From: an uncultured Pelagibacteraceae bacterium
GTDB lineage: Bacteria; Pseudomonadota; Alphaproteobacteria; Pelagibacterales; Pelagibacteraceae
Direction of reading: 5' to 3'
Length of the DNA stretch: 64,000 nt
Assembly (NCBI GenBank): GCA_902589395.1
Contig: CACIST010000001.1
Location: 124,001 to 188,000 of the forward strand
The notes under the pieces were generated by a model. It searched no databases. It was given only the letters and a program-made list of their open reading frames with translations, and was not told the DNA's origin. A program made the position numbers and the translations under genes. How positions within the stretch are numbered: the stretch's first letter is position 1; each line of letters begins with the position of its first letter. Positions 1-64,000 of this stretch are shown here, piece after piece.

Positions 1-375
1 TATAGTTTTATAATCTTTTGGTAGATAAATGCTTAATGTTAACCATCGTTCACCTTTGAAAGTGCTGTCATGAGAACTAAGCTCACTTCGAACTCTATCG
101 CCTTTTGATCGATATCTGTTTTCTTTATACAAAACAACTTCCCCACAATCGGTGTGATTACCATCTCTTCCACAGTCAAATGGAATTGCAACAAATTTAT
201 AAGCGCTTTTACCTATAAATGGTTCTCCAGAACCATCTTTGACTATTTCATAGGATTTTCCAATTTTTCCCTCAGCAACTGATGACTTAAAATTAATGTT
301 TGTTATATCTTTTTTATTAGCATTAGCAGCTTGAGAGAATATCATAATAAAAAATATCAAAAAAAAAATTTTCAT
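1..375 (-). CDS. Secreted polysaccharide-lyase-like protein (partial, C-terminus beyond window start)
   Basis: Not in ORF track. Minus-strand ATG at 375; open frame to position 1: MKIFFLIFFIMIFSQAANANKKDITNINFKSSVAEGKIGKSYEIVKDG...RYRSKGDRVRSELSSHDSTFKGERWLTLSIYLPKDYKTI. N-terminal signal peptide; the RVRSEL motif and following segment resemble heparin-lyase-like polysaccharide lyases (PF14099-type). Confidence 0.55.
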   Translation of the reverse strand, partial: MKIFFLIFFIMIFSQAANANKKDITNINFKSSVAEGKIGKSYEIVKDGSGEPFIGKSAYKFVAIPFDCGRDGNHTDCGEVVLYKENRYRSKGDRVRSELSSHDSTFKGERWLTLSIYLPKDYKTI

Positions 376-378
376 TTA

Positions 379-1611
379 TCAATACTTTATATGTTCTATT
401 ACTTTTAAATTATCGAACAGTACATTCATGAATAACTCAATATTTTGATTCATACCATAGAAAAATAAATTTTTGACACAACAATGTGAGAGATTAACAA
501 AGAATAAATAAAATCCTATTGTTAAAAATAACAAAAGATTAATTAAAAGACCGTACTCGAACTTAACTTTATTTTTAATCTTAAATTGCAATTTTGTTCC
601 AACTAAAATCATCGCAATAATATATATCCATCTTCCCCAGTCTGATGCTAAAAATAAAAGCATAATAAAAGGTAAAATACTCAATAAGATATATTTGATT
701 TCAAATTTTTGATTTAAAGTCTCGAGTTTTTTTAGCATAAAAATTAATGGCATTACTATTATTAGTATTGAGATAAAATAAAGAAATACAAACTTTGCGT
801 TTTTTATATATGGTAGAGTTGCATCAAATCTCTCCGCTATATTTAAATTTAAAAATATATAAGGTGTAATTGAAAAGTTAAATTGGTTTGTAAAAATTCC
901 TAATCTCTCTACAGTTGACTCATATAAAATATTGTATGAAATTTGTTTATAGAAAAAAAATTGTATTAAAAATAGGATTGTCAAAAGAAAAATAAATATA
1001 ATATTTTTTCTTTCATATTTACTATTCAAATTTCTTTTATAAATAAAAAAATGAAGTGGCAAAAATAAAATTTGAATAGAATGGATAAGTGAATTTATTA
1101 ATATAAAAGGTCCAAGAATATAACTTACAAGATTTCCATATTTCTTTTTATCTATTTTTTCGAAATTTAATAATTGAGAAAAATAAATATGAACTAAAAA
1201 CGAGCTTACCATAAATATTTCTTTTCTCAAAAAGGCCCCAATATCATAAATCGGAAAAAGTATTAGAGCTGGATTTAATAAAAGAAATATATAAATAATT
1301 TTACTAGAATTAATAACTGGCTTTAATATTCTTAAAAATAATAGAATATTTAATAAGTGAAAGATTACAAAAATTGAATTTATTAATATTTTAAAATCAA
1401 GATTTGTAATTCTTTTTAATGAAAATACAAATTCCCCAAGCAAAGCATTTTTTACAAAACCTTCAGAATAACTAATAAATATCTGCGAAAAGGAATGATG
1501 ATGTAATACTGTACTAAATGAAAAGTAGAATACAAAAGTGAAAGATAAAATTAAAAAAGAGTGAGAAAGAGAATTTAAATTTATTAAGCTATATATCTTT
1601 TTGAGCATCAA
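379..1611 (-). CDS. Polytopic integral membrane protein, possibly polysaccharide polymerase/EpsG-like
   Basis: 410-aa ORF, many hydrophobic TM segments, overlaps the upstream glycosyltransferase ORF; function inferred from context only. Confidence 0.6.
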   Translation of the reverse strand: MMLKKIYSLINLNSLSHSFLILSFTFVFYFSFSTVLHHHSFSQIFISYSEGFVKNALLGEFVFSLKRITNLDFKILINSIFVIFHLLNILLFLRILKPVINSSKIIYIFLLLNPALILFPIYDIGAFLRKEIFMVSSFLVHIYFSQLLNFEKIDKKKYGNLVSYILGPFILINSLIHSIQILFLPLHFFIYKRNLNSKYERKNIIFIFLLTILFLIQFFFYKQISYNILYESTVERLGIFTNQFNFSITPYIFLNLNIAERFDATLPYIKNAKFVFLYFISILIIVMPLIFMLKKLETLNQKFEIKYILLSILPFIMLLFLASDWGRWIYIIAMILVGTKLQFKIKNKVKFEYGLLINLLLFLTIGFYLFFVNLSHCCVKNLFFYGMNQNIELFMNVLFDNLKVIEHIKY

Positions 1612-2311
1612 TTTTAAAATGTTTAATTTTTATTAATCCGGTAGTGTTTCTAATGATAATTCCCGGTAATTTTATAATTCCATAACTTGCAACGCCACTT
1701 TTTCTCTCAAAGTGTTGAATAGGAGTTTCTTTAATTTTTTTACCTGTTTTTAAACATGTTGCCACAAATCCCCACCAAAATCCTTCGGTCATCATATTTA
1801 ATAGTTTCGTGGGAAGAGAGTTAAAAGTTTTTCTTTTTCCAATTACAAATGGACAACTAGGATCTTTTAATTTTGTATCAAATAAAATCATGTGTAAAAC
1901 TTTGAACAATTTGCTATAGAAGATTCTGTTTATTGAGTCTTTTCTTGGATTTCTATAGCCAATTAAAAATTCATTTTCCTCAGGTAAATTATCAAGATTT
2001 TTAATTAATGAATCAACTTTTATTTGATTATCACTGTCTGTACATAATATGTAATCACCTGTACTTGATTTAATTCCATCTAAAACAGCTTTTGTATACC
2101 CCCTTTTTTTCTCTGAACTTAAGTTTATTATCGGGTATTTTTTCTCTAGATTACTAATAAGTTCTTTAGTCCCATCAGTACTACCATCTTCAACCAATAT
2201 AAATTCATAAGAAATATTATGAATTTTTTCTAATTGTGTGCTCCAATCCTCCAAGAGAGGCTTTAGATTTTCATATTCATTATGAATTGGAAGTACTACT
2301 GAAATTTTCAT
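1589..2311 (-). CDS. Family 2 glycosyltransferase (dolichyl-phosphate mannosyltransferase-like)
   Basis: MKISVVLPIHNEYENL...EFILVEDGSTDGT...CTDSDNQ: GT-A nucleotide-binding and DXD-type motifs. Confidence 0.85.
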   Translation of the reverse strand: MKISVVLPIHNEYENLKPLLEDWSTQLEKIHNISYEFILVEDGSTDGTKELISNLEKKYPIINLSSEKKRGYTKAVLDGIKSSTGDYILCTDSDNQIKVDSLIKNLDNLPEENEFLIGYRNPRKDSINRIFYSKLFKVLHMILFDTKLKDPSCPFVIGKRKTFNSLPTKLLNMMTEGFWWGFVATCLKTGKKIKETPIQHFERKSGVASYGIIKLPGIIIRNTTGLIKIKHFKIDAQKDI

Positions 2312-2312
2312 C

Positions 2313-2939
2313 TTATAATATTATAAAGTTCTCTATAATGTTAAGGCCTATTTTATCACTTTTTTCGGGGTGAAATTGAGTGCCAAATATGTTTTCTTTT
2401 TCTGCAGCACAAACAACATTAGATGAATAATCAGTTGTTGCTAAAATAACAGATTTATCCTCTGGCACAAATTCATAACTGTGAACGAAGTACATGTGAG
2501 AGTTATTTTCTATGCCTTTAAAAATCTTACTGTCTTTTATTATATTAATTTCATTCCAACCAATATGTGGTAGCTTAAATTTACCTTCTTGGTTATCAAT
2601 TTTAGACACTTTTCCTGAAATCCAACCTAAACCTTTAGTCTCAACTTCTTCATAACCAATATCTGCAAACATTTGAAGACCAACACAAATTCCAAGTAGT
2701 GGTTTTTTACTTTCTAATGCAAATTCATTAAGAGTATCTATCAAACCGTTAATACTATTGAGACCATCAATACAGCTTTTAAAAGATCCTTGTCCAGGTA
2801 ATACAACTTTATCGCTAGTTTTAATCGTAGCTAGATCTGATGTTACTTTAATATTTACTTTATCTTTTGCAACTTCTTTAAATGAATTAATTACAGAACT
2901 TATATTACCTGAATTATAGTCAACAATTGTGACATTCAT
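2313..2939 (-). CDS. hisH: Imidazole glycerol phosphate synthase subunit HisH
   Basis: VTIVDYNSGNISS, LPGQGSF, PLLGICVGLQMF, FGTQFHPEKS glutaminase motifs. Confidence 0.95.
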   Translation of the reverse strand: MNVTIVDYNSGNISSVINSFKEVAKDKVNIKVTSDLATIKTSDKVVLPGQGSFKSCIDGLNSINGLIDTLNEFALESKKPLLGICVGLQMFADIGYEEVETKGLGWISGKVSKIDNQEGKFKLPHIGWNEINIIKDSKIFKGIENNSHMYFVHSYEFVPEDKSVILATTDYSSNVVCAAEKENIFGTQFHPEKSDKIGLNIIENFIIL

Positions 2940-2944
2940 TAAAT

Positions 2945-3535
2945 TTATAAAGAACCTTTTGTAGAAGGTATTGTAGTTTTATTTCTTTGATCCATCTCTA
3001 AAGCAGCACGTAATGATCTTGCTAATCCTTTAAAACAGGATTCGATTATGTGGTGACTGTTTTCACCGTATATATTTTCTATATGCAAAGTAATTCCTGC
3101 AGATTGTGAGAACGCTTGGAACCATTCTTTAAATAGTTCTGTATCCATCTCACCTAATTTTTCTACTTTCAATTTTACTTTCCAAATTAAATAAGGTCTG
3201 TTTGAAACATCAATTGCAACTCTAGTTAATGTTTCATCCATTGGTATCATTGCATGAGCATATCTTTTAATGCCAACAAATTTTTTAGATGCTTTTTTTA
3301 AACATTCGCCAATTGCAATTCCTGTGTCTTCAGTTGTGTGGTGAAGATCAATGTGCGTATCACCTTTAGCTTTAATGTTCATATCCATTGAAGAGTGTTT
3401 TGATAATTGCTCAAGCATGTGATCTAAAAATCCTATGCCTGTGTCAACTTTGTACTTACCCTTACCATCAATATTTAAGTCAACACTGATGTTAGTCTCT
3501 TTTGTTTTTCTACTTATTTTGGCTTTACGTTTCAT
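2945..3535 (-). CDS. hisB: Imidazoleglycerol-phosphate dehydratase
   Basis: [53 protein letters not shown] signatures. Confidence 0.96.
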
Positions 3536-3626
3536 AGTTTGAAAAAGGTATATATCTATTATTCAATTATGGCAATAATTCTAGGCTTGGTCTTGAACTA
3601 TAAGATTTAGTATCCATCTATAATCC

Positions 3627-4142
3627 ATGACAACAATAGTATTAGTAAGAAAAAACAATGAAGTAGTAGTTGCTGGAGATGGCCAAGTTAGTATGGGAAA
3701 TACAGTAATTAAGAAAACTGCAAACAAAGTTCGTAAGATTGAGAAAAGAAATGTGATAGCAGGTTTTGCTGGATCTACAGCAGATGCCCTAACATTATTT
3801 GAAAGATTAGAGTCTAAACTGGAAAAACATGCTGGAAATCTAGCAAGAGCAGCTGTTGAACTAGCTAAAGATTGGCGAACGGATAAGTATTTAAGACGGT
3901 TAGAAGCTTTAATGGCCGTTGGTGATAAGGAAAATAGTTTCATTATTTCAGGAACTGGTGATGTTTTAGAGCCTGAAGGTGATGTGATTGGAATTGGATC
4001 TGGTGGAAATTATGCACTAGCGTCAGCAAAAGTATTAATGGATACAGATTTAACAGCAGAAGAAGTTGCAAAAAAAGCAATTAAAGTTGCATCTGAAATA
4101 TGTGTTTTCACAAATGATAATTGCAATATTGAGAAAATTTAA
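3627..4142 (+). CDS. hslV: ATP-dependent protease subunit HslV
   Basis: [30 protein letters not shown]-terminus with catalytic Thr; adjacent hslU. Confidence 0.96.
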
Positions 4143-5513
4143 ATGGAAAAATCAAACGTAACAACACTACCGAACGCTAAAGTAAAAAAAGAAAAAAATA
4201 ACATTCAAAATTCATTATCTCCAAGAGAAATTGTTTCTGAATTGGATAGATTTGTTGTGGGACAAAATAATGCAAAAAGAGCAGTTGCGATCGCATTGAG
4301 AAATAGATGGAGAAGACAAGCACTAGAAGGCGACATGAAAGATGAAGTGCTTCCAAAAAATATTTTGATGATGGGACCAACAGGAGTTGGTAAAACAGAA
4401 ATATCTAGAAGATTATCAAAATTAGCTGAGGCACCGTTTGTGAAAGTTGAGGCTACAAGATTTACTGAAGTAGGTTATGTTGGAAGAGATGTAGAACAAA
4501 TCATAAGAGATCTTCTTGAAATTGCTATTGCAATGGAAAAAGTAAAAAAAAGAAAAGAAGTTCACGCTAAAGCACAAAAATTAGCAGAAGATAGAGTGCT
4601 TGATGCAATTGTAGGTAATAAAGCAAGTGTTGCAACACGAGAAAGTTTTAGGAAAAGATTAAGAGATGGTGATTTAGACGACAATGAGATCGAAATAGCT
4701 GTAACTGAGAGTAGTGGTGGAATGCCGTCATTTGAAATTCCTGGAATGCCTGGTGCAAATGTTGGGATGATTAATATCTCAGATATGCTTGGAAAATCTA
4801 TGGGCCAAAAAGCTAAGAAGAAAAAAATGTCTGTTAAAGAGTCTCATGAAATATTACTTAATGAAGAAGCTGATAAATTAATAGAACAAGACAAAATTAT
4901 TAAATCAGCAAAAAATACAACTGAGAACAACGGTATCGTATTTTTAGATGAAATAGATAAAATCTCAGCAAGAACTGACAGAGTTGGTGGAGATGTTTCA
5001 AGAGAAGGTGTTCAAAGAGATTTGCTACCACTAATTGAGGGAACAACTGTGAGCACTAAATATGGTCCAATAAAAACTGATCATATATTATTTATAGCTT
5101 CTGGAGCATTTCAATTAGCAAAACCATCAGATCTTTTACCTGAACTTCAAGGGAGATTGCCGATTAGAGTTGAGCTAGATGCATTGAATAGTGAGGATTT
5201 CAAGCGAATTTTAAAAGAGCCTGATAATAGTTTAATAAAACAATACAAAGCATTATTAAAAACCGAAAATGTTGAATTAGAATTTACTGAAGACGGAATT
5301 GATACCATCGCAACGATTGCAAGTGAAGTAAACACAACTGTGGAAAATATAGGTGCTAGAAGACTCCATACTATAATCGAAAGAGTTTTGGATGAAATAA
5401 GTTTTACAGCAACAGATAGAGCTGGTGAAAAAATCAGTATAGATTCGAAGTATATTAAGAAAAATATTGGAGAACTTGTTAAAGACGCAGATTTATCAAA
5501 ATTTATTTTATAA
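4143..5513 (+). CDS. hslU: ATP-dependent protease ATPase subunit HslU
   Basis: [30 protein letters not shown] Walker A, FLDEIDKI Walker B. Confidence 0.97.
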
Positions 5514-5516
5514 TTT

Positions 5517-5933
5517 TCATTTTTTTTTTCTTAAAAAAATATCGAAATTTCCAACGGATGGGTTTTCAACAGCCTCAAAATCAATACTTATAATTTTGCT
5601 CATTAAATGATCACTACCTTTAATAAAATTAGGTACTGAGTGTTTTAATATGCTTAAATTATTAGATTGGTATGGGTCATTTAAATTTTTAGATCTTAGA
5701 CCCTTTCCTGTGATAACATTAATTTTATTTACTCCATTAAGAAAACATTCTTCTATATAAGAAGTCATCTTTTGATTTGCTTCTTCTAAAGTATAACCGT
5801 GTAAATCAATTGATCTTTCAATATATCTTTTGGGTGTCGAAGAAATTTTTTGATCTTTATTTTCTAATTTATCAGTACTATTTAAGAAGTCTTCCCAGTC
5901 TTTTTTATCTTTGTCTGATATTTTTTTAATCAA
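5517..5933 (-). CDS. Smr-domain protein
   Basis: ERSIDLHGYTLEEA...INVITGKG, Smr domain motifs. Confidence 0.85.
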   Translation of the reverse strand: MIKKISDKDKKDWEDFLNSTDKLENKDQKISSTPKRYIERSIDLHGYTLEEANQKMTSYIEECFLNGVNKINVITGKGLRSKNLNDPYQSNNLSILKHSVPNFIKGSDHLMSKIISIDFEAVENPSVGNFDIFLRKKK

Positions 5934-6524
5934 CTAAGCCTGGGTGTCTACTATTAACCAGTTAGGATTTTTTGATGTACTATCTTTTGTAAATTTCCAA
6001 GTATCTAAAACTTTTTTAACTTTTTGAGCATCGCCAGATACAACTTTATTATCTTTATCTTTGATGCAAGATATAATTTCACTTACAAATTCTACACTTA
6101 CTTCAAGCATATTTTTATTTTGATTATGCTCTTTTATTTCTGCAGAATTTATACCAATAAATGTGGTTTCAGAAGTTACATTTCTTGCTTTTTTATCTTT
6201 GATAGCTTCATCAAATTGATCATATACATTTTTTGCTAGCAGATTTTTTATTGATTTTAGATCTCCTTTAGAAAAGCTCGTAATTATGCTTTCATAAGCG
6301 ATCTTTGCACCGTTTAGAAAATCTTTTTTTGCTGCATCATTAAAAGTTTCAGCATTAAGAACAGGAGAAACTTTAGTCTCTTTTACTTCCTCGTGAGGGA
6401 AGCTTGAATTAATATTTTCCTCAAAACCAGTTTTTTTTCCTAAAATCCCTCTTAATCTAAGGAAAATAAAACCAGCAATCATGGCTAGTAATATTATATC
6501 GATGTACTCGAAGCTATAACTCAT
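5934..6524 (-). CDS. Tim44-like domain membrane-anchored protein
   Basis: N-terminal TM followed by Tim44-like NTF2 fold (FLNGAKIAYESIITSFSKGDLKSIKNLLAKNVYDQF); locus next to fxsA/secB is conserved in alphaproteobacteria. Confidence 0.8.
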   Translation of the reverse strand: MSYSFEYIDIILLAMIAGFIFLRLRGILGKKTGFEENINSSFPHEEVKETKVSPVLNAETFNDAAKKDFLNGAKIAYESIITSFSKGDLKSIKNLLAKNVYDQFDEAIKDKKARNVTSETTFIGINSAEIKEHNQNKNMLEVSVEFVSEIISCIKDKDNKVVSGDAQKVKKVLDTWKFTKDSTSKNPNWLIVDTQA

Positions 6525-6582
6525 ATACTAATAATATTTACTATGTTGATTAATTTCAACCTGCAATTTACATTATAGACAA

Positions 6583-7011
6583 ATGAACACAGCAATTATT
6601 CTTATTTTAGGGATACCCCTGATTGAAATCTATTTATTCATAAAAGTTGGCTCACAAATAGGGGCTTTAAATACTATTTTACTGATACTAACCACTGCAA
6701 TTGTTGGTATTTGGTATGCAAGATACGAAGGTTTTAATACTTTACGATCAGGGATGTCGCAATTAATCAAAAATGAAATCCCTCTGTATGAAATAATTTC
6801 TGGAGCAGCAATTGCATTTGCAGCTCTTCTATTGATATTACCTGGATTTGCTACAGACATAATAGGAATTCTCTTAGTATTTCCAGTCACGAGAAAAATA
6901 ATTTTAAGTAAGTATTCTAAAAAGTATTCAAGTAAAAATAAAAATAATATAAAAAAAAAAAATTATATTGAAGGTGAATATGAAGATATAGAGGATAATG
7001 ATGGAAAATAA
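6583..7011 (+). CDS. fxsA: FxsA family membrane protein
   Basis: IPLIEIYLFIKVGSQIGALNTILLILTTAIVGIWYARYEG...LLILPGFATDIIG typical FxsA. Confidence 0.88.
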   Translation: MNTAIILILGIPLIEIYLFIKVGSQIGALNTILLILTTAIVGIWYARYEGFNTLRSGMSQLIKNEIPLYEIISGAAIAFAALLLILPGFATDIIGILLVFPVTRKIILSKYSKKYSSKNKNNIKKKNYIEGEYEDIEDNDGK

Positions 7012-7423
7012 ATATAAAATAATAATAAGTTATATCCAAGATTTATCAGTTGAAATTCCTAGTGCTGAAGCTTTAGTTACAATCAGGAACACAATACCAG
7101 AATATAAAATGAAAGTTGATATTGAAACAAAACCTTCAAAAAGAAAAATGATAGAAGTTATAACTAAATTAACTTACACAAATTCGAATAAGAAAAAAGA
7201 TAGAGGTTTTTTTCAAATTAAATATGCAACTGTTATAGACATTTTAGACTTGAAAATAGAAAAAAAAGATTTGGAGAAAATAATTTTGTGTGATCTTCAA
7301 ACAGAGATTTATCCTGAACTAGAACAAAAATTTTTAACTATTCTTAAAAATTCCGGACTTCCTGACCTTAAGTTTGGAAAAAAAATTGACTTTGAGGAAT
7401 TATATAAAGCAAGATTAAATTAA
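6998..7423 (+). CDS. secB: Protein-export chaperone SecB (divergent)
   Basis: ISYIQDLSVEIPSAEA... N-terminal SecB-like motif; position between fxsA and dnaQ as in other alphaproteobacteria. Confidence 0.75.
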   Translation: MMENKYKIIISYIQDLSVEIPSAEALVTIRNTIPEYKMKVDIETKPSKRKMIEVITKLTYTNSNKKKDRGFFQIKYATVIDILDLKIEKKDLEKIILCDLQTEIYPELEQKFLTILKNSGLPDLKFGKKIDFEELYKARLN

Positions 7424-8085
7424 AAATAATTTTTTTTTAAGTCCTTTTTAAGAAATTCATTATGATTCTTTAATTCTTCTTCACTTGGAGTGATAACTCT
7501 CTTATAGTATTCCAATCCTCCTTTAGAAAACGAGAACTTAGTTTTATTATCTTCAACTAAATTTAATGTTGGTTCTTTTTGATCAATTAAATTTATATAG
7601 ACTTTTGCAAGTAAATCACAATCAATTAAAGCTGTATGTTTTTCTCTTTTTGAATTATCAATTCTAAATCTTCTACACAATGCATCAAGACTAATACCTG
7701 AGCCTGGAAATTTGTTCCTTGCAAGTTCTAGTGTATCAATAACATTTGAAATATTTATTTTTGGCTTGCTAACTAATGACAATTCATTATTTAAGTGGCC
7801 AATATCAAACTCAGCATTGTGGATTATAATTTTTTTATCTTTAATAAAATCTAAAAATTCGTCAGCTATTTCCTCAAATTTTGGTTTTGTTGATAAAAAC
7901 TCATCGGAATATCCATGAACTTCAAATGCCTTTTCTGAAACTTTTCGTTCGGGGTTTAAATAAAAATGAAAAATATTCCTCGTTGGCACTAGATCATCTA
8001 ACTCTATGCATCCAATTTCAACAATACGATGGCCATCCTTTATAGATAATCCAGTTGTTTCAGTATCAAGAACTATTTCTTTCAT
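7420..8085 (-). CDS. dnaQ: DNA polymerase III epsilon subunit
   Basis: EIVLDTETTGLSIKDGHRIVEIGCIEL exonuclease motif I; HNAEFDIGHLN; HTALIDCDLLAKVY. Confidence 0.95.
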   Translation of the reverse strand: MKEIVLDTETTGLSIKDGHRIVEIGCIELDDLVPTRNIFHFYLNPERKVSEKAFEVHGYSDEFLSTKPKFEEIADEFLDFIKDKKIIIHNAEFDIGHLNNELSLVSKPKINISNVIDTLELARNKFPGSGISLDALCRRFRIDNSKREKHTALIDCDLLAKVYINLIDQKEPTLNLVEDNKTKFSFSKGGLEYYKRVITPSEEELKNHNEFLKKDLKKNYF

Positions 8086-8653
8086 TTAAAATTTCTTTTT
8101 TAATAAGTTTAACTTTTTTTTTCATCACATTTACTGAAAAATTATTATTAATGACATAGTCAGCTAATTTTTCTTTTTTAGATAAGATAACCTGGTTTTC
8201 TTTAAGATTCTTTATCAATTTTTCATTGAAGTTAGGCCTCTTTTTTAATCTGTTTAGGACTTTAGATTTTTTTGATTTAACAAAAATAATTATATCTTTT
8301 TTTTTATTGAGTTTGTTTTCTATTAATAAAGGGATATCAAAAATAATAACTTCACTCCTCTTATTTCTTATTATAAATTTTTTCATATTTTTTCTTACCA
8401 AAGGGTGAACAACAGAAGATATAATTTTAAGATTTTTCTTATTTGAGTTAATGGCCGATATAAGCTCCTTTTTTTTAATAGGAAATGTTTCTATAAATTT
8501 TGGTAATTTTTTTTTTAATTTATTAAAACAATCTTTATTTTTTTTATAAATATATTTTACTTCATCATCTGCATTAAATACTGGATATCTAAAAAGCTTT
8601 GAAATAAAAGATTTCCCTGAACCTATACCACCAATTATTCCAACTCTAATCAT
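8066..8653 (-). CDS. coaE: Dephospho-CoA kinase
   Basis: RVGIIGGIGSGKSFIS P-loop, FNADDEVK, VVHPLVRKNM, IFDIPLLIE. Confidence 0.92.
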   Translation of the reverse strand: MIRVGIIGGIGSGKSFISKLFRYPVFNADDEVKYIYKKNKDCFNKLKKKLPKFIETFPIKKKELISAINSNKKNLKIISSVVHPLVRKNMKKFIIRNKRSEVIIFDIPLLIENKLNKKKDIIIFVKSKKSKVLNRLKKRPNFNEKLIKNLKENQVILSKKEKLADYVINNNFSVNVMKKKVKLIKKEILNERNSS

Positions 8654-8676
8654 GTTTAATTTTAAATCTCACAGTT

Positions 8677-9471
8677 TCAATTTTTTAGAAATTCTATTAA
8701 TTCTTTGTTAATTTCTGGTTCAACATTATGCCAAATTTTAAAAGCTTGTTGGCCCTGAAATAAAAACATATTTAAACCATTTTCGATTGAATTACCCTCT
8801 GCATTTCCTGCTTCTGAAAACTCTGTTTGAAATGGTGCGTATATAACATCATAAAAAAGCTTATTTTGACCAGCCTGAGAAAAGTCTATGCCAAATTTAT
8901 CTATTTTATTTAAACCTAAAGATGTGGCATTTATTATCATATCAAACTTCGGTAAATCACCCCATTCCACAACATTAATCTCATTGAATAAATTTTTTAA
9001 ATTTTCAGCTTTTTTTTTAGTTCTGTTACTCAAAAATATTTTTGATACTTTCATTCTTAACAATGAAAAAATTATTGATGGCACAACCCCACCAGCACCT
9101 AATATTAGAACGGTCTTGTCACTTACATCATAATTCAATTCTCTTATACTTAATTCAAACCCATTAATATCAGTATTATCGCCAATTAAATGACCTTTAT
9201 TTAACGAGATAGTATTTACTGATTGTGTCCTTAATGCATTACTACTTAAAATATCTAGGTGAGGTATTATAGATTTTTTAAAAGGAACAGTAACATTTAA
9301 ACCATCCAAATCACCTTTTTTGACAGATTTGCATAGTTCGGACAAATCATTGTCATATGTTTCCAGTTTCCCATAGATTGCATCTAAACTATTTTTTTTT
9401 ATCCAATAATTATGTAACTTTGGAGATAAAGAATGTTCAATTGGATTCCCTATAACTAAAAATTTTTTCAT
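8677..9471 (-). CDS. aroE: Shikimate dehydrogenase
   Basis: VIGNPIEHSLSPKLHN, GLNVTVPFKKSI, DNTDINGF, LILGAGGV, INATSLG. Confidence 0.95.
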   Translation of the reverse strand: MKKFLVIGNPIEHSLSPKLHNYWIKKNSLDAIYGKLETYDNDLSELCKSVKKGDLDGLNVTVPFKKSIIPHLDILSSNALRTQSVNTISLNKGHLIGDNTDINGFELSIRELNYDVSDKTVLILGAGGVVPSIIFSLLRMKVSKIFLSNRTKKKAENLKNLFNEINVVEWGDLPKFDMIINATSLGLNKIDKFGIDFSQAGQNKLFYDVIYAPFQTEFSEAGNAEGNSIENGLNMFLFQGQQAFKIWHNVEPEINKELIEFLKN

Positions 9472-10052
9472 TTTTGAAGTTCTAAATATTCCTTAATCTT
9501 TTTAATAGGTAGACCCATTATGGTATCTTCATCTCCTTCGATACTTGAAAATAAAGTTCTTCCCTCACCCTCAATTTGATAAACATTATATGCGTATAAT
9601 TTTTCGTCACTAATTTTATTAAGATACAATAATAGTTCGTTTTCGGAAAAATTTTTCATTGTTAAATATGCTTTATCTGAGTAATTCCAAATCATCGATC
9701 CATTTTTAGAAATACAAACTGAACTAATTAAAGAGTGTTTCTTTCCATTGAGTTTTTTTAAAATTTTAAGTGCCTCATCCCTACTTTCAGGTTTTGATAT
9801 TAACTCACCCGATAGGTCTATTACACTATCTGCGCCTAAAACAAGCCTATTGTTCTTTTTTTGACTTACTTTATTTGCTTTTAATTCGGCAAGATTTTTA
9901 GATATCATTTCTGGCGAAGCTCCTTCTTTTATTAAACTCTCTTTGATTGGTTCTTCATCTACATTTGATACCTCAACATCACATAGGACATTATGTAGAT
10001 TCAGGATTTCTTTTCTGATCTTACTTTTTGATGCCAATATAATTTTAAGCAT
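9468..10052 (-). CDS. maf: Maf/YhdE-family nucleoside triphosphate pyrophosphatase
   Basis: IILASKSKIRKEIL, VLGADSVIDLSGE, GKKHSLISSVCI, IEGDEDTIMGLPI. Confidence 0.93.
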   Translation of the reverse strand: MLKIILASKSKIRKEILNLHNVLCDVEVSNVDEEPIKESLIKEGASPEMISKNLAELKANKVSQKKNNRLVLGADSVIDLSGELISKPESRDEALKILKKLNGKKHSLISSVCISKNGSMIWNYSDKAYLTMKNFSENELLLYLNKISDEKLYAYNVYQIEGEGRTLFSSIEGDEDTIMGLPIKKIKEYLELQK

Positions 10053-10872
10053 TTTTTTTATTTTTTATCTCAAAAATTTTTATTACTGACGCTGCTGTTT
10101 CCTCAACAGATTTTCTTGTTACATCTATCGTTGGCCAATTATTTTCCTTGAATAATTTTCTAGCACTATTTAGTTCATTTTTAATCTTATCAATGTTTAC
10201 ATATTCACTATTTTGATCCTCTTTCAACGAATTCAATCTATTTTTTCTTAAGTCATATAATCTTTCTGCTTCTGTAACTAAGCCAACAACGCATGGTCTG
10301 AAATTTTTTTCTGTAACTTTAGATGGTATAGAATTTTTATTTATTAGCGGAATATTTGAAGTTTTGTACCCTCTATTAGCCAAATATATGGAAGTTGGTG
10401 TTTTACTTGTTCTACTTACACCTAATAAAATAATATCTGATTTCTCTATATCATCAGTTTGATTACCATCATCATGGTTCATGGTGAATTGGATAGCTTC
10501 AATTCTGTCATAGTATTCTTCATTTAAAATATGTTGCCCACTTGGTTGGTGAGAAGCTTTTTGATTTAAGACCTTTGAAAAATTTAAAATCAGGTCTCCA
10601 AGAACTCCAAAACAAGGTATATTTCTTTCGTAGGCTTTTTCTGTAAGATATTTTGCTAATTTACTATTAACTATAGTATATAAAATAATAGAATTTTTAT
10701 CTTTTTTTGCCTGTTTTAGTATAGCTAGAGTTTGACTTTCGGTACGAGTAAAGGAAAAATGATTTGTCTCGTATTCGAAATTAGGAAATTGTGCTTTCAG
10801 AGCTAAAAAAATTCTATCAAGTGTTTCCCCTGTAGAGTCTGATATTAAATATATTTGATATAAATTTCTCAT
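10045..10872 (-). CDS. PEP synthetase regulatory protein / kinase-pyrophosphorylase (DUF299)
   Basis: YLISDSTGETLDR, GQHILNEEYYDRIEAIQFTMNHDDG, ILLGVSRTSKTPTSIYLANRGYK. Confidence 0.95.
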   Translation of the reverse strand: MRNLYQIYLISDSTGETLDRIFLALKAQFPNFEYETNHFSFTRTESQTLAILKQAKKDKNSIILYTIVNSKLAKYLTEKAYERNIPCFGVLGDLILNFSKVLNQKASHQPSGQHILNEEYYDRIEAIQFTMNHDDGNQTDDIEKSDIILLGVSRTSKTPTSIYLANRGYKTSNIPLINKNSIPSKVTEKNFRPCVVGLVTEAERLYDLRKNRLNSLKEDQNSEYVNIDKIKNELNSARKLFKENNWPTIDVTRKSVEETAASVIKIFEIKNKKNA

Positions 10873-11156
10873 GTATAAAGTGTTTATAATTTATAAGTAA
10901 AATAAGAAAAATTCAGATTTACTCCTATGGATAATTATAGTTCGTTTTTTATCCATCAAATTAACTAAATTATAAAATGTTAACAAAGTTATACATAATA
11001 TACATAAAATATGAGAAATCTTAATTAATCCCTATAAAATCTAGCTAAATAGATGTCTAAATTATTAATAAAAAGTTAATAAACTGTGATAATTGACTAA
11101 TTTACGTTATTCACAATACATAATACTAATAAAGTAAATAATATTTATCTATTTAT
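10873..11156. other. Candidate chromosomal replication origin (oriC)
   Basis: Largest intergenic gap, extremely AT-rich, divergent PPRP gene/hemE. DnaA-box-like 9-mers: TATGGATAA (reverse TTATCCATA) 10926-10934, TTATCCATC 10949-10957, TTATACATA 10989-10997, TTATTCACA 11107-11115. hemE-adjacent origins are known in Caulobacter and predicted in Rickettsia. Confidence 0.7.
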
Positions 11157-12158
11157 ATGGGTCCCATAACTAACTGTATTAAAAATAAAGATACTAAAAC
11201 TAATCCTATATGGTTAATGAGACAGGCAGGAAGGTATTTACCTGAATTTCGAGAGATAAGAAAAAAAAATACAGACTTTATAAAACTTTGTCTAGACTGT
11301 GATCTGGCATCTGAAATAACTCTTCAGCCTATAAAGAGATTTGGGTTTGATGGTGCAGTAATATTTTCTGATATTTTGATGTTACCATATGGTCTTGGTC
11401 AAAAAGTAGAATTTGAAAAAAACTTTGGGCCAAAGCTTGGAGAGATAGAATTAGATAATATTAAAAATGTTGATGAAATTAACTTTACAGAAAAAGTTTA
11501 TAAAGTTTACAAAGCAATTTCCAAAACTTCCCAGGATCCTTTAATGGATAATAAAGACATGATAGGATTTGTTGGAGCTCCATGGACTATTCTTGTATAT
11601 ATGATTAATAGATCATCACCAAAAAAAGGTCTAACAGGTGAATTCTTTAAAGATGAATTTTTAATAAATAGACTATTAGGAGTTATTGAAAAATTCTTAA
11701 AAGTTCATATAAAAAATCAAGTTGAGGCTGGAGCTAAAGTAATTCAAATTTTTGATAGTTGGGCCGGTTTATTAAATGATAAAATTCCTGAATATATTTA
11801 TATACCCACATTAAATATTGTGGAATATGTTAAACAATTAGGTGTTCCTGTAATTTGTTTTCCAAGAGGTATTAAAGATTACAAAAATTTCTGTGAAATA
11901 GTTAAACCAGATGCAGTAAATATAGATTATGATGTCGATCCGAGGAAGATAACTAATGAAATTAAGATACCAGTGCAAGGTGGTCTTGATCCAAAAGTTC
12001 TATTAAGTGATACACAAACCTTAAAGACAGAAGTTGAAAAATATCTAAATATTTTTAAAGATCATCCTTATATTTTTAATTTAGGACATGGTATTCTTCC
12101 TGAAACAAAAATTGAAATGGTAGAAGATTTGATTAAAATTGTAAGAAATTTTAAATGA
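11157..12158 (+). CDS. hemE: Uroporphyrinogen decarboxylase
   Basis: PIWLMRQAGRYLPEFREIR, FSDILMLPYGLG, GFVGAPWTILVYMI, FNLGHGILPET. Confidence 0.97.
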   Translation: MGPITNCIKNKDTKTNPIWLMRQAGRYLPEFREIRKKNTDFIKLCLDCDLASEITLQPIKRFGFDGAVIFSDILMLPYGLGQKVEFEKNFGPKLGEIELDNIKNVDEINFTEKVYKVYKAISKTSQDPLMDNKDMIGFVGAPWTILVYMINRSSPKKGLTGEFFKDEFLINRLLGVIEKFLKVHIKNQVEAGAKVIQIFDSWAGLLNDKIPEYIYIPTLNIVEYVKQLGVPVICFPRGIKDYKNFCEIVKPDAVNIDYDVDPRKITNEIKIPVQGGLDPKVLLSDTQTLKTEVEKYLNIFKDHPYIFNLGHGILPETKIEMVEDLIKIVRNFK

Positions 12159-13147
12159 GCCCAGACCACCCAAAAATTAATTATGGTAAAACAGGAATTT
12201 TAATTGTAAATCTTGGCACACCCGATTCCACTAGCTGGCTGGATATAAGGAAATATTTAAAGGAATTTTTATCAGATAGAAGAGTTATCGAAGTAAACCC
12301 TCTTATTTGGCAAGTAATTCTAAACTTATTTATACTTACCTTCAGGCCATCAAAAACCGCTAAGGCATATAAAGAAATATGGATGAAAGATAAGAATATG
12401 TCCCCACTTAGATATTTTACAGAAAGCCAAGCACAGAAATTATCCAAACAAATTAATAAAGAAAGTTTAATAGTTGATTTTGCTATGAGATATGGCAATC
12501 CAAGTATTAAAAGTAAAATATACGCACTTCATGAGAAAGGTTGTGAGAATTTAATAATACTTCCACTCTATCCTCAATATGCTGCTGCAACGACGGCAAC
12601 TGTTTGTGATGAGGTTTATAGAACACTTATGAAAATGAGGTGGCAACCAAATTTAAAAATAATTCCTCATTATGAGTCTGAGCCACTTTACATAGATGCT
12701 CTTAAAAATAGCATAGTAAAAAAGATCAATGAAATTGATTGGAAACCAGATTTAATAATTGCATCCTATCATGGAATACCAAAAAAATATTTTGATAAAG
12801 GAGACCCCTATCATTGTTATTGTCACAAAACTACTAGACTGATTTCTGAAAAATATTCAGATATTAAAATTATGACAACATTTCAATCAAGATTTGGCCC
12901 TCAAGAATGGTTGCAACCTTATACTGATAAAACTTTTGAAGCTCTACCCAAAGAAGGAAAAAAAAACATTCTAGTTATTTGTCCTGGTTTTTCATCTGAT
13001 TGTGTAGAAACTCTAGAGGAAATATCTATACAGGGAAAAGAAAGTTTTATTAAGTCAGGTGGTAAAAATTTTGAAATGATACCATGCTTAAATGATAATG
13101 AAGATCATATTTCCTTATTCAAACATCTTGTTTCAAAAAATTTATAA
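12155..13147 (+). CDS. hemH: Ferrochelatase
   Basis: GILIVNLGTPDS, PLYPQYAAATTATVCDEV, SYHGIPKKYFDKGDPY, FQSRFGPQEWLQPYTDKT. Confidence 0.97.
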   Translation: MSPDHPKINYGKTGILIVNLGTPDSTSWLDIRKYLKEFLSDRRVIEVNPLIWQVILNLFILTFRPSKTAKAYKEIWMKDKNMSPLRYFTESQAQKLSKQINKESLIVDFAMRYGNPSIKSKIYALHEKGCENLIILPLYPQYAAATTATVCDEVYRTLMKMRWQPNLKIIPHYESEPLYIDALKNSIVKKINEIDWKPDLIIASYHGIPKKYFDKGDPYHCYCHKTTRLISEKYSDIKIMTTFQSRFGPQEWLQPYTDKTFEALPKEGKKNILVICPGFSSDCVETLEEISIQGKESFIKSGGKNFEMIPCLNDNEDHISLFKHLVSKNL

Positions 13148-13150
13148 TCA

Positions 13151-13585
13151 ATGAGTGGATATCTTTTATTTAAATCTCTTCATCTAATAGCAGTAATTTC
13201 CTGGATGGCTGGACTTTTATATTTGCCGAGAATATTTGTTTACCATGTTGAAAATTTTGAAAAAGACCAAGCTACTGAGATCTTCGAGACAATGGAAAGA
13301 AAACTTTATAATTATATTATGCGTCCAGCCATGATTTTATCTTGGCTTTTCGGTATCATATTGATTTGGATTAACGGAATTGAAACTTTTGCATATTTAT
13401 GGTTACAATTAAAAATTCTATTTGTTGTAATCTTAACAGTTTATCATGAGTATCTTGGGAAATGTATGCGCACGTTAAAGTTAAGAGAAAACTCAAAATC
13501 ATCCAGATTTTTTAGAATAATAAACGAAGTGCCGACAATATTGCTTATTTTTATTGTTTTTATTGTAGTTTTTAAACCTATCTAG
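13151..13585 (+). CDS. hemJ: Protoporphyrinogen oxidase HemJ
   Basis: FKSLHLIAVISWMAGLLYLPRIFVYH, YNYIMRPAMILSWLFG, LQLKILFVVILTVYHEYLGK: HemJ/UPF0093 motifs. Confidence 0.94.
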   Translation: MSGYLLFKSLHLIAVISWMAGLLYLPRIFVYHVENFEKDQATEIFETMERKLYNYIMRPAMILSWLFGIILIWINGIETFAYLWLQLKILFVVILTVYHEYLGKCMRTLKLRENSKSSRFFRIINEVPTILLIFIVFIVVFKPI

Positions 13586-13643
13586 GGTTGAAATTTTCAC
13601 ATCAGTATATATATTGAACTTATCTTAACAAAAACCCCCTCAC

Positions 13644-14915
13644 ATGAACATTCAAGAACTAAAAGAAAAAAGCTCCGAAAAATTAATCACTGAAGCTGAA
13701 AAGCTGGGAATTGAAAACGCAAGTACACTCCGTAGACAAGAAATCTACTTTGCAATTTTAAAAAAACTTGCAGAAAAAGGTGAAGAGATTACAGGGGGAG
13801 GAGTTTTGCAACTGCTTCAAGATGGTTTTGGTTTTCTTCGAGCAATGGAATCAAATTATTTACCAGGAGCAGATGATATATATGTAAGTCCAAGCCAAAT
13901 AAGAAGATTTGGTCTAAGAACAGGTGATACAGTTGAAGGACCTATCAGATCTCCTAAAGATGGAGAAAGGTATTTTGCACTTCTTCAAGTAAGCAAGATA
14001 AATTTTGAAGAACCAGACAAATTTAAACATAAAATTGCTTTTGACAACTTGACCCCCCTTTATCCTAACAAACAATTAGGTATGGAAGTTGAAACAAATA
14101 AAATTGAAAAAAAACCTGACTTAACTCCAAGACTAATTGATTTGGTTAGTCCAATTGGAAAAGGACAAAGATCGTTAATTATATCTCCACCAAAAGCTGG
14201 AAAAACAATGATTTTACAAAGTATAGCAAATTCGATAACTGCAAATCATCCTGAATGTTATTTAATGGTCCTATTAATAGATGAAAGACCTGAAGAAGTA
14301 ACTGACATGCAAAGGACTGTTAAAGGTGAAGTTATAAGTTCAACATTTGATGAACCAGCCCAACGTCATGTGGCTGTTGCTGAAATGGTAATTGAAAAAG
14401 CCAAAAGACTGACAGAACATAAAAAAGATGTTGTCATACTTTTAGATTCTATAACAAGATTAGGTAGAGCTTATAATGCAGTTGTTCCAAGTTCAGGAAA
14501 AGTTTTAACAGGTGGTGTAGATGCCAATGCTCTGCAAAGACCAAAGAGGTTTTTTGGAGCAGCTAGGAATATAGAGGAAGGTGGATCTTTAACAATAATA
14601 GCCACTGCTCTTATTGATACTGGAAGTAGAATGGACGAGGTAATTTTCGAGGAATTTAAAGGAACTGGAAATAGTGAAACAATTTTAGATAGAAAAATAT
14701 CAGAGAAAAGAATTTACCCTGCAATTGATATTACTAAATCAGGAACAAGAAGAGAGGAACTAATTTTTGACAAAAATGATCTTCAAAAAATGAATGTATT
14801 AAGAAGAATAATTGCTCCAATGGGATCTATGGATGCTATCGATTTTATTAATTCTAAATTGAAGACAACTAAAAATAATGCTGAGTTCTTTAATTCTATG
14901 AATAAACCAGCATAA
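13644..14915 (+). CDS. rho: Transcription termination factor Rho
   Basis: [56 protein letters not shown]. Confidence 0.98.
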
Positions 14916-14980
14916 AACGTTAATAGAATTTATTTCTATTTAGTAAACTGATAATAAGGATTATTTAGCTGAGATATATT

Positions 14981-15844
14981 CTAAATATATTGTAATTCTT
15001 TCATTTCATTTTCAAATTTTCTCTCAATATCATTTGAAGTTTGTTTATTTAAGATTTTTTTCCAATCATTTTTTGGACCAAGAAAAAAAAATTTATTTTT
15101 TTTGCCCTTTTTATTAGTTGTGCTTTCTATAAAACCATGTTTTTTTTCTAATTCTTCTAATTTTTCAAAAGAACTTAAATCTATTGCTAATTTAATTTGT
15201 TCACTAGTAAAATTTATATTTGTCAAATTACTTATAAAATTTGCAATTTTATTAAACTCAATAGAAGGATTATCTTTCAGATCTTCGTACTTGACCAAAA
15301 TATAATTTTTTTTCATATTTTTCCAAGATAGGTAGTGAGTTTTCCATGATCCCAAAAACTGTGGTAACGAATATTTCATGTTTTTTTTCTTGTATTCATT
15401 TATTTGTTTTTCCGAATAAGTAATTCCTTGATTATCATTAAATAAAAATTTTTTAGCCTCTTCATATTCAGCAAAGGAGTAATGATTTTTTAGTGAAGTA
15501 ATTATATTTCTTGGATCTCTTACAATATGAATTGTTCCAAGAGTATTTTCTGAATTTGAAAATGAATACCCTTTATATTTACCAAGCGCATTATGAGTCT
15601 TAAAAAATTTTATATCTCGATTTGTATTTATTTTTTCTTGAGACCTAATCCAATTTTTAGCCACTTCCTCTAAATTTAAATCGTTAGATATTAAACCTTC
15701 AAACTGAGAGTTATGCGGGAATGTTGGTATTGCCCTTAAATGATTTAAATTTAGTTTTGTCTTTGTACCCATAAGCAATGAAATGATAAAAAATCTTAGC
15801 CATGTATTTCCACTTTTAGGATATGAAGCCAACCAAATAATCAT
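14981..15844 (-). CDS. Sulfotransferase-domain protein
   Basis: MIIWLASYPKSGNTWLRFFI 5'-PSB loop; HIVRDPRNIITSLKNHYSF 3'-PB motif. Confidence 0.9.
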   Translation of the reverse strand: MIIWLASYPKSGNTWLRFFIISLLMGTKTKLNLNHLRAIPTFPHNSQFEGLISNDLNLEEVAKNWIRSQEKINTNRDIKFFKTHNALGKYKGYSFSNSENTLGTIHIVRDPRNIITSLKNHYSFAEYEEAKKFLFNDNQGITYSEKQINEYKKKNMKYSLPQFLGSWKTHYLSWKNMKKNYILVKYEDLKDNPSIEFNKIANFISNLTNINFTSEQIKLAIDLSSFEKLEELEKKHGFIESTTNKKGKKNKFFFLGPKNDWKKILNKQTSNDIERKFENEMKELQYI

Positions 15845-15909
15845 TAAAAGATCTCCGCAAATCTATAAAAATTTATATTCAATTAATTTAATTTAATTAT
15901 AATAGTCTC

Positions 15910-17241
15910 ATGACTATTTTCGCATTATCTACTGGATCTGGAATTTCTGGAATTGCAGTAATTAGAATATCAGGTATAAAAAGTTCGCATGCTATTAAAG
16001 CCTTGACCAATACTGCACTTCCTAAGCCTAAAACAGCAGTCATTAAAAAATTCAACAAAATCAATACTTCTGATCTAATTGATGAAGGGTTATTGCTATG
16101 GTTTCCAGGCCCTGCGAGCTATACAGGCGAGGATATGGCCGAAATTCATGTCCATGGCAGCGTAGCGGTGGTGAAGTCAATATTAAATGAATTGTCAAAA
16201 ATTGAAGATTGTCGTTTGGCCGAACCTGGAGAATTTACAAAAATAGCTTTTCAAAATGAAAAAATAAACCTTTTAAAAGCTGAAAGTATTGCAGATTTAA
16301 TTTCTGCTGAAACAGAAATCCAAAGACAACAAGCCATTAAAATAATGAATGGAAAAAGTTCTGAGAGATTTAATTCATTGAGAGAAAAACTTTTAAAAAT
16401 TTTATCAAACGTTGAAGCTAAAATTGATTTTCCAGAGGAGGATCTTCCAGAAGATGTAATTAAAAATATTAAAATAGATTCTCAAAAAATAAGAAAAGAA
16501 ATTGAAATAATTTTAGATGATCAAAAGGTTGGAGAAAGAATTAGGGAGGGTTTTAAGATAGCGATTATTGGACCTGCAAATGCAGGAAAATCTTCTTTGT
16601 TAAATTATCTTTCTAATAGAGATGTAGCTATTGTTTCAGAAATTGCCGGAACAACAAGAGATGTTATTGAAGCTCATTTAAATTTAGATGGTTACCCAGT
16701 TGTGATTTCTGATACCGCAGGAATAAGAGAGTCTCAAGATGAGATAGAAAAAAAAGGAATTAAATTAGCACTTAAACGAGCCGAAGATGCAGATCTTAAC
16801 ATAATAGTAATTGAGCCAAAAAGTGTTAATTTTACTGGATTTTTGAACGATTTGATAAGCGAAAAATCGATTATTGTAATTAATAAAATCGACCTTGATT
16901 TTAAAAATATTAACCAACAAATCCTAAAATTTAATCCAATTTTTTTATCAATTAAAAATGAAACAAACTTAGATGAGTTAATAAAAAGAATTAAAGATAA
17001 ATTAAAAAATAAATTTGTAACTTCAAACGAAACTTTAATTACCAGAGAAAGACATAGAAGAAGTTTAGAAGCTTGCGTTCAACATTTAATAAACTTTGAA
17101 GAAAAAAACGCCCAGGAAGATTTTGATAAAGCTGCAGAGGATTTAAGATTGGCTACTAGACATCTAGGTATGATTGTTGGAAAAGTAGATGTTGAGGAAA
17201 TATTAGGATCAATTTTCAGCGATTTTTGTATTGGTAAATAA
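15910..17241 (+). CDS. mnmE: tRNA uridine-5-carboxymethylaminomethyl synthesis GTPase MnmE
   Basis: TIFALSTGSGISGIAVIRISG, GPANAGKSSLLNYL, DTAGIRES, C-terminal FCIGK. Confidence 0.97.
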   Translation: MTIFALSTGSGISGIAVIRISGIKSSHAIKALTNTALPKPKTAVIKKFNKINTSDLIDEGLLLWFPGPASYTGEDMAEIHVHGSVAVVKSILNELSKIEDCRLAEPGEFTKIAFQNEKINLLKAESIADLISAETEIQRQQAIKIMNGKSSERFNSLREKLLKILSNVEAKIDFPEEDLPEDVIKNIKIDSQKIRKEIEIILDDQKVGERIREGFKIAIIGPANAGKSSLLNYLSNRDVAIVSEIAGTTRDVIEAHLNLDGYPVVISDTAGIRESQDEIEKKGIKLALKRAEDADLNIIVIEPKSVNFTGFLNDLISEKSIIVINKIDLDFKNINQQILKFNPIFLSIKNETNLDELIKRIKDKLKNKFVTSNETLITRERHRRSLEACVQHLINFEEKNAQEDFDKAAEDLRLATRHLGMIVGKVDVEEILGSIFSDFCIGK

Positions 17242-17318
17242 GTGTTGAATTTACTCACTTTTTAGGTATTTTTTAAGTGTTTTCTTGTAAAATCTAAGAT
17301 CAATAATAAATTACAATT

Positions 17319-19190
17319 ATGAAAAATGAGATGTCATTTGATGTAGTTGTAATTGGTGGTGGTCATGCTGGATGTGAAGCAGCAGCAGCATCTGCTAGAT
17401 TGGGTGTAAATACTGCCTTATTTACACACAAATTTGACACTATTGGCGAGATGTCATGTAACCCAGCTATTGGGGGATTAGGCAAAGGTCATCTTGTTCG
17501 AGAGATAGATGCACTTGATGGTGTAATGGGTGAGGTTGCAGATAAATCAGGAATTCAATTTAGATTATTAAATAGAAGTAGAGGTCCGGCTGTCCGTGGA
17601 CCACGTACGCAAAGTGATAGGTCATTATATAAGAAATATATGCAAGAAAAACTTGTAAAGTACTGTAATTTAAGTATTTTTTCTGATCCTGTAATTGAGT
17701 TTATTTTTCAAAAAAACAATATAATCGGCTTTATTACACAACAAGGTAAAAAAGTACTGTCATCAAAAGTAATTCTAACAACTGGAACTTTTCTAAATGG
17801 TTTAATTCATATTGGTAATGAAAAAACGCCTGCAGGAAGATTTAATGAAAAACCATCAACAGGGTTAAGCGAACAATTAGAAAAATATAATTTTAAGATT
17901 GGAAGATTAAAAACTGGCACGCCTCCAAGACTTGATGCAACGACAATTAATTTTGAAAAACTTGAAGAGCAGCATGCTGATGAAGATCCATACTTTTTTT
18001 CTTTTCTCACAAAAAAAAATATTAATAGACAAATTTCATGTAGGATGACTTATACCAATCAAGCAGTACATGAGATCATATCTAAAAACATAAAAAGTAG
18101 TGCTATGTACTCAGGAAGTATCCAAGGTGTCGGTCCTAGATATTGTCCTTCTATAGAAGATAAAATTGTAAAGTTTGCTGATAAACAAAAACATCAAATA
18201 TTTTTAGAGCCAGAGGGTCTAAATGATAAAACAATCTACCCTAATGGTATCTCAACTTCTCTACCTGCTAGAATACAACAAGAAATATGCAATAATATCA
18301 ATGGTTTAGAAAATGTCAAAATTTTAAGGCCAGGATACGCAATAGAATATGATTTTGTGGATCCAAGGGAGCTATTCCTAACTTTAGAGACAAAAAAAAT
18401 TAAAAATCTTTACCTTGCAGGACAAATAAATGGAACAACAGGCTATGAAGAAGCTGCAGCACAAGGATTGATAGCTGGAATAAACGCTGTTCTCTCTTTT
18501 AAAGGCGAAGAACCATTTATACTTAATAGATCAGAAGCATACATAGGTGTCATGATAGATGATTTAGTCACAAAAGGAGTTGCAGAACCCTATAGAATGT
18601 TCACTTCAAGGGCGGAATACAGGCTATCTTTGAGATCTGATAATGCAGATATACGACTTACCCAAAAAGGAATTGATATTGGTTTAATATTGGATGAAAG
18701 GAAAATTATATATAAAGAGAAAGCGTTAAAACTTGAAAAAAGTCTTAAAAGTATGGAAAATTCATTAATTTCCCCGTCAAAAGCATCTAAATTTGGAATA
18801 AATATTGCAAAAGATGGGATTAAAAGAAATGCAATAGAAATATTAAGGCAAAAGTCAGTAAATATGAGTAAAATTAGGGAAATTTGGCCAGAAATTAAAT
18901 ATGTTTCACGTGAAATCGATGAGCAAATTGAGATAAAGGCTCATTATAAAGGTTATTTAAAGAAACAAAATGCTGATATTTTAGCATTCAAAAGGGATGA
19001 GAATCTTAAAATACCAGAAAATTTAGATTATGATCAATTTTCTGGACTATCAAATGAAGTTAAGTCAAAATTTAAAGAAATAAAGCCAAAAACACTTGGT
19101 CAAGCACTTAGAATAGATGGAATTACTCCAGCGGCAGTATATATTTTGTTGTCTCATGTCAAAAGAAAGTCTATTAAGCATATAGCTTGA
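17319..19190 (+). CDS. mnmG: tRNA uridine-5-carboxymethylaminomethyl synthesis enzyme MnmG
   Basis: [61 protein letters not shown]. Confidence 0.97.
18902..18917. promoter_or_regulatory. Degenerate parS-like site (14/16 match)
   Basis: TGTTTCACGTGAAATC inside mnmG versus TGTTTCACGTGAAACA. Confidence 0.5.
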
Positions 19191-19831
19191 TTGATTCGAA
19201 AATAATAAAAACTGAAAAAATTTATATCCCAAATGTTTCACGTGAAACACTTAAGGAGTTGAGAGACTATTCTCAGTCAATATTGAGTACAAACAAGAAA
19301 ATAAATTTGATAAGTTCAAGTACAGAAAAGTCAATAAATACAAGACATATTTACGATAGTGCACAAACCATTGAATTTATTAATAAAAATGACATTAAAG
19401 TATGCACTGATCTTGGCTCAGGTGCAGGGCTTCCTAGTATAGTTTTGGGTATTTTGATGAAATCTAAAAAGCAAGGTTTTAAGCTAATTTTTTATGAGAA
19501 GAGCTATCATAAGAGCAATTTTTTAAAAGAGATGGTAGAAAAGTTTAAATTGGAAGCAAAAATTCACCAAAAAAATATATTTGAAGAGAAAAATTTAGTT
19601 ACAGATGTAATAATTTGTCGAGCGTTCAAACCTTTGCCTGTCATTTTTGATATAGCAACAAAGAATTTTAAAAACTTTAAGTACATAGTTATGTATTTAG
19701 GAAAAAGTAGAAAAAAAATCTTGAAAGATGTTTCTACAAAATGGAAATTTGACTTGGAGGAAATGAAAAGTTTAACAAGTGATGAGTCATCAGTAGTAAA
19801 AATTTCAAATTTAAAAAAAATATATGAGTAG
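19187..19831 (+). CDS. rsmG: 16S rRNA (guanine(527)-N7)-methyltransferase RsmG
   Basis: TTG start; [36 protein letters not shown]; between mnmG and parA. Confidence 0.93.
19234..19249. promoter_or_regulatory. parS centromere site (perfect palindrome)
   Basis: TGTTTCACGTGAAACA, identical to the classical ParB-binding parS consensus; inside rsmG, about 575 bp upstream of parA. Confidence 0.92.
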
Positions 19832-20624
19832 AAAAACTATATCGGTCATTAACCAAAAAGGTGGAGTGGGCAAGACTACAACAGTCATCAATCTTGCTGC
19901 TGGGTTAACGATAAAAGGAAAAAAAATTCTTGTAATTGATCTTGATCCACAAGGGAATGCTACAACAGGCTTTGGATTGTCCAATGCAACAAGTTCTGAT
20001 CAAACAATTTATAATGTTTTAAATGGAAATAAAAAAATTTCAGATGTAATCCAGTCTACAGGTTTTGAAAATTTAGATTTGATATCATCAAATATTGATT
20101 TATCCGGTCTAGAGGTGGAGACAGCAGGTGATAGTCGTAGAGCCTTCAAATTAAAAGATGAATTAACCCTGATTTTAAACAATTCTGAGCCATCTTACGA
20201 TTATATCATAATTGACTGCCCACCATCCTTAAGTCTCCTTACAATCATGGCATTGGTGGCCTCTGATGCGCTAGTTGTACCACTTCAGACAGAATTCTTT
20301 GCTTTAGAGGGGCTCACACAGCTTATGAAAACAATTGAGAGGATAAAATCGAACCTAAATCCATCTTTAGACATAAGAGGAATACTTCTCACAATGTATG
20401 ATAAAAGAAATAAATTATCCGGTGAGGTTGAGACTGAGGCTAGAAACTATTTTAAAGATAAAGTTTATAGCACTGCTGTTCCAAGAAATGTTAGATTATC
20501 AGAAGCACCCTCGCATGGCGTTCCAGTTCTAATTTATGACAAGTCATGTCCAGGTAGTAGAGCATATTTTAGTTTTACAGAGGAATTTTTAAATCAAGAT
20601 AAACCAGTGGAGAGCGCAGCATGA
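19824..20624 (+). CDS. parA: Chromosome partitioning ATPase ParA
   Basis: ISVINQKGGVGKTTTVINLAAGL deviant Walker A; DLDPQGNATTG; IIDCPPSLSLLT. Confidence 0.97.
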   Translation: MSRKTISVINQKGGVGKTTTVINLAAGLTIKGKKILVIDLDPQGNATTGFGLSNATSSDQTIYNVLNGNKKISDVIQSTGFENLDLISSNIDLSGLEVETAGDSRRAFKLKDELTLILNNSEPSYDYIIIDCPPSLSLLTIMALVASDALVVPLQTEFFALEGLTQLMKTIERIKSNLNPSLDIRGILLTMYDKRNKLSGEVETEARNYFKDKVYSTAVPRNVRLSEAPSHGVPVLIYDKSCPGSRAYFSFTEEFLNQDKPVESAA

Positions 20625-21472
20625 TTAATCCGTTTAAATCAAAAAAAGGACTAGGAAGAGGATTGTCTTCCCTAATAGGTGATAGCGAAACAATTGACGA
20701 TAAAAAAAATGTTTCAATAAGCTCACTAGTTAGAAATAAGTATCAACCCAGAAAAAAATTTGATGAAGTTAGTTTGGAGGAATTAACTAATTCTATAAGA
20801 GAGAGTGGAATTATCCAACCTATCATTGTAAGACCATCTTCTAATGAAGAAAACAAATTTGAAATAATAGCTGGAGAAAGAAGGTGGCAGGCTGCACAAT
20901 ATGCAGGACTCCATGAAGTGCCGATTGTTGTAACTAATATAGATAATCTTAAATCATTAGAATTCGCAATTGTTGAAAATGTTCAAAGGAAAGATTTAAA
21001 CCCAATTGAGGAAGCTGAAGGTTATAAAAGATTAATCGATGAATTCGGTTACGATCAAGATAAAGTATCAAAATTTATAGGAAAAAGCAGAGCTCATATA
21101 TCAAATTGTTTACGACTATTAACTCTCCCACAAGAAATTATAGAATTAGTAATTGAAGAAAAGTTATCACAAGGTCATGCAAAAATTTTAGTTGGTTTAG
21201 ATAATGCTATTTTTTTGGCAAAGAAAATTGTTAAAAAAAAATTATCAGTCAGGCAAGCAGAAAGTTTAGTTCGCATGTTGAAATTTAGTTCTAATAATTC
21301 CACTAAGAAGAAAGATCCAAATATTTTAACTCTTGAAGAGGAGTTAACAGATAAAATTGGGATGAGAGTTTTTGTAAAGAATAAAAGAAATAATTCTGGA
21401 ACTATTAGTTTGGAATATAAAGGGGTTGATCAATTAGATAGATTGGTAGAAATTATTAAGCGTAATTACTAA
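20621..21472 (+). CDS. parB: Chromosome partitioning protein ParB
   Basis: KKGLGRGLSSLIGD, NKYQPRKKFDE, EIIAGERRWQAA, ENVQRKDLNPIEEA, GKSRAHISNCLRLL. Confidence 0.97.
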   Translation: MINPFKSKKGLGRGLSSLIGDSETIDDKKNVSISSLVRNKYQPRKKFDEVSLEELTNSIRESGIIQPIIVRPSSNEENKFEIIAGERRWQAAQYAGLHEVPIVVTNIDNLKSLEFAIVENVQRKDLNPIEEAEGYKRLIDEFGYDQDKVSKFIGKSRAHISNCLRLLTLPQEIIELVIEEKLSQGHAKILVGLDNAIFLAKKIVKKKLSVRQAESLVRMLKFSSNNSTKKKDPNILTLEEELTDKIGMRVFVKNKRNNSGTISLEYKGVDQLDRLVEIIKRNY

Positions 21473-22446
21473 TAATTGCTTACAAAATTAGACACAAAAA
21501 GCATTGAGTTTACTGCATTTTTTTTTACTTGAGCCTCTAAGTTGTTAACTTTAAATATAATCTCCTTTACATCATCTGTAGACCAAGATTGAGCCTGTTT
21601 TTTTAAAATATCTTTTTCTTTCCAAAATATAGGAGGCTTAAAGCTAGATATTACTTGATCAATATTTTCTTCGTTATCAATTTCACTCCTAATCTTTAAA
21701 AGTCTTTTAGATTTACTAAGTATTGTCCTTATTATTAATATGCAGTCCTCAGGTGAATAATTATTTTCATTAAGAATGTTAGAAACTTTTTTTGAATTTT
21801 TAGCTAAATAATTATCTGATAATTCGAAAACACTATAGTTTTCTGCAAGATTTGAAAGTTTTAATACATCCTCGGTATTTAATTTATGTTTACTGATTGA
21901 TAGGTTCTTTATTTTTAATAATTCGTTCTTTAAGTGAATTCTATCTCCTTTTGATCTTTCGATTAGTATATTTTTAATTTCCTGTGAAAGATTTAATTTT
22001 TGCTCTCTTAAAAAATTATTAATAAGAAAACTTAGTGATCGAGTATCATCTTCATAAACAGGTGTGCTTACTAATTCTTTTTCTTTTTCAAATAAATTTC
22101 TTAATTTAGACTTTTTTTCTAGATTTGAACATTTAATAACAATTTTTATATCTACTATTGGACTTTCTAAAATTTCAGATATTAAGCTTGCTAATTTATC
22201 AGTACCTCTTGAAATAATAATTAATTTATCAGTTTGAAAAAGAGATTTTGTTAATAAACTAGATAAAAACTCTTCTTTGTTACTTAAAATTTCTTGTTCA
22301 TCATACTTCAATACTTCACCGTTAAAATTCTTTAGGTAAAAATCTTTTATGATATCCTCTTTAATCCCTTCATTATTTCCAAAAATTAAATGTAAATTAA
22401 ATTCATATGAATTTAATTTATTTAATTCAAAACTTTTAATTATCAT
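21469..22446 (-). CDS. holA: DNA polymerase III delta subunit
   Basis: LIFGNNEGIKEDII...; conserved position between lptE and parB; HolA-like architecture. Confidence 0.85.
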   Translation of the reverse strand: MIIKSFELNKLNSYEFNLHLIFGNNEGIKEDIIKDFYLKNFNGEVLKYDEQEILSNKEEFLSSLLTKSLFQTDKLIIISRGTDKLASLISEILESPIVDIKIVIKCSNLEKKSKLRNLFEKEKELVSTPVYEDDTRSLSFLINNFLREQKLNLSQEIKNILIERSKGDRIHLKNELLKIKNLSISKHKLNTEDVLKLSNLAENYSVFELSDNYLAKNSKKVSNILNENNYSPEDCILIIRTILSKSKRLLKIRSEIDNEENIDQVISSFKPPIFWKEKDILKKQAQSWSTDDVKEIIFKVNNLEAQVKKNAVNSMLFVSNFVSNY

Positions 22447-22912
22447 CTAAGTTTATAATTGATGAAATTATAATATCACTAGCGCTATCCGATAAATTTT
22501 TTAAAATTATATCTTCAGTTTGTTCAAGCTCGAACTGATCAGAGTCATTGTTGTACACATTATTTTTTTCAATCTTACTACTTAGTAATAAATTTCCATC
22601 ATTTAATATGTTATATTCAATTAAAATACTCATTTCAAATTTTAAAGGATCACCTTTTGAGTCCTTTGATACAATTTCAATTTTCTTTTCCGACTTTATT
22701 TCAATAGTATATTTTTTTTTTCCTTTTTCTCCGGTACTTTTTACGAATTTTAATTTGTTATTAACAATTCTGTTAATATTTTTTTCGCCAATCAAGATAA
22801 TCTCCTCAATTTCAAATCCATACTCTTTCTCTGAGAAGATTGGTTTATAAGAGCATGCAGATGTACTTATTACGAAAAAGAGAGTGATAATTTTAACTAA
22901 AATTTTATTCAT
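22436..22912 (-). CDS. lptE: LPS-assembly lipoprotein LptE-like
   Basis: Lipoprotein signal ([11 protein letters not shown]), located between leuS and holA. Confidence 0.75.
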
Positions 22913-25451
22913 TAATTATTAGATTAATTAATCTATTTTTTACAAATATTATTTTATTAATAGATTTATCTTTTAAATACTTTTCTGACAATTTATTTGA
23001 TTTTATTTTAACCATAAGATTATCTTGGTTTATATCTCTACTTTCATTTAAAATAGCCCTTTTTTTTCCATTTATTTGAATTACATAATCTATCTTTTCC
23101 TCTTCTAAAAGGTTTTTATCTATTTTAGGCCATTCTAGGCTACCAGCTAAATCTAATTCTTCAATGCATTGAGCTGTGAAGTGAGGAATCGCTGGAGAAA
23201 ATATGGTGAGTATTTTTTTATAACAATCTATGAGTGTCTTATTGTCAATCTCTTTTTCAATTTCTTTATTAAGAAAATTATATGTCTCATAAATATTTGC
23301 AATAATAACATTATAACTAAAGCTATCAAGATTTTTGGTTATTTTATTTATCATTTGATTAGTAAATTTTTCTAGTTCATTATTATCCTGATTATGATTA
23401 ATATTATTTTTAATCTTATCTTTTATTTTATTATGTAGTATCCATAATTTCTGCAAAAATTTGTATGAGGCTATCATCCCCTGGTCGGACCATTGCACAT
23501 CTTTTTCTGGCGGGCTGTCCGACAATATGAACAATCTAACTGCATCAGCTCCATAATTTTTAATTATGTTTTCAGGGTCAATAACATTTTTTTTTGATTT
23601 TGACATTGACTCTGAAGGACCAATATTAACCTTATTTTTTGGATTACCTTTTTCATAACATTGATTATCTACCAACTCTATTTCCTCTGGGCTTAACCAA
23701 TTATTATTTTGATCTTTATAGGTTTCATGGCACACCATACCTTGAGTAAATAAACCTTCAAAAGGTTCTTTAAATTTAAAATTTTTATTTTTGTATCCTA
23801 AAGCTCTTGTAAAAAATCTTGAATATAATAAATGTAAAATTGCATGTTCAACTCCTCCTATATATTGATCAACAGGCATCCAATAATCAATATCCTCTTG
23901 TTTATATCCATACTCTGTATTATTTGATGAGCAAAATCTAAGATAATACCATGAAGAACATACAAACGTATCTAATGTATCAGTTTCTCTTGTATATTCT
24001 TTTCCATTAATAGTAATTTTTTTCCATTCTACTTCAGCGTCCAGTGGATTGCCTTTTAAATTTAAATTTATATTTTCTGGAAGTTTTACTGGTAATTCTT
24101 TTTTTGGAATTGGTATGAAGTTACCATTTTCATCATAAGCTATCGGTATAGGACACCCCCAATATCTTTGTCTAGAGACCCCCCAATCTTTTAATCTAAA
24201 ATTAATTTTCTTTTTACCAATTTTTTTTTCCTCTAAAATGTCTATTGTTTTAAGAATTGAATCCTCTGGTGCCTTTAATTTATTAAGGAATTTTGAGTTT
24301 ATTATAATACCAGGACCTGAGTACGCCTCATCCTGAACCTTAAAATTGTCGTCTTTTCCGTCTGGCTTAACTACAGTTTTAATATCAAGACCATATTTTT
24401 TAGCAAAATCAAAGTCTCTTTGATCATGAGCAGGACATCCAAAAACTGCACCAAAACCGTAATCCATTAATACGAAATTAGCAAAGAAAACAGGTACTTT
24501 CTGTTCAGGATTTAAAGGATTTACAGCTTCTAAATTGGTTTTAAAGCCTATTTTTTCACCAATCGCGATTGCCTCTTCAGTGGTTCCTGTCTTTGAACAT
24601 TCTTTTTTAAATTCTTGAAATTTCTTATCTTTCAAAAAATATTTTGAAACTTCGTGATCAACAGAAAGAGCTAAAAATGAAAATCCAAATAATGTGTCTG
24701 GTCTCGTTGTGAAACATTTTATTTCTTTAACTGGCAAATCTCCTTCTGTCTTAAATGTAATTTCACAACCAAAAGATTTTCCAATCCAGTTCTTTTGCAT
24801 TACTTTAACTTTATTAGGCCATTGTTCCAAGTTGTCCAAACCATCAAGCAATTCTTGTGAGAATTTTGATATATTAAAAAACCATTGATTCAATTTTTTA
24901 CGCTCAACCACAGCCCCAGATCTCCATCCTTTGCCATCTATAACTTGCTCGTTTGCAAGTACGGTTTGATCAATAGGATCCCAATTCACATAGTTTTCTT
25001 TCCTATAAACTAATCCTTTTTCATAAAGTTCTAAAAAAAATAATTGCTGATGTTTATAATATTCCTCAGAACAAGTTGAAATTTCTCTTTCCCAATCAAT
25101 TGAAAGACCTAGTTTTTTTAACTGTGCTTTCATCGTAGAAATATTTTTATTCGTCCAATCTTTTGGATCTAAATTATTCTCTCTAGCCGCATTTTCTGCT
25201 GGCATTCCAAATGCATCCCAACCCATTGGGTGCATGACATTAAAACCTTGTAAAGATTTATAACGTGATAAAACATCACCTATAGTATAGTTCCTAACAT
25301 GACCCATATGTATTTTTCCTGATGGGTATGGAAACATTTCAAGACAGTAAAATTTTTCTTTAGAATGATCTATTTTAGATCGAAAAACTCCGGATTTATG
25401 CCACTTTTCTTGCCACTTTTCTTCGATAGTTTTAAAATTATATCTTTCCAT
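22905..25451 (-). CDS. leuS: Leucyl-tRNA synthetase
   Basis: [51 protein letters not shown]. Confidence 0.98.
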
Positions 25452-25477
25452 TGAATGAAATTAAAACTTATTTTTTA

Positions 25478-26092
25478 TTACTTGGTTGTATCGACTGAAC
25501 CACCTTTATAAGGTTTGAAGTTTTTATCATCGTTTTGTTTTTTATAAATTGTAGCTTTAGATAAAATTTTCTTTTTTAATTCTGCAGATAATGTTCCAGT
25601 CTTTTGTGATATCTTACAACTGGCTACTTGATTACATTTTTTATAGAAAACTTTTATAACTAATGCATCTGATCTTACTTCATTTGTTAAAAAACGTATA
25701 GATATTTTAACAGACTCATCTAGGCTATTTCCATCTGAATACCAATCGGTTATAATAATACCTCCGCTATAATTAACAGATGAAAGAGGCATAAAATCTA
25801 AAGTATCAAGTGATGCTCTCCACATCTCGTTTGCACTCGCAAACATAAAATCTCCACCTTTCCCACCAAGCATAGCAGTGTCTAATCTAAAACCTCTTCC
25901 TTCTTCAAGATTTTTTTTAACTCTTGCTTTAGGATCTGGTGGATTTTCTCGGGCATTTCCCCCTGGTAAGTTTTCTAGTGTTTTACAAGAGGTAAGTGCG
26001 AAAAAACCTATAAGTAAAAATTTTGTGATTCGTAAATATAAAAAATTTGGCATAAATTCTCTAAGAAATAAGTAATAGATGAAAAAACACAA
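25478..26092 (-). CDS. DUF3576-family outer-membrane-associated protein
   Basis: MWRASLDTLDFMPLSSVNYSGGIIITDWYSD motif; gene order next to leuS as in alphaproteobacteria. Confidence 0.85.
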   Translation of the reverse strand: MCFFIYYLFLREFMPNFLYLRITKFLLIGFFALTSCKTLENLPGGNARENPPDPKARVKKNLEEGRGFRLDTAMLGGKGGDFMFASANEMWRASLDTLDFMPLSSVNYSGGIIITDWYSDGNSLDESVKISIRFLTNEVRSDALVIKVFYKKCNQVASCKISQKTGTLSAELKKKILSKATIYKKQNDDKNFKPYKGGSVDTTK

Positions 26093-26238
26093 TAATTAAA
26101 AGGATTTTTTTGAAAATGATTAAAATGTTAAATAATTCAACATTTTTAGTGATGTAAAAATACAACACTATTACAATAAATGTCTGTTCAATTAATAATA
26201 AGCAATAAAAACATGGAAATATTGATATTAATTGACCC

Positions 26239-26252
26239 GTTTAATATTAAAC
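26239..26252. repeat. Perfect 14-bp palindrome in porin leader
   Basis: GTTTAATATTAAAC located 20 bp upstream of the likely porin start codon. Confidence 0.7.
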
Positions 26253-26272
26253 AATTAACGAAAGGTAATAAT

Positions 26273-27220
26273 ATGAACAATCTAAAGAAAATAGGATTGA
26301 CAGCATTAGGTACTGCAATGGTAGCAACATCAGCACAATCTGCTACAGTAGCTGTATCAGCTGGTACATCAATCTTTTTCGGTGGTGAAGACAACAGTAA
26401 CGCTGGAAACGGCTGGTCAATGACTGACCAAGTGTCTTTCAACGCAAGCGGTGAAATGGACAACGGTTTCACAATATCAACACACCTTCAAATCGATTCA
26501 TTAGCTGAGTCATCTGACAATATGCACTTTGATGACAGAAACATAGTTATCGATACTGGTGATATGGGTAAATTGACATTCTCAGGTCACGGTTCTTCAG
26601 GACCAGTTGGTGCGTGGGATGACTTAGTACCTACAGCAAACGAAGAGTCTTGGAGTACAGCTATCGGTGGAACAGCTGATACACCTACTAGCTCTGACAT
26701 TGGAACTAACTCATTCATTTACGACTACACAGTAAGTGATGGTATTGCTCTTAAAGCTGCATACAAACCTTCAAAAAGTTCAGGACTTGAAAGTTCAACT
26801 GAAATCGGTGTTGTATACACAGGTATGGAAGGTTTAACAGTTTCAGCTGCAATGGGTGAAAACAATGCTGCTGCTGATAAAATAGACTTGAGTGTATTAA
26901 GTGTAAACTATACAACTGGACCTCTGTCTTTTGGTATACAAGTTAACGAAACTGATCATGGAACTGCAACAAGTGATGAAGACTTTACAGCATACGGTGT
27001 TTCATACGCAGTAAGCGATGATGTATCTGTATCTTATGGTGTATCTACTATTGATTATGCTTCAGCGACAAAAGAAGATCAAGATTCATCTGCGGTAAGT
27101 GTTTCATTTACAGCAGGCGGTGTAGCAATTTCAGGTTCTTATCAGGTTACTGATAACGTAGCTGGAACAACTACAATGGATAACAGTTCTTATGAAGTAA
27201 ACTTCTCTTTTGCATTCTAA
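26273..27220 (+). CDS. Gram-negative porin
   Basis: Track ORF starts at 26180, but ATG at 26273 follows AAAGG and gives the signal peptide MNNLKKIGLTALGTAMVATSAQSATVAVSAG; beta-barrel repeats; C-terminal aromatic FSFAF. Confidence 0.88.
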   Translation: MNNLKKIGLTALGTAMVATSAQSATVAVSAGTSIFFGGEDNSNAGNGWSMTDQVSFNASGEMDNGFTISTHLQIDSLAESSDNMHFDDRNIVIDTGDMGKLTFSGHGSSGPVGAWDDLVPTANEESWSTAIGGTADTPTSSDIGTNSFIYDYTVSDGIALKAAYKPSKSSGLESSTEIGVVYTGMEGLTVSAAMGENNAAADKIDLSVLSVNYTTGPLSFGIQVNETDHGTATSDEDFTAYGVSYAVSDDVSVSYGVSTIDYASATKEDQDSSAVSVSFTAGGVAISGSYQVTDNVAGTTTMDNSSYEVNFSFAF

Positions 27221-27240
27221 TTAAAGAGTTATTTATTTAT

Positions 27241-27272
27241 AAAAAAGGCCCCTTTTTAGGGGCCTTTTTTTT
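27241..27272. terminator. Bidirectional intrinsic terminator
   Basis: AAAAAAGGCCCCTTTTTAGGGGCCTTTTTTTT: about 13-bp stem with flanking A and T tracts between convergent genes. Confidence 0.92.
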
Positions 27273-27798
27273 GCTTAAAAAACGAAATACCAGCAACGCC
27301 AGCTGATTTTGTAAGATTAATTAATCCAATATTATCTTTTGATATACCTCCAAGAGCTATAATTTTTTTGTAAGAAAGTTTTGATAGTAAATTAAATTTA
27401 TTTATTCCTAAAAAGTTGTTATTTTTTTTAAAAACTGACGATAAAAAAATTTTATTAACATTTTGTTTTTCCTTAATCCTGATTTCTTTTAAGTTATGTG
27501 CTGATCCTAGTAATATAAAATTTTTTTTAAATCTAAAACTAAGGTGAGAAAAATTTTTGTTGAAAGAAGGGAGATATGCACCATCCAGGTTTAATTTAAT
27601 TGATAATTTTATATTATTAGACAGAAGAAATTTCAGTTTCTTTTTTTTACAATAATTCTTTAAAAACAAAATTTCGTCGTTTTTATAATCTTTTTTATAA
27701 TTACGGTATATTATTGTTGTATTTAAGTCTTGTTTATCAATATTACTTTTTTTAAATTTTTCTATAAAGTAATATTTTTTAATAAATTTATAATGCAT
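27256..27798 (-). CDS. ThiE/TenI-like (thiamine phosphate synthase-like) protein
   Basis: LDGAYLPSF, LLGSAHNLKEI, KKIIALGGISKDNIGLI, GVAGISFF. Start may be 27798 (MHYKFIKKYYF) or 27810 (track). Confidence 0.65.
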   Translation of the reverse strand: MHYKFIKKYYFIEKFKKSNIDKQDLNTTIIYRNYKKDYKNDEILFLKNYCKKKKLKFLLSNNIKLSIKLNLDGAYLPSFNKNFSHLSFRFKKNFILLGSAHNLKEIRIKEKQNVNKIFLSSVFKKNNNFLGINKFNLLSKLSYKKIIALGGISKDNIGLINLTKSAGVAGISFFKQKKGP

Positions 27799-28455
27799 AA
27801 AACTGTTCAAAACCTAATATCAATTCAAAATCTAATTAAATCAAAATTAGACGAATTAAATGTAAAAGAAAGAATACCAAAGATAATTGCAGTTTCAAAA
27901 ACATTTAAGATTGATCATATTTTACCGCTAATTGAGTATGGTCACTTAGATTATGGTGAAAATAAAGTTCAAGAAGCATTAGAAAAATGGACAGACATAA
28001 AAAATCAAAATAATAAGATTAATCTTCATTTAATAGGTAAATTGCAGACTAATAAAGTTAAATTTGCTGTTAAAATTTTTGATTATATCCATTCATTAGA
28101 TAATGAAAAATTGGCAAAAAAAATAGCAGATGAACAACAAAAACAAAATAAAAAACCAAAAATTTTTATTCAGATTAATCTTGGGGAAGAGGATCAAAAA
28201 TCAGGGATCTTAATAAATGATCTAATTGAATTCTATAATTACTCAAAAAAACTTAATTTAAATATTATTGGATTAATGTGCATACCTCCATTTAATGAGG
28301 ACTCGACAAAGTTTTTTCTTAAAATGAGTGAACTCAATGAAAAAATTAATCAAAAAGAGTTAAGTATGGGAATGTCGTCAGATTATCTAAAAGCAATCGA
28401 ACATAAATCTACATTCTTACGTATAGGTTCAAATATATTTGGACAGCGAGGCTAG
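27793..28455 (+). CDS. YggS/PLPBP family pyridoxal-phosphate-binding protein
   Basis: IIAVSKTFKIDHILPLIEYGHLDYGENKVQE, HLIGKLQTNKVKF, IFIQINLGEEDQKSG, LSMGMSSDYLKAIEHKSTFLRIGSNIFGQR. ATG at 27793 fits better than the track start at 27730. Confidence 0.93.
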   Translation: MHKTVQNLISIQNLIKSKLDELNVKERIPKIIAVSKTFKIDHILPLIEYGHLDYGENKVQEALEKWTDIKNQNNKINLHLIGKLQTNKVKFAVKIFDYIHSLDNEKLAKKIADEQQKQNKKPKIFIQINLGEEDQKSGILINDLIEFYNYSKKLNLNIIGLMCIPPFNEDSTKFFLKMSELNEKINQKELSMGMSSDYLKAIEHKSTFLRIGSNIFGQRG

Positions 28456-28946
28456 GTTATTTTAATTTTTGTTTTTCTATTAATTAGTTTTGACAATATT
28501 AAAAAATCTTTTTTTTTAAGAGCTATACATCCAGCTGTAGGCCTATAATTCTTTGTTAAATGAAGAAAAATTGCACTTCCTTTTCCTATTTTAGTTTTCT
28601 TATTATTATAGTTAATCACTATCATTAAATCATATTTGTGATCTTTCCTATAGAGTTTTTCATGTCTTACCTTCTGACTGACGTTTATTAATTTATTATA
28701 TTTCTTTTTACTTTTAATATCATCACACCAACCCATCACCTTTCTTATTTTTATACATCTTAGCTTAGTTAAAGGTTTTAAATTTCTATCAGGTCTATAA
28801 TATAGGTTTCCTAATGAAAATGTGCCAATTGGGGTTTTCTTATCTCCCTCAATCTTTTTTTTACTTAATCCTTTTTTCCCAATGGTACATTTAAAGTAAA
28901 AGTCATCATATTTAAGAGTTACTTTATTTTTCAAAATAATTGTCAT
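28452..28946 (-). CDS. L,D-transpeptidase family (YkuD/ErfK-like) protein
   Basis: GDKKTPIGTF; GSAIFLHLTKNYRPTAGCIAL catalytic HX(n)GC motif. Confidence 0.87.
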   Translation of the reverse strand: MTIILKNKVTLKYDDFYFKCTIGKKGLSKKKIEGDKKTPIGTFSLGNLYYRPDRNLKPLTKLRCIKIRKVMGWCDDIKSKKKYNKLINVSQKVRHEKLYRKDHKYDLMIVINYNNKKTKIGKGSAIFLHLTKNYRPTAGCIALKKKDFLILSKLINRKTKIKIT

Positions 28947-28959
28947 ATCTTAATAATAT

Positions 28960-29529
28960 ATGAAAAACCAAAATTTAGTAATTTATGATTTTAATATAAT
29001 TTATGACTTATTAAAAGAGATAGAGGACTTTTTTAACTTTAACTTAATTAAAATTGAAAAATCTAAACTCGATGATCAAAAGATTAAAAATCAAGAAAAT
29101 TATTTGATTATTTCAAAAAAAGAAATAGCTGGTTTTGATAACCAAATCATAATTAATCAATTTCCATTAGAAATTACAAAGTTAATAGAAAATATAAACA
29201 TTAAATTTTTAAAAAAAATATATAATCAGCAATCAGAAATAAATTTAGGAAGTTATAAATTAAATTTAAATTCTAGAAAAATATTTAATGAAAATAATTC
29301 ACTAGATTTAACTGAAAGAGAGGCAAATATTATTGTTTTTATTAACAAATCAAAAAAACCTGTAAAAATTTCTCAACTTCAGATTCAAGTGTGGGGTCAT
29401 AATTCAAAATTAGAAACTCACACTGTAGAAACACATATATATAGATTAAGAACAAAAATTAGTAAAAATTTTAAAGATAACAATTTTATAATAAGTACTA
29501 AGGAGGGATACTCGATCTTAAAAAAGTGA
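28960..29529 (+). CDS. OmpR/PhoB-type winged-helix DNA-binding protein (orphan)
   Basis: C-terminal LNSRKIFNENNSLDLTEREANIIVFINK...VETHIYRLRTKIS...ISTKEGYSI; N-terminus lacks clear phosphoacceptor receiver motifs. Confidence 0.82.
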   Translation: MKNQNLVIYDFNIIYDLLKEIEDFFNFNLIKIEKSKLDDQKIKNQENYLIISKKEIAGFDNQIIINQFPLEITKLIENINIKFLKKIYNQQSEINLGSYKLNLNSRKIFNENNSLDLTEREANIIVFINKSKKPVKISQLQIQVWGHNSKLETHTVETHIYRLRTKISKNFKDNNFIISTKEGYSILKK

Positions 29530-31613
29530 AACTATCTTTAATTGATAATACAATTTCTAATGCATTTAAAAATCATAAGAATAAAAAGTTTGTAGAAGCA
29601 GAAAAACTTTATGAGGAAGTTTTAAAAATAGATCCAAATCATATTATTTGTCTTAATCATTTTGGGGTTATGTTGGCGCAGACCAATAGGACACAAAGAG
29701 CTGAACAACTATTTTTGAAAGCAAATAAGATTCAGCCAAATAATCCATTTGTTAATAATAATTTAGGTAACATTTATTATGAAAGTGGTAATTATAATAA
29801 AGCGATACCATGTTATGAATCTGCAATTTCATCTAAATCAGATTTCATTGATCCAAATTTGAATCTTGGAATTATATATATAAATCAAGGGAAATTAGAG
29901 AAAGCTTTAGGCCATTTAAAAAGAGTAATTCAAATTCAACCAAACAATATTAAGTCTCACGCTATCGTTGCAAACATATATAAAAAACAAAAAAATTTTA
30001 AAGGTGCTTTAGACAGTTACCAAAATATTTTTGAAATTGATCCTGAAAATTTATGGGCTAATACTGGTGTTGTAGATCTTTTCAATACATTGCTTATTAA
30101 AAATCTAACCAAAAATAATAGTAATGAACTAATAGAAATCTTTACATTTTTATATAAAAAAAATTCTATTAATCACAATCTTTTGTTTAATAATGTTAAA
30201 AAAGTACTTATTTTTGACGAAGATTATATAAAAATTGAAAATCTCTTAAAAGATAAGTCATTATTCCTAAGTGAATATCTTATAATCTCAGTCTTAAAAA
30301 AAGAGCTTTTTCATTTGGTTTTACAAAAATCGTTAATAAGAGATAAATTTTTAGAAAAATTCTTATACATTGTTAGAAAAGAATTCCTATTCTTAATTAA
30401 AAAAAATGAATCTAATTTCATAAAGGAACATATAAATTTTATTTTATCGCTTGCAGCACAATCTTTTTTAAATGAATATATATTTTTTCAATCCGAAGAA
30501 GAAATAAGTTTTGTTGAAGCTTTAAAGAATAAAATTGAAAAAAACAAAAATATTGACGAGTCTGAAATTGCAATTCTTGCTTGTTACCTTCCTCTTAATC
30601 AGTCTGAAATTTTAATTAAAAGACTGTCTAATTATACATCATCTAATGATTTATTTAATGATATTTTAAAAATACAAATAAGAGATATTTTAGAAGAACA
30701 AAAATTAAAAAAAACGATTAATTCAATCGAGATAACTGACCAGGTATCAAAAAAAGTTAGAGATCAGTATGAAGAAAATCCATATCCAAGATGGAAAGCT
30801 ATAAATAAAATTTCTCCAACCAATTTTTTTACTGATTTAAATAATGATATTAGACCCAATCAAATTTTTTTAAATCAAAAGCCAACTAAGAATAATATAC
30901 TTGTTGCTGGATGTGGGACTGGTCAACAATTAGCTACACATATTTTCTATAATGATTCTAATATCTTGGCAGTAGATCTTAGTTTGTCAAGTTTGGCTTT
31001 CGCAAAACGAAAAATGAACGAATTAAATAGTAAAAATGTTGAATTTCTTCACTCAGATATTTTAAATTTAAAAAAAATAAAAAAAAAATTTAATGTAATT
31101 GAATGTATTGGAGTACTACACCACTTAGATGATCCTGAGTTTGGTCTTACTATATTACTAGATCTTTTAGAACCACAAGGCTATTTAAAACTTGGTTTGT
31201 ATAGTGAACTAGCACGAAAGCATATTATTGAAACAAGAGATTTTATAAAGAAGTATAATTTTCAAAGCTCTATAAATGATATTAGAAATTGCAGAGAACT
31301 TATAAAGAATAAAACTGATAGTAATTTTTTAGCAAAACTTACAAATAATTATGATTTTAACACGAGTTCAAGTTTCAGAGATCTAATCTTACATGTCAAA
31401 GAACATCGTTTTACATTACCTAAAATTTCAAAACTTTTACAAAAGTATAATCTACAGTTTTTAGGTTTCACTAATGCATCAATTAAAAAAGATTACTCAA
31501 TATTGTACAAAGATGATAAAAAGCAAATTTCGCTTAAAAATTGGCATGAATTTGAGACAAAGTACCCAGACATATTCCAAGGTATGTATCAGTTTTGGGT
31601 TAAAAAGGGTTAA
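29526..31613 (+). CDS. TPR-repeat protein fused to class I SAM methyltransferase
   Basis: N-terminal tandem TPRs (AEKLYEEVLKIDPNHIICLNHFGVMLA...); YEENPYPRW; NILVAGCGTGQQLA motif I; FNVIECIGVLHHLDDPE. Confidence 0.88.
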   Translation: MKLSLIDNTISNAFKNHKNKKFVEAEKLYEEVLKIDPNHIICLNHFGVMLAQTNRTQRAEQLFLKANKIQPNNPFVNNNLGNIYYESGNYNKAIPCYESAISSKSDFIDPNLNLGIIYINQGKLEKALGHLKRVIQIQPNNIKSHAIVANIYKKQKNFKGALDSYQNIFEIDPENLWANTGVVDLFNTLLIKNLTKNNSNELIEIFTFLYKKNSINHNLLFNNVKKVLIFDEDYIKIENLLKDKSLFLSEYLIISVLKKELFHLVLQKSLIRDKFLEKFLYIVRKEFLFLIKKNESNFIKEHINFILSLAAQSFLNEYIFFQSEEEISFVEALKNKIEKNKNIDESEIAILACYLPLNQSEILIKRLSNYTSSNDLFNDILKIQIRDILEEQKLKKTINSIEITDQVSKKVRDQYEENPYPRWKAINKISPTNFFTDLNNDIRPNQIFLNQKPTKNNILVAGCGTGQQLATHIFYNDSNILAVDLSLSSLAFAKRKMNELNSKNVEFLHSDILNLKKIKKKFNVIECIGVLHHLDDPEFGLTILLDLLEPQGYLKLGLYSELARKHIIETRDFIKKYNFQSSINDIRNCRELIKNKTDSNFLAKLTNNYDFNTSSSFRDLILHVKEHRFTLPKISKLLQKYNLQFLGFTNASIKKDYSILYKDDKKQISLKNWHEFETKYPDIFQGMYQFWVKKG

Positions 31614-31615
31614 AA

Positions 31616-31726
31616 ATGAGATCTAAAAAAAATTTTATTGCAAAAGATTTATATTCAAAAAAATATAAGCCCAGAATTGTAAAACCTAAAAAAGGCAAAG
31701 GTAGTTTTAAAAGGAAGAAAAAGTAA
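31616..31726 (+). CDS. Small basic ORF, ArfA-like (alternative ribosome-rescue factor candidate)
   Basis: Not in ORF track. MRSKKNFIAKDLYSKKYKPRIVKPKKGKGSFKRKKK*; resembles E. coli ArfA [24 protein letters not shown]. Confidence 0.65.
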   Translation: MRSKKNFIAKDLYSKKYKPRIVKPKKGKGSFKRKKK

Positions 31727-31729
31727 TTT

Positions 31730-32659
31730 TTAAAGTCTAGCACCAATTTGTTGGATCACTCTAGAAGACATCTCAGTTCCTTTATCCAAACTATCTTTGA
31801 GGGACATCTTATTAACATGCCCATGTAGAAAGCCTGCAGCAAAAAGATCTCCAGCGCCTGTTAAATCTACAATTTTAAGCCCTTCTTTTATTCCGCATTC
31901 AACAACTTCATCTCCATCAATAGCAACAGCACCTTTTTCACCCCTAGTTATCACAATTATTTTGCTAAGAGACTTTGAAAAATTTATTACTTCATCGAAA
32001 GATTTTGCATCTATCAATGACATAATCTCTTGCTCATTTGCAAAAGTTATATCTAATTTATTTTTAACTAACTCTAAAAAATGAGGTTTGTGTCGATCAA
32101 CACAAAATTGGTCTGATAAAGACATTGCAACTTTGTTTGCACTTTGAATTGCTTTTTCAAAAGCTTTCTTAGGCTCACCTTCGTCCCAAAGATATCCTTC
32201 TAGAAGTATTATTTCACTCTGTTTAATAGCATCTGAGCTAACATCTTTTTCATTTATTTTTCCGGCAGTTCCCAAGAAAGTGCACATTGTTCTTTCAGAG
32301 TCTGGTGTAACTAAAATTAAACAAGTTCCAGTAGGCAACTCTTCTTTTTTCTTTGAATAAAAATATTTCACATTTTCTTGTTTTAGGCCATCTTCGTATT
32401 TACTTCCTAGATCATCGTCGTTAACTTTACCTATAAAACCAACATCATTTCCAAGTTGTGATAAACCAACAATTGAATTAGCAACAGAGCCACCAGATAC
32501 AGTTTTTTCTATTTTAAGATTAGATAATAATTCTTTGAACTCTTTATCATCGAAAATTAATTTCATGGTACTTTTAGTTAAGTTATTTTTAGCAATAAAA
32601 TCATCCTCTACCTTGCAAATTACATCTACAATTGCGTTTCCAATTCCTAATATTTTCAT
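31730..32659 (-). CDS. PfkB-family (adenosine kinase-like) sugar/nucleoside kinase
   Basis: GNAIVDVICKVED, VSGGSVANSIVGLSQLG, VDLTGAGDLFAAGFLHG. Confidence 0.9.
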   Translation of the reverse strand: MKILGIGNAIVDVICKVEDDFIAKNNLTKSTMKLIFDDKEFKELLSNLKIEKTVSGGSVANSIVGLSQLGNDVGFIGKVNDDDLGSKYEDGLKQENVKYFYSKKKEELPTGTCLILVTPDSERTMCTFLGTAGKINEKDVSSDAIKQSEIILLEGYLWDEGEPKKAFEKAIQSANKVAMSLSDQFCVDRHKPHFLELVKNKLDITFANEQEIMSLIDAKSFDEVINFSKSLSKIIVITRGEKGAVAIDGDEVVECGIKEGLKIVDLTGAGDLFAAGFLHGHVNKMSLKDSLDKGTEMSSRVIQQIGARL

Positions 32660-32662
32660 TAT

Positions 32663-33316
32663 TTAAGCTTTCTTGGTTATAAGTGGTTTTTTTCTCTTAG
32701 GATAACAAGTAGTACAGATTTTACAAGATAAACCATAACACTCTCTTGCTTTGCAGTATTCTCTCCCGTAGTAAATTATTTGAAGATGAAGCTTATTCCA
32801 GTTTTTTTTAGGGAAAAGTCTTTTAAGATCTTCTTCTGTTTGAACGACATTCTTGCCATTAGTAAGACCCCATCTTTGTGCAAGCCTATGAATATGTGTA
32901 TCTACTGGGAAAGCAGCATATCCAAATCCTTGAGACATGACGACACTAGCCGTTTTGTGACCAACCCCAGGCAATTCTTCCAATTCTTCAAAAGTTTTTG
33001 GAACTTTACCATTATATTTTTCAACTAGAGTTTTTGATAAATTATAAACACTCTTTGCTTTAATTCTAAAGATACCAATACTTTTAATTAATTTCTCAAT
33101 TTTTTTTTTTCCAAGTTTCACAAAATGTTCAGGTTTGTTGTATTTTGGATATATATTCTTTGTTACATTATTAACATTTACATCTGTACATTGAGCTGAA
33201 AGGAGAACTGAAACTAATAATGTAAAAATATTCCTATGTTTAAGAGGAATTGGTGTTTTTGGGTATATTTTATTTAAAGTTTTAAGAACAATTTTTGCCC
33301 TTTGCTCCTTGTTCAT
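32663..33316 (-). CDS. nth: Endonuclease III
   Basis: LVSVLLSAQCTDVNVN, LPGVGHKTASVVM, FPVDTHIHRLAQR, C-X6-C-X2-C-X5-C Fe-S motif. Confidence 0.96.
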   Translation of the reverse strand: MNKEQRAKIVLKTLNKIYPKTPIPLKHRNIFTLLVSVLLSAQCTDVNVNNVTKNIYPKYNKPEHFVKLGKKKIEKLIKSIGIFRIKAKSVYNLSKTLVEKYNGKVPKTFEELEELPGVGHKTASVVMSQGFGYAAFPVDTHIHRLAQRWGLTNGKNVVQTEEDLKRLFPKKNWNKLHLQIIYYGREYCKARECYGLSCKICTTCYPKRKKPLITKKA

Positions 33317-34089
33317 TTAAAGTTTAAAACATCACGCATCGAATATAAACCAGGCTTCTTATTCATTAACCATTTACCAGCGGTTAGAGCTCCTTCACTG
33401 TACAAAGCTCTATCAAATGCTTCATGGTTTAGGGTTATGATTTCTTTTCCACTTGAAAATTTAACTTCGTGTTCACCAACAGTTTTACCTTTTCGTATTG
33501 AGTTAAAATTAATTTTTTTCCCATACGGAAAAGTTTTTTTATTCAAATATTTTTTTCCAAGTAGATTATAAAAATTTTTATTTTTACCAACAGCAATTCC
33601 CTTACCTAACATTAATGCGGTTCCTGAAGGATGGTCTATCTTATGTTTATGGTGAACTTCATATACTTTACTTAAAAAATTATTTCCTAGTGATTTTGAT
33701 GTAATTTCAGTTAAATACATTAATAAATTAATACCCAAACTCATATTTCCAGCCTTTAAAATTGGTATTTTTTTTGAAAATTTTTTAATAAGGCTCTCTT
33801 CTTTTTTGTTAAATCCAGTTGTACCAATAACAACCCTTTTTTTAAGTTTAGAAGCTATTTTAAGAATTTCAAAAGTACATTTAGGAACAGTAAAATCAAT
33901 TATTAAATCAACATTTTTAAGTGATTTTTCATCATTCAAACTGAGTTTAATACCAGCAATTTTTTTGTTTATTAATTTATTCTCTGTTACAGTAGTAAGT
34001 TTAAAATTCTTATCAGTTTTAGAGGATTTAATTAACTGTTGGCCCATTCGTCCCATGCAGCCAGTTATCGCTAAATTTACTTTGCTCAT
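33313..34089 (-). CDS. dapB: 4-hydroxy-tetrahydrodipicolinate reductase
   Basis: LAITGCMGRMGQQLI, VIGTTGFN, EVHHKHKIDHPSGTAL, GEHEVKF. Confidence 0.95.
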   Translation of the reverse strand: MSKVNLAITGCMGRMGQQLIKSSKTDKNFKLTTVTENKLINKKIAGIKLSLNDEKSLKNVDLIIDFTVPKCTFEILKIASKLKKRVVIGTTGFNKKEESLIKKFSKKIPILKAGNMSLGINLLMYLTEITSKSLGNNFLSKVYEVHHKHKIDHPSGTALMLGKGIAVGKNKNFYNLLGKKYLNKKTFPYGKKINFNSIRKGKTVGEHEVKFSSGKEIITLNHEAFDRALYSEGALTAGKWLMNKKPGLYSMRDVLNFK

Positions 34090-34130
34090 TAAATTATTTT
34101 AATATATTTTTTTAATAATATACAACAATT

Positions 34131-35570
34131 ATGGTTATTAAATACCTATTAAAATTCTTTTTAGTTTTATTTTTTCTTGTGTCTATCAATCAATCTAAAG
34201 CTGACTTCTTTAAAGATATTACATCTTTGATTGATAATAATGATTTTAGACTAAGTTATGGTGTAGCTGTTACAGATGTAAACCAAGACAATAGATACGA
34301 ATTTGTAGTTACTGGATTTGGGTTTTCAAACTTAGCCCTATCTTTCCAAAACGGAAAAATAGTAAATATTAATAAAAATGAAATCTTTGATGACTCTAAA
34401 AGAAAAACAATTGGGGTAGCCGCTTGTGATATAGACCAAGATGGATTTGAAGAAATTTATTTTTTAAATACTGATACTTATAGTGGAGAAAAAAAATACT
34501 CAGATAGGTTGATAGACACTACTAGTAAAGGATCTATAGATTTATTCGAGAAAGATATTAATCAAAAAAACTTAAACTTAACTGCTGGCAGGTCAGTCGT
34601 CTGTGTTGACAGAAATGGTAATGGAAAATACGGTATATATGTTGCCAATTATGGAGGCCCAACTCGATTTTACGAACTAACTACGGGGCAAATATTAGAC
34701 TTAGCTGAGCAGCTGAAGATAGATAAGATAACTGGTGGTAGAGCAGTAGTATCAGGAAATATTTTGTCAGGAAAAACTGACATATTTGCTGCAAACGAAA
34801 GAGGTAAAAATTTTTTATATTATAATTCTGATGGCTTCTTCCAGGATATAGCAGAAGATTATAGAGTTGATGATGAATACGAAAATGGAAGAGGCACAAC
34901 CTTAACAGATATACTTTATAGAGGTAGATTAGATATAGTTACATCTAATTGGAACGGTTATCACAGAGCTTTTGTGTTAGAAGACAAGAAATTTAAAGAT
35001 ATAGCAGCTCCAACCTATAATATTCCTACTAGAATTAGAACAGTGATATCAGCAGACTTTGATAATGATGGTTATGATGAGATATTCATGAATAATATTG
35101 GAGAGCCAAATAAATTATTTAAAATAAAAGAAAACGGTTTTTTTGAAGAGATAAAAATTCAAAAAGCATATGAGGCTAATGGTTTAGGAACAGGAGCAGC
35201 GGTTGCGGATATAGATGAAGATGGGATTTTAGAGTTATTAATTTCTCATGGAGAATCTGGCATGCAACCCCTGACGATGTATAAAGCAGATATTAAGAAA
35301 GAATTCAATTATATTAGAATTAAACCCTTAAATATGTTTGGTGCGCCCGCAAGAGGAGCAACAGTTATATTAAATTCAAATCTAAGAAATCATGCTAAAA
35401 CAATCGATGCAGGTTCTGGGTATTTATGCCAGATGGAACCTGTAGCTCACTATGGCATTAGACAGGGTGAGAAAAATATTTCTATTAAAGTTATTTGGAC
35501 AGATGGATCATCGCAATCATTTAAAGTAAAAGAACTTAACAAAATAATAGAAATAAACCAAAAAAAATAG
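34131..35570 (+). CDS. Secreted FG-GAP/VCBS-repeat protein with ASPIC/UnbV C-terminal domain
   Basis: Signal peptide; repeated Ca-binding-like loops DVNQDNRYEF, DIDQDGFEEIYF, DRNGNGKYGIY, DFDNDGYDEIFM, DIDEDGILELL; C-terminal DAGSGYLCQMEPVAHYGI. Confidence 0.87.
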   Translation: MVIKYLLKFFLVLFFLVSINQSKADFFKDITSLIDNNDFRLSYGVAVTDVNQDNRYEFVVTGFGFSNLALSFQNGKIVNINKNEIFDDSKRKTIGVAACDIDQDGFEEIYFLNTDTYSGEKKYSDRLIDTTSKGSIDLFEKDINQKNLNLTAGRSVVCVDRNGNGKYGIYVANYGGPTRFYELTTGQILDLAEQLKIDKITGGRAVVSGNILSGKTDIFAANERGKNFLYYNSDGFFQDIAEDYRVDDEYENGRGTTLTDILYRGRLDIVTSNWNGYHRAFVLEDKKFKDIAAPTYNIPTRIRTVISADFDNDGYDEIFMNNIGEPNKLFKIKENGFFEEIKIQKAYEANGLGTGAAVADIDEDGILELLISHGESGMQPLTMYKADIKKEFNYIRIKPLNMFGAPARGATVILNSNLRNHAKTIDAGSGYLCQMEPVAHYGIRQGEKNISIKVIWTDGSSQSFKVKELNKIIEINQKK

Positions 35571-35625
35571 GACAATAATACTCAATTCAATTAGTAAATA
35601 AATTAAAGTACTCTATGCAAACTTT

Positions 35626-36327
35626 ATGAATAAATTAAAACATTTCACTTTTTTTCTTCTTCTAATTACTTTTAGTTTAATCAAACCAACTTATTCGAAT
35701 CAATTTAATTATTATGAGGACTTAGTAAAAGATTGGCCTAAAATTTTTCCTGATCAAAATAGAAATGCTGCAGGCCCAAAATTTTTCAAACATATTTTAA
35801 CTAAAAAAATTACCTACAAAGATTTTATTGAATACAACAAGTTATATTGTGCTGTGTCTGGATCATTGATTGATCCTAATAATAAACCAGAATTTGTATA
35901 TCTTAAAAATGTCGAAAATGACCAGAAAATATGCGGATTTTATCATAAGTGTTGTTACCCCTGCTCATGTGATTTAATGAAATACACAAAAGTAAAAAAG
36001 ATGAAATATACATTCACCGATGGTGAGAAAGAATTTTTTGTTCTCTCAATTAAAAATCCTTGTGGAAAAGAAGATTTTCCAAGAGAAGTAAATAAAGATT
36101 ATTTCTGCAACGGCAATAAACTTGATGATAATCAAGTGTTTGTATTGGGTGAGAGATTAGTAATTGGCTTATTTCATAATGCTAAAAAATGTAATTCACA
36201 AAGTATTTCTACTATTGATAATCACGAAATAACTGGACAGTACTGCGAACTAAGAAATAATGCTCCTCTTGAAGAGGTAAAGGGAGGTATGGGAGATATA
36301 TTTATAAGATTAGCAAAAGATAACTAA
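35626..36327 (+). CDS. Secreted cysteine-rich protein of unknown function
   Basis: Signal peptide; 10 Cys including CGFYHKCCYPCSCD. Confidence 0.75.
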   Translation: MNKLKHFTFFLLLITFSLIKPTYSNQFNYYEDLVKDWPKIFPDQNRNAAGPKFFKHILTKKITYKDFIEYNKLYCAVSGSLIDPNNKPEFVYLKNVENDQKICGFYHKCCYPCSCDLMKYTKVKKMKYTFTDGEKEFFVLSIKNPCGKEDFPREVNKDYFCNGNKLDDNQVFVLGERLVIGLFHNAKKCNSQSISTIDNHEITGQYCELRNNAPLEEVKGGMGDIFIRLAKDN

Positions 36328-36425
36328 ATTATACCTATTCCTTCTTTATAAAAATAAGCTCCTAAAATCAGTATTACTAAAATATAGATAATCCCAAAAA
36401 TAATATATTTAAATTTCTTTTTCAT
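36324..36425 (-). CDS. 33-aa single-transmembrane peptide ORF
   Basis: Not in track. MKKKFKYIIFGIIYILVILILGAYFYKEGIGII*; ATG overlaps the end of the upstream SPINDLY-like gene; stop overlaps the stop of the convergent gene. Confidence 0.45.
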   Translation of the reverse strand: MKKKFKYIIFGIIYILVILILGAYFYKEGIGII

Positions 36426-38370
36426 TTATTAATTGTTGATAAATTTTTTCTAAATCTTTTGTGAAAGTTAAACTATCAAATAATTTTGAATGAGGAACAT
36501 TTTTCTTTATAGTTTCTTTAATTTCTTTTAATTTATTTTTGTCATTTCCTAGAGCTATTGCTTTTTCTTGGAATTCTTCAATACTATTTGTAACTAGTTC
36601 ATTCATATTTACTTGATTTAAAATACTTGCTGAAACTCTAGATGCAAATGACTTACCTTTTAAAGTCAAAATTGGAACTCCCATCCTAATAGCATCACTT
36701 GATGTGGTATGAGCGTTATATGGAAAAGAGTCTAGAAATAAATCTGCAAGTTCGTATCTTTTAAGATGAAATTCTCTGTCCATAGATTTAGCAAAAATTA
36801 TTCTATTTTTCTCTATATTTCTTTTTTTTGCCTCATTCAAAATATTAATTGTTCCCATTTCATCTTTTGTTTCCATAATCCATAAAATACTGTTCGGAAC
36901 CTTTTTCATAATATTAGTCCAAGCTGTAAACATATCTGGGGTATTTTTAAAATTTGCATTGAAATTACAAAAAACAACTGCATCTTCAGGTAACCCCAAC
37001 TCTCTTCTACTAAACTTTTTATCAGACATTGGTAAATTTTTTGGACATGCTTGATAACAATTTGGCAAATTAACTACTCTCTCTGTATAGTATTTTTTAT
37101 CAGCTTCAGGAATTATGATATTATCTGCTATTATTATATCGATAAAATTTGCACCCATTGTGCCCGGGTAACCTAAATAGTTAATTTGAATTGGAGCTAA
37201 ACGTGAATTAAAAATTGAAGCTCTATTGTACGCCGTGTATGCGCACAGGTCGATAGCAATATCAATTTTCATGTCTCTACTTAATTTAATTAAGTCCATA
37301 TCAGAAATATTTCTAACATTAATAAATTCTGTAAAAAAACCTTTAACAGTATCATAAATTTCACCTTTTGCTTCAGGACCAAAAGAAAATGCATACACGT
37401 CAAACTTTGATTTATCATGGTATTTAAATACATCCATCATTAGAAATAACATTGGATGGTTTCTAAAATCAGGTGAGAAATATCCTATCCTTATTTTGTC
37501 AGATTTTTTTTTTAAATATTTTTTTATTTTTAATTCTGGATCTTTATATTTGTCACTAACAAATATTTCTGCACAATTTTTATGGTGTTCAGGATTATCT
37601 ATTAAACTTAAAAGTGGAAATGGATTTATTGCTCTTTTCTTTTTATTTAAAAGTTCTATTAAATTATTTTTACCATGATCTAAATTACCCCAATCGTAGA
37701 GCATCATTTTTGTAAATATTAATTTACCGATTATATATTTATAGTTAGGATCAAGTTCTAATATTTTTTCAAAAACTTTCTTTGCTTCCTTGAGTTTATC
37801 TGTTGCTGATAAACTTGCACCTAAATTATCATATGCAATTACATAGTCAGGTTTAACTTTTACCGCTTGCTCATAAAAATACACAGACTCGTTATCTTTA
37901 TTCATTTCTTTATAAACACTTCCTAAACCATTATAAGCAAAAAAATTTTCTTTATTGTGTTTTAAGGCCTCATTAAAATATTCAATCGCTCTTTGAATTT
38001 TTTTTAAATATAGATAGCAGTTTCCAATATTACTGTATGCGTCTGAATAACCTGGTTTAATATTTAATGTTTGTTTAAACACATCAATTGCTTCAGCATA
38101 CTTACCAATTGTAGCGAGTGCTCCACCTAAGTTATTGAGGTTGTTAAAATGATTTTTATCTATTTCGTTTACTTTTCTGTAAAAATCAATTGATAGTTCT
38201 ATACTACCTTTTTGTAAGTAAGCATTTCCTATCTGAAAAAGCAGTTGTGAATTATTGTTATCCTCTTTTTGCAGTTCTAAATAAATATCTAAAGCTTCAT
38301 TTATCTTACCTTTTTTATGAAGGTTTGTGGCACTTTCAAAAGATTTATTAAAATTTTTCAATTTTTCCAA
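36409..38370 (-). CDS. TPR protein with SPINDLY-like O-GlcNAc transferase C-terminal domain
   Basis: Tandem TPRs; KIRIGYFSPDFRNHPM, INYLGYPGTMGANFIDIIIAD, DLFLDSFPYNAHTTSSDAIRMGVPILTLKGKSFASRVSASIL. Confidence 0.93.
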   Translation of the reverse strand: MEKLKNFNKSFESATNLHKKGKINEALDIYLELQKEDNNNSQLLFQIGNAYLQKGSIELSIDFYRKVNEIDKNHFNNLNNLGGALATIGKYAEAIDVFKQTLNIKPGYSDAYSNIGNCYLYLKKIQRAIEYFNEALKHNKENFFAYNGLGSVYKEMNKDNESVYFYEQAVKVKPDYVIAYDNLGASLSATDKLKEAKKVFEKILELDPNYKYIIGKLIFTKMMLYDWGNLDHGKNNLIELLNKKKRAINPFPLLSLIDNPEHHKNCAEIFVSDKYKDPELKIKKYLKKKSDKIRIGYFSPDFRNHPMLFLMMDVFKYHDKSKFDVYAFSFGPEAKGEIYDTVKGFFTEFINVRNISDMDLIKLSRDMKIDIAIDLCAYTAYNRASIFNSRLAPIQINYLGYPGTMGANFIDIIIADNIIIPEADKKYYTERVVNLPNCYQACPKNLPMSDKKFSRRELGLPEDAVVFCNFNANFKNTPDMFTAWTNIMKKVPNSILWIMETKDEMGTINILNEAKKRNIEKNRIIFAKSMDREFHLKRYELADLFLDSFPYNAHTTSSDAIRMGVPILTLKGKSFASRVSASILNQVNMNELVTNSIEEFQEKAIALGNDKNKLKEIKETIKKNVPHSKLFDSLTFTKDLEKIYQQLINEKEI

Positions 38371-39488
38371 AAACTTTTTGCTTTTTTAAAGAATTTTTTT
38401 ATACTTGGATTTGATTTTTCATTTTCTATTTCTCTAAATTTCTCAAGTAATTCTTTTTGTTCTTTATTAAGAAAAACAGGAACCTCAGTATTAACTTGTA
38501 CATATAAATCCCCGTAGTCATTTCCTCTCATCAAGGGCATACCTTTTTCCCTTAATCTAAATTGTTTTCCACTTTGTGTGCCAGCTGGGATTTTTATCTT
38601 TGCTTTCCCACCATCTATTGTTGGTATTTTTATTTCAGCTCCTAAAGCAGCGTCTGCAATTGATATTGGACATTCAAAAAATAAGTTTTCCTCTGATCTT
38701 TTGAAAAGTTCATGAGAATTTACGTTAATAAATAAGTATAAATCACCATTACTAGCTCCTCTAGATCCAGCTTCTCCTTTGCCAGATAATCTAATTCTAG
38801 TTCCATCGTCTACTCCTTTAGGAATAGTCACAGATAGTCTCTTACTTGTTTGTTTTTTACCTGTGCCCCCACAGTTGGTACATGGGTGAGTTATTTGTTC
38901 ACCAGAACCTGCACACTGAGGGCAAGTTTGTTGTACAGTAAAAAACCCCTGGCTTGAGCGAACTTGTCCATGTCCTCCACACATTGAACACGTGCTAGCA
39001 CTATAGCCTGATTTTGAACCCGATCCGTTACAAACATCACATTTATCAGAAGTTGAGAATTTAATATCTTGTTTTTTTCCAGCATAAGCCTCCTCTAAAC
39101 TTATAGAGAGATCATATCTTAAATCTGAGCCACGGTTATTAGATCTTCTTGATCTTCTTCCACCTCCACCAAAACCTTCGCCAAAAAAGTCTTCAAAGAT
39201 ATCTGAAAAAGAGCCAGAAAAGTCAAAGTTTCCAAAACCACCTCTTCCACCTCCTCCACCATTTTCAAATGCAGCGTGACCAAAATTATCATAATTTTGT
39301 TTTCTCTCAGAATTTGATAGAACATGATATGCTTCCGAAGCTTCTTTGAATTTTTCTTCTGCTCCTTTGTCGCCCTTATTTTTATCTGGATGGTATTTTA
39401 CAGCTTGTTTTCTGTATGCTGCTTTTATTTGATCTGGACCAGCACTTTTTTCAACACCCAAAACATCGTAGTAATCTCTTTTTGCCAT
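38358..39488 (-). CDS. dnaJ: Chaperone DnaJ
   Basis: J-domain with YHPDKN HPD motif, Gly-rich region, four CXXCXGXG-type repeats. Confidence 0.98.
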   Translation of the reverse strand: MAKRDYYDVLGVEKSAGPDQIKAAYRKQAVKYHPDKNKGDKGAEEKFKEASEAYHVLSNSERKQNYDNFGHAAFENGGGGGRGGFGNFDFSGSFSDIFEDFFGEGFGGGGRRSRRSNNRGSDLRYDLSISLEEAYAGKKQDIKFSTSDKCDVCNGSGSKSGYSASTCSMCGGHGQVRSSQGFFTVQQTCPQCAGSGEQITHPCTNCGGTGKKQTSKRLSVTIPKGVDDGTRIRLSGKGEAGSRGASNGDLYLFINVNSHELFKRSEENLFFECPISIADAALGAEIKIPTIDGGKAKIKIPAGTQSGKQFRLREKGMPLMRGNDYGDLYVQVNTEVPVFLNKEQKELLEKFREIENEKSNPSIKKFFKKAKSFWKN

Positions 39489-39516
39489 AACTAGTTATAG
39501 ACAAATGGTTGATAGT

Positions 39517-41436
39517 TTAGGCGCTTTTTTCTTTATCGTCTTTTACTTCTTCAAAGTCTGCATCAACAACATTATCGTCTTTTTTCCCTTCATCTTTAGC
39601 ATCTTTAGGTGCATCGCCAGGTTTTGTACTTTGTTGTGATTTGTAAATAGCTTCACCAAGTTTCATTGAAGCTTGAACCAAATCTTGAGTTTTCTTTTTA
39701 ATTTCCTCTACATCAGTTCCTTTTAATGCGTTTCTTACATTCGCAGATGCATCTTCAATAGCTTTTTTGTCTGCATCAGAAACTTTACTGCCATGCTCTT
39801 TTAAATTTTTTTCAGTAGAATGAAGTAAAGTGTCAGCTTGGTTTCTTGCATCTACAGCTTCCCTTTTCTTTTTGTCGGCTTCTTTATTTGTTTCAGCATC
39901 CTTAACCATTTGATTTATTTCTTCATCACTTAAACCACCTGACGCTTGAATTTGAATCTTTTGCTCTTTACCAGTCCCTTTATCTTTTGCAGAAACATTT
40001 ACAATTCCGTTTGCGTCGATATCGAATGTAACTTCAATTTGAGGAACGCCTCTAGGAGCTGGAGCTATACCTACTAGTTCAAAATTACCTAAAACCTTGT
40101 TGTCAGAAGCCATATCCCTTTCACCCTGTAAAACTCTAATTGAAACTGCGGGTTGGTTGTCTTCTGCTGTTGAGAAAACCTGGCTTTTTTTGGTAGGTAT
40201 CGTTGTATTTTTTTCAATTAATTTAGTTGAAACTCCACCTAAAGTTTCTATTCCAAGAGATAGTGGTGTTACGTCTAATAATAGTACGTCTTTAACATCA
40301 CCTTGTAATACTCCAGCTTGAATAGCAGCACCCATTGCAACAACTTCATCAGGATTTACAGATTTGTTTGGTTCTTTTCCAAAGAAATTTTTAACTTCCT
40401 CTATTACTTTTGGCATTCTAGTCATTCCACCAACGAGTATTATTTCATCAATTTCGCTTGCACTTAAACCAGCATCTTTAAGAGCTGTTTCACAAGGCGG
40501 AATAGTTCTAGAAATAAGATCTTCAACAAGAGCCTCAAGTTTTGCTCTAGTCATTTTCATATTAATATGTTTTGGACCAGTTTTATCAGCTGTAATAAAT
40601 GGTAAATTTATCTCAGTTTGAGCAGCAGATGATAATTCAATTTTTGCTTTTTCTGCAGCTTCCTTAAGTCTTTGTAGTGCTAATTTATCTGATTTTAAGT
40701 CAATACCATTTTCTTTTTTGAATTCAGTTAATAGGTAATCAACAATTGTATTGTCAAAGTCTTCACCACCTAGGAAAGTATCCCCATTCGTTGATTTAAC
40801 TTCAAATACTCCATCTCCTAACTCAAGAATTGATACATCAAAAGTACCACCACCTAAATCATAGACAGCAATTTTATTGTTTGTTTTTTTATCTAAACCA
40901 TATGCAAGTGAGGCTGCTGTTGGCTCATTAATAATTCTTAAAACTTCTAAACCTGCTATTTTCCCAGCATCTTTAGTTGCTTGTCTTTGTGCATCATTAA
41001 AATAAGCTGGAACAGTTATTACAGCTTGAGAAACTTCTTGGCCTAAATATTTTTCAGCAGTCTCTTTCATTTTTTGAAGTGTAAAAGCAGAAATTTGAGA
41101 AGGCGAATATTTGTTACCCTTAGCTTCTATCCAAGCATCTCCTTTATCAGAGTTAACAATCTTAAAAGGTGCAGTCTCAACATCTTTTTTAACAGAAGGA
41201 TCATCAAAATTTCTTCCAATTAACCTTTTAACGGCAAATATTGTATTTTCTGGATTGGTTACCGCTTGTCTCTTTGCAGGTTGCCCAATTAATTTCTCAT
41301 CATTATCAGAAAATGCAACTACAGAAGGGGTTGTTCTCGCACCCTCAGCATTTTCCAAAACTTTAGCTTGTGTACCTTCCATTACAGCTACACAAGAGTT
41401 TGTTGTTCCTAAATCTATTCCTATTACCTTGCTCAT
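39517..41436 (-). CDS. dnaK: Chaperone DnaK
   Basis: [33 protein letters not shown], substrate-binding domain. Confidence 0.99.
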
Positions 41437-41455
41437 AATTTAAATCCTAACCGTC

Positions 41456-41483
41456 ATATAAGTGCTAATTGTTAGACTACAAC
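41456..41483 (-). promoter_or_regulatory. Candidate RpoH (sigma-32-type) promoter for dnaK
   Basis: Minus strand GTTG-N17-CTTATAT (-35 at 41483-41480, -10 at 41462-41456) versus alphaproteobacterial CTTG-N17-CYTATNT; about 20 bp upstream of dnaK ATG. Confidence 0.4.
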
Positions 41484-41512
41484 CGTTTACAATATTTAAA
41501 TTTTGGTTGATT

Positions 41513-42163
41513 TTATTGGTTTTTTTCATCTTTCGGGTCTTTTTTTTCTTCTTCTTTTACTTTTTTCTTTGAAACACCTACTAAAGAAGGTCGCAATAAT
41601 CTCTCTTTCATCATAAATCCTTTTTGTATTTCTTGAACGATAGTTCCAGGTTCTTTTGCGTCATCCTCAATTTCCATCATCGCTTGATGCAGATTTGGGT
41701 CAAGCTTTTCATTAATTGATTTAACAGGTTCAATATTATTTTTTTTGAATATTGAGAGCATATCACTATTAATAATATCCAAATGTTCTATGATTTTTTT
41801 AAGTGCATCTGTGTCCTTTAATTTTTCGTCATTTTCCAATACAGCTTTGGATCTTTCAAGATTATCTAACAAATTGAGTGCCTCTTTTGCAAAAGAGTAG
41901 CCACCATACTCATATGCATCCTCCTTCTCTTTTTCAAACCTTCTTCTCTGATTTTCCATCTCAGCAAATGTTCTTGCTAGCTTATCTTTGAGTTTCTCTA
42001 GTTCTTCTTCTGGGGTAAGTTTCTCTTCCTTTTTTTTTTCGGACGTTAAATTCTTATCTTCACTTTCTTGATTTATATCATCATTTTCTACTGTTTGAGT
42101 ATCTAGCTCAGTTTCCTCAGTAGTGTTTCCATCAATGTTTTCTTTTAATTCTTCCTTGTCCAT
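41513..42163 (-). CDS. grpE: Nucleotide exchange factor GrpE
   Basis: LARTFAEMENQRRRFEKEKEDAYEYGGYSFAKEALNLLDNLERS; LHQAMMEIE; GFMMKERLLRPSLVGVSK. Confidence 0.96.
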   Translation of the reverse strand: MDKEELKENIDGNTTEETELDTQTVENDDINQESEDKNLTSEKKKEEKLTPEEELEKLKDKLARTFAEMENQRRRFEKEKEDAYEYGGYSFAKEALNLLDNLERSKAVLENDEKLKDTDALKKIIEHLDIINSDMLSIFKKNNIEPVKSINEKLDPNLHQAMMEIEDDAKEPGTIVQEIQKGFMMKERLLRPSLVGVSKKKVKEEEKKDPKDEKNQ

Positions 42164-42198
42164 ATTGTTTATATGGTAAGAAAAAGTATAATTTCTAG

Positions 42199-42801
42199 AT
42201 GTCTAAAAAAAAAATTAAAGAAATATTCATTGGCTCAAATAATAAAGGAAAACTTAAGGAAATTGCAGATCTACTACCAAAAAGTTTAAAAATTTATTCA
42301 AATTTAGACTTTAAAATACAAAGCCCAGTAGAAACAGGAAACACATTTGAACAAAACTCTCTTCTAAAAGCAAAATATTTTTCTAAAAAAACTAATAAAA
42401 TTTGTATGTCAGATGACTCTGGCATAGAAATTGATATTTTAGATAAAGCACCTGGGATATATTCAGCAGATTGGTCTGGAAAAAAAAGAAATTTTAATTT
42501 AGCTATTAAAAGAGTTTACAGCGAAATTTTTAAAAAAGATAAAAATTGGAAAAAAAAAAAAATTACAGCAAGATTTATCTGTGTTCTGACTATTTTTTGG
42601 CCGAATGGTAAATTTATAAGTAAAACTGGAAAAATTGAGGGTCGCATATCTAATTCTAAGAGAGGAAAAAATGGTTTTGGATATGATCCAATTTTTATTC
42701 CTAAAAGCAAAAGATTAACCTTTGGTGAAATGGACCCTGAAATTAAATATAGAATAGATCACCGTTCTGATGCGTTCAAAAAAATTAAAAGATTTTTTTA
42801 A
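42199..42801 (+). CDS. rdgB: RdgB/HAM1 dITP/XTP pyrophosphatase
   Basis: IGSNNKGKLKEI, PVETGNTFEQNSLLKAKYF, CMSDDSGIEID, GFGYDPIFIPK. Confidence 0.95.
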   Translation: MSKKKIKEIFIGSNNKGKLKEIADLLPKSLKIYSNLDFKIQSPVETGNTFEQNSLLKAKYFSKKTNKICMSDDSGIEIDILDKAPGIYSADWSGKKRNFNLAIKRVYSEIFKKDKNWKKKKITARFICVLTIFWPNGKFISKTGKIEGRISNSKRGKNGFGYDPIFIPKSKRLTFGEMDPEIKYRIDHRSDAFKKIKRFF

Positions 42802-43936
42802 ATTTATTATTTTCAATGCTGTAAAAATTTAGTTGATGTGTAACTACATTTTTACTTATTTCAAAAATTCCTATTTTTCCCTTAAATTTATTTTTTTTAT
42901 AAAATATTTTTTTTGAAATATTAAAATCGTTTTCGTATATCAAGAAATATACTAATCCTATTAAATCATAACTCAAAAATGAAAGTTGGTCACCTTCCAA
43001 ACCGTAAATATTTTTAAAATCTTTCATAAAAAGTTCGTAATTAACTTTATTTACAGATGGAAAATATATTGGATGAAGAGAATTTTCATTTAATAGACTT
43101 TCATCAAACCATTGGTTTAAAGTAATATATGAAATTCTTTTTGATGAAACATCTGTATATAAAAGTGATGTAGCCACACTTTTTAAATTTTCATCAAAAT
43201 CAGTAATTATAACAGAGTCAAAATCTATATTCCCCAACGTATCTCTCTTTTTTAAGTTTTGAATTCTTCTCTCTTTATCTTTAAATGATAAACCTTCTAT
43301 TCTTTTAATTTCATATTTGAGATTATTTTTTCTTAATTGATATTTTGTCAACTCTTCAATCTGTTTGGTGAGTTTTGTTGGTTCTCTATCATAGTAAAAT
43401 ACTTTTTTGTGTTTAATCTTGGTTTTATTAATTGCTCCCTCTACTTCTTTTTTAAACTGTGATTTAGGAATTAAAAAAATACTTTTTGATAAATTTTTTT
43501 TATCAACAAATTTTTTTATTGTTTGTAATTGTGATATTGCATTTACACCTGCGCTAATAACATTTTTTGGATTATTGATTAATTTATTAGTAAAAGATAT
43601 AAAAGTTACATCTTCAAGGTCATCAAGATATTTTGTACTTTCATTAAATACAGGCCCAATAACTATTTTAACGCCCTCTTTATACAATTCTTTTGATGCT
43701 TTTAATGCATCGATAGGATTTGATTTTGTATCTTTTGGAAGTATTTCAATTCTATCATCATTTATTTTGTTTATGGCCATTCTTATTGATTTTATAATTT
43801 TTTCACCAATTACAGAATTATCTCCACTAAGAGGAACAATTAATCCAATCTTAATTTTTTCAGATGCAAATATATTTTGATTAAAAAAGCAGATACTTAA
43901 TAAGCAAAAAACTGACAATTTAATTAAAGTTTTCAT
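42785..43936 (-). CDS. LppC/penicillin-binding-protein-activator-like periplasmic protein
   Basis: Signal peptide; periplasmic-binding fold start KIGLIVPLSGDNSVIGEKI; divergent from rsmI as in other alphaproteobacteria. Confidence 0.82.
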   Translation of the reverse strand: MKTLIKLSVFCLLSICFFNQNIFASEKIKIGLIVPLSGDNSVIGEKIIKSIRMAINKINDDRIEILPKDTKSNPIDALKASKELYKEGVKIVIGPVFNESTKYLDDLEDVTFISFTNKLINNPKNVISAGVNAISQLQTIKKFVDKKNLSKSIFLIPKSQFKKEVEGAINKTKIKHKKVFYYDREPTKLTKQIEELTKYQLRKNNLKYEIKRIEGLSFKDKERRIQNLKKRDTLGNIDFDSVIITDFDENLKSVATSLLYTDVSSKRISYITLNQWFDESLLNENSLHPIYFPSVNKVNYELFMKDFKNIYGLEGDQLSFLSYDLIGLVYFLIYENDFNISKKIFYKKNKFKGKIGIFEISKNVVTHQLNFYSIENNKFKKIF

Positions 43937-43972
43937 TTAAGTTTTAATAATATATTTAGATAAGTAATTCAT

Positions 43973-44824
43973 ATGAATTTAAACAACAATAAATTTAAAC
44001 CTGGGCTATATTGTGTTGCCACACCAATTGGTAATATGGGTGATATTTCATTTAGAGCTATTAAAATACTTCAAGAGTCTGATTTAATCTTATGTGAAGA
44101 CACAAGAGTTACAAAAAAAATACTCCAGAAGTTTGAAATAAATAAAAAACTTATTTCCAATCATAAGTTTAATGAAAATAAGAATTTAGAAAAAGTAATA
44201 GAAATTTTAAAAAATAATAAAATAGTATCATTAGTTACAGACGCTGGAACTCCTGCAGTTTCAGACCCTGGGAGAATACTAATAAAAGAGTGCGAGAAAA
44301 ATGATATTCAAATTTTTCCAATTCCAGGTGCATCTGCAGTAAGTGCTGCAATATCAATAAGTGGTTTTTCAGATAATTTTTATTTCTGTGGTTTTCTTCC
44401 AGAAAAACAAAACCAAATCAAAAAACTATTCACAAATTTATCATTACTTGAGAGTACAATAGTATTTTTTATATCACCAAATAAACTTGATAAAAGAATT
44501 AATGATTTAAAAGAATTTTTTTTTAATAGAGATATTATAATTTGTAGGGAAATTACAAAATATCATGAAGAATACATTAGAACTTCAGTCAAAGAATTAT
44601 CAAATATTAATTTTTCTAGAAAAGGTGAAGTAACCGTTGTTATTTCTGAGGCAAAAAAAGAAAAATTAAGTTTTAAAGAACTTGAAGAATCAGATAAAAA
44701 AAAAATCAATAAATTAATTAAAAAAATGTCTATTAAAGATATCGTAAAAAAAGTTTCAGAAAATAGAGAAATTTCAAAAAAACTGATCTATAACTATTGT
44801 CTTGAAGTAAAAAATGAGAATTAA
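43973..44824 (+). CDS. rsmI: 16S rRNA (cytidine(1402)-2'-O)-methyltransferase RsmI
   Basis: GLYCVATPIGNMGDISFRAIKIL, CEDTRVTKKIL, LVTDAGTPAVSDPG, PIPGASAVSAAI. Confidence 0.95.
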   Translation: MNLNNNKFKPGLYCVATPIGNMGDISFRAIKILQESDLILCEDTRVTKKILQKFEINKKLISNHKFNENKNLEKVIEILKNNKIVSLVTDAGTPAVSDPGRILIKECEKNDIQIFPIPGASAVSAAISISGFSDNFYFCGFLPEKQNQIKKLFTNLSLLESTIVFFISPNKLDKRINDLKEFFFNRDIIICREITKYHEEYIRTSVKELSNINFSRKGEVTVVISEAKKEKLSFKELEESDKKKINKLIKKMSIKDIVKKVSENREISKKLIYNYCLEVKNEN

Positions 44825-45407
44825 AAAAATTATAATATTATTAAGTCTTATAGTAATTACTGGATGTGTAGGATATTCTTCTACTGGAGTTTTAGGAACG
44901 GGAGTATCAATAGCATTAGACCCAAGAAGTCTTGGAACCCAAATTGATGACTCATTAATGCAACAAAATTTAAGAGCAAGATTAATATCAGCAGATAAAA
45001 GTTACATTATCTCTGTGAAAACAAAAATACTTGATGGAAGAATATTTCTGACTGGTAAAGTAAATTCTGTTGAGGACAAACTTAACATTACAAAGCTAGC
45101 ATGGGAAATCAAAGGTGCACGATCTGTAAAAAATGATTTACAAATTAAAGAAGAATTTGATTTTAAAAGATCTGCAAAAGATTTGTTAATAACTTCACAA
45201 CTTAGAGCAGCTTTAATTGGAAGTAAAAAAATAAAAGCAGTTAATTATAATATCGATACCTATAAAAAGAAAATATATATTTATGGAATTGCTCAAAATC
45301 AAGCAGAGAGAGACGAGGTTACAAAAGAAGCCAAACAAATTTTAGATGTTGAAGATGTAATCACAAGTATTTTCTTAGTTGACGATTTAAGAGTTGTTAA
45401 AAAATAA
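44814..45407 (+). CDS. BON-domain lipoprotein
   Basis: Lipobox VITGCVGYSS; two BON-like repeats. Confidence 0.85.
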   Translation: MRIKKIIILLSLIVITGCVGYSSTGVLGTGVSIALDPRSLGTQIDDSLMQQNLRARLISADKSYIISVKTKILDGRIFLTGKVNSVEDKLNITKLAWEIKGARSVKNDLQIKEEFDFKRSAKDLLITSQLRAALIGSKKIKAVNYNIDTYKKKIYIYGIAQNQAERDEVTKEAKQILDVEDVITSIFLVDDLRVVKK

Positions 45408-45419
45408 TATATATTCAAC

Positions 45420-47699
45420 TTATTTATATTTAATTACACTAGCAGAATAAGCAGCAACTGATGCTAAATCTAATATTTCTGATGTAGAGGATCTAAGGGG
45501 GGCAATTTCTATTGGCTGAGCTAGCCCTATCAATAATGGGCCGATAACTTTAGCTCCTCCAAGTGTCTTCATTATTTTATTAGAAATAGCAGCACTATGT
45601 TGACCTGGCATTATTAAAATATTAGCATTACCCACTATTTCTGAAAACGGATATAGGTCAGTATACTCTTCATTAAGAGCAACGTCAGGCTGCATGTCAC
45701 CATCAAATTTAAAATCTACTTTTCTTTCTTTTAAAATTTCTACAGCATCTCTTATATGTTTTGTCCTACTAGTGACTGGCTGGCCAAAAGTTGAATGAGA
45801 TAAAAACGCAACTTTAGGATCAAATCCAAATAATCTAACAACCCTTGCAGATGATATTGCTATATCAGCTAATTCTTCAGATGAAGGATACTCATTAACA
45901 GATGTATCCCCAATAAACACAGTTTTACCCTTGCTGACTAACATATTTAATCCAAACATTATTTCTCCTTTTCTTGGAGGAATTACTTTTTTAATTTTTT
46001 CTAATGATTGAGAATATCTCCTGGTATTACCCGTAACCATTGCATCTGCATCTCCACATTCAACCATACAAGATCCCCAAATTACTCTGTCATTTCTGAT
46101 CATTCTATCACAATCTCTCTCAAGCATACCTTGCTCTCTATGCATTTTTTTAAAAAGAAATTTTACATATTTGTGTCTCAATTTTTTATCAGTAGAATTC
46201 ACGATTTTAATATCTAGGTTTTCCCCATAACCAATTTCTTTCAGTCTTTGTTTAACAACCTTCTCTTTTGCAACAATTATTGGTGTTCCTAGTCCACCAT
46301 TTTTAAATGCAATCGCAGCTTTAAGCGTATTCTCATCCTCACCATCTGCAAACACTACAGTTTTTGGATCTTTTTTAACTTTAGAATTTATCCCTTGTAG
46401 AATTGTTACTGATGGATCTAATCTTTGTTTCAATTGTTCAGAGTATAGATTAAAATTTTCTATATTTTTTCTAGCAACTCCACTTTTTATCGCGGCTTTT
46501 GCTACTGCAACTGGAATTACACTTATTAGTCTAGGATCAAATGTGGATGGAATAATATAATCTTTACCATATTTAGGCCTGTCTCCTCCCATTGCTGCCG
46601 CTACCTCATCTGGAACTCTTTCTCTAGCTAACTTAGCAATTGCATTAGCTGCAGAAATTTTCATTTCCTCATTTATTGTTTTTGCTCTTACATCGAGAGC
46701 ACCTCTAAATATATATGGAAAACCAATTAAATTATTAACTTGGTTTGCATAATCCGATCTACCAGTTGCTATAATTGCGTCCTTCCTAATCTTGTAAGCT
46801 TCCTCTGGTAAAATTTCTGGATCTGGGTTAGCGCATGCAAATATAATTGGATTTTTTGCCATTTGTTTGATCATTTCTTTTTTTAAAATTCCTGCCGAGG
46901 ATAATCCTAGAAAAACATCTGCATTTTTTAATGCATCACTTAGGGTTTTATCTTTTGTTTTTTTTGCATACTTTAATTTCCACTTATTTAATCCTTTTCT
47001 GTCAATACTAATTACCCCTTTACTATCTATCATTGTTAAATTATTTTTTTTTACCCCTAATTTCAAAAATAAATCTGAGCACGCCATGGCAGATGCTCCT
47101 GCACCATTAACAACAACTTTTACTTTAGAAATAATTTTTTTAGTAATATGAATCGAATTAATAAGCGCTGCTGATGTAATGATTGCTGTTCCATGCTGAT
47201 CATCATGAAAAACTGGAATATCAAGAATTTTCTTTAAATTTTCCTCAATTATAAAACACTCTGGGGCAGCAATATCCTCAAGATTGATACCCCCAAAACT
47301 TACAGCAAAATTTTTTATACTATTAACTATTTCTTCAGGGTCTTTACTGTCAATTTCTAAATCAATAGCATTTATATCTGCAAATCTTTTAAATAATACT
47401 GCTTTACCTTCCATTACAGGTTTTGATGCAATTGCCCCTAAGTTACCCAATCCTAAAATTGCAGATCCATTACTTATCACTGCAACTAAATTTCCTTTGG
47501 TAGTATAATCATATGCCCGCTCTGGATTTTTAAAAATTTCTTTAACTGGAGCTGCAACACCTGGAGAGTAAGCTAACGCTAAGTCTCTTTTTGATGTCAT
47601 CGGTTTTGATGAATTTATCTCAATCTTGCCAGATTTATTTGAATTATGAAATTCAAGAGCCTCTTTATCTGAATAATGTTCTATTTTGTTTTTTTTCAT
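45420..47699 (-). CDS. maeB: NADP-dependent malic enzyme with C-terminal phosphotransacetylase-like domain
   Basis: DLALAYSPGVAAPVKEI, FHDDQHGTAIITSAALINS; C-terminal PTA-like domain. Internal ATG at 47699 (MKKNKIEHYSDKEALEFH) preferred over track start 47774. Confidence 0.93.
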   Translation of the reverse strand: MKKNKIEHYSDKEALEFHNSNKSGKIEINSSKPMTSKRDLALAYSPGVAAPVKEIFKNPERAYDYTTKGNLVAVISNGSAILGLGNLGAIASKPVMEGKAVLFKRFADINAIDLEIDSKDPEEIVNSIKNFAVSFGGINLEDIAAPECFIIEENLKKILDIPVFHDDQHGTAIITSAALINSIHITKKIISKVKVVVNGAGASAMACSDLFLKLGVKKNNLTMIDSKGVISIDRKGLNKWKLKYAKKTKDKTLSDALKNADVFLGLSSAGILKKEMIKQMAKNPIIFACANPDPEILPEEAYKIRKDAIIATGRSDYANQVNNLIGFPYIFRGALDVRAKTINEEMKISAANAIAKLARERVPDEVAAAMGGDRPKYGKDYIIPSTFDPRLISVIPVAVAKAAIKSGVARKNIENFNLYSEQLKQRLDPSVTILQGINSKVKKDPKTVVFADGEDENTLKAAIAFKNGGLGTPIIVAKEKVVKQRLKEIGYGENLDIKIVNSTDKKLRHKYVKFLFKKMHREQGMLERDCDRMIRNDRVIWGSCMVECGDADAMVTGNTRRYSQSLEKIKKVIPPRKGEIMFGLNMLVSKGKTVFIGDTSVNEYPSSEELADIAISSARVVRLFGFDPKVAFLSHSTFGQPVTSRTKHIRDAVEILKERKVDFKFDGDMQPDVALNEEYTDLYPFSEIVGNANILIMPGQHSAAISNKIMKTLGGAKVIGPLLIGLAQPIEIAPLRSSTSEILDLASVAAYSASVIKYK

Positions 47700-47748
47700 T
47701 GGGTAAATTAAATATACTATTAAGGTAAATTTAAGACTAATATGATTT

Positions 47749-49278
47749 ATGAACCTCATTAAGTCAACAAGCACATTTAGTCTATTTGTTTTGTTAAGTA
47801 GGGTTCTTGGTTACATTAGAGATTTTTTCATAGCAATATACCTTGGTTCCGGACCTTTAGCAGATGCTTTTTTTGTAGCCTTTAGAATTCCAAATACTTT
47901 TAGAAGATTATTTTCAGAGGGAACTTTTAATGCTGCATTTGTTCCATCTTATTCCTCAGAACTTCTTAGATCAAAAAAAAATGCAAACACTTTGGCAAGT
48001 ACAATTTTTAATCTATTGCTATTAGGCTTGTTCTTTACGATCTTAATAATTGAAATATTCATGCCAGCTTTTATTAAATTAATTGCACCAGGATTTTCAA
48101 ATGATACAGAAAAATTAAATATTGCAATTGACCTAACTAGAATTACATTTCCTTTTTTATTTTTTATTAGTCTTGCATCTTTTTTTTCAGCAATTTTAAA
48201 CTCACATAATAAATTTGCAGCTGCAGCTGCAGCACCAATGATTCTAAATATATTACTTATAATTTGTTTGTTATATGCCGAAAATTTAAATGATTATTTA
48301 GTTTATTACTTATCATATGCTGTTACTCTTGCTGGGCTTCTACAATTTATTTTTTTATTAATATTTGTAAAAAAGTATTTTGTATTAAATATAAATTTTC
48401 GTTTTAAAATAAACGATAAGGTTAAAAATTTTTTTAGTAAACTTTTACCAAGCATATTTTCTTCAGGCGTAACTCAGATAAATATTTTAGTTGGCACAAT
48501 TATTGCATCATTTCAAGCAAGTGCTGTTTCCTATTTATATTATGCAGATAGAATTTATCAGATAAATTTGGCAATAGCTGGTATTGCTATAGGTACTGTA
48601 ATCCTTCCAAACCTTAGTCGACATATTAAAAGTAATAACTCTTTGAAAATTAGAGAGTTACAGAATAAAGCTTTAGAATTAAGTTTATTTTTAAGTTTAC
48701 CAGCATCACTTGCTCTCATTGTTGGCTCAGAGCAAATAACATCTGCCTTATTTGGATATGGTTCTTTCGATAAGTTAAGTGTTAGTAATTCTGCAAAAGC
48801 TTTATTCTATTTTTCTTTTGGGCTTCCAGCATTTTCTTTGATCAAAATATTCTCAACCTTTTTGTTTGCAAGAAATGATACTAAAACACCATTTAAGTAT
48901 TCTTTAATTTCTGTAATTTTAAATATCACAATTAGCTTGATGTTTTTTTCAAAGGTTGGTTTTATTATAATACCAATCGCAACCACAATCTCTTCATGGT
49001 TTAATGGAATTATTTTATTAGTTTTTGTAATTAATAAAAATTACTTTAAATTTAGTTCAAATTTTATTACTCAAATATCAAAAATTATTTTCTCAAATAT
49101 AATTGCAATTTTAATATTTTATTTTTTGATAAATCTTTTAGAAAGCTCATTAGTCTATGTAAACAATTATAAATTTGTTTTTATTGTTTTGATTGTTTTA
49201 TTAACTTTTGTTTCATACATCGGATTTTCTATTATTATAAAAGCCTTTAAAATTTCAGATATTAATTTAAAGTATTGA
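47749..49278 (+). CDS. murJ: Lipid II flippase MurJ
   Basis: LLSRVLGYIRDFFIAIYLGSGPLADAFFVAFRIPNTFRRLFSEGTFNAAFVP. Confidence 0.97.
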   Translation: MNLIKSTSTFSLFVLLSRVLGYIRDFFIAIYLGSGPLADAFFVAFRIPNTFRRLFSEGTFNAAFVPSYSSELLRSKKNANTLASTIFNLLLLGLFFTILIIEIFMPAFIKLIAPGFSNDTEKLNIAIDLTRITFPFLFFISLASFFSAILNSHNKFAAAAAAPMILNILLIICLLYAENLNDYLVYYLSYAVTLAGLLQFIFLLIFVKKYFVLNINFRFKINDKVKNFFSKLLPSIFSSGVTQINILVGTIIASFQASAVSYLYYADRIYQINLAIAGIAIGTVILPNLSRHIKSNNSLKIRELQNKALELSLFLSLPASLALIVGSEQITSALFGYGSFDKLSVSNSAKALFYFSFGLPAFSLIKIFSTFLFARNDTKTPFKYSLISVILNITISLMFFSKVGFIIIPIATTISSWFNGIILLVFVINKNYFKFSSNFITQISKIIFSNIIAILIFYFLINLLESSLVYVNNYKFVFIVLIVLLTFVSYIGFSIIIKAFKISDINLKY

Positions 49279-49281
49279 TAG

Positions 49282-50283
49282 ATGTCCAAAAAAATATTTT
49301 CTGGTGTTCAGCCTACAGGTAATCTTCACTTAGGTAATTATCTTGGTGCTATTAAAAATTTTGTTGAATTAAATAATGATAATCAAAATGAATGTATTTT
49401 TTGTGTTGTAGATTTACATGCAATCACTGTTAAGCAAGATAAAGATCAATTAAAGAACAATATTCTTGAAACAACTGCAACATTTATAGCAAGCGGTATT
49501 AATCCAAGTAAAAGTATTATTTTTAATCAATCAAAAGTTCATGCACATGCAGAAGGATCATGGATGTTAAGTTGCATGGCACCAATGGGTTGGTTAAATA
49601 GAATGACACAATTTAAAGAAAAAGCTGGCAAAGATAAGGAAAAGGCTTCTGTTGGTCTATACATTTATCCCATATTGATGGCCAGCGATATATTACTTTA
49701 TGATGCAACGCATGTACCAGTTGGAGAAGATCAGAAACAACATTTGGAATTAACAAGAGACATTGCCCAAAAATTTAATAAAGATTTTGACTGTGAGGAT
49801 TTTTTAAAGGTTCCGGAACCTTTAATACGAAAAAGTTTTTCGAGAATAATGAGTTTAAAAGATGGTTCAAAAAAAATGAGTAAATCAGATCCATCAGATC
49901 TTAGTAGAATTAATTTAAATGATACTAAAGACGAAATTATAAACAAAATTAAAAAAGCAAAAACTGACTCTTTACCAATTCCTTATGAAGAACAGAAATT
50001 AAAAGATAGACCTGAAGCTGAAAATCTTCTTGGAATATATTCAAGTATTTCAGATCAAACTTTAGATAAAACTTTAGAAGAATTTGGGGGAAAAAATTTT
50101 TCAGATCTAAAAAGTCAATTAGTTGAAGTTTTATCAAGTAAAATTTCCCCAATTTCCGATGAAATAAAAAAATTGATCAATGATCAAAATTATTTAGACA
50201 AAGTTCTTGCGGAAGGAGCATTTAAGGCAGAAGAAATTGCAGGAAAAAAAATAAAAGAAATGAAGAAAATAATAGGTTTTTAA
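49282..50283 (+). CDS. trpS: Tryptophanyl-tRNA synthetase
   Basis: FSGVQPTGNLHLGNYLGAIKN; KKMSKSDPSD. Confidence 0.98.
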   Translation: MSKKIFSGVQPTGNLHLGNYLGAIKNFVELNNDNQNECIFCVVDLHAITVKQDKDQLKNNILETTATFIASGINPSKSIIFNQSKVHAHAEGSWMLSCMAPMGWLNRMTQFKEKAGKDKEKASVGLYIYPILMASDILLYDATHVPVGEDQKQHLELTRDIAQKFNKDFDCEDFLKVPEPLIRKSFSRIMSLKDGSKKMSKSDPSDLSRINLNDTKDEIINKIKKAKTDSLPIPYEEQKLKDRPEAENLLGIYSSISDQTLDKTLEEFGGKNFSDLKSQLVEVLSSKISPISDEIKKLINDQNYLDKVLAEGAFKAEEIAGKKIKEMKKIIGF

Positions 50284-50321
50284 ATTCTTTAAATTTAAGA
50301 ATTTATGGCTATATAAGAAGT

Positions 50322-50864
50322 ATGTTTATTCAAACTCAAAAAACTCCAAACCCAAATTCTCTCAAATTCCTACCAGGTAAAAGGGTATCAAACGATGGGC
50401 CTTATGAATTTTTAAATGCGAACCAAACACAAATTCCTTTATTAAAAAATATTTTATCAATTAATGGTGTTACAGGAATATTTTTGAGTGAGGATTTTCT
50501 ATCAATTAATAAAATTCAAGGTGAAAAATGGGAAAATATAAAGCATATTGTTATTTCACATTTAAATGAATTCTATGATGAAGGTAATGAGTTTATCATA
50601 AATAAAAAGTCAGAATTAGACAATAGTAACGATTATGGTGAAATTGAAAATAAAATTATTAAAATATTAGAAACTAAAATTAGGCCAGCTGTAGCGAGAG
50701 ATGGTGGAGACATAACATTTAAAGAATTTAATGATGGAAAAGTTACAGTTATATTAAAAGGTAGTTGTTCTGGATGCCCATCTTCAACTTTAACTTTAAA
50801 ACAAGGTGTCCAAAACCTACTTTGTCATTATATACCAGAAGTTAAAGAAGTTTTAGCTGTATAA
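50322..50864 (+). CDS. NifU-like/Nfu Fe-S scaffold protein
   Basis: MFIQTQKTPNPNSLKFLPG Nfu N-terminal domain; GSCSGCPSSTLTLKQGVQNLL CXXC motif. Confidence 0.95.
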   Translation: MFIQTQKTPNPNSLKFLPGKRVSNDGPYEFLNANQTQIPLLKNILSINGVTGIFLSEDFLSINKIQGEKWENIKHIVISHLNEFYDEGNEFIINKKSELDNSNDYGEIENKIIKILETKIRPAVARDGGDITFKEFNDGKVTVILKGSCSGCPSSTLTLKQGVQNLLCHYIPEVKEVLAV

Positions 50865-50900
50865 TATCAACTCTATCATTTATAAGAATTAAGAATAGTT

Positions 50901-51983
50901 ATGAAAAAAAAAAATTTTAGAACAAAACAAGATAACAGTAATCTAAATTTATTTAAAACTATGTTAACAAGTTTAGCTATAATTTTAGTATTCTCAATTT
51001 TACCAAATTCAGTTAGTTTTATAAAAAATAATTTTAAATCAAATGAAGTTGTTCTTAATTCCTCAAAACAAAGTTTTAACGAAACATTAGATAAGCAGAA
51101 TAAAAAAAATAAAATAATAAAAGATACTACAAAAGATAGATTATCATGGAATATCTTTGAAGACATTGATGTTTTTGGTAAAGATGAAGCGGATAACGAT
51201 CCTCAAAGATTGAGCGCCTCAACAATTGAAGAACTATTTAAAGATAATGGATATGATCTCGATACTGTTAAAAAAACTAAATTAGTCAATGTAGGCAATC
51301 AATTAACAAAGCTTCCCAAAGAACTAAAAAATATTGAAAGTCCCAAAAAAAGAAAAAAACTGTTTATTAAAATTGTACTACCATTGGTTATTGAGGAAAA
51401 TCTTAAAATAAGATTTGATCGAAAAAAACTTTTTGAAATTTTAAATAAAAATAATACCTCATCACGTGATAAAGCCTGGTTTGAACTGAAATTTAAACAG
51501 TATGGTATTAAAAATAATGATTTAGCAAAACTTAAAATAAGAATGGATGAAATTCCAGTTTCATTAGCAATAGCTCAAGCTGCAAAAGAAACTGGTTGGG
51601 GAAGTTCGAGATTTGCACAAGAAGGTAATGCATTATTTGGTCAGTGGACTTGGTCTGGTGAAGGTATTAAGCCTTTAGAAGTTGAAAAAGACAAAAAACA
51701 TAAAGTCGCAAAATTTAAAATTTTGAAAGCTTCTGTAAGAGCTTATCAAAGAAATTTAAATACACATCCTAGCTATAAAGAATTTAGAATTGAACGAGCA
51801 ATTCAAAGAGATAATGATGAAAAGTTAGATAGTTTAAAACTAGTTAATTTTTTAGAAAAATATGCTGAAACAGGTCAAGAATATACAGAAGTTCTTAAAA
51901 AAATCATTAATCAGAATTCTTTAACTGATTTTGATGATGTAGATATTTTACCGACAAGTTTAAAAATGAAGAGTCTAATTTAG
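50901..51983 (+). CDS. Bax/glucosaminidase-family cell-wall hydrolase
   Basis: PVSLAIAQAAKETGWGSSRFAQEGNALFGQWTW glucosaminidase motif; N-terminal TM. Confidence 0.88.
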   Translation: MKKKNFRTKQDNSNLNLFKTMLTSLAIILVFSILPNSVSFIKNNFKSNEVVLNSSKQSFNETLDKQNKKNKIIKDTTKDRLSWNIFEDIDVFGKDEADNDPQRLSASTIEELFKDNGYDLDTVKKTKLVNVGNQLTKLPKELKNIESPKKRKKLFIKIVLPLVIEENLKIRFDRKKLFEILNKNNTSSRDKAWFELKFKQYGIKNNDLAKLKIRMDEIPVSLAIAQAAKETGWGSSRFAQEGNALFGQWTWSGEGIKPLEVEKDKKHKVAKFKILKASVRAYQRNLNTHPSYKEFRIERAIQRDNDEKLDSLKLVNFLEKYAETGQEYTEVLKKIINQNSLTDFDDVDILPTSLKMKSLI

Positions 51984-53027
51984 AGTAAATTGAGTTCCAA
52001 ACCATCTCCATCCATCTTTATCCTGCATTGAACAATTAATTCTCCCTCTTCTTGGTAAAAATTTTTCAGTAAAGATAACTTCAATTTTATCTTTTTTATA
52101 ATTTAGTTTTGAATTTTTCCAATCACCACCTTCATTTGAAAAGCAATTTATTTTATTAATTTTAGGTTGATCATTAAAAAATTCTATTACTAGTTTAGGT
52201 GGATTATTAGTTCCTAATAAAAATTTTTCTTCTGGAGCTATGACTTTATATTGAATTGGTAAAAGATTAATTAAAAATTTGAATCTTTCAAGGTCTCCGT
52301 ACTTTTCATTGATTGGAAATCTAGGTAACTCATATTTATCTTTATTTAAATCTATAACTCCTGAATGCTGACCAAAAGCATAGTCAAAATTTTTAGTAAT
52401 ATATTTTTTTTGTTCTAAACTATACTCGCCGAATGGGTAGGAAAAAAATTTAGAGTTATAGCCAAGATTTTTTTCAAATATTTTTATTGATTTAAGAATA
52501 TCTTTTTCGAATTTTTCAAAATTATATTTTACTAAGTATTCATGTGAATGTGAGTGATTTCCAATAAATACAAAATCCTCGTTTGATATCTCTATAATTT
52601 CATCCCAACTCATATAACCTTTGTTACCCACAGCCTCTGTTGAAACAAATAAAATGAAAGGGATCTTATCTCTTTTTAGAATTGGCCATGCATTTAAATA
52701 AAAAGAAGAGAATGCATCATCAATAGTAAGTAAAATTTTTTTTTCTTTACTTACTTTATTAAACTCTAGTTCAAAGTTTTTCGGATTTAAAAAAGAGAAA
52801 TTATTTTCTCTGATAATATTTAAATGTTCTTGAAATACATCAATTTTTATATTGGTAGAGGGATATTTATTTTCCTCAAACCTATGGTACATCAAGGCCA
52901 ATATTCCCTTTTCATTAGGTTCATATTTTTTGTTTACACTATCCGCATATGCATTTAAAAAAAATAGGTAAAAAATGAAAAATTTAATAATTGATGCGGC
53001 TAATGAAAAAATTGTTTTTGTGATCAT
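51975..53027 (-). CDS. Polysaccharide deacetylase family protein
   Basis: ALMYHRFEENKYPSTNI; KKILLTIDDAFSSFY; FIGNHSHSHEYL; FFSYPFGEYS: NodB-fold motifs. Confidence 0.9.
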   Translation of the reverse strand: MITKTIFSLAASIIKFFIFYLFFLNAYADSVNKKYEPNEKGILALMYHRFEENKYPSTNIKIDVFQEHLNIIRENNFSFLNPKNFELEFNKVSKEKKILLTIDDAFSSFYLNAWPILKRDKIPFILFVSTEAVGNKGYMSWDEIIEISNEDFVFIGNHSHSHEYLVKYNFEKFEKDILKSIKIFEKNLGYNSKFFSYPFGEYSLEQKKYITKNFDYAFGQHSGVIDLNKDKYELPRFPINEKYGDLERFKFLINLLPIQYKVIAPEEKFLLGTNNPPKLVIEFFNDQPKINKINCFSNEGGDWKNSKLNYKKDKIEVIFTEKFLPRRGRINCSMQDKDGWRWFGTQFTLN

Positions 53028-53340
53028 TACTGATAAACAATCATATACTAGCAGTTATATAAACAGTAGAGAAAATTTTGATAAATTTATGAAACTACTT
53101 ATAGATTTTTTAAATAAAAAAAAATTAAAAATAGTTGATATAGATAGAATTTTTGTTCATTTGGGACCTGGTAAATTTACAAGTCTTAGAATTTCCTTAT
53201 CTATTGCTAAAGCAATATCTTTAGTAAACAATGCAGTTTTAGTAGGGTTTAAATCAAAAGATTTAACAAATAAAAATTACAAAAATTTAATTAAATTAGA
53301 AAAAAATAAAAGTTTGATAAAACCTATATATTCGAGTTAA
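52975..53340 (+). CDS. tsaB: TsaB-like tRNA t6A biosynthesis protein (short form)
   Basis: MKNLIIDAANEKIVFVIIT... RIFVHLGPGKFTSLRISLSIAKAISL (TsaB GPGSFTGLRIG-like motif); only 121 aa. Confidence 0.78.
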   Translation: MKNLIIDAANEKIVFVIITDKQSYTSSYINSRENFDKFMKLLIDFLNKKKLKIVDIDRIFVHLGPGKFTSLRISLSIAKAISLVNNAVLVGFKSKDLTNKNYKNLIKLEKNKSLIKPIYSS

Positions 53341-53348
53341 AATAAAAT

Positions 53349-53777
53349 ATGTCTGAAACCATAGAACAAATTTGTTTAAAGAAGGGTGTAAAGCTTACTG
53401 ATCAAAGAAAAATAATTGCTAAAGTTTTATCAGAGTCAAAAGAAGTTTATGGTGAGTCAGACCATCCAGATGTCGATGAATTATATCAAAGAGTAACTAA
53501 ATTAGATTCAAAAATAAGTATTGCTACAGTTTATAGAACAGTCAAGCTTTTTGAAGAGTCTGGTATACTGACTAAGCACGATTTTAAGGGTGGAAAAGCA
53601 AGGTATGAAACATTAGTTGAGAGTCATCATGACCACCTTATTGATATTAAATCAGGTGAAATTATTGAGTTTGTTGATGAAGAAATTGAAAAATTACAAA
53701 AAAAAGTTGCAGAGAAGTATGGATACAATTTAGTGGATCATAAATTAGAATTGTATGGAATTAAAAAAAATAAATGA
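53349..53777 (+). CDS. fur: Fur-family transcriptional regulator
   Basis: GVKLTDQRKIIAKVL, HPDVDELYQRV, ISIATVYRTVKLFEESGIL, SHHDHLIDIKSGEIIEF. Confidence 0.93.
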   Translation: MSETIEQICLKKGVKLTDQRKIIAKVLSESKEVYGESDHPDVDELYQRVTKLDSKISIATVYRTVKLFEESGILTKHDFKGGKARYETLVESHHDHLIDIKSGEIIEFVDEEIEKLQKKVAEKYGYNLVDHKLELYGIKKNK

Positions 53778-54400
53778 GTGATATACAAATTCTCAGACCA
53801 TTTGGTCCTTCAATTGTAAAGTTATCAATCCCTGATGATTTAGTTAAAAAATTAAATGATTATACTGATAAAATTATTTTAGATGAAGAAAAAATAACAA
53901 AATTAGATTATTCAAATCAACTTGCGGGAAAGGTAAAACAGGAATTTCTTTTAGAAAATGAGTTTATGCAAGAGATTAAATGGGGAGAATTTTTAGCTAA
54001 AGCTATTAAGGTTTGGTTACAAGATGATTCAAACAAAGAACTAAAATCGATAGATATCATAAGATGTTGGATTGTAAGGCAATTTCAGCATGAGTACAAT
54101 CCTGTACATCTTCATTCAGGCCATATTTCTGGGGTAGGCTATTTAAAAGTTCCAAAAAGTTTCGGTAATGTTTCTGAAAAAAAAAAAATTAATGACAAAG
54201 GTCGCCTTACATTTATACACGGATCTGTAAATTTATTTTCAAAAGCAACATATGTAATCAAACCAGAGGTTGGAGATTTTTATTTATTCCCCAATTATTT
54301 GCTGCATACAGTCTATCCATTTTCAGATACAGAAGAAGAAAGAAGATCAATTTCTTTTAATGCACAATTAGACAAAAATTCAGCAAATTATGCATCATAA
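53774..54400 (+). CDS. Putative 2OG-Fe(II) oxygenase (PF13759-like)
   Basis: YNPVHLHSGHISGVGYLKVPKS ... GDFYLFPNYLLHTVYPF ... RRSISFNAQ. Confidence 0.8.
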   Translation: MSDIQILRPFGPSIVKLSIPDDLVKKLNDYTDKIILDEEKITKLDYSNQLAGKVKQEFLLENEFMQEIKWGEFLAKAIKVWLQDDSNKELKSIDIIRCWIVRQFQHEYNPVHLHSGHISGVGYLKVPKSFGNVSEKKKINDKGRLTFIHGSVNLFSKATYVIKPEVGDFYLFPNYLLHTVYPFSDTEEERRSISFNAQLDKNSANYAS

Positions 54401-55741
54401 ATGATAAAAAACAAAAAAAATGTATATATAAAGACTTTTGGATGTCAAATGAATGAATATGATTCCAATAGAATTTATGACTCTGTTAGTAAATTAGGTT
54501 TTATTAAAACTACCAATCAATTAAATGCAGATTGTTATATTTTAAATACCTGCCATATACGTGATAAAGCTAAAGAAAAAGTTTATCATGAAATTGGTAG
54601 AGTAAAAAAATTATATAGAGATAAAAAAAAACCAATAATCATTATTGCGGGCTGTGTTGCACAGGCTGAAAATGAGGAAATGGTAAAAAGAGAACCATAT
54701 ATAGATATTATTCTAGGACCTCAATCTTATCATAAAGTAAACGATTTATTAAAAAATCATATTGCAAATTTAAAACAAGAAGAAACTGAATTTGATACTA
54801 TAAGCAAGTTTGGATATTTTGATCAAATTAAAAATAATAATGATAAAATATCAGCTTTTTTAACCATTCAAGAGGGATGTGATAAATTTTGCCATTTTTG
54901 TGTGGTGCCATACACGCGAGGACCTGAGTATTCTAGACCATTTAATAAAATTATATCTGAGGCAGAACAATTAATAAAAAATGGAGCAAAAGAAATAACT
55001 TTACTTGGTCAAAATGTTAATGCTTATTCATTTACAGAAAATTCTAAAGAATATAGGATATCTAACTTAATAAATCATTTAGACCATTTTACAGAGTTAG
55101 AGAGAATAAGATATACTACCTCGCATCCTAGGGATATGACAGATGACTTAATTGAATGTTATTCTTCAAGTCATAAATTAATGCCTTTTGTTCATCTACC
55201 CATTCAAAGTGGCTCTAATAAGATGCTAGAGTTAATGAATAGAAAACATACTGTAGATGATTATTTAAAAATTTATGAAAGACTCAAAAAAATTAATAAA
55301 GAGATAGAATTTTCAAGTGATTTTATCATTGGTTATCCCGGAGAAACCCAAAAGGATTTTGAAGATACATTAGACCTGATAAAAAGAATAAAATTTATTA
55401 ATTCTTTTTCCTTCATTTTTAGTCCTAGACCAGGGACAAAAGCATCCACATTAAAGATGATTGATAAAAATTTAGCTAAAGAAAGACTTACCATAATTCA
55501 GGAAAAATTATTTAATAACCAAAAAGAAAAAAATAAATCTTTAGAAAATAGTATAGTCGATGTGCTAGTTGAAAATAAAATGGAAAAACAAAATAAATTA
55601 TTTGGAAGAAATAAATATATTTCGCCTGTAATTTTTGATGGAAATGAAAATCTTATTAGTAAAGTTGTAAAAGTAAAAGTTCAAAATAGTAATCAGAACA
55701 CATTATTCGGATTACTAGATAAAAAAAAGAAAGCTGCTTGA
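54401..55741 (+). CDS. miaB: tRNA-2-methylthio-N6-dimethylallyladenosine synthase MiaB
   Basis: KTFGCQMNEYDSNRI; EGCDKFCHFCVVPYTRG radical SAM CXXXCXXC. Confidence 0.97.
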   Translation: MIKNKKNVYIKTFGCQMNEYDSNRIYDSVSKLGFIKTTNQLNADCYILNTCHIRDKAKEKVYHEIGRVKKLYRDKKKPIIIIAGCVAQAENEEMVKREPYIDIILGPQSYHKVNDLLKNHIANLKQEETEFDTISKFGYFDQIKNNNDKISAFLTIQEGCDKFCHFCVVPYTRGPEYSRPFNKIISEAEQLIKNGAKEITLLGQNVNAYSFTENSKEYRISNLINHLDHFTELERIRYTTSHPRDMTDDLIECYSSSHKLMPFVHLPIQSGSNKMLELMNRKHTVDDYLKIYERLKKINKEIEFSSDFIIGYPGETQKDFEDTLDLIKRIKFINSFSFIFSPRPGTKASTLKMIDKNLAKERLTIIQEKLFNNQKEKNKSLENSIVDVLVENKMEKQNKLFGRNKYISPVIFDGNENLISKVVKVKVQNSNQNTLFGLLDKKKKAA

Positions 55742-55742
55742 A

Positions 55743-56750
55743 TTGAGTAATTTAAACAAAAAAAAAATTATTTCAGAATTAAAATATGTATATTCTGAAA
55801 ATAATTCTTTAAGTATAATATTTCCGAATAATGATTTGTTACTTGGGGTAGGAGGTGAATTTAATAATAATTTAAAGGAATTAGAAAACATTACGAAAAC
55901 TAGCTTATATTCAAGAGGGAATTCTATCTTAGTAAAAAGTGATCCTGAAAAGAATGATTTGATCAAAAATGCTATACAATTTTTGACTGAACAATTTTTA
56001 ATTAATGGAACAATTGAAAAAAAAGATATAATTTCTTCCATAAATGAATTTATGATTGACGAAAAAAATAACTTTGAAAAAAAAGTAGAGTATATAATTA
56101 AAACTCCAAAAAAATCTGTAATCCCAAGGTCTGAAAGGCAGAAAGATTATGTAAGAGCCCTCAAGGAGTCAGATATAATTATTTCTGCTGGGCCAGCTGG
56201 AACAGGTAAAACTTTTTTAGCAGTAGCTGTTGCCCTAACTATGTTGTTAGACAAGAAAATAGAAAGAATAATTCTCTCTAGGCCGGCTGTTGAGGCTGGA
56301 GAAAGACTTGGATTTTTACCTGGTGATATGCGAGATAAGGTAGATCCGTACCTTAGACCATTATACGATTCTTTGTATGATCTGTTAGATTTCGAAAAGA
56401 TACAAAAAAAAATTGAAGTAGGTGATATAGAAATAGCTCCTCTAGCTTTCATGAGAGGTAGAACTTTAAAAAATTCTTTTGCAATTCTTGATGAGGCACA
56501 AAACGCAACAGATACACAGATTAAAATGTTTTTGACTAGAATTGGAGAGAATTCCAAGATAGTAATAAATGGTGATCCTTCTCAAATAGACTTGCCTAAT
56601 AAATCACTTTCAGGTCTATACAGATCAAAAAAATTATTAGGGCATTTAAAAGAAATTTCTGTTGTTGATTTTAATCATAGAGATGTGGTTAGACATCCAC
56701 TCGTATCTAAAATTGTTAAGGCATATTCAGATCAAAGCTCAGACGGATGA
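55743..56750 (+). CDS. PhoH-like ATPase
   Basis: TTG start; GPAGTGKTFLAVAVALTMLL; SRPAVEAGERLGFLPGDMRDKVDPYLRPLYD; ILDEAQNAT. Confidence 0.95.
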   Translation: MSNLNKKKIISELKYVYSENNSLSIIFPNNDLLLGVGGEFNNNLKELENITKTSLYSRGNSILVKSDPEKNDLIKNAIQFLTEQFLINGTIEKKDIISSINEFMIDEKNNFEKKVEYIIKTPKKSVIPRSERQKDYVRALKESDIIISAGPAGTGKTFLAVAVALTMLLDKKIERIILSRPAVEAGERLGFLPGDMRDKVDPYLRPLYDSLYDLLDFEKIQKKIEVGDIEIAPLAFMRGRTLKNSFAILDEAQNATDTQIKMFLTRIGENSKIVINGDPSQIDLPNKSLSGLYRSKKLLGHLKEISVVDFNHRDVVRHPLVSKIVKAYSDQSSDG

Positions 56751-57184
56751 TAAAAGCCAATGTAATAGCTGGCTACTCAAGTTGGAAAAAAATTATAAAA
56801 AAACCAGACAATTATTTCAAGAAAAGACTTAAAATATTATCCAAAGCACCTTTATTTAAAAAAAAAAATCATGAATTCTCGATACTCTTGACCAATGACA
56901 TGAAAATGAAATATTTAAATCTTAAATTTAGAAAAAAAAATAAAACTACTGATGTTTTATCTTTTCCAATGAAAATAAAAGAGAAAAAAAGACTATATGT
57001 AGGTGACATAGCAATTAGCTATGAAATTATTAAAGAACGATCAAAAAAAACAAATTTCTTTTTAGAGTTTGATAAAACTTGGATACATGGATATCTTCAT
57101 TTAATTGGTCATGATCATAAAAAATTAAATGATTTTAAAAAAATGTCTAAAAAAGAAAAATTAATATTGAATTATTTTCATTAA
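56747..57184 (+). CDS. ybeY: Endoribonuclease YbeY
   Basis: YLNLKFRKKNKTTDVLSFPM; HGYLHLIGHDH. Confidence 0.94.
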   Translation: MIKANVIAGYSSWKKIIKKPDNYFKKRLKILSKAPLFKKKNHEFSILLTNDMKMKYLNLKFRKKNKTTDVLSFPMKIKEKKRLYVGDIAISYEIIKERSKKTNFFLEFDKTWIHGYLHLIGHDHKKLNDFKKMSKKEKLILNYFH

Positions 57185-57189
57185 TTAAA

Positions 57190-58713
57190 TTGACTTTATT
57201 GAACAAATATAAAATTCTATTATATATATCCGTATTTTCATTTGGTTTACTATCTTCTTTTAGTCTTCCACCTTACAATTTGTTTTACATAAATTTATTT
57301 TCATACCCAGCTCTTCTTTGGACATTACTATTTTATTCAAAAGATAAAATTGTTTCATTTAATATTGGATGGATATTTGGATTTGGTTATTTTATGTCAA
57401 ATTTATATTGGATAACGAATTCATTAACTTTTGAAGATATCTTTAAACCTTTCATACCATTTGCTCTAATTTTAATTCCGTTATTTTTAGGATTATTTTA
57501 TGGTTTTTCAACATTAGTTTTTTCATTTTTAAACCCAAAAAAAAATCTTTTATCAATTTTAATTTTGGCTACAACTATATCTATATTTGAATATATCAGA
57601 GGTTTCTTATTTGGTGGTTTTCCCTGGAACTTAATTTCTTTTAGTTTTGTAAATTATTTAGAATTTATTCAAATACTCTCTATAACAGGGACTTATGCTT
57701 TTAATTCATTGGTTATTTTATTATTTTTATTTCCAACAACTTTATTCTTTAATTACAAAAAAAAGATAAAAATATGTATATTTATTCTTTCTCTATCAGC
57801 TCTTTTAACTAATTATTTTTGGGGTAACTCAAATTTGAGACAGTTTGAAATGATTGAAAAAAAAGATTTAGGTTTTAATATCAAGATAGTTTCTCCTACA
57901 ATTAATATTAATAGATATTTTCAAAATGAAAATCCTAGTGAATTTATACTTGAATTGATTGATATTTCTAACCCGAATCCATCAGTCGAAACATTATTTA
58001 TTTTACCTGAAGGTATTCTTTCAAGTATTTATTTTGATGACCTTAAACAATTTAAAACTCTATTCTCAAATAATTTTTCAGAAAAACATAAGATTATTTT
58101 GGGCATGAACATAAATGAAAAACAAAAGATTTATAATTCGCTTTTAGTGGTCAATAATGATCTAAATATATTGCAAAAATACTACAAAAATAAATTGGTA
58201 CCATTTGGAGAGTTTTTACCTTTTGAAAACGTATTAAGTAATTTGGGGTTTAAAAAAATCACTCAAGGTTATCAATCTTTCTCCGCAGATAATCAAAGAG
58301 ATCTACTTAAACTCAATAATTATAGTTTTATCCCACTTATTTGTTATGAAATTATTTACTCTGGTAAAATAAATAACAGTAAAAAAAATTATGACTTTAT
58401 ATTAAACATCTCCGAAGATGGTTGGTTTGGAAATTCTATTGGTCCATACCAGCATTACTCTCACTCAATTTTCAGATCTATTGAGGAAGGTAAACCAGTC
58501 ATCCGCTCATCAAATAATGGTATTTCAGCATTTATTAATCCAAAAGGACAAGTAATTGATAAAATTTTAACAACCGATAAGGGATTTATTGAGATACAGT
58601 CTTTCAAAAAGTCCAATAAAACAATCTTTAGTTCTTATGGTAATAAGATCTTCTTTTATTTTCTATCTATTTATATTAGTTTAATTTTTTTTTTTAAAAT
58701 ACGGGGGAATTAA
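57190..58713 (+). CDS. lnt: Apolipoprotein N-acyltransferase
   Basis: TTG start; N-terminal TM domain; [40 protein letters not shown]. Confidence 0.94.
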
Positions 58714-59876
58714 TGAAGAAAAATTTTTTATTTACTAGTGAGTCAGTGTCAGAAGGACACCCAGATAAAGTTTGTGACAGAATTTCAGACATGGTTGTGG
58801 ACAGTTTTTTAGCTTCCGAACCCCAAGCAAGAGTTGCTTGTGAAACGTTAACAACAACGAATAAAGTTGTATTAGCAGGAGAAGTAAGAGGACCAGAACT
58901 TAAAGAAGATGAGTTAATATCAAAAGTTAGAGATTGTATCAAAGATATTGGTTATGACCAAGAAGGCTTTTCTTGGAAAGAGCAAACTAAAATTGAAACA
59001 CATTTACACTCGCAATCTGCTGATATTGCAATGGGAGTAGACTCTGCAGGAAATAAAGATGAAGGTGCTGGGGATCAGGGAATTATGTTTGGTTATGCTT
59101 GTAACGAAACAGATGTATTGATGCCAGCCCCAATTCATTATTCACATAAAATATTAAGATTAATGGCTGAAGATAGAAAGTCAGGAAAGTTAAATGGAAT
59201 AGAGCCAGACTCAAAAAGTCAAATTACAATTGAGTACAAAGATGGTATGCCGGCTGCCGTAACATCAGTAGTTATTTCTACACAACATTCGAAAGATGTT
59301 ACATTATCCAAAGTTAAAGAACTTTGTATGCCTTACATAGAGAGATCTATCCCTAAAAATTTATTGGGTAGTCTTGATGAAAAAGAAATTTATATCAACC
59401 CTACTGGAAATTTTGTAATTGGTGGCCCAGATGGAGATAGTGGTTTAACTGGAAGAAAAATTATTGTTGATACATACGGTGGAGCTGCACCACATGGAGG
59501 AGGTGCATTTTCTGGAAAAGATCCTACAAAAGTTGATAGATCAGCTGCTTATGCTTCAAGGTATTTGGCCAAGAATGTTGTAGCATCAAAAATTGCTGAC
59601 AAGTGTTTAATTCAATTAGCTTATGCTATTGGAGTGTCTAAACCTCTGTCAATTTATGTAGATTTGTTTGATAATGATGAAGAGAAGAATTTGCATGTAG
59701 AAAAACTTATCAAAGAAAATTTTGATCTTAGCCCGAGAGGAATTAGAGAAATGTTAGGTTTAAACAAACCTATTTATGAAAAAACAGCTGCTTACGGTCA
59801 CTTTGGCAGAATACCTGAGAACGATGGCTCATTTTCATGGGAAAAAACAGACAAATCTGGAGTTTTTAGTAACTAA
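58713..59876 (+). CDS. metK: S-adenosylmethionine synthetase
   Basis: [49 protein letters not shown]. Confidence 0.98.
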
Positions 59877-59932
59877 ATATTGTTGATAATCAATAAAAAA
59901 TAACTATATTCCAAGTACATTGTTGAAATTTC

Positions 59933-59960
59933 AAAAATGGGCTTAGGCCCATTTTTTTTT
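59933..59960 (+). terminator. Intrinsic terminator/attenuator-like hairpin between metK and nusA
   Basis: AAAAATGGGC-TTAG-GCCCATTTTTTTTT: 10-bp stem, 4-nt loop, T tract; T tract ends 12 bp before nusA ATG. Confidence 0.85.
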
Positions 59961-59972
59961 GGCTAAAAAATT

Positions 59973-61526
59973 ATGTTAAATAGAAGAGCAGATAAACTTG
60001 AATTATTAAGAATTGCAGAAGCTGTAGCATTAGAAAAATCTATTGATAAGGACCTTATAATTGGATCAATGGAAACTGGTATTGCAAAAGCAGCAAAATC
60101 AAAATTTGGAATAGATAATGAGATTAAAGTTGAAATTAATAGAGATAATGGAGATATTGGAATTTTCAGGAAATTAATTATTGTTGAAAAACCAGAGAAC
60201 TCAAACTTAGAAATTACTCTAAATGATGCAATAACTTTGAATGAGGCGAATAAAGAGAAACAAATCGGGGATGAAGTTCTTCAACCATTGCCATCATTTG
60301 ATTTTGGAAGAATTGCAGCCCAAACTGCAAAGCAAGTAATTAGTTTTAATGTAAGGGAGGCTGAAAGAGAAAGACAATATAACGATTTCATTGATAAAAA
60401 AGACACAATATTAAGTGGTATTGTAAAAAGATTAGAATTTGGAAACGTAATTGTAGATCTTGGAAGAACAGAAGCAATAATTCAAAAAAATGAAATGATT
60501 CCAAGAGAAAATATAAAAGCTGGTGACAGGATAAAAGCGTATTGTTTAGATGTAAGAAGAGAACCAAGAGGACAACAAATATTTTTATCTAGAGCTCATC
60601 CTAAATTTATGGACAAACTATTTGTCCAAGAAGTACCAGAGATTTATGACGGTCTAATCGAAATAAAATCTTCATCAAGAGATCCTGGCAGCAGAGCAAA
60701 GATATGTGTTAAAGCAATTGATACATCTTTAGACCCTGTTGGTGCTTGTGTTGGTATGAGAGGGAGTAGAGTTCAAGCAGTAGTTAATGAATTACAGGGA
60801 GAAAAAATAGATATCGTAAATTGGTCTGAGGACCCTGCTGTTGTTGTAGCTAATGCATTATCTCCAGCGGAAGTACAAAGAGTAAATGTAGATAATGATT
60901 CAAAAAAACTTGATGTAATTTTGACAGAAGAAAATTTAAGCAAAGCAATTGGAAGAAGGGGGCAGAATGTAAGATTAGCCACTAAATTGTTGAATTATGA
61001 AATAAATATTATGACTGAACAAGAGGATTCTGAGAGAAGACAATCTGAATTTAAGGAAAAAACAGATAATATTGTAAAAAATTTAGAGTTAGACGAGACA
61101 TTAGGGCAACTTTTAGTAGCTGAGGGTTTTTCCTCTATCGACGATATAAAAGATAGCTCTACAGATGCTCTAATAAAAATAGAGGGTATCGAGGAGGAAA
61201 CGGCAAAAGAGCTGATCGAACGAGCAAAAGAATTTTACGAAAAAGATCAAGAAGAAATTTCAAAAAGAATAAAAGATTTAGGGTTAGACAATGATTTAAT
61301 AAATCATGAGGGTCTTACAGCAGGTATGTTAGTTACCTTGGGCGAACAAAAAATTTTGACTTTAACTGATTTAGCAGATTTAGCTTCTGATGAGCTAACA
61401 GGTGCTTACGATTTAGTTAAAGGTGAAAGAGTAAAAATTAAAGGTTATTTGGAAGATTTTGCTCTGTCAAAAATAGAGGCAGATAGTTTAATTATGTCTG
61501 CAAGAGATAAAGTCTATAAAGATTGA
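59973..61526 (+). CDS. nusA: Transcription termination/antitermination protein NusA
   Basis: RADKLELLRIAEAVALEKSIDKDLI; S1 and KH domains (VGACVGMRGSRVQAVVNEL, AIGRRGQNVRLA). Confidence 0.97.
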   Translation: MLNRRADKLELLRIAEAVALEKSIDKDLIIGSMETGIAKAAKSKFGIDNEIKVEINRDNGDIGIFRKLIIVEKPENSNLEITLNDAITLNEANKEKQIGDEVLQPLPSFDFGRIAAQTAKQVISFNVREAERERQYNDFIDKKDTILSGIVKRLEFGNVIVDLGRTEAIIQKNEMIPRENIKAGDRIKAYCLDVRREPRGQQIFLSRAHPKFMDKLFVQEVPEIYDGLIEIKSSSRDPGSRAKICVKAIDTSLDPVGACVGMRGSRVQAVVNELQGEKIDIVNWSEDPAVVVANALSPAEVQRVNVDNDSKKLDVILTEENLSKAIGRRGQNVRLATKLLNYEINIMTEQEDSERRQSEFKEKTDNIVKNLELDETLGQLLVAEGFSSIDDIKDSSTDALIKIEGIEEETAKELIERAKEFYEKDQEEISKRIKDLGLDNDLINHEGLTAGMLVTLGEQKILTLTDLADLASDELTGAYDLVKGERVKIKGYLEDFALSKIEADSLIMSARDKVYKD

Positions 61527-61536
61527 AAGATGGAAA

Positions 61537-63753
61537 ATGGAAAAAAAAAAATTAAAGTTATCAATAACAGGAAGTTCACAAAAAACGTTAAGTAGTATAG
61601 AACAAGCTAAGTCACAATCAAAAAATACTGTTGTAATAGAGAAAAAAAGCTTAAAATTTCAAGGTAAGTCTCAATTTGTAAGACCTAACAATGAAAATTT
61701 TAGGTCAAATAAAAATAATTCAGCAAAGTCAAGTAATTTCACAAGACCAACTTCTCCGCCTTCGTCAGATTTTGAAAAAAGAAAATTAGCAGAGCAAAGA
61801 GCAACAAGAAGATTAAAAGGAGAAGCGGTACTAAAAGAAAATAAGTCAAATAAGATTAATGTAAAAAGGAGAGAATTGAAATTAACTATTTCCAGAGCTT
61901 TAAGTGATGATCACGCAGAAACTAAATCTAGAAGTTTAGCTTCTTTAAAGAGAGCAAAACAAAAAGAAAATAGAAATTTAAATCAAGAAGAAAATAAAGA
62001 TAACTTTACTCAAATTAAAAGAGACGTGAATCTTCCAGAAGTAATTACAATAAAAGAGTTAGCAAACAGGATGGCTGAGCAGTCAAGCAGTATTATTAAA
62101 CATTTGCTTGGTATGGGTGTAACAGTAACTATAAATAATACTATCGATGCAGATACAGCAGAGTATTTAGTAAAAGAATTTGGTCACAATCCTATACGTG
62201 AAACAAAGGCTGAAGACATAATCGAAAAAATAAAAGAAGTAAAATCAGAAAATTTGAAAAATAGAGCTCCAATCGTAACAGTAATGGGACACGTTGATCA
62301 TGGCAAAACTTCAGTTTTAGACGTGTTAAGAAAAGCAAATGTAGTTTCAGGAGAATTTGGAGGTATAACTCAACACATTGGAGCCTATCAGATTAATTAC
62401 CAAAATAATAGAATCACATTCATTGATACTCCTGGACACGCAGCATTTACAGAAATGAGAGCTAGAGGCTCTAAGCTTACAGATATTGTAATTTTAGTTG
62501 TAGCAGCAGATGATGGAGTTAAACCTCAAACCATAGAGTCTATAAAACACGCAAAGGCAGCAAAAGTACCGATAGTTGTTGCTATAAATAAATGTGATCT
62601 ACCGGAGGCAGACCCACAGAAAATAAAAAACCAACTTTTAGAATATGAATTAATTGCTGAAGACTTATCTGGTGATACTTTAATGGTCGAAATCTCAACA
62701 AAAACTAAAAATAATTTAGATAAGTTAGTTGAGTCTGTTTTGTTACAGGCTGAATTACTAGATCTAAAAACTGATTTTGAAACAAATGCTAAGGGTATAG
62801 TTCTTGAGTCAAAAATAGATATCGGAAGAGGCCCAGTTGCAAACATAGTTGTAACTGCAGGTACTCTTAAAAAGGGAGATTATTTTGTTAGTGGATTAAA
62901 ATGGGGAAAAGTAAGAGCAATAATAAATGACCAAGGAAAAAATATTAATGTCGCTGAACCTGCTACTCCAATTGAGATTATTGGTATTAATGGTGCTGCA
63001 AAATCTGGAGACGATTTTATTGTCTTATCAAGTGAAAAAGAGGCCAAATCCCTTTGTGAAGCAAGAGTAGAAGAGTCAAAAGATGATAAAATACCTCTGA
63101 ATTTCGTTACACAAGACTCAGCTTTTCAGAACTCAGTATCAGAGGAATTAAATATAATTATTAAATCTGATGTTCACGGTTCATCTGAGGCAATCAAAAA
63201 TGCAATAGATCAAATAAAACATGAAGAAGTAAAACCAAAAATACTTCTTTCTGACATAGGAATGGTTACTGAAACAGATGTTACTTTAGCAAAAGCATCT
63301 AATGCAGTAATAATTGCTTTTAATGTTAAACCAAGTAAAGAGGCAAAGAAAAGAGCTGAGCAAGAAAAAATTTCAATTTCCTCTTTTAACATTATATATG
63401 AAGTCCTAGATTTCATAAAAATTAGGATGGCTGGCTTGCTGACCCCAGATGTAGAAGAAAAGATTATTGGAAGTGCTGAGATTCTTGAAATTTTTAAGGT
63501 TTCAAAAGTTGGTAAGGTAGCAGGATCAAAGGTAGTTGAAGGAGAAATAACTCAAAATTCTAATGCAAGAGTTATTAGAGATGGAACTATTGTATTCAGT
63601 GGAAAAATAGGATCTATATTTAGGGAAAAAGATCAAACTAAACAAGTTTCAGCAGGTTTAGAATGTGGAATTACTTTAAAAGATTTCGCTGATTATCAAA
63701 AAAAAGATATTATAGAAGTTTATAATTCAACAGTGACTGAGAGAACAATTTAA
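61537..63753 (+). CDS. infB: Translation initiation factor IF-2
   Basis: [47 protein letters not shown]. Confidence 0.98.
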
Positions 63754-64000
63754 ATGAAACATTTAGGAAAACCTATAACACAAAGACAGTTGAGAGTTGG
63801 AGAAATGATAAAACAAGCCCTGGGGACACTTTTTATAAGGGATGAGGCAAAAATACCAAATTTATCTACAAAGGAAATTACTGTCACAGAAGTTAGAATG
63901 TCACCAGATCTAAAAACAGCCAAAATATTTGTGATGCCACTAGGAGGAAAAAATACCGAGGAAATTATAGAAAAATTAAAAATGTCTTCATTTATGATTA
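63754..64000 (+). CDS. rbfA: Ribosome-binding factor A (partial, runs off window end)
   Basis: Not in track. ATG directly after infB TAA: MKHLGKPITQRQLRVGEMIKQALGTLFIRDEAKIPNLSTKEITVTEVRMSPDLKTAKIFVMPLGG. Confidence 0.92.
   Translation, partial: MKHLGKPITQRQLRVGEMIKQALGTLFIRDEAKIPNLSTKEITVTEVRMSPDLKTAKIFVMPLGGKNTEEIIEKLKMSSFMI

Follow-up and report, generated by a model that had tools for sequence, protein, structure and literature searches.

A putative chromosomal origin of replication between PPRP and hemE in a SAR11-lineage alphaproteobacterium

The intergenic region between PPRP/ppsR and hemE (positions 10873-11156, no strand) is very probably the chromosomal origin of replication (oriC) of this SAR11-lineage alphaproteobacterium. 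The assignment, which had been proposed from the letters of this DNA, is computational and is supported by the skew interval of a congener and by DnaA boxes whose positions are the same across more than 100 relatives. The gap stands out by its position, its composition and near-fixed length, its conserved boxes and trios, the skew and its independence from either flanking gene.

The PPRP-hemE intergenic region

The window, i.e. the whole stretch of 64,000 nucleotides that was analyzed, belongs to a contig of 268,756 bp from a MAG with 80% completeness. The gap measures 284 bp and has a GC content of 17.6% (82% AT versus 71% AT for the contig). On its left lies PPRP/ppsR (COG1806, DUF299; 10045-10872, minus strand), which matched NF003742 with 302.9 bits (cut-off 225). 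On its right lies hemE (11157-12158, plus strand), which matched TIGR01464 with 312.9 bits (cut-off 302.95). The two genes are divergent and both point away from the gap, so the description as an AT-rich gap between outward-facing genes was accurate. It had also been called the longest non-coding gap between core genes, and indeed no longer stretch devoid of open reading frames of at least 80 aa was present in the window, window ends excluded. Neither tRNAs nor Rfam RNAs were found in or near the gap. A position beside hemE and/or a COG1806 gene and an AT content above the genome average (here judged against the contig) are features of the alphaproteobacterial hemE/COG1806 type of oriC, and both were observed.

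DnaA boxes and their conservation

The original prediction was built on four DnaA-box-like 9-mers, all of which were located exactly at the positions named (10926, 10949, 10989, and 11107). At up to one mismatch, the gap contains four words resembling TTATNCACA, one of them exact; the 9-mer at 10949, TTATCCATC, has two mismatches. Words with at most one mismatch to TTATNCACA were not enriched across the window (82 found, 101 expected), and the local excess in the gap is modest because the DNA is so AT-rich. Four 9-mers on a single sequence constitute weak evidence for oriC.

Related loci were more informative. Both genes were readable in 108 of them (103 unique gaps), and the pair was divergent in every case, with a gap of 261-286 bp (median 283) and a GC content of about 17%. 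Across the 108 loci, TTATNCACA occurred 77 times as compared with 3.0 ± 1.5 times in dinucleotide shuffles, and TTATNAACA 196 times as compared with 13. The excess remained when all gaps were collapsed to 44 representatives with less than 75% identity (23 versus 1.3 for TTATNCACA and 129 versus 14.5 for TTATNNACA). DnaA boxes above chance level and denser than elsewhere in the genome, a further feature of hemE/COG1806-type origins, were thus present. The expectation that the four 9-mers would be conserved held in part. TTATNNACA was found at the column of 11107 in 83 of the 103 unique gaps and at that of 10989 in 26, whereas even the closest relatives did not share the words at 10926 and 10949. 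Because two of the four failed in this way, the quartet was rejected as an origin signature and replaced by the conserved positions.

The main box, TTATTCACA (11107-11115, plus strand), adjoins the candidate unwinding region. Over the 103 loci, T4 and A7 of its columns are invariant and C8 and A9 nearly so; in several relatives this right-hand box has drifted off consensus, e.g. to CTATTAACA or TTATTAACG. At the other end of the gap, near the PPRP start, a box-like word overlooked in the original prediction, TTATAAACA (10881-10889, minus strand), is present in 85/103 loci and is retained in other genera too and where hemE has moved away. Between these two, the position 10989-10997 (plus strand) is degenerate here (TTATACATA) and reads TTATTAACA in others. 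The position 11063-11071 (minus strand; 42/103 loci) reads TTATTAATA here and TTATTAACA in 36 relatives. Further box-like positions follow from 11063 in 11-bp steps at 11074 and 11085 (9/103 loci each), and another lies at 10978 (minus strand, 22/103). The fixed box columns are often 10-11 bp apart. A conserved segment without any match to a DnaA box, TTGACTAATTTACG and its variants (11093-11106), directly precedes the main box; its C11105 was found in 103/103 loci.

A box-spacer-trio module next to hemE

To the right of the box at 11107 lie a 5-bp spacer, ATACA (11116-11120, plus strand; C at 11119 in 97/103), and four DnaA-trio-like triplets, TAA TAC TAA TAA (11121-11132, plus strand), which had escaped notice in the first description of the gap. 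Each of the four triplets begins with TA in 93-103 of the 103 loci, and the third base is variable, mainly A or C. The triplets are the predicted start of strand separation. By its published definition, a basal unwinding system consists of a DnaA box and three or more NAN triplets, with 0-16 bp between them (PMC8287927). The arrangement of TTATTCACA, 5 bp, and four TAN triplets conforms to this definition, and opening of the strands by DnaA is predicted. Position past box and trios together with AT content points to 11121-11156, up to the hemE start codon, as a candidate duplex-unwinding region (no strand).

The module is rare outside the gap. TTATNCACA followed by at least three TAN triplets within 14 bp occurred once in the 268,756-bp contig and once in the complete chromosome of a congener (G012), each time in the gap; looser boxes with trios were found at a handful of other places in the two sequences. 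Box plus three TAN triplets was detected in 82 of 142 unique gaps as compared with 1.0 in shuffles, this being as far as the strict pattern reaches.

Rearranged relatives

In a genus of the same family (g5), hemE has been relocated; in genome G061 it lies about 580 kb from PPRP. In g5 (loci L280, L281, L340, and L341), hemE is part of an operon with overlapping starts, without gap and without boxes, and a hemH-like gene follows directly. An AT-rich gap with box and trios remains beside PPRP, now opposite rho. In it, TAA TAA triplets come after TTATAAACA, and the distance to PPRP is much the same. The converse situation was met in family f2. In the f2 genomes listed (L114-L127), PPRP was not found by protein search, in agreement with a Pfam search. 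hemE still faces maf in this family, across a gap of 262-278 bp that is similar in length to the gaps of PPRP-bearing relatives. These gaps contain CACA boxes and trio-like repeats, and most of them a GG patch; the repeat in L119 reads CAC AAC TAC TAC TAC TAC. Because hemE has moved in g5 and PPRP was not found in f2, the element is independent of either neighbor, which makes a simple promoter of hemE or of PPRP less likely.

The latter explanation would take the gap as a mere bidirectional promoter of PPRP and hemE, with DnaA boxes that control transcription and a TA run that serves as the -10 region of hemE. Two outward-facing genes do need promoters in or near the gap, the TA run is situated about 25-36 bp upstream of hemE, and 7 promoter-like words were counted in the region where 4.9 would be expected. 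Yet box and trios stayed behind at a similar distance from PPRP when hemE left without such a gap in g5, the gap persists in f2 without PPRP, the conservation has a three-base phase with a variable third base, and the skew independently places the origin at the gap. We therefore regard a promoter function alone as very unlikely.

Position in the chromosome

The genome from which the window derives is an 80%-complete MAG, and skew was for this reason analyzed in the congener G012, a complete chromosome of 1,343,202 bp (the same genus is also represented by the complete chromosome G067, 1,456,888 bp). The counterpart of the gap lies at 1.262 Mb in G012, and dnaA lies 62 kb off at 1.198-1.200 Mb. 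Raw cumulative GC skew formed a broad plateau at about 1.18-1.31 Mb with a minimum at 1.291 Mb and was set aside in favor of third-position GC skew (GC3) corrected for gene strand. A model with two change points placed the origin at 1.2718 Mb with a 2-log-unit support interval of 1.252-1.312 Mb. The gap falls inside this interval, 1.04 log units below the best position, as had been anticipated for a skew test on a complete genome. The amplitude of the cumulative skew (417) exceeded that of all 2000 permutations. A GC-skew shift at the site, which is another feature of hemE/COG1806-type origins, is thus present in G012 at a resolution of only about ±30 kb. AT3 skew was flat and compatible with the gap. 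In total, 54 exact copies of TTATNCACA occur in the G012 genome, and two of them within a 284-bp stretch are found in the counterpart of the gap only. In a genome of a second genus (G065), skew over the range of 0-800 kb climbed to about 0.52-0.6 Mb and then dropped, which fits a terminus lying opposite the gap, located at 1.09 Mb in this 1.16-Mb genome.

In many bacteria dnaA adjoins oriC, and a block bootstrap of the G012 skew minimum gave a wider interval (1.18-1.31 Mb) that takes in dnaA; nevertheless, dnaA falls beyond the 2-log-unit support interval given by the change-point model, and nowhere else in G012 are there two exact boxes per 284 bp or TTATNCACA with at least three trios, so that an origin near dnaA or elsewhere in the broad skew minimum is very unlikely.

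Comparison with known origins and proposed mechanism

The Caulobacter Cori and the predicted Rickettsia origin are situated between hemE and the COG1806 gene (PMC1914354). The literature thus agrees with the earlier statements that Cori adjoins hemE and that the Rickettsia origin was predicted in the hemE-RP001 gap. With Cori of Caulobacter crescentus, the SAR11 gap shares the flanking genes, the AT-rich composition, and several DnaA boxes, but it is shorter (284 versus 404 bp; PMC1914354). Five CtrA sites and one IHF site are known in Cori, whereas the gap of this window has neither the IHF consensus nor GANTC, and no CtrA protein was found. The predicted origin of Rickettsia prowazekii and Rickettsia typhi (hemE-RP001) resembles the gap in neighbors, orientation, and an AT content of about 82% and differs from it in a length of 383-396 bp and in the CtrA sites reported there (PMC1914354). 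As in the basal unwinding system known from Bacillus subtilis among other bacteria (PMC8287927), the SAR11 gap has a box that a short spacer separates from three or more NAN triplets, all in phase and on the strand of the box, with AT-rich DNA beyond. Unlike that system elsewhere, a single good box is present in most of the genus, the spacer is 5 bp instead of the common 10-13 bp, and the trios are TAA/TAC instead of the commonest 3'-GAT-5' (PMC8287927). The f2 relatives, with their CACA repeats and GG patch, are closer to the usual tandem form. The sequence evidence supports an origin of the hemE/COG1806 type, as in Caulobacter and Rickettsia, but one that would lack the CtrA control of Cori and carry a clear box-trio module.

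We propose that DnaA binds the box at 11107-11115 and, to the left of this box, weaker box-like sites at helical spacing. The protein would then polymerize rightward on one strand of the TAA-TAC-TAA-TAA trios (11121-11132). The AT-rich DNA between the trios and the hemE start would open, the helicase would be loaded there, and two forks would leave. Segregation of the new origins may be brought about by ParB acting at parS, 8 kb off. A more speculative and rather unlikely extension is a streamlined SAR11 origin of near-fixed length that has lost CtrA control, in which a single good box fires into TAA/TAC trios, weak boxes spaced by 11 bp set the timing, and CtrA is possibly replaced by an orphan winged-helix protein of the OmpR type whose gene lies 18 kb away.

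The type of site and its gene neighbors are already known from Caulobacter and Rickettsia; what is added is an origin fixed at the sequence level in SAR11. Among the papers searched, no published SAR11 oriC was found. That origins in this lineage are assigned by GC skew was borne out by a Pelagibacter ori placed with a GC-skew script (PMC9516812); a SAR11 origin has also been placed from coverage itself (PMC9589681). GRiD anchors the origin at dnaA (PMC7852909), which in G012 would misplace it by about 62 kb. SAR11 bacteria rank among the most numerous cells of the sea, and how fast they grow there is estimated from the difference in read depth between origin and terminus. An origin known at the sequence level would provide a fixed anchor for such estimates and a short substrate on which binding and unwinding by DnaA could be assayed. 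It would also make replication timing testable in an alphaproteobacterium reported to be without CtrA.

Partitioning and regulatory elements

The neighborhood of the gap includes partitioning functions, as stated in the original prediction, which had placed parAB/parS about 8 kb away. A perfect parS palindrome, TGTTTCACGTGAAACA, is located inside rsmG (19234-19249, plus strand), 8.1 kb from the gap and beside parA and parB (19824-21472, plus strand). ParB was recognized by TIGR00180 (199.3 bits); for ParA, the family matches stayed below cut-offs, and its assignment also draws on gene order. DnaA, like parAB and parS, is present. A second, imperfect parS-like palindrome with two mismatches was observed in gidA (18902-18917), 332 bp ahead of the perfect one. 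For P. ubique, absence of dif/Xer has been reported (PMC2731167).

CtrA sites together with the CtrA protein are a further feature of hemE/COG1806-type origins, and none of the OmpR-type regulators scanned reached the cut-off of the CtrA model, which agrees with a report that Pelagibacter lacks a ctrA ortholog (PMC2877005). This feature is not decisive, because predicted origins with no or few CtrA sites have been listed and CtrA was treated as possibly dispensable (PMC1914354). The gap contains one TTAA-N7-TTAA motif. Although no CtrA was found, this motif is enriched in related gaps (184 versus 52 ± 10 in shuffles), which might be a by-product, as the motif and the box-like words recur with the same 11-bp period. 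GANTC, the target of CcrM, was not found in the gap and is depleted in related gaps (10 versus 47 in shuffles); a CcrM homologue is present (cf. PMC3973325). The IHF consensus WATCAANNNNTTR, which may not be that of SAR11 IHF, did not occur in the gap, and three HU/IHF-family proteins are encoded.

The OmpR-type proteins found are PhoB, an orphan winged-helix protein, and two whose best listed matches all stay below the family cut-offs. The orphan protein (28960-29529, 189 aa) is encoded 18 kb from the gap and resembles response-regulator models in its C-terminal part only. A similar gene is located in G012 at 1244375-1244590, 16 kb from the gap.
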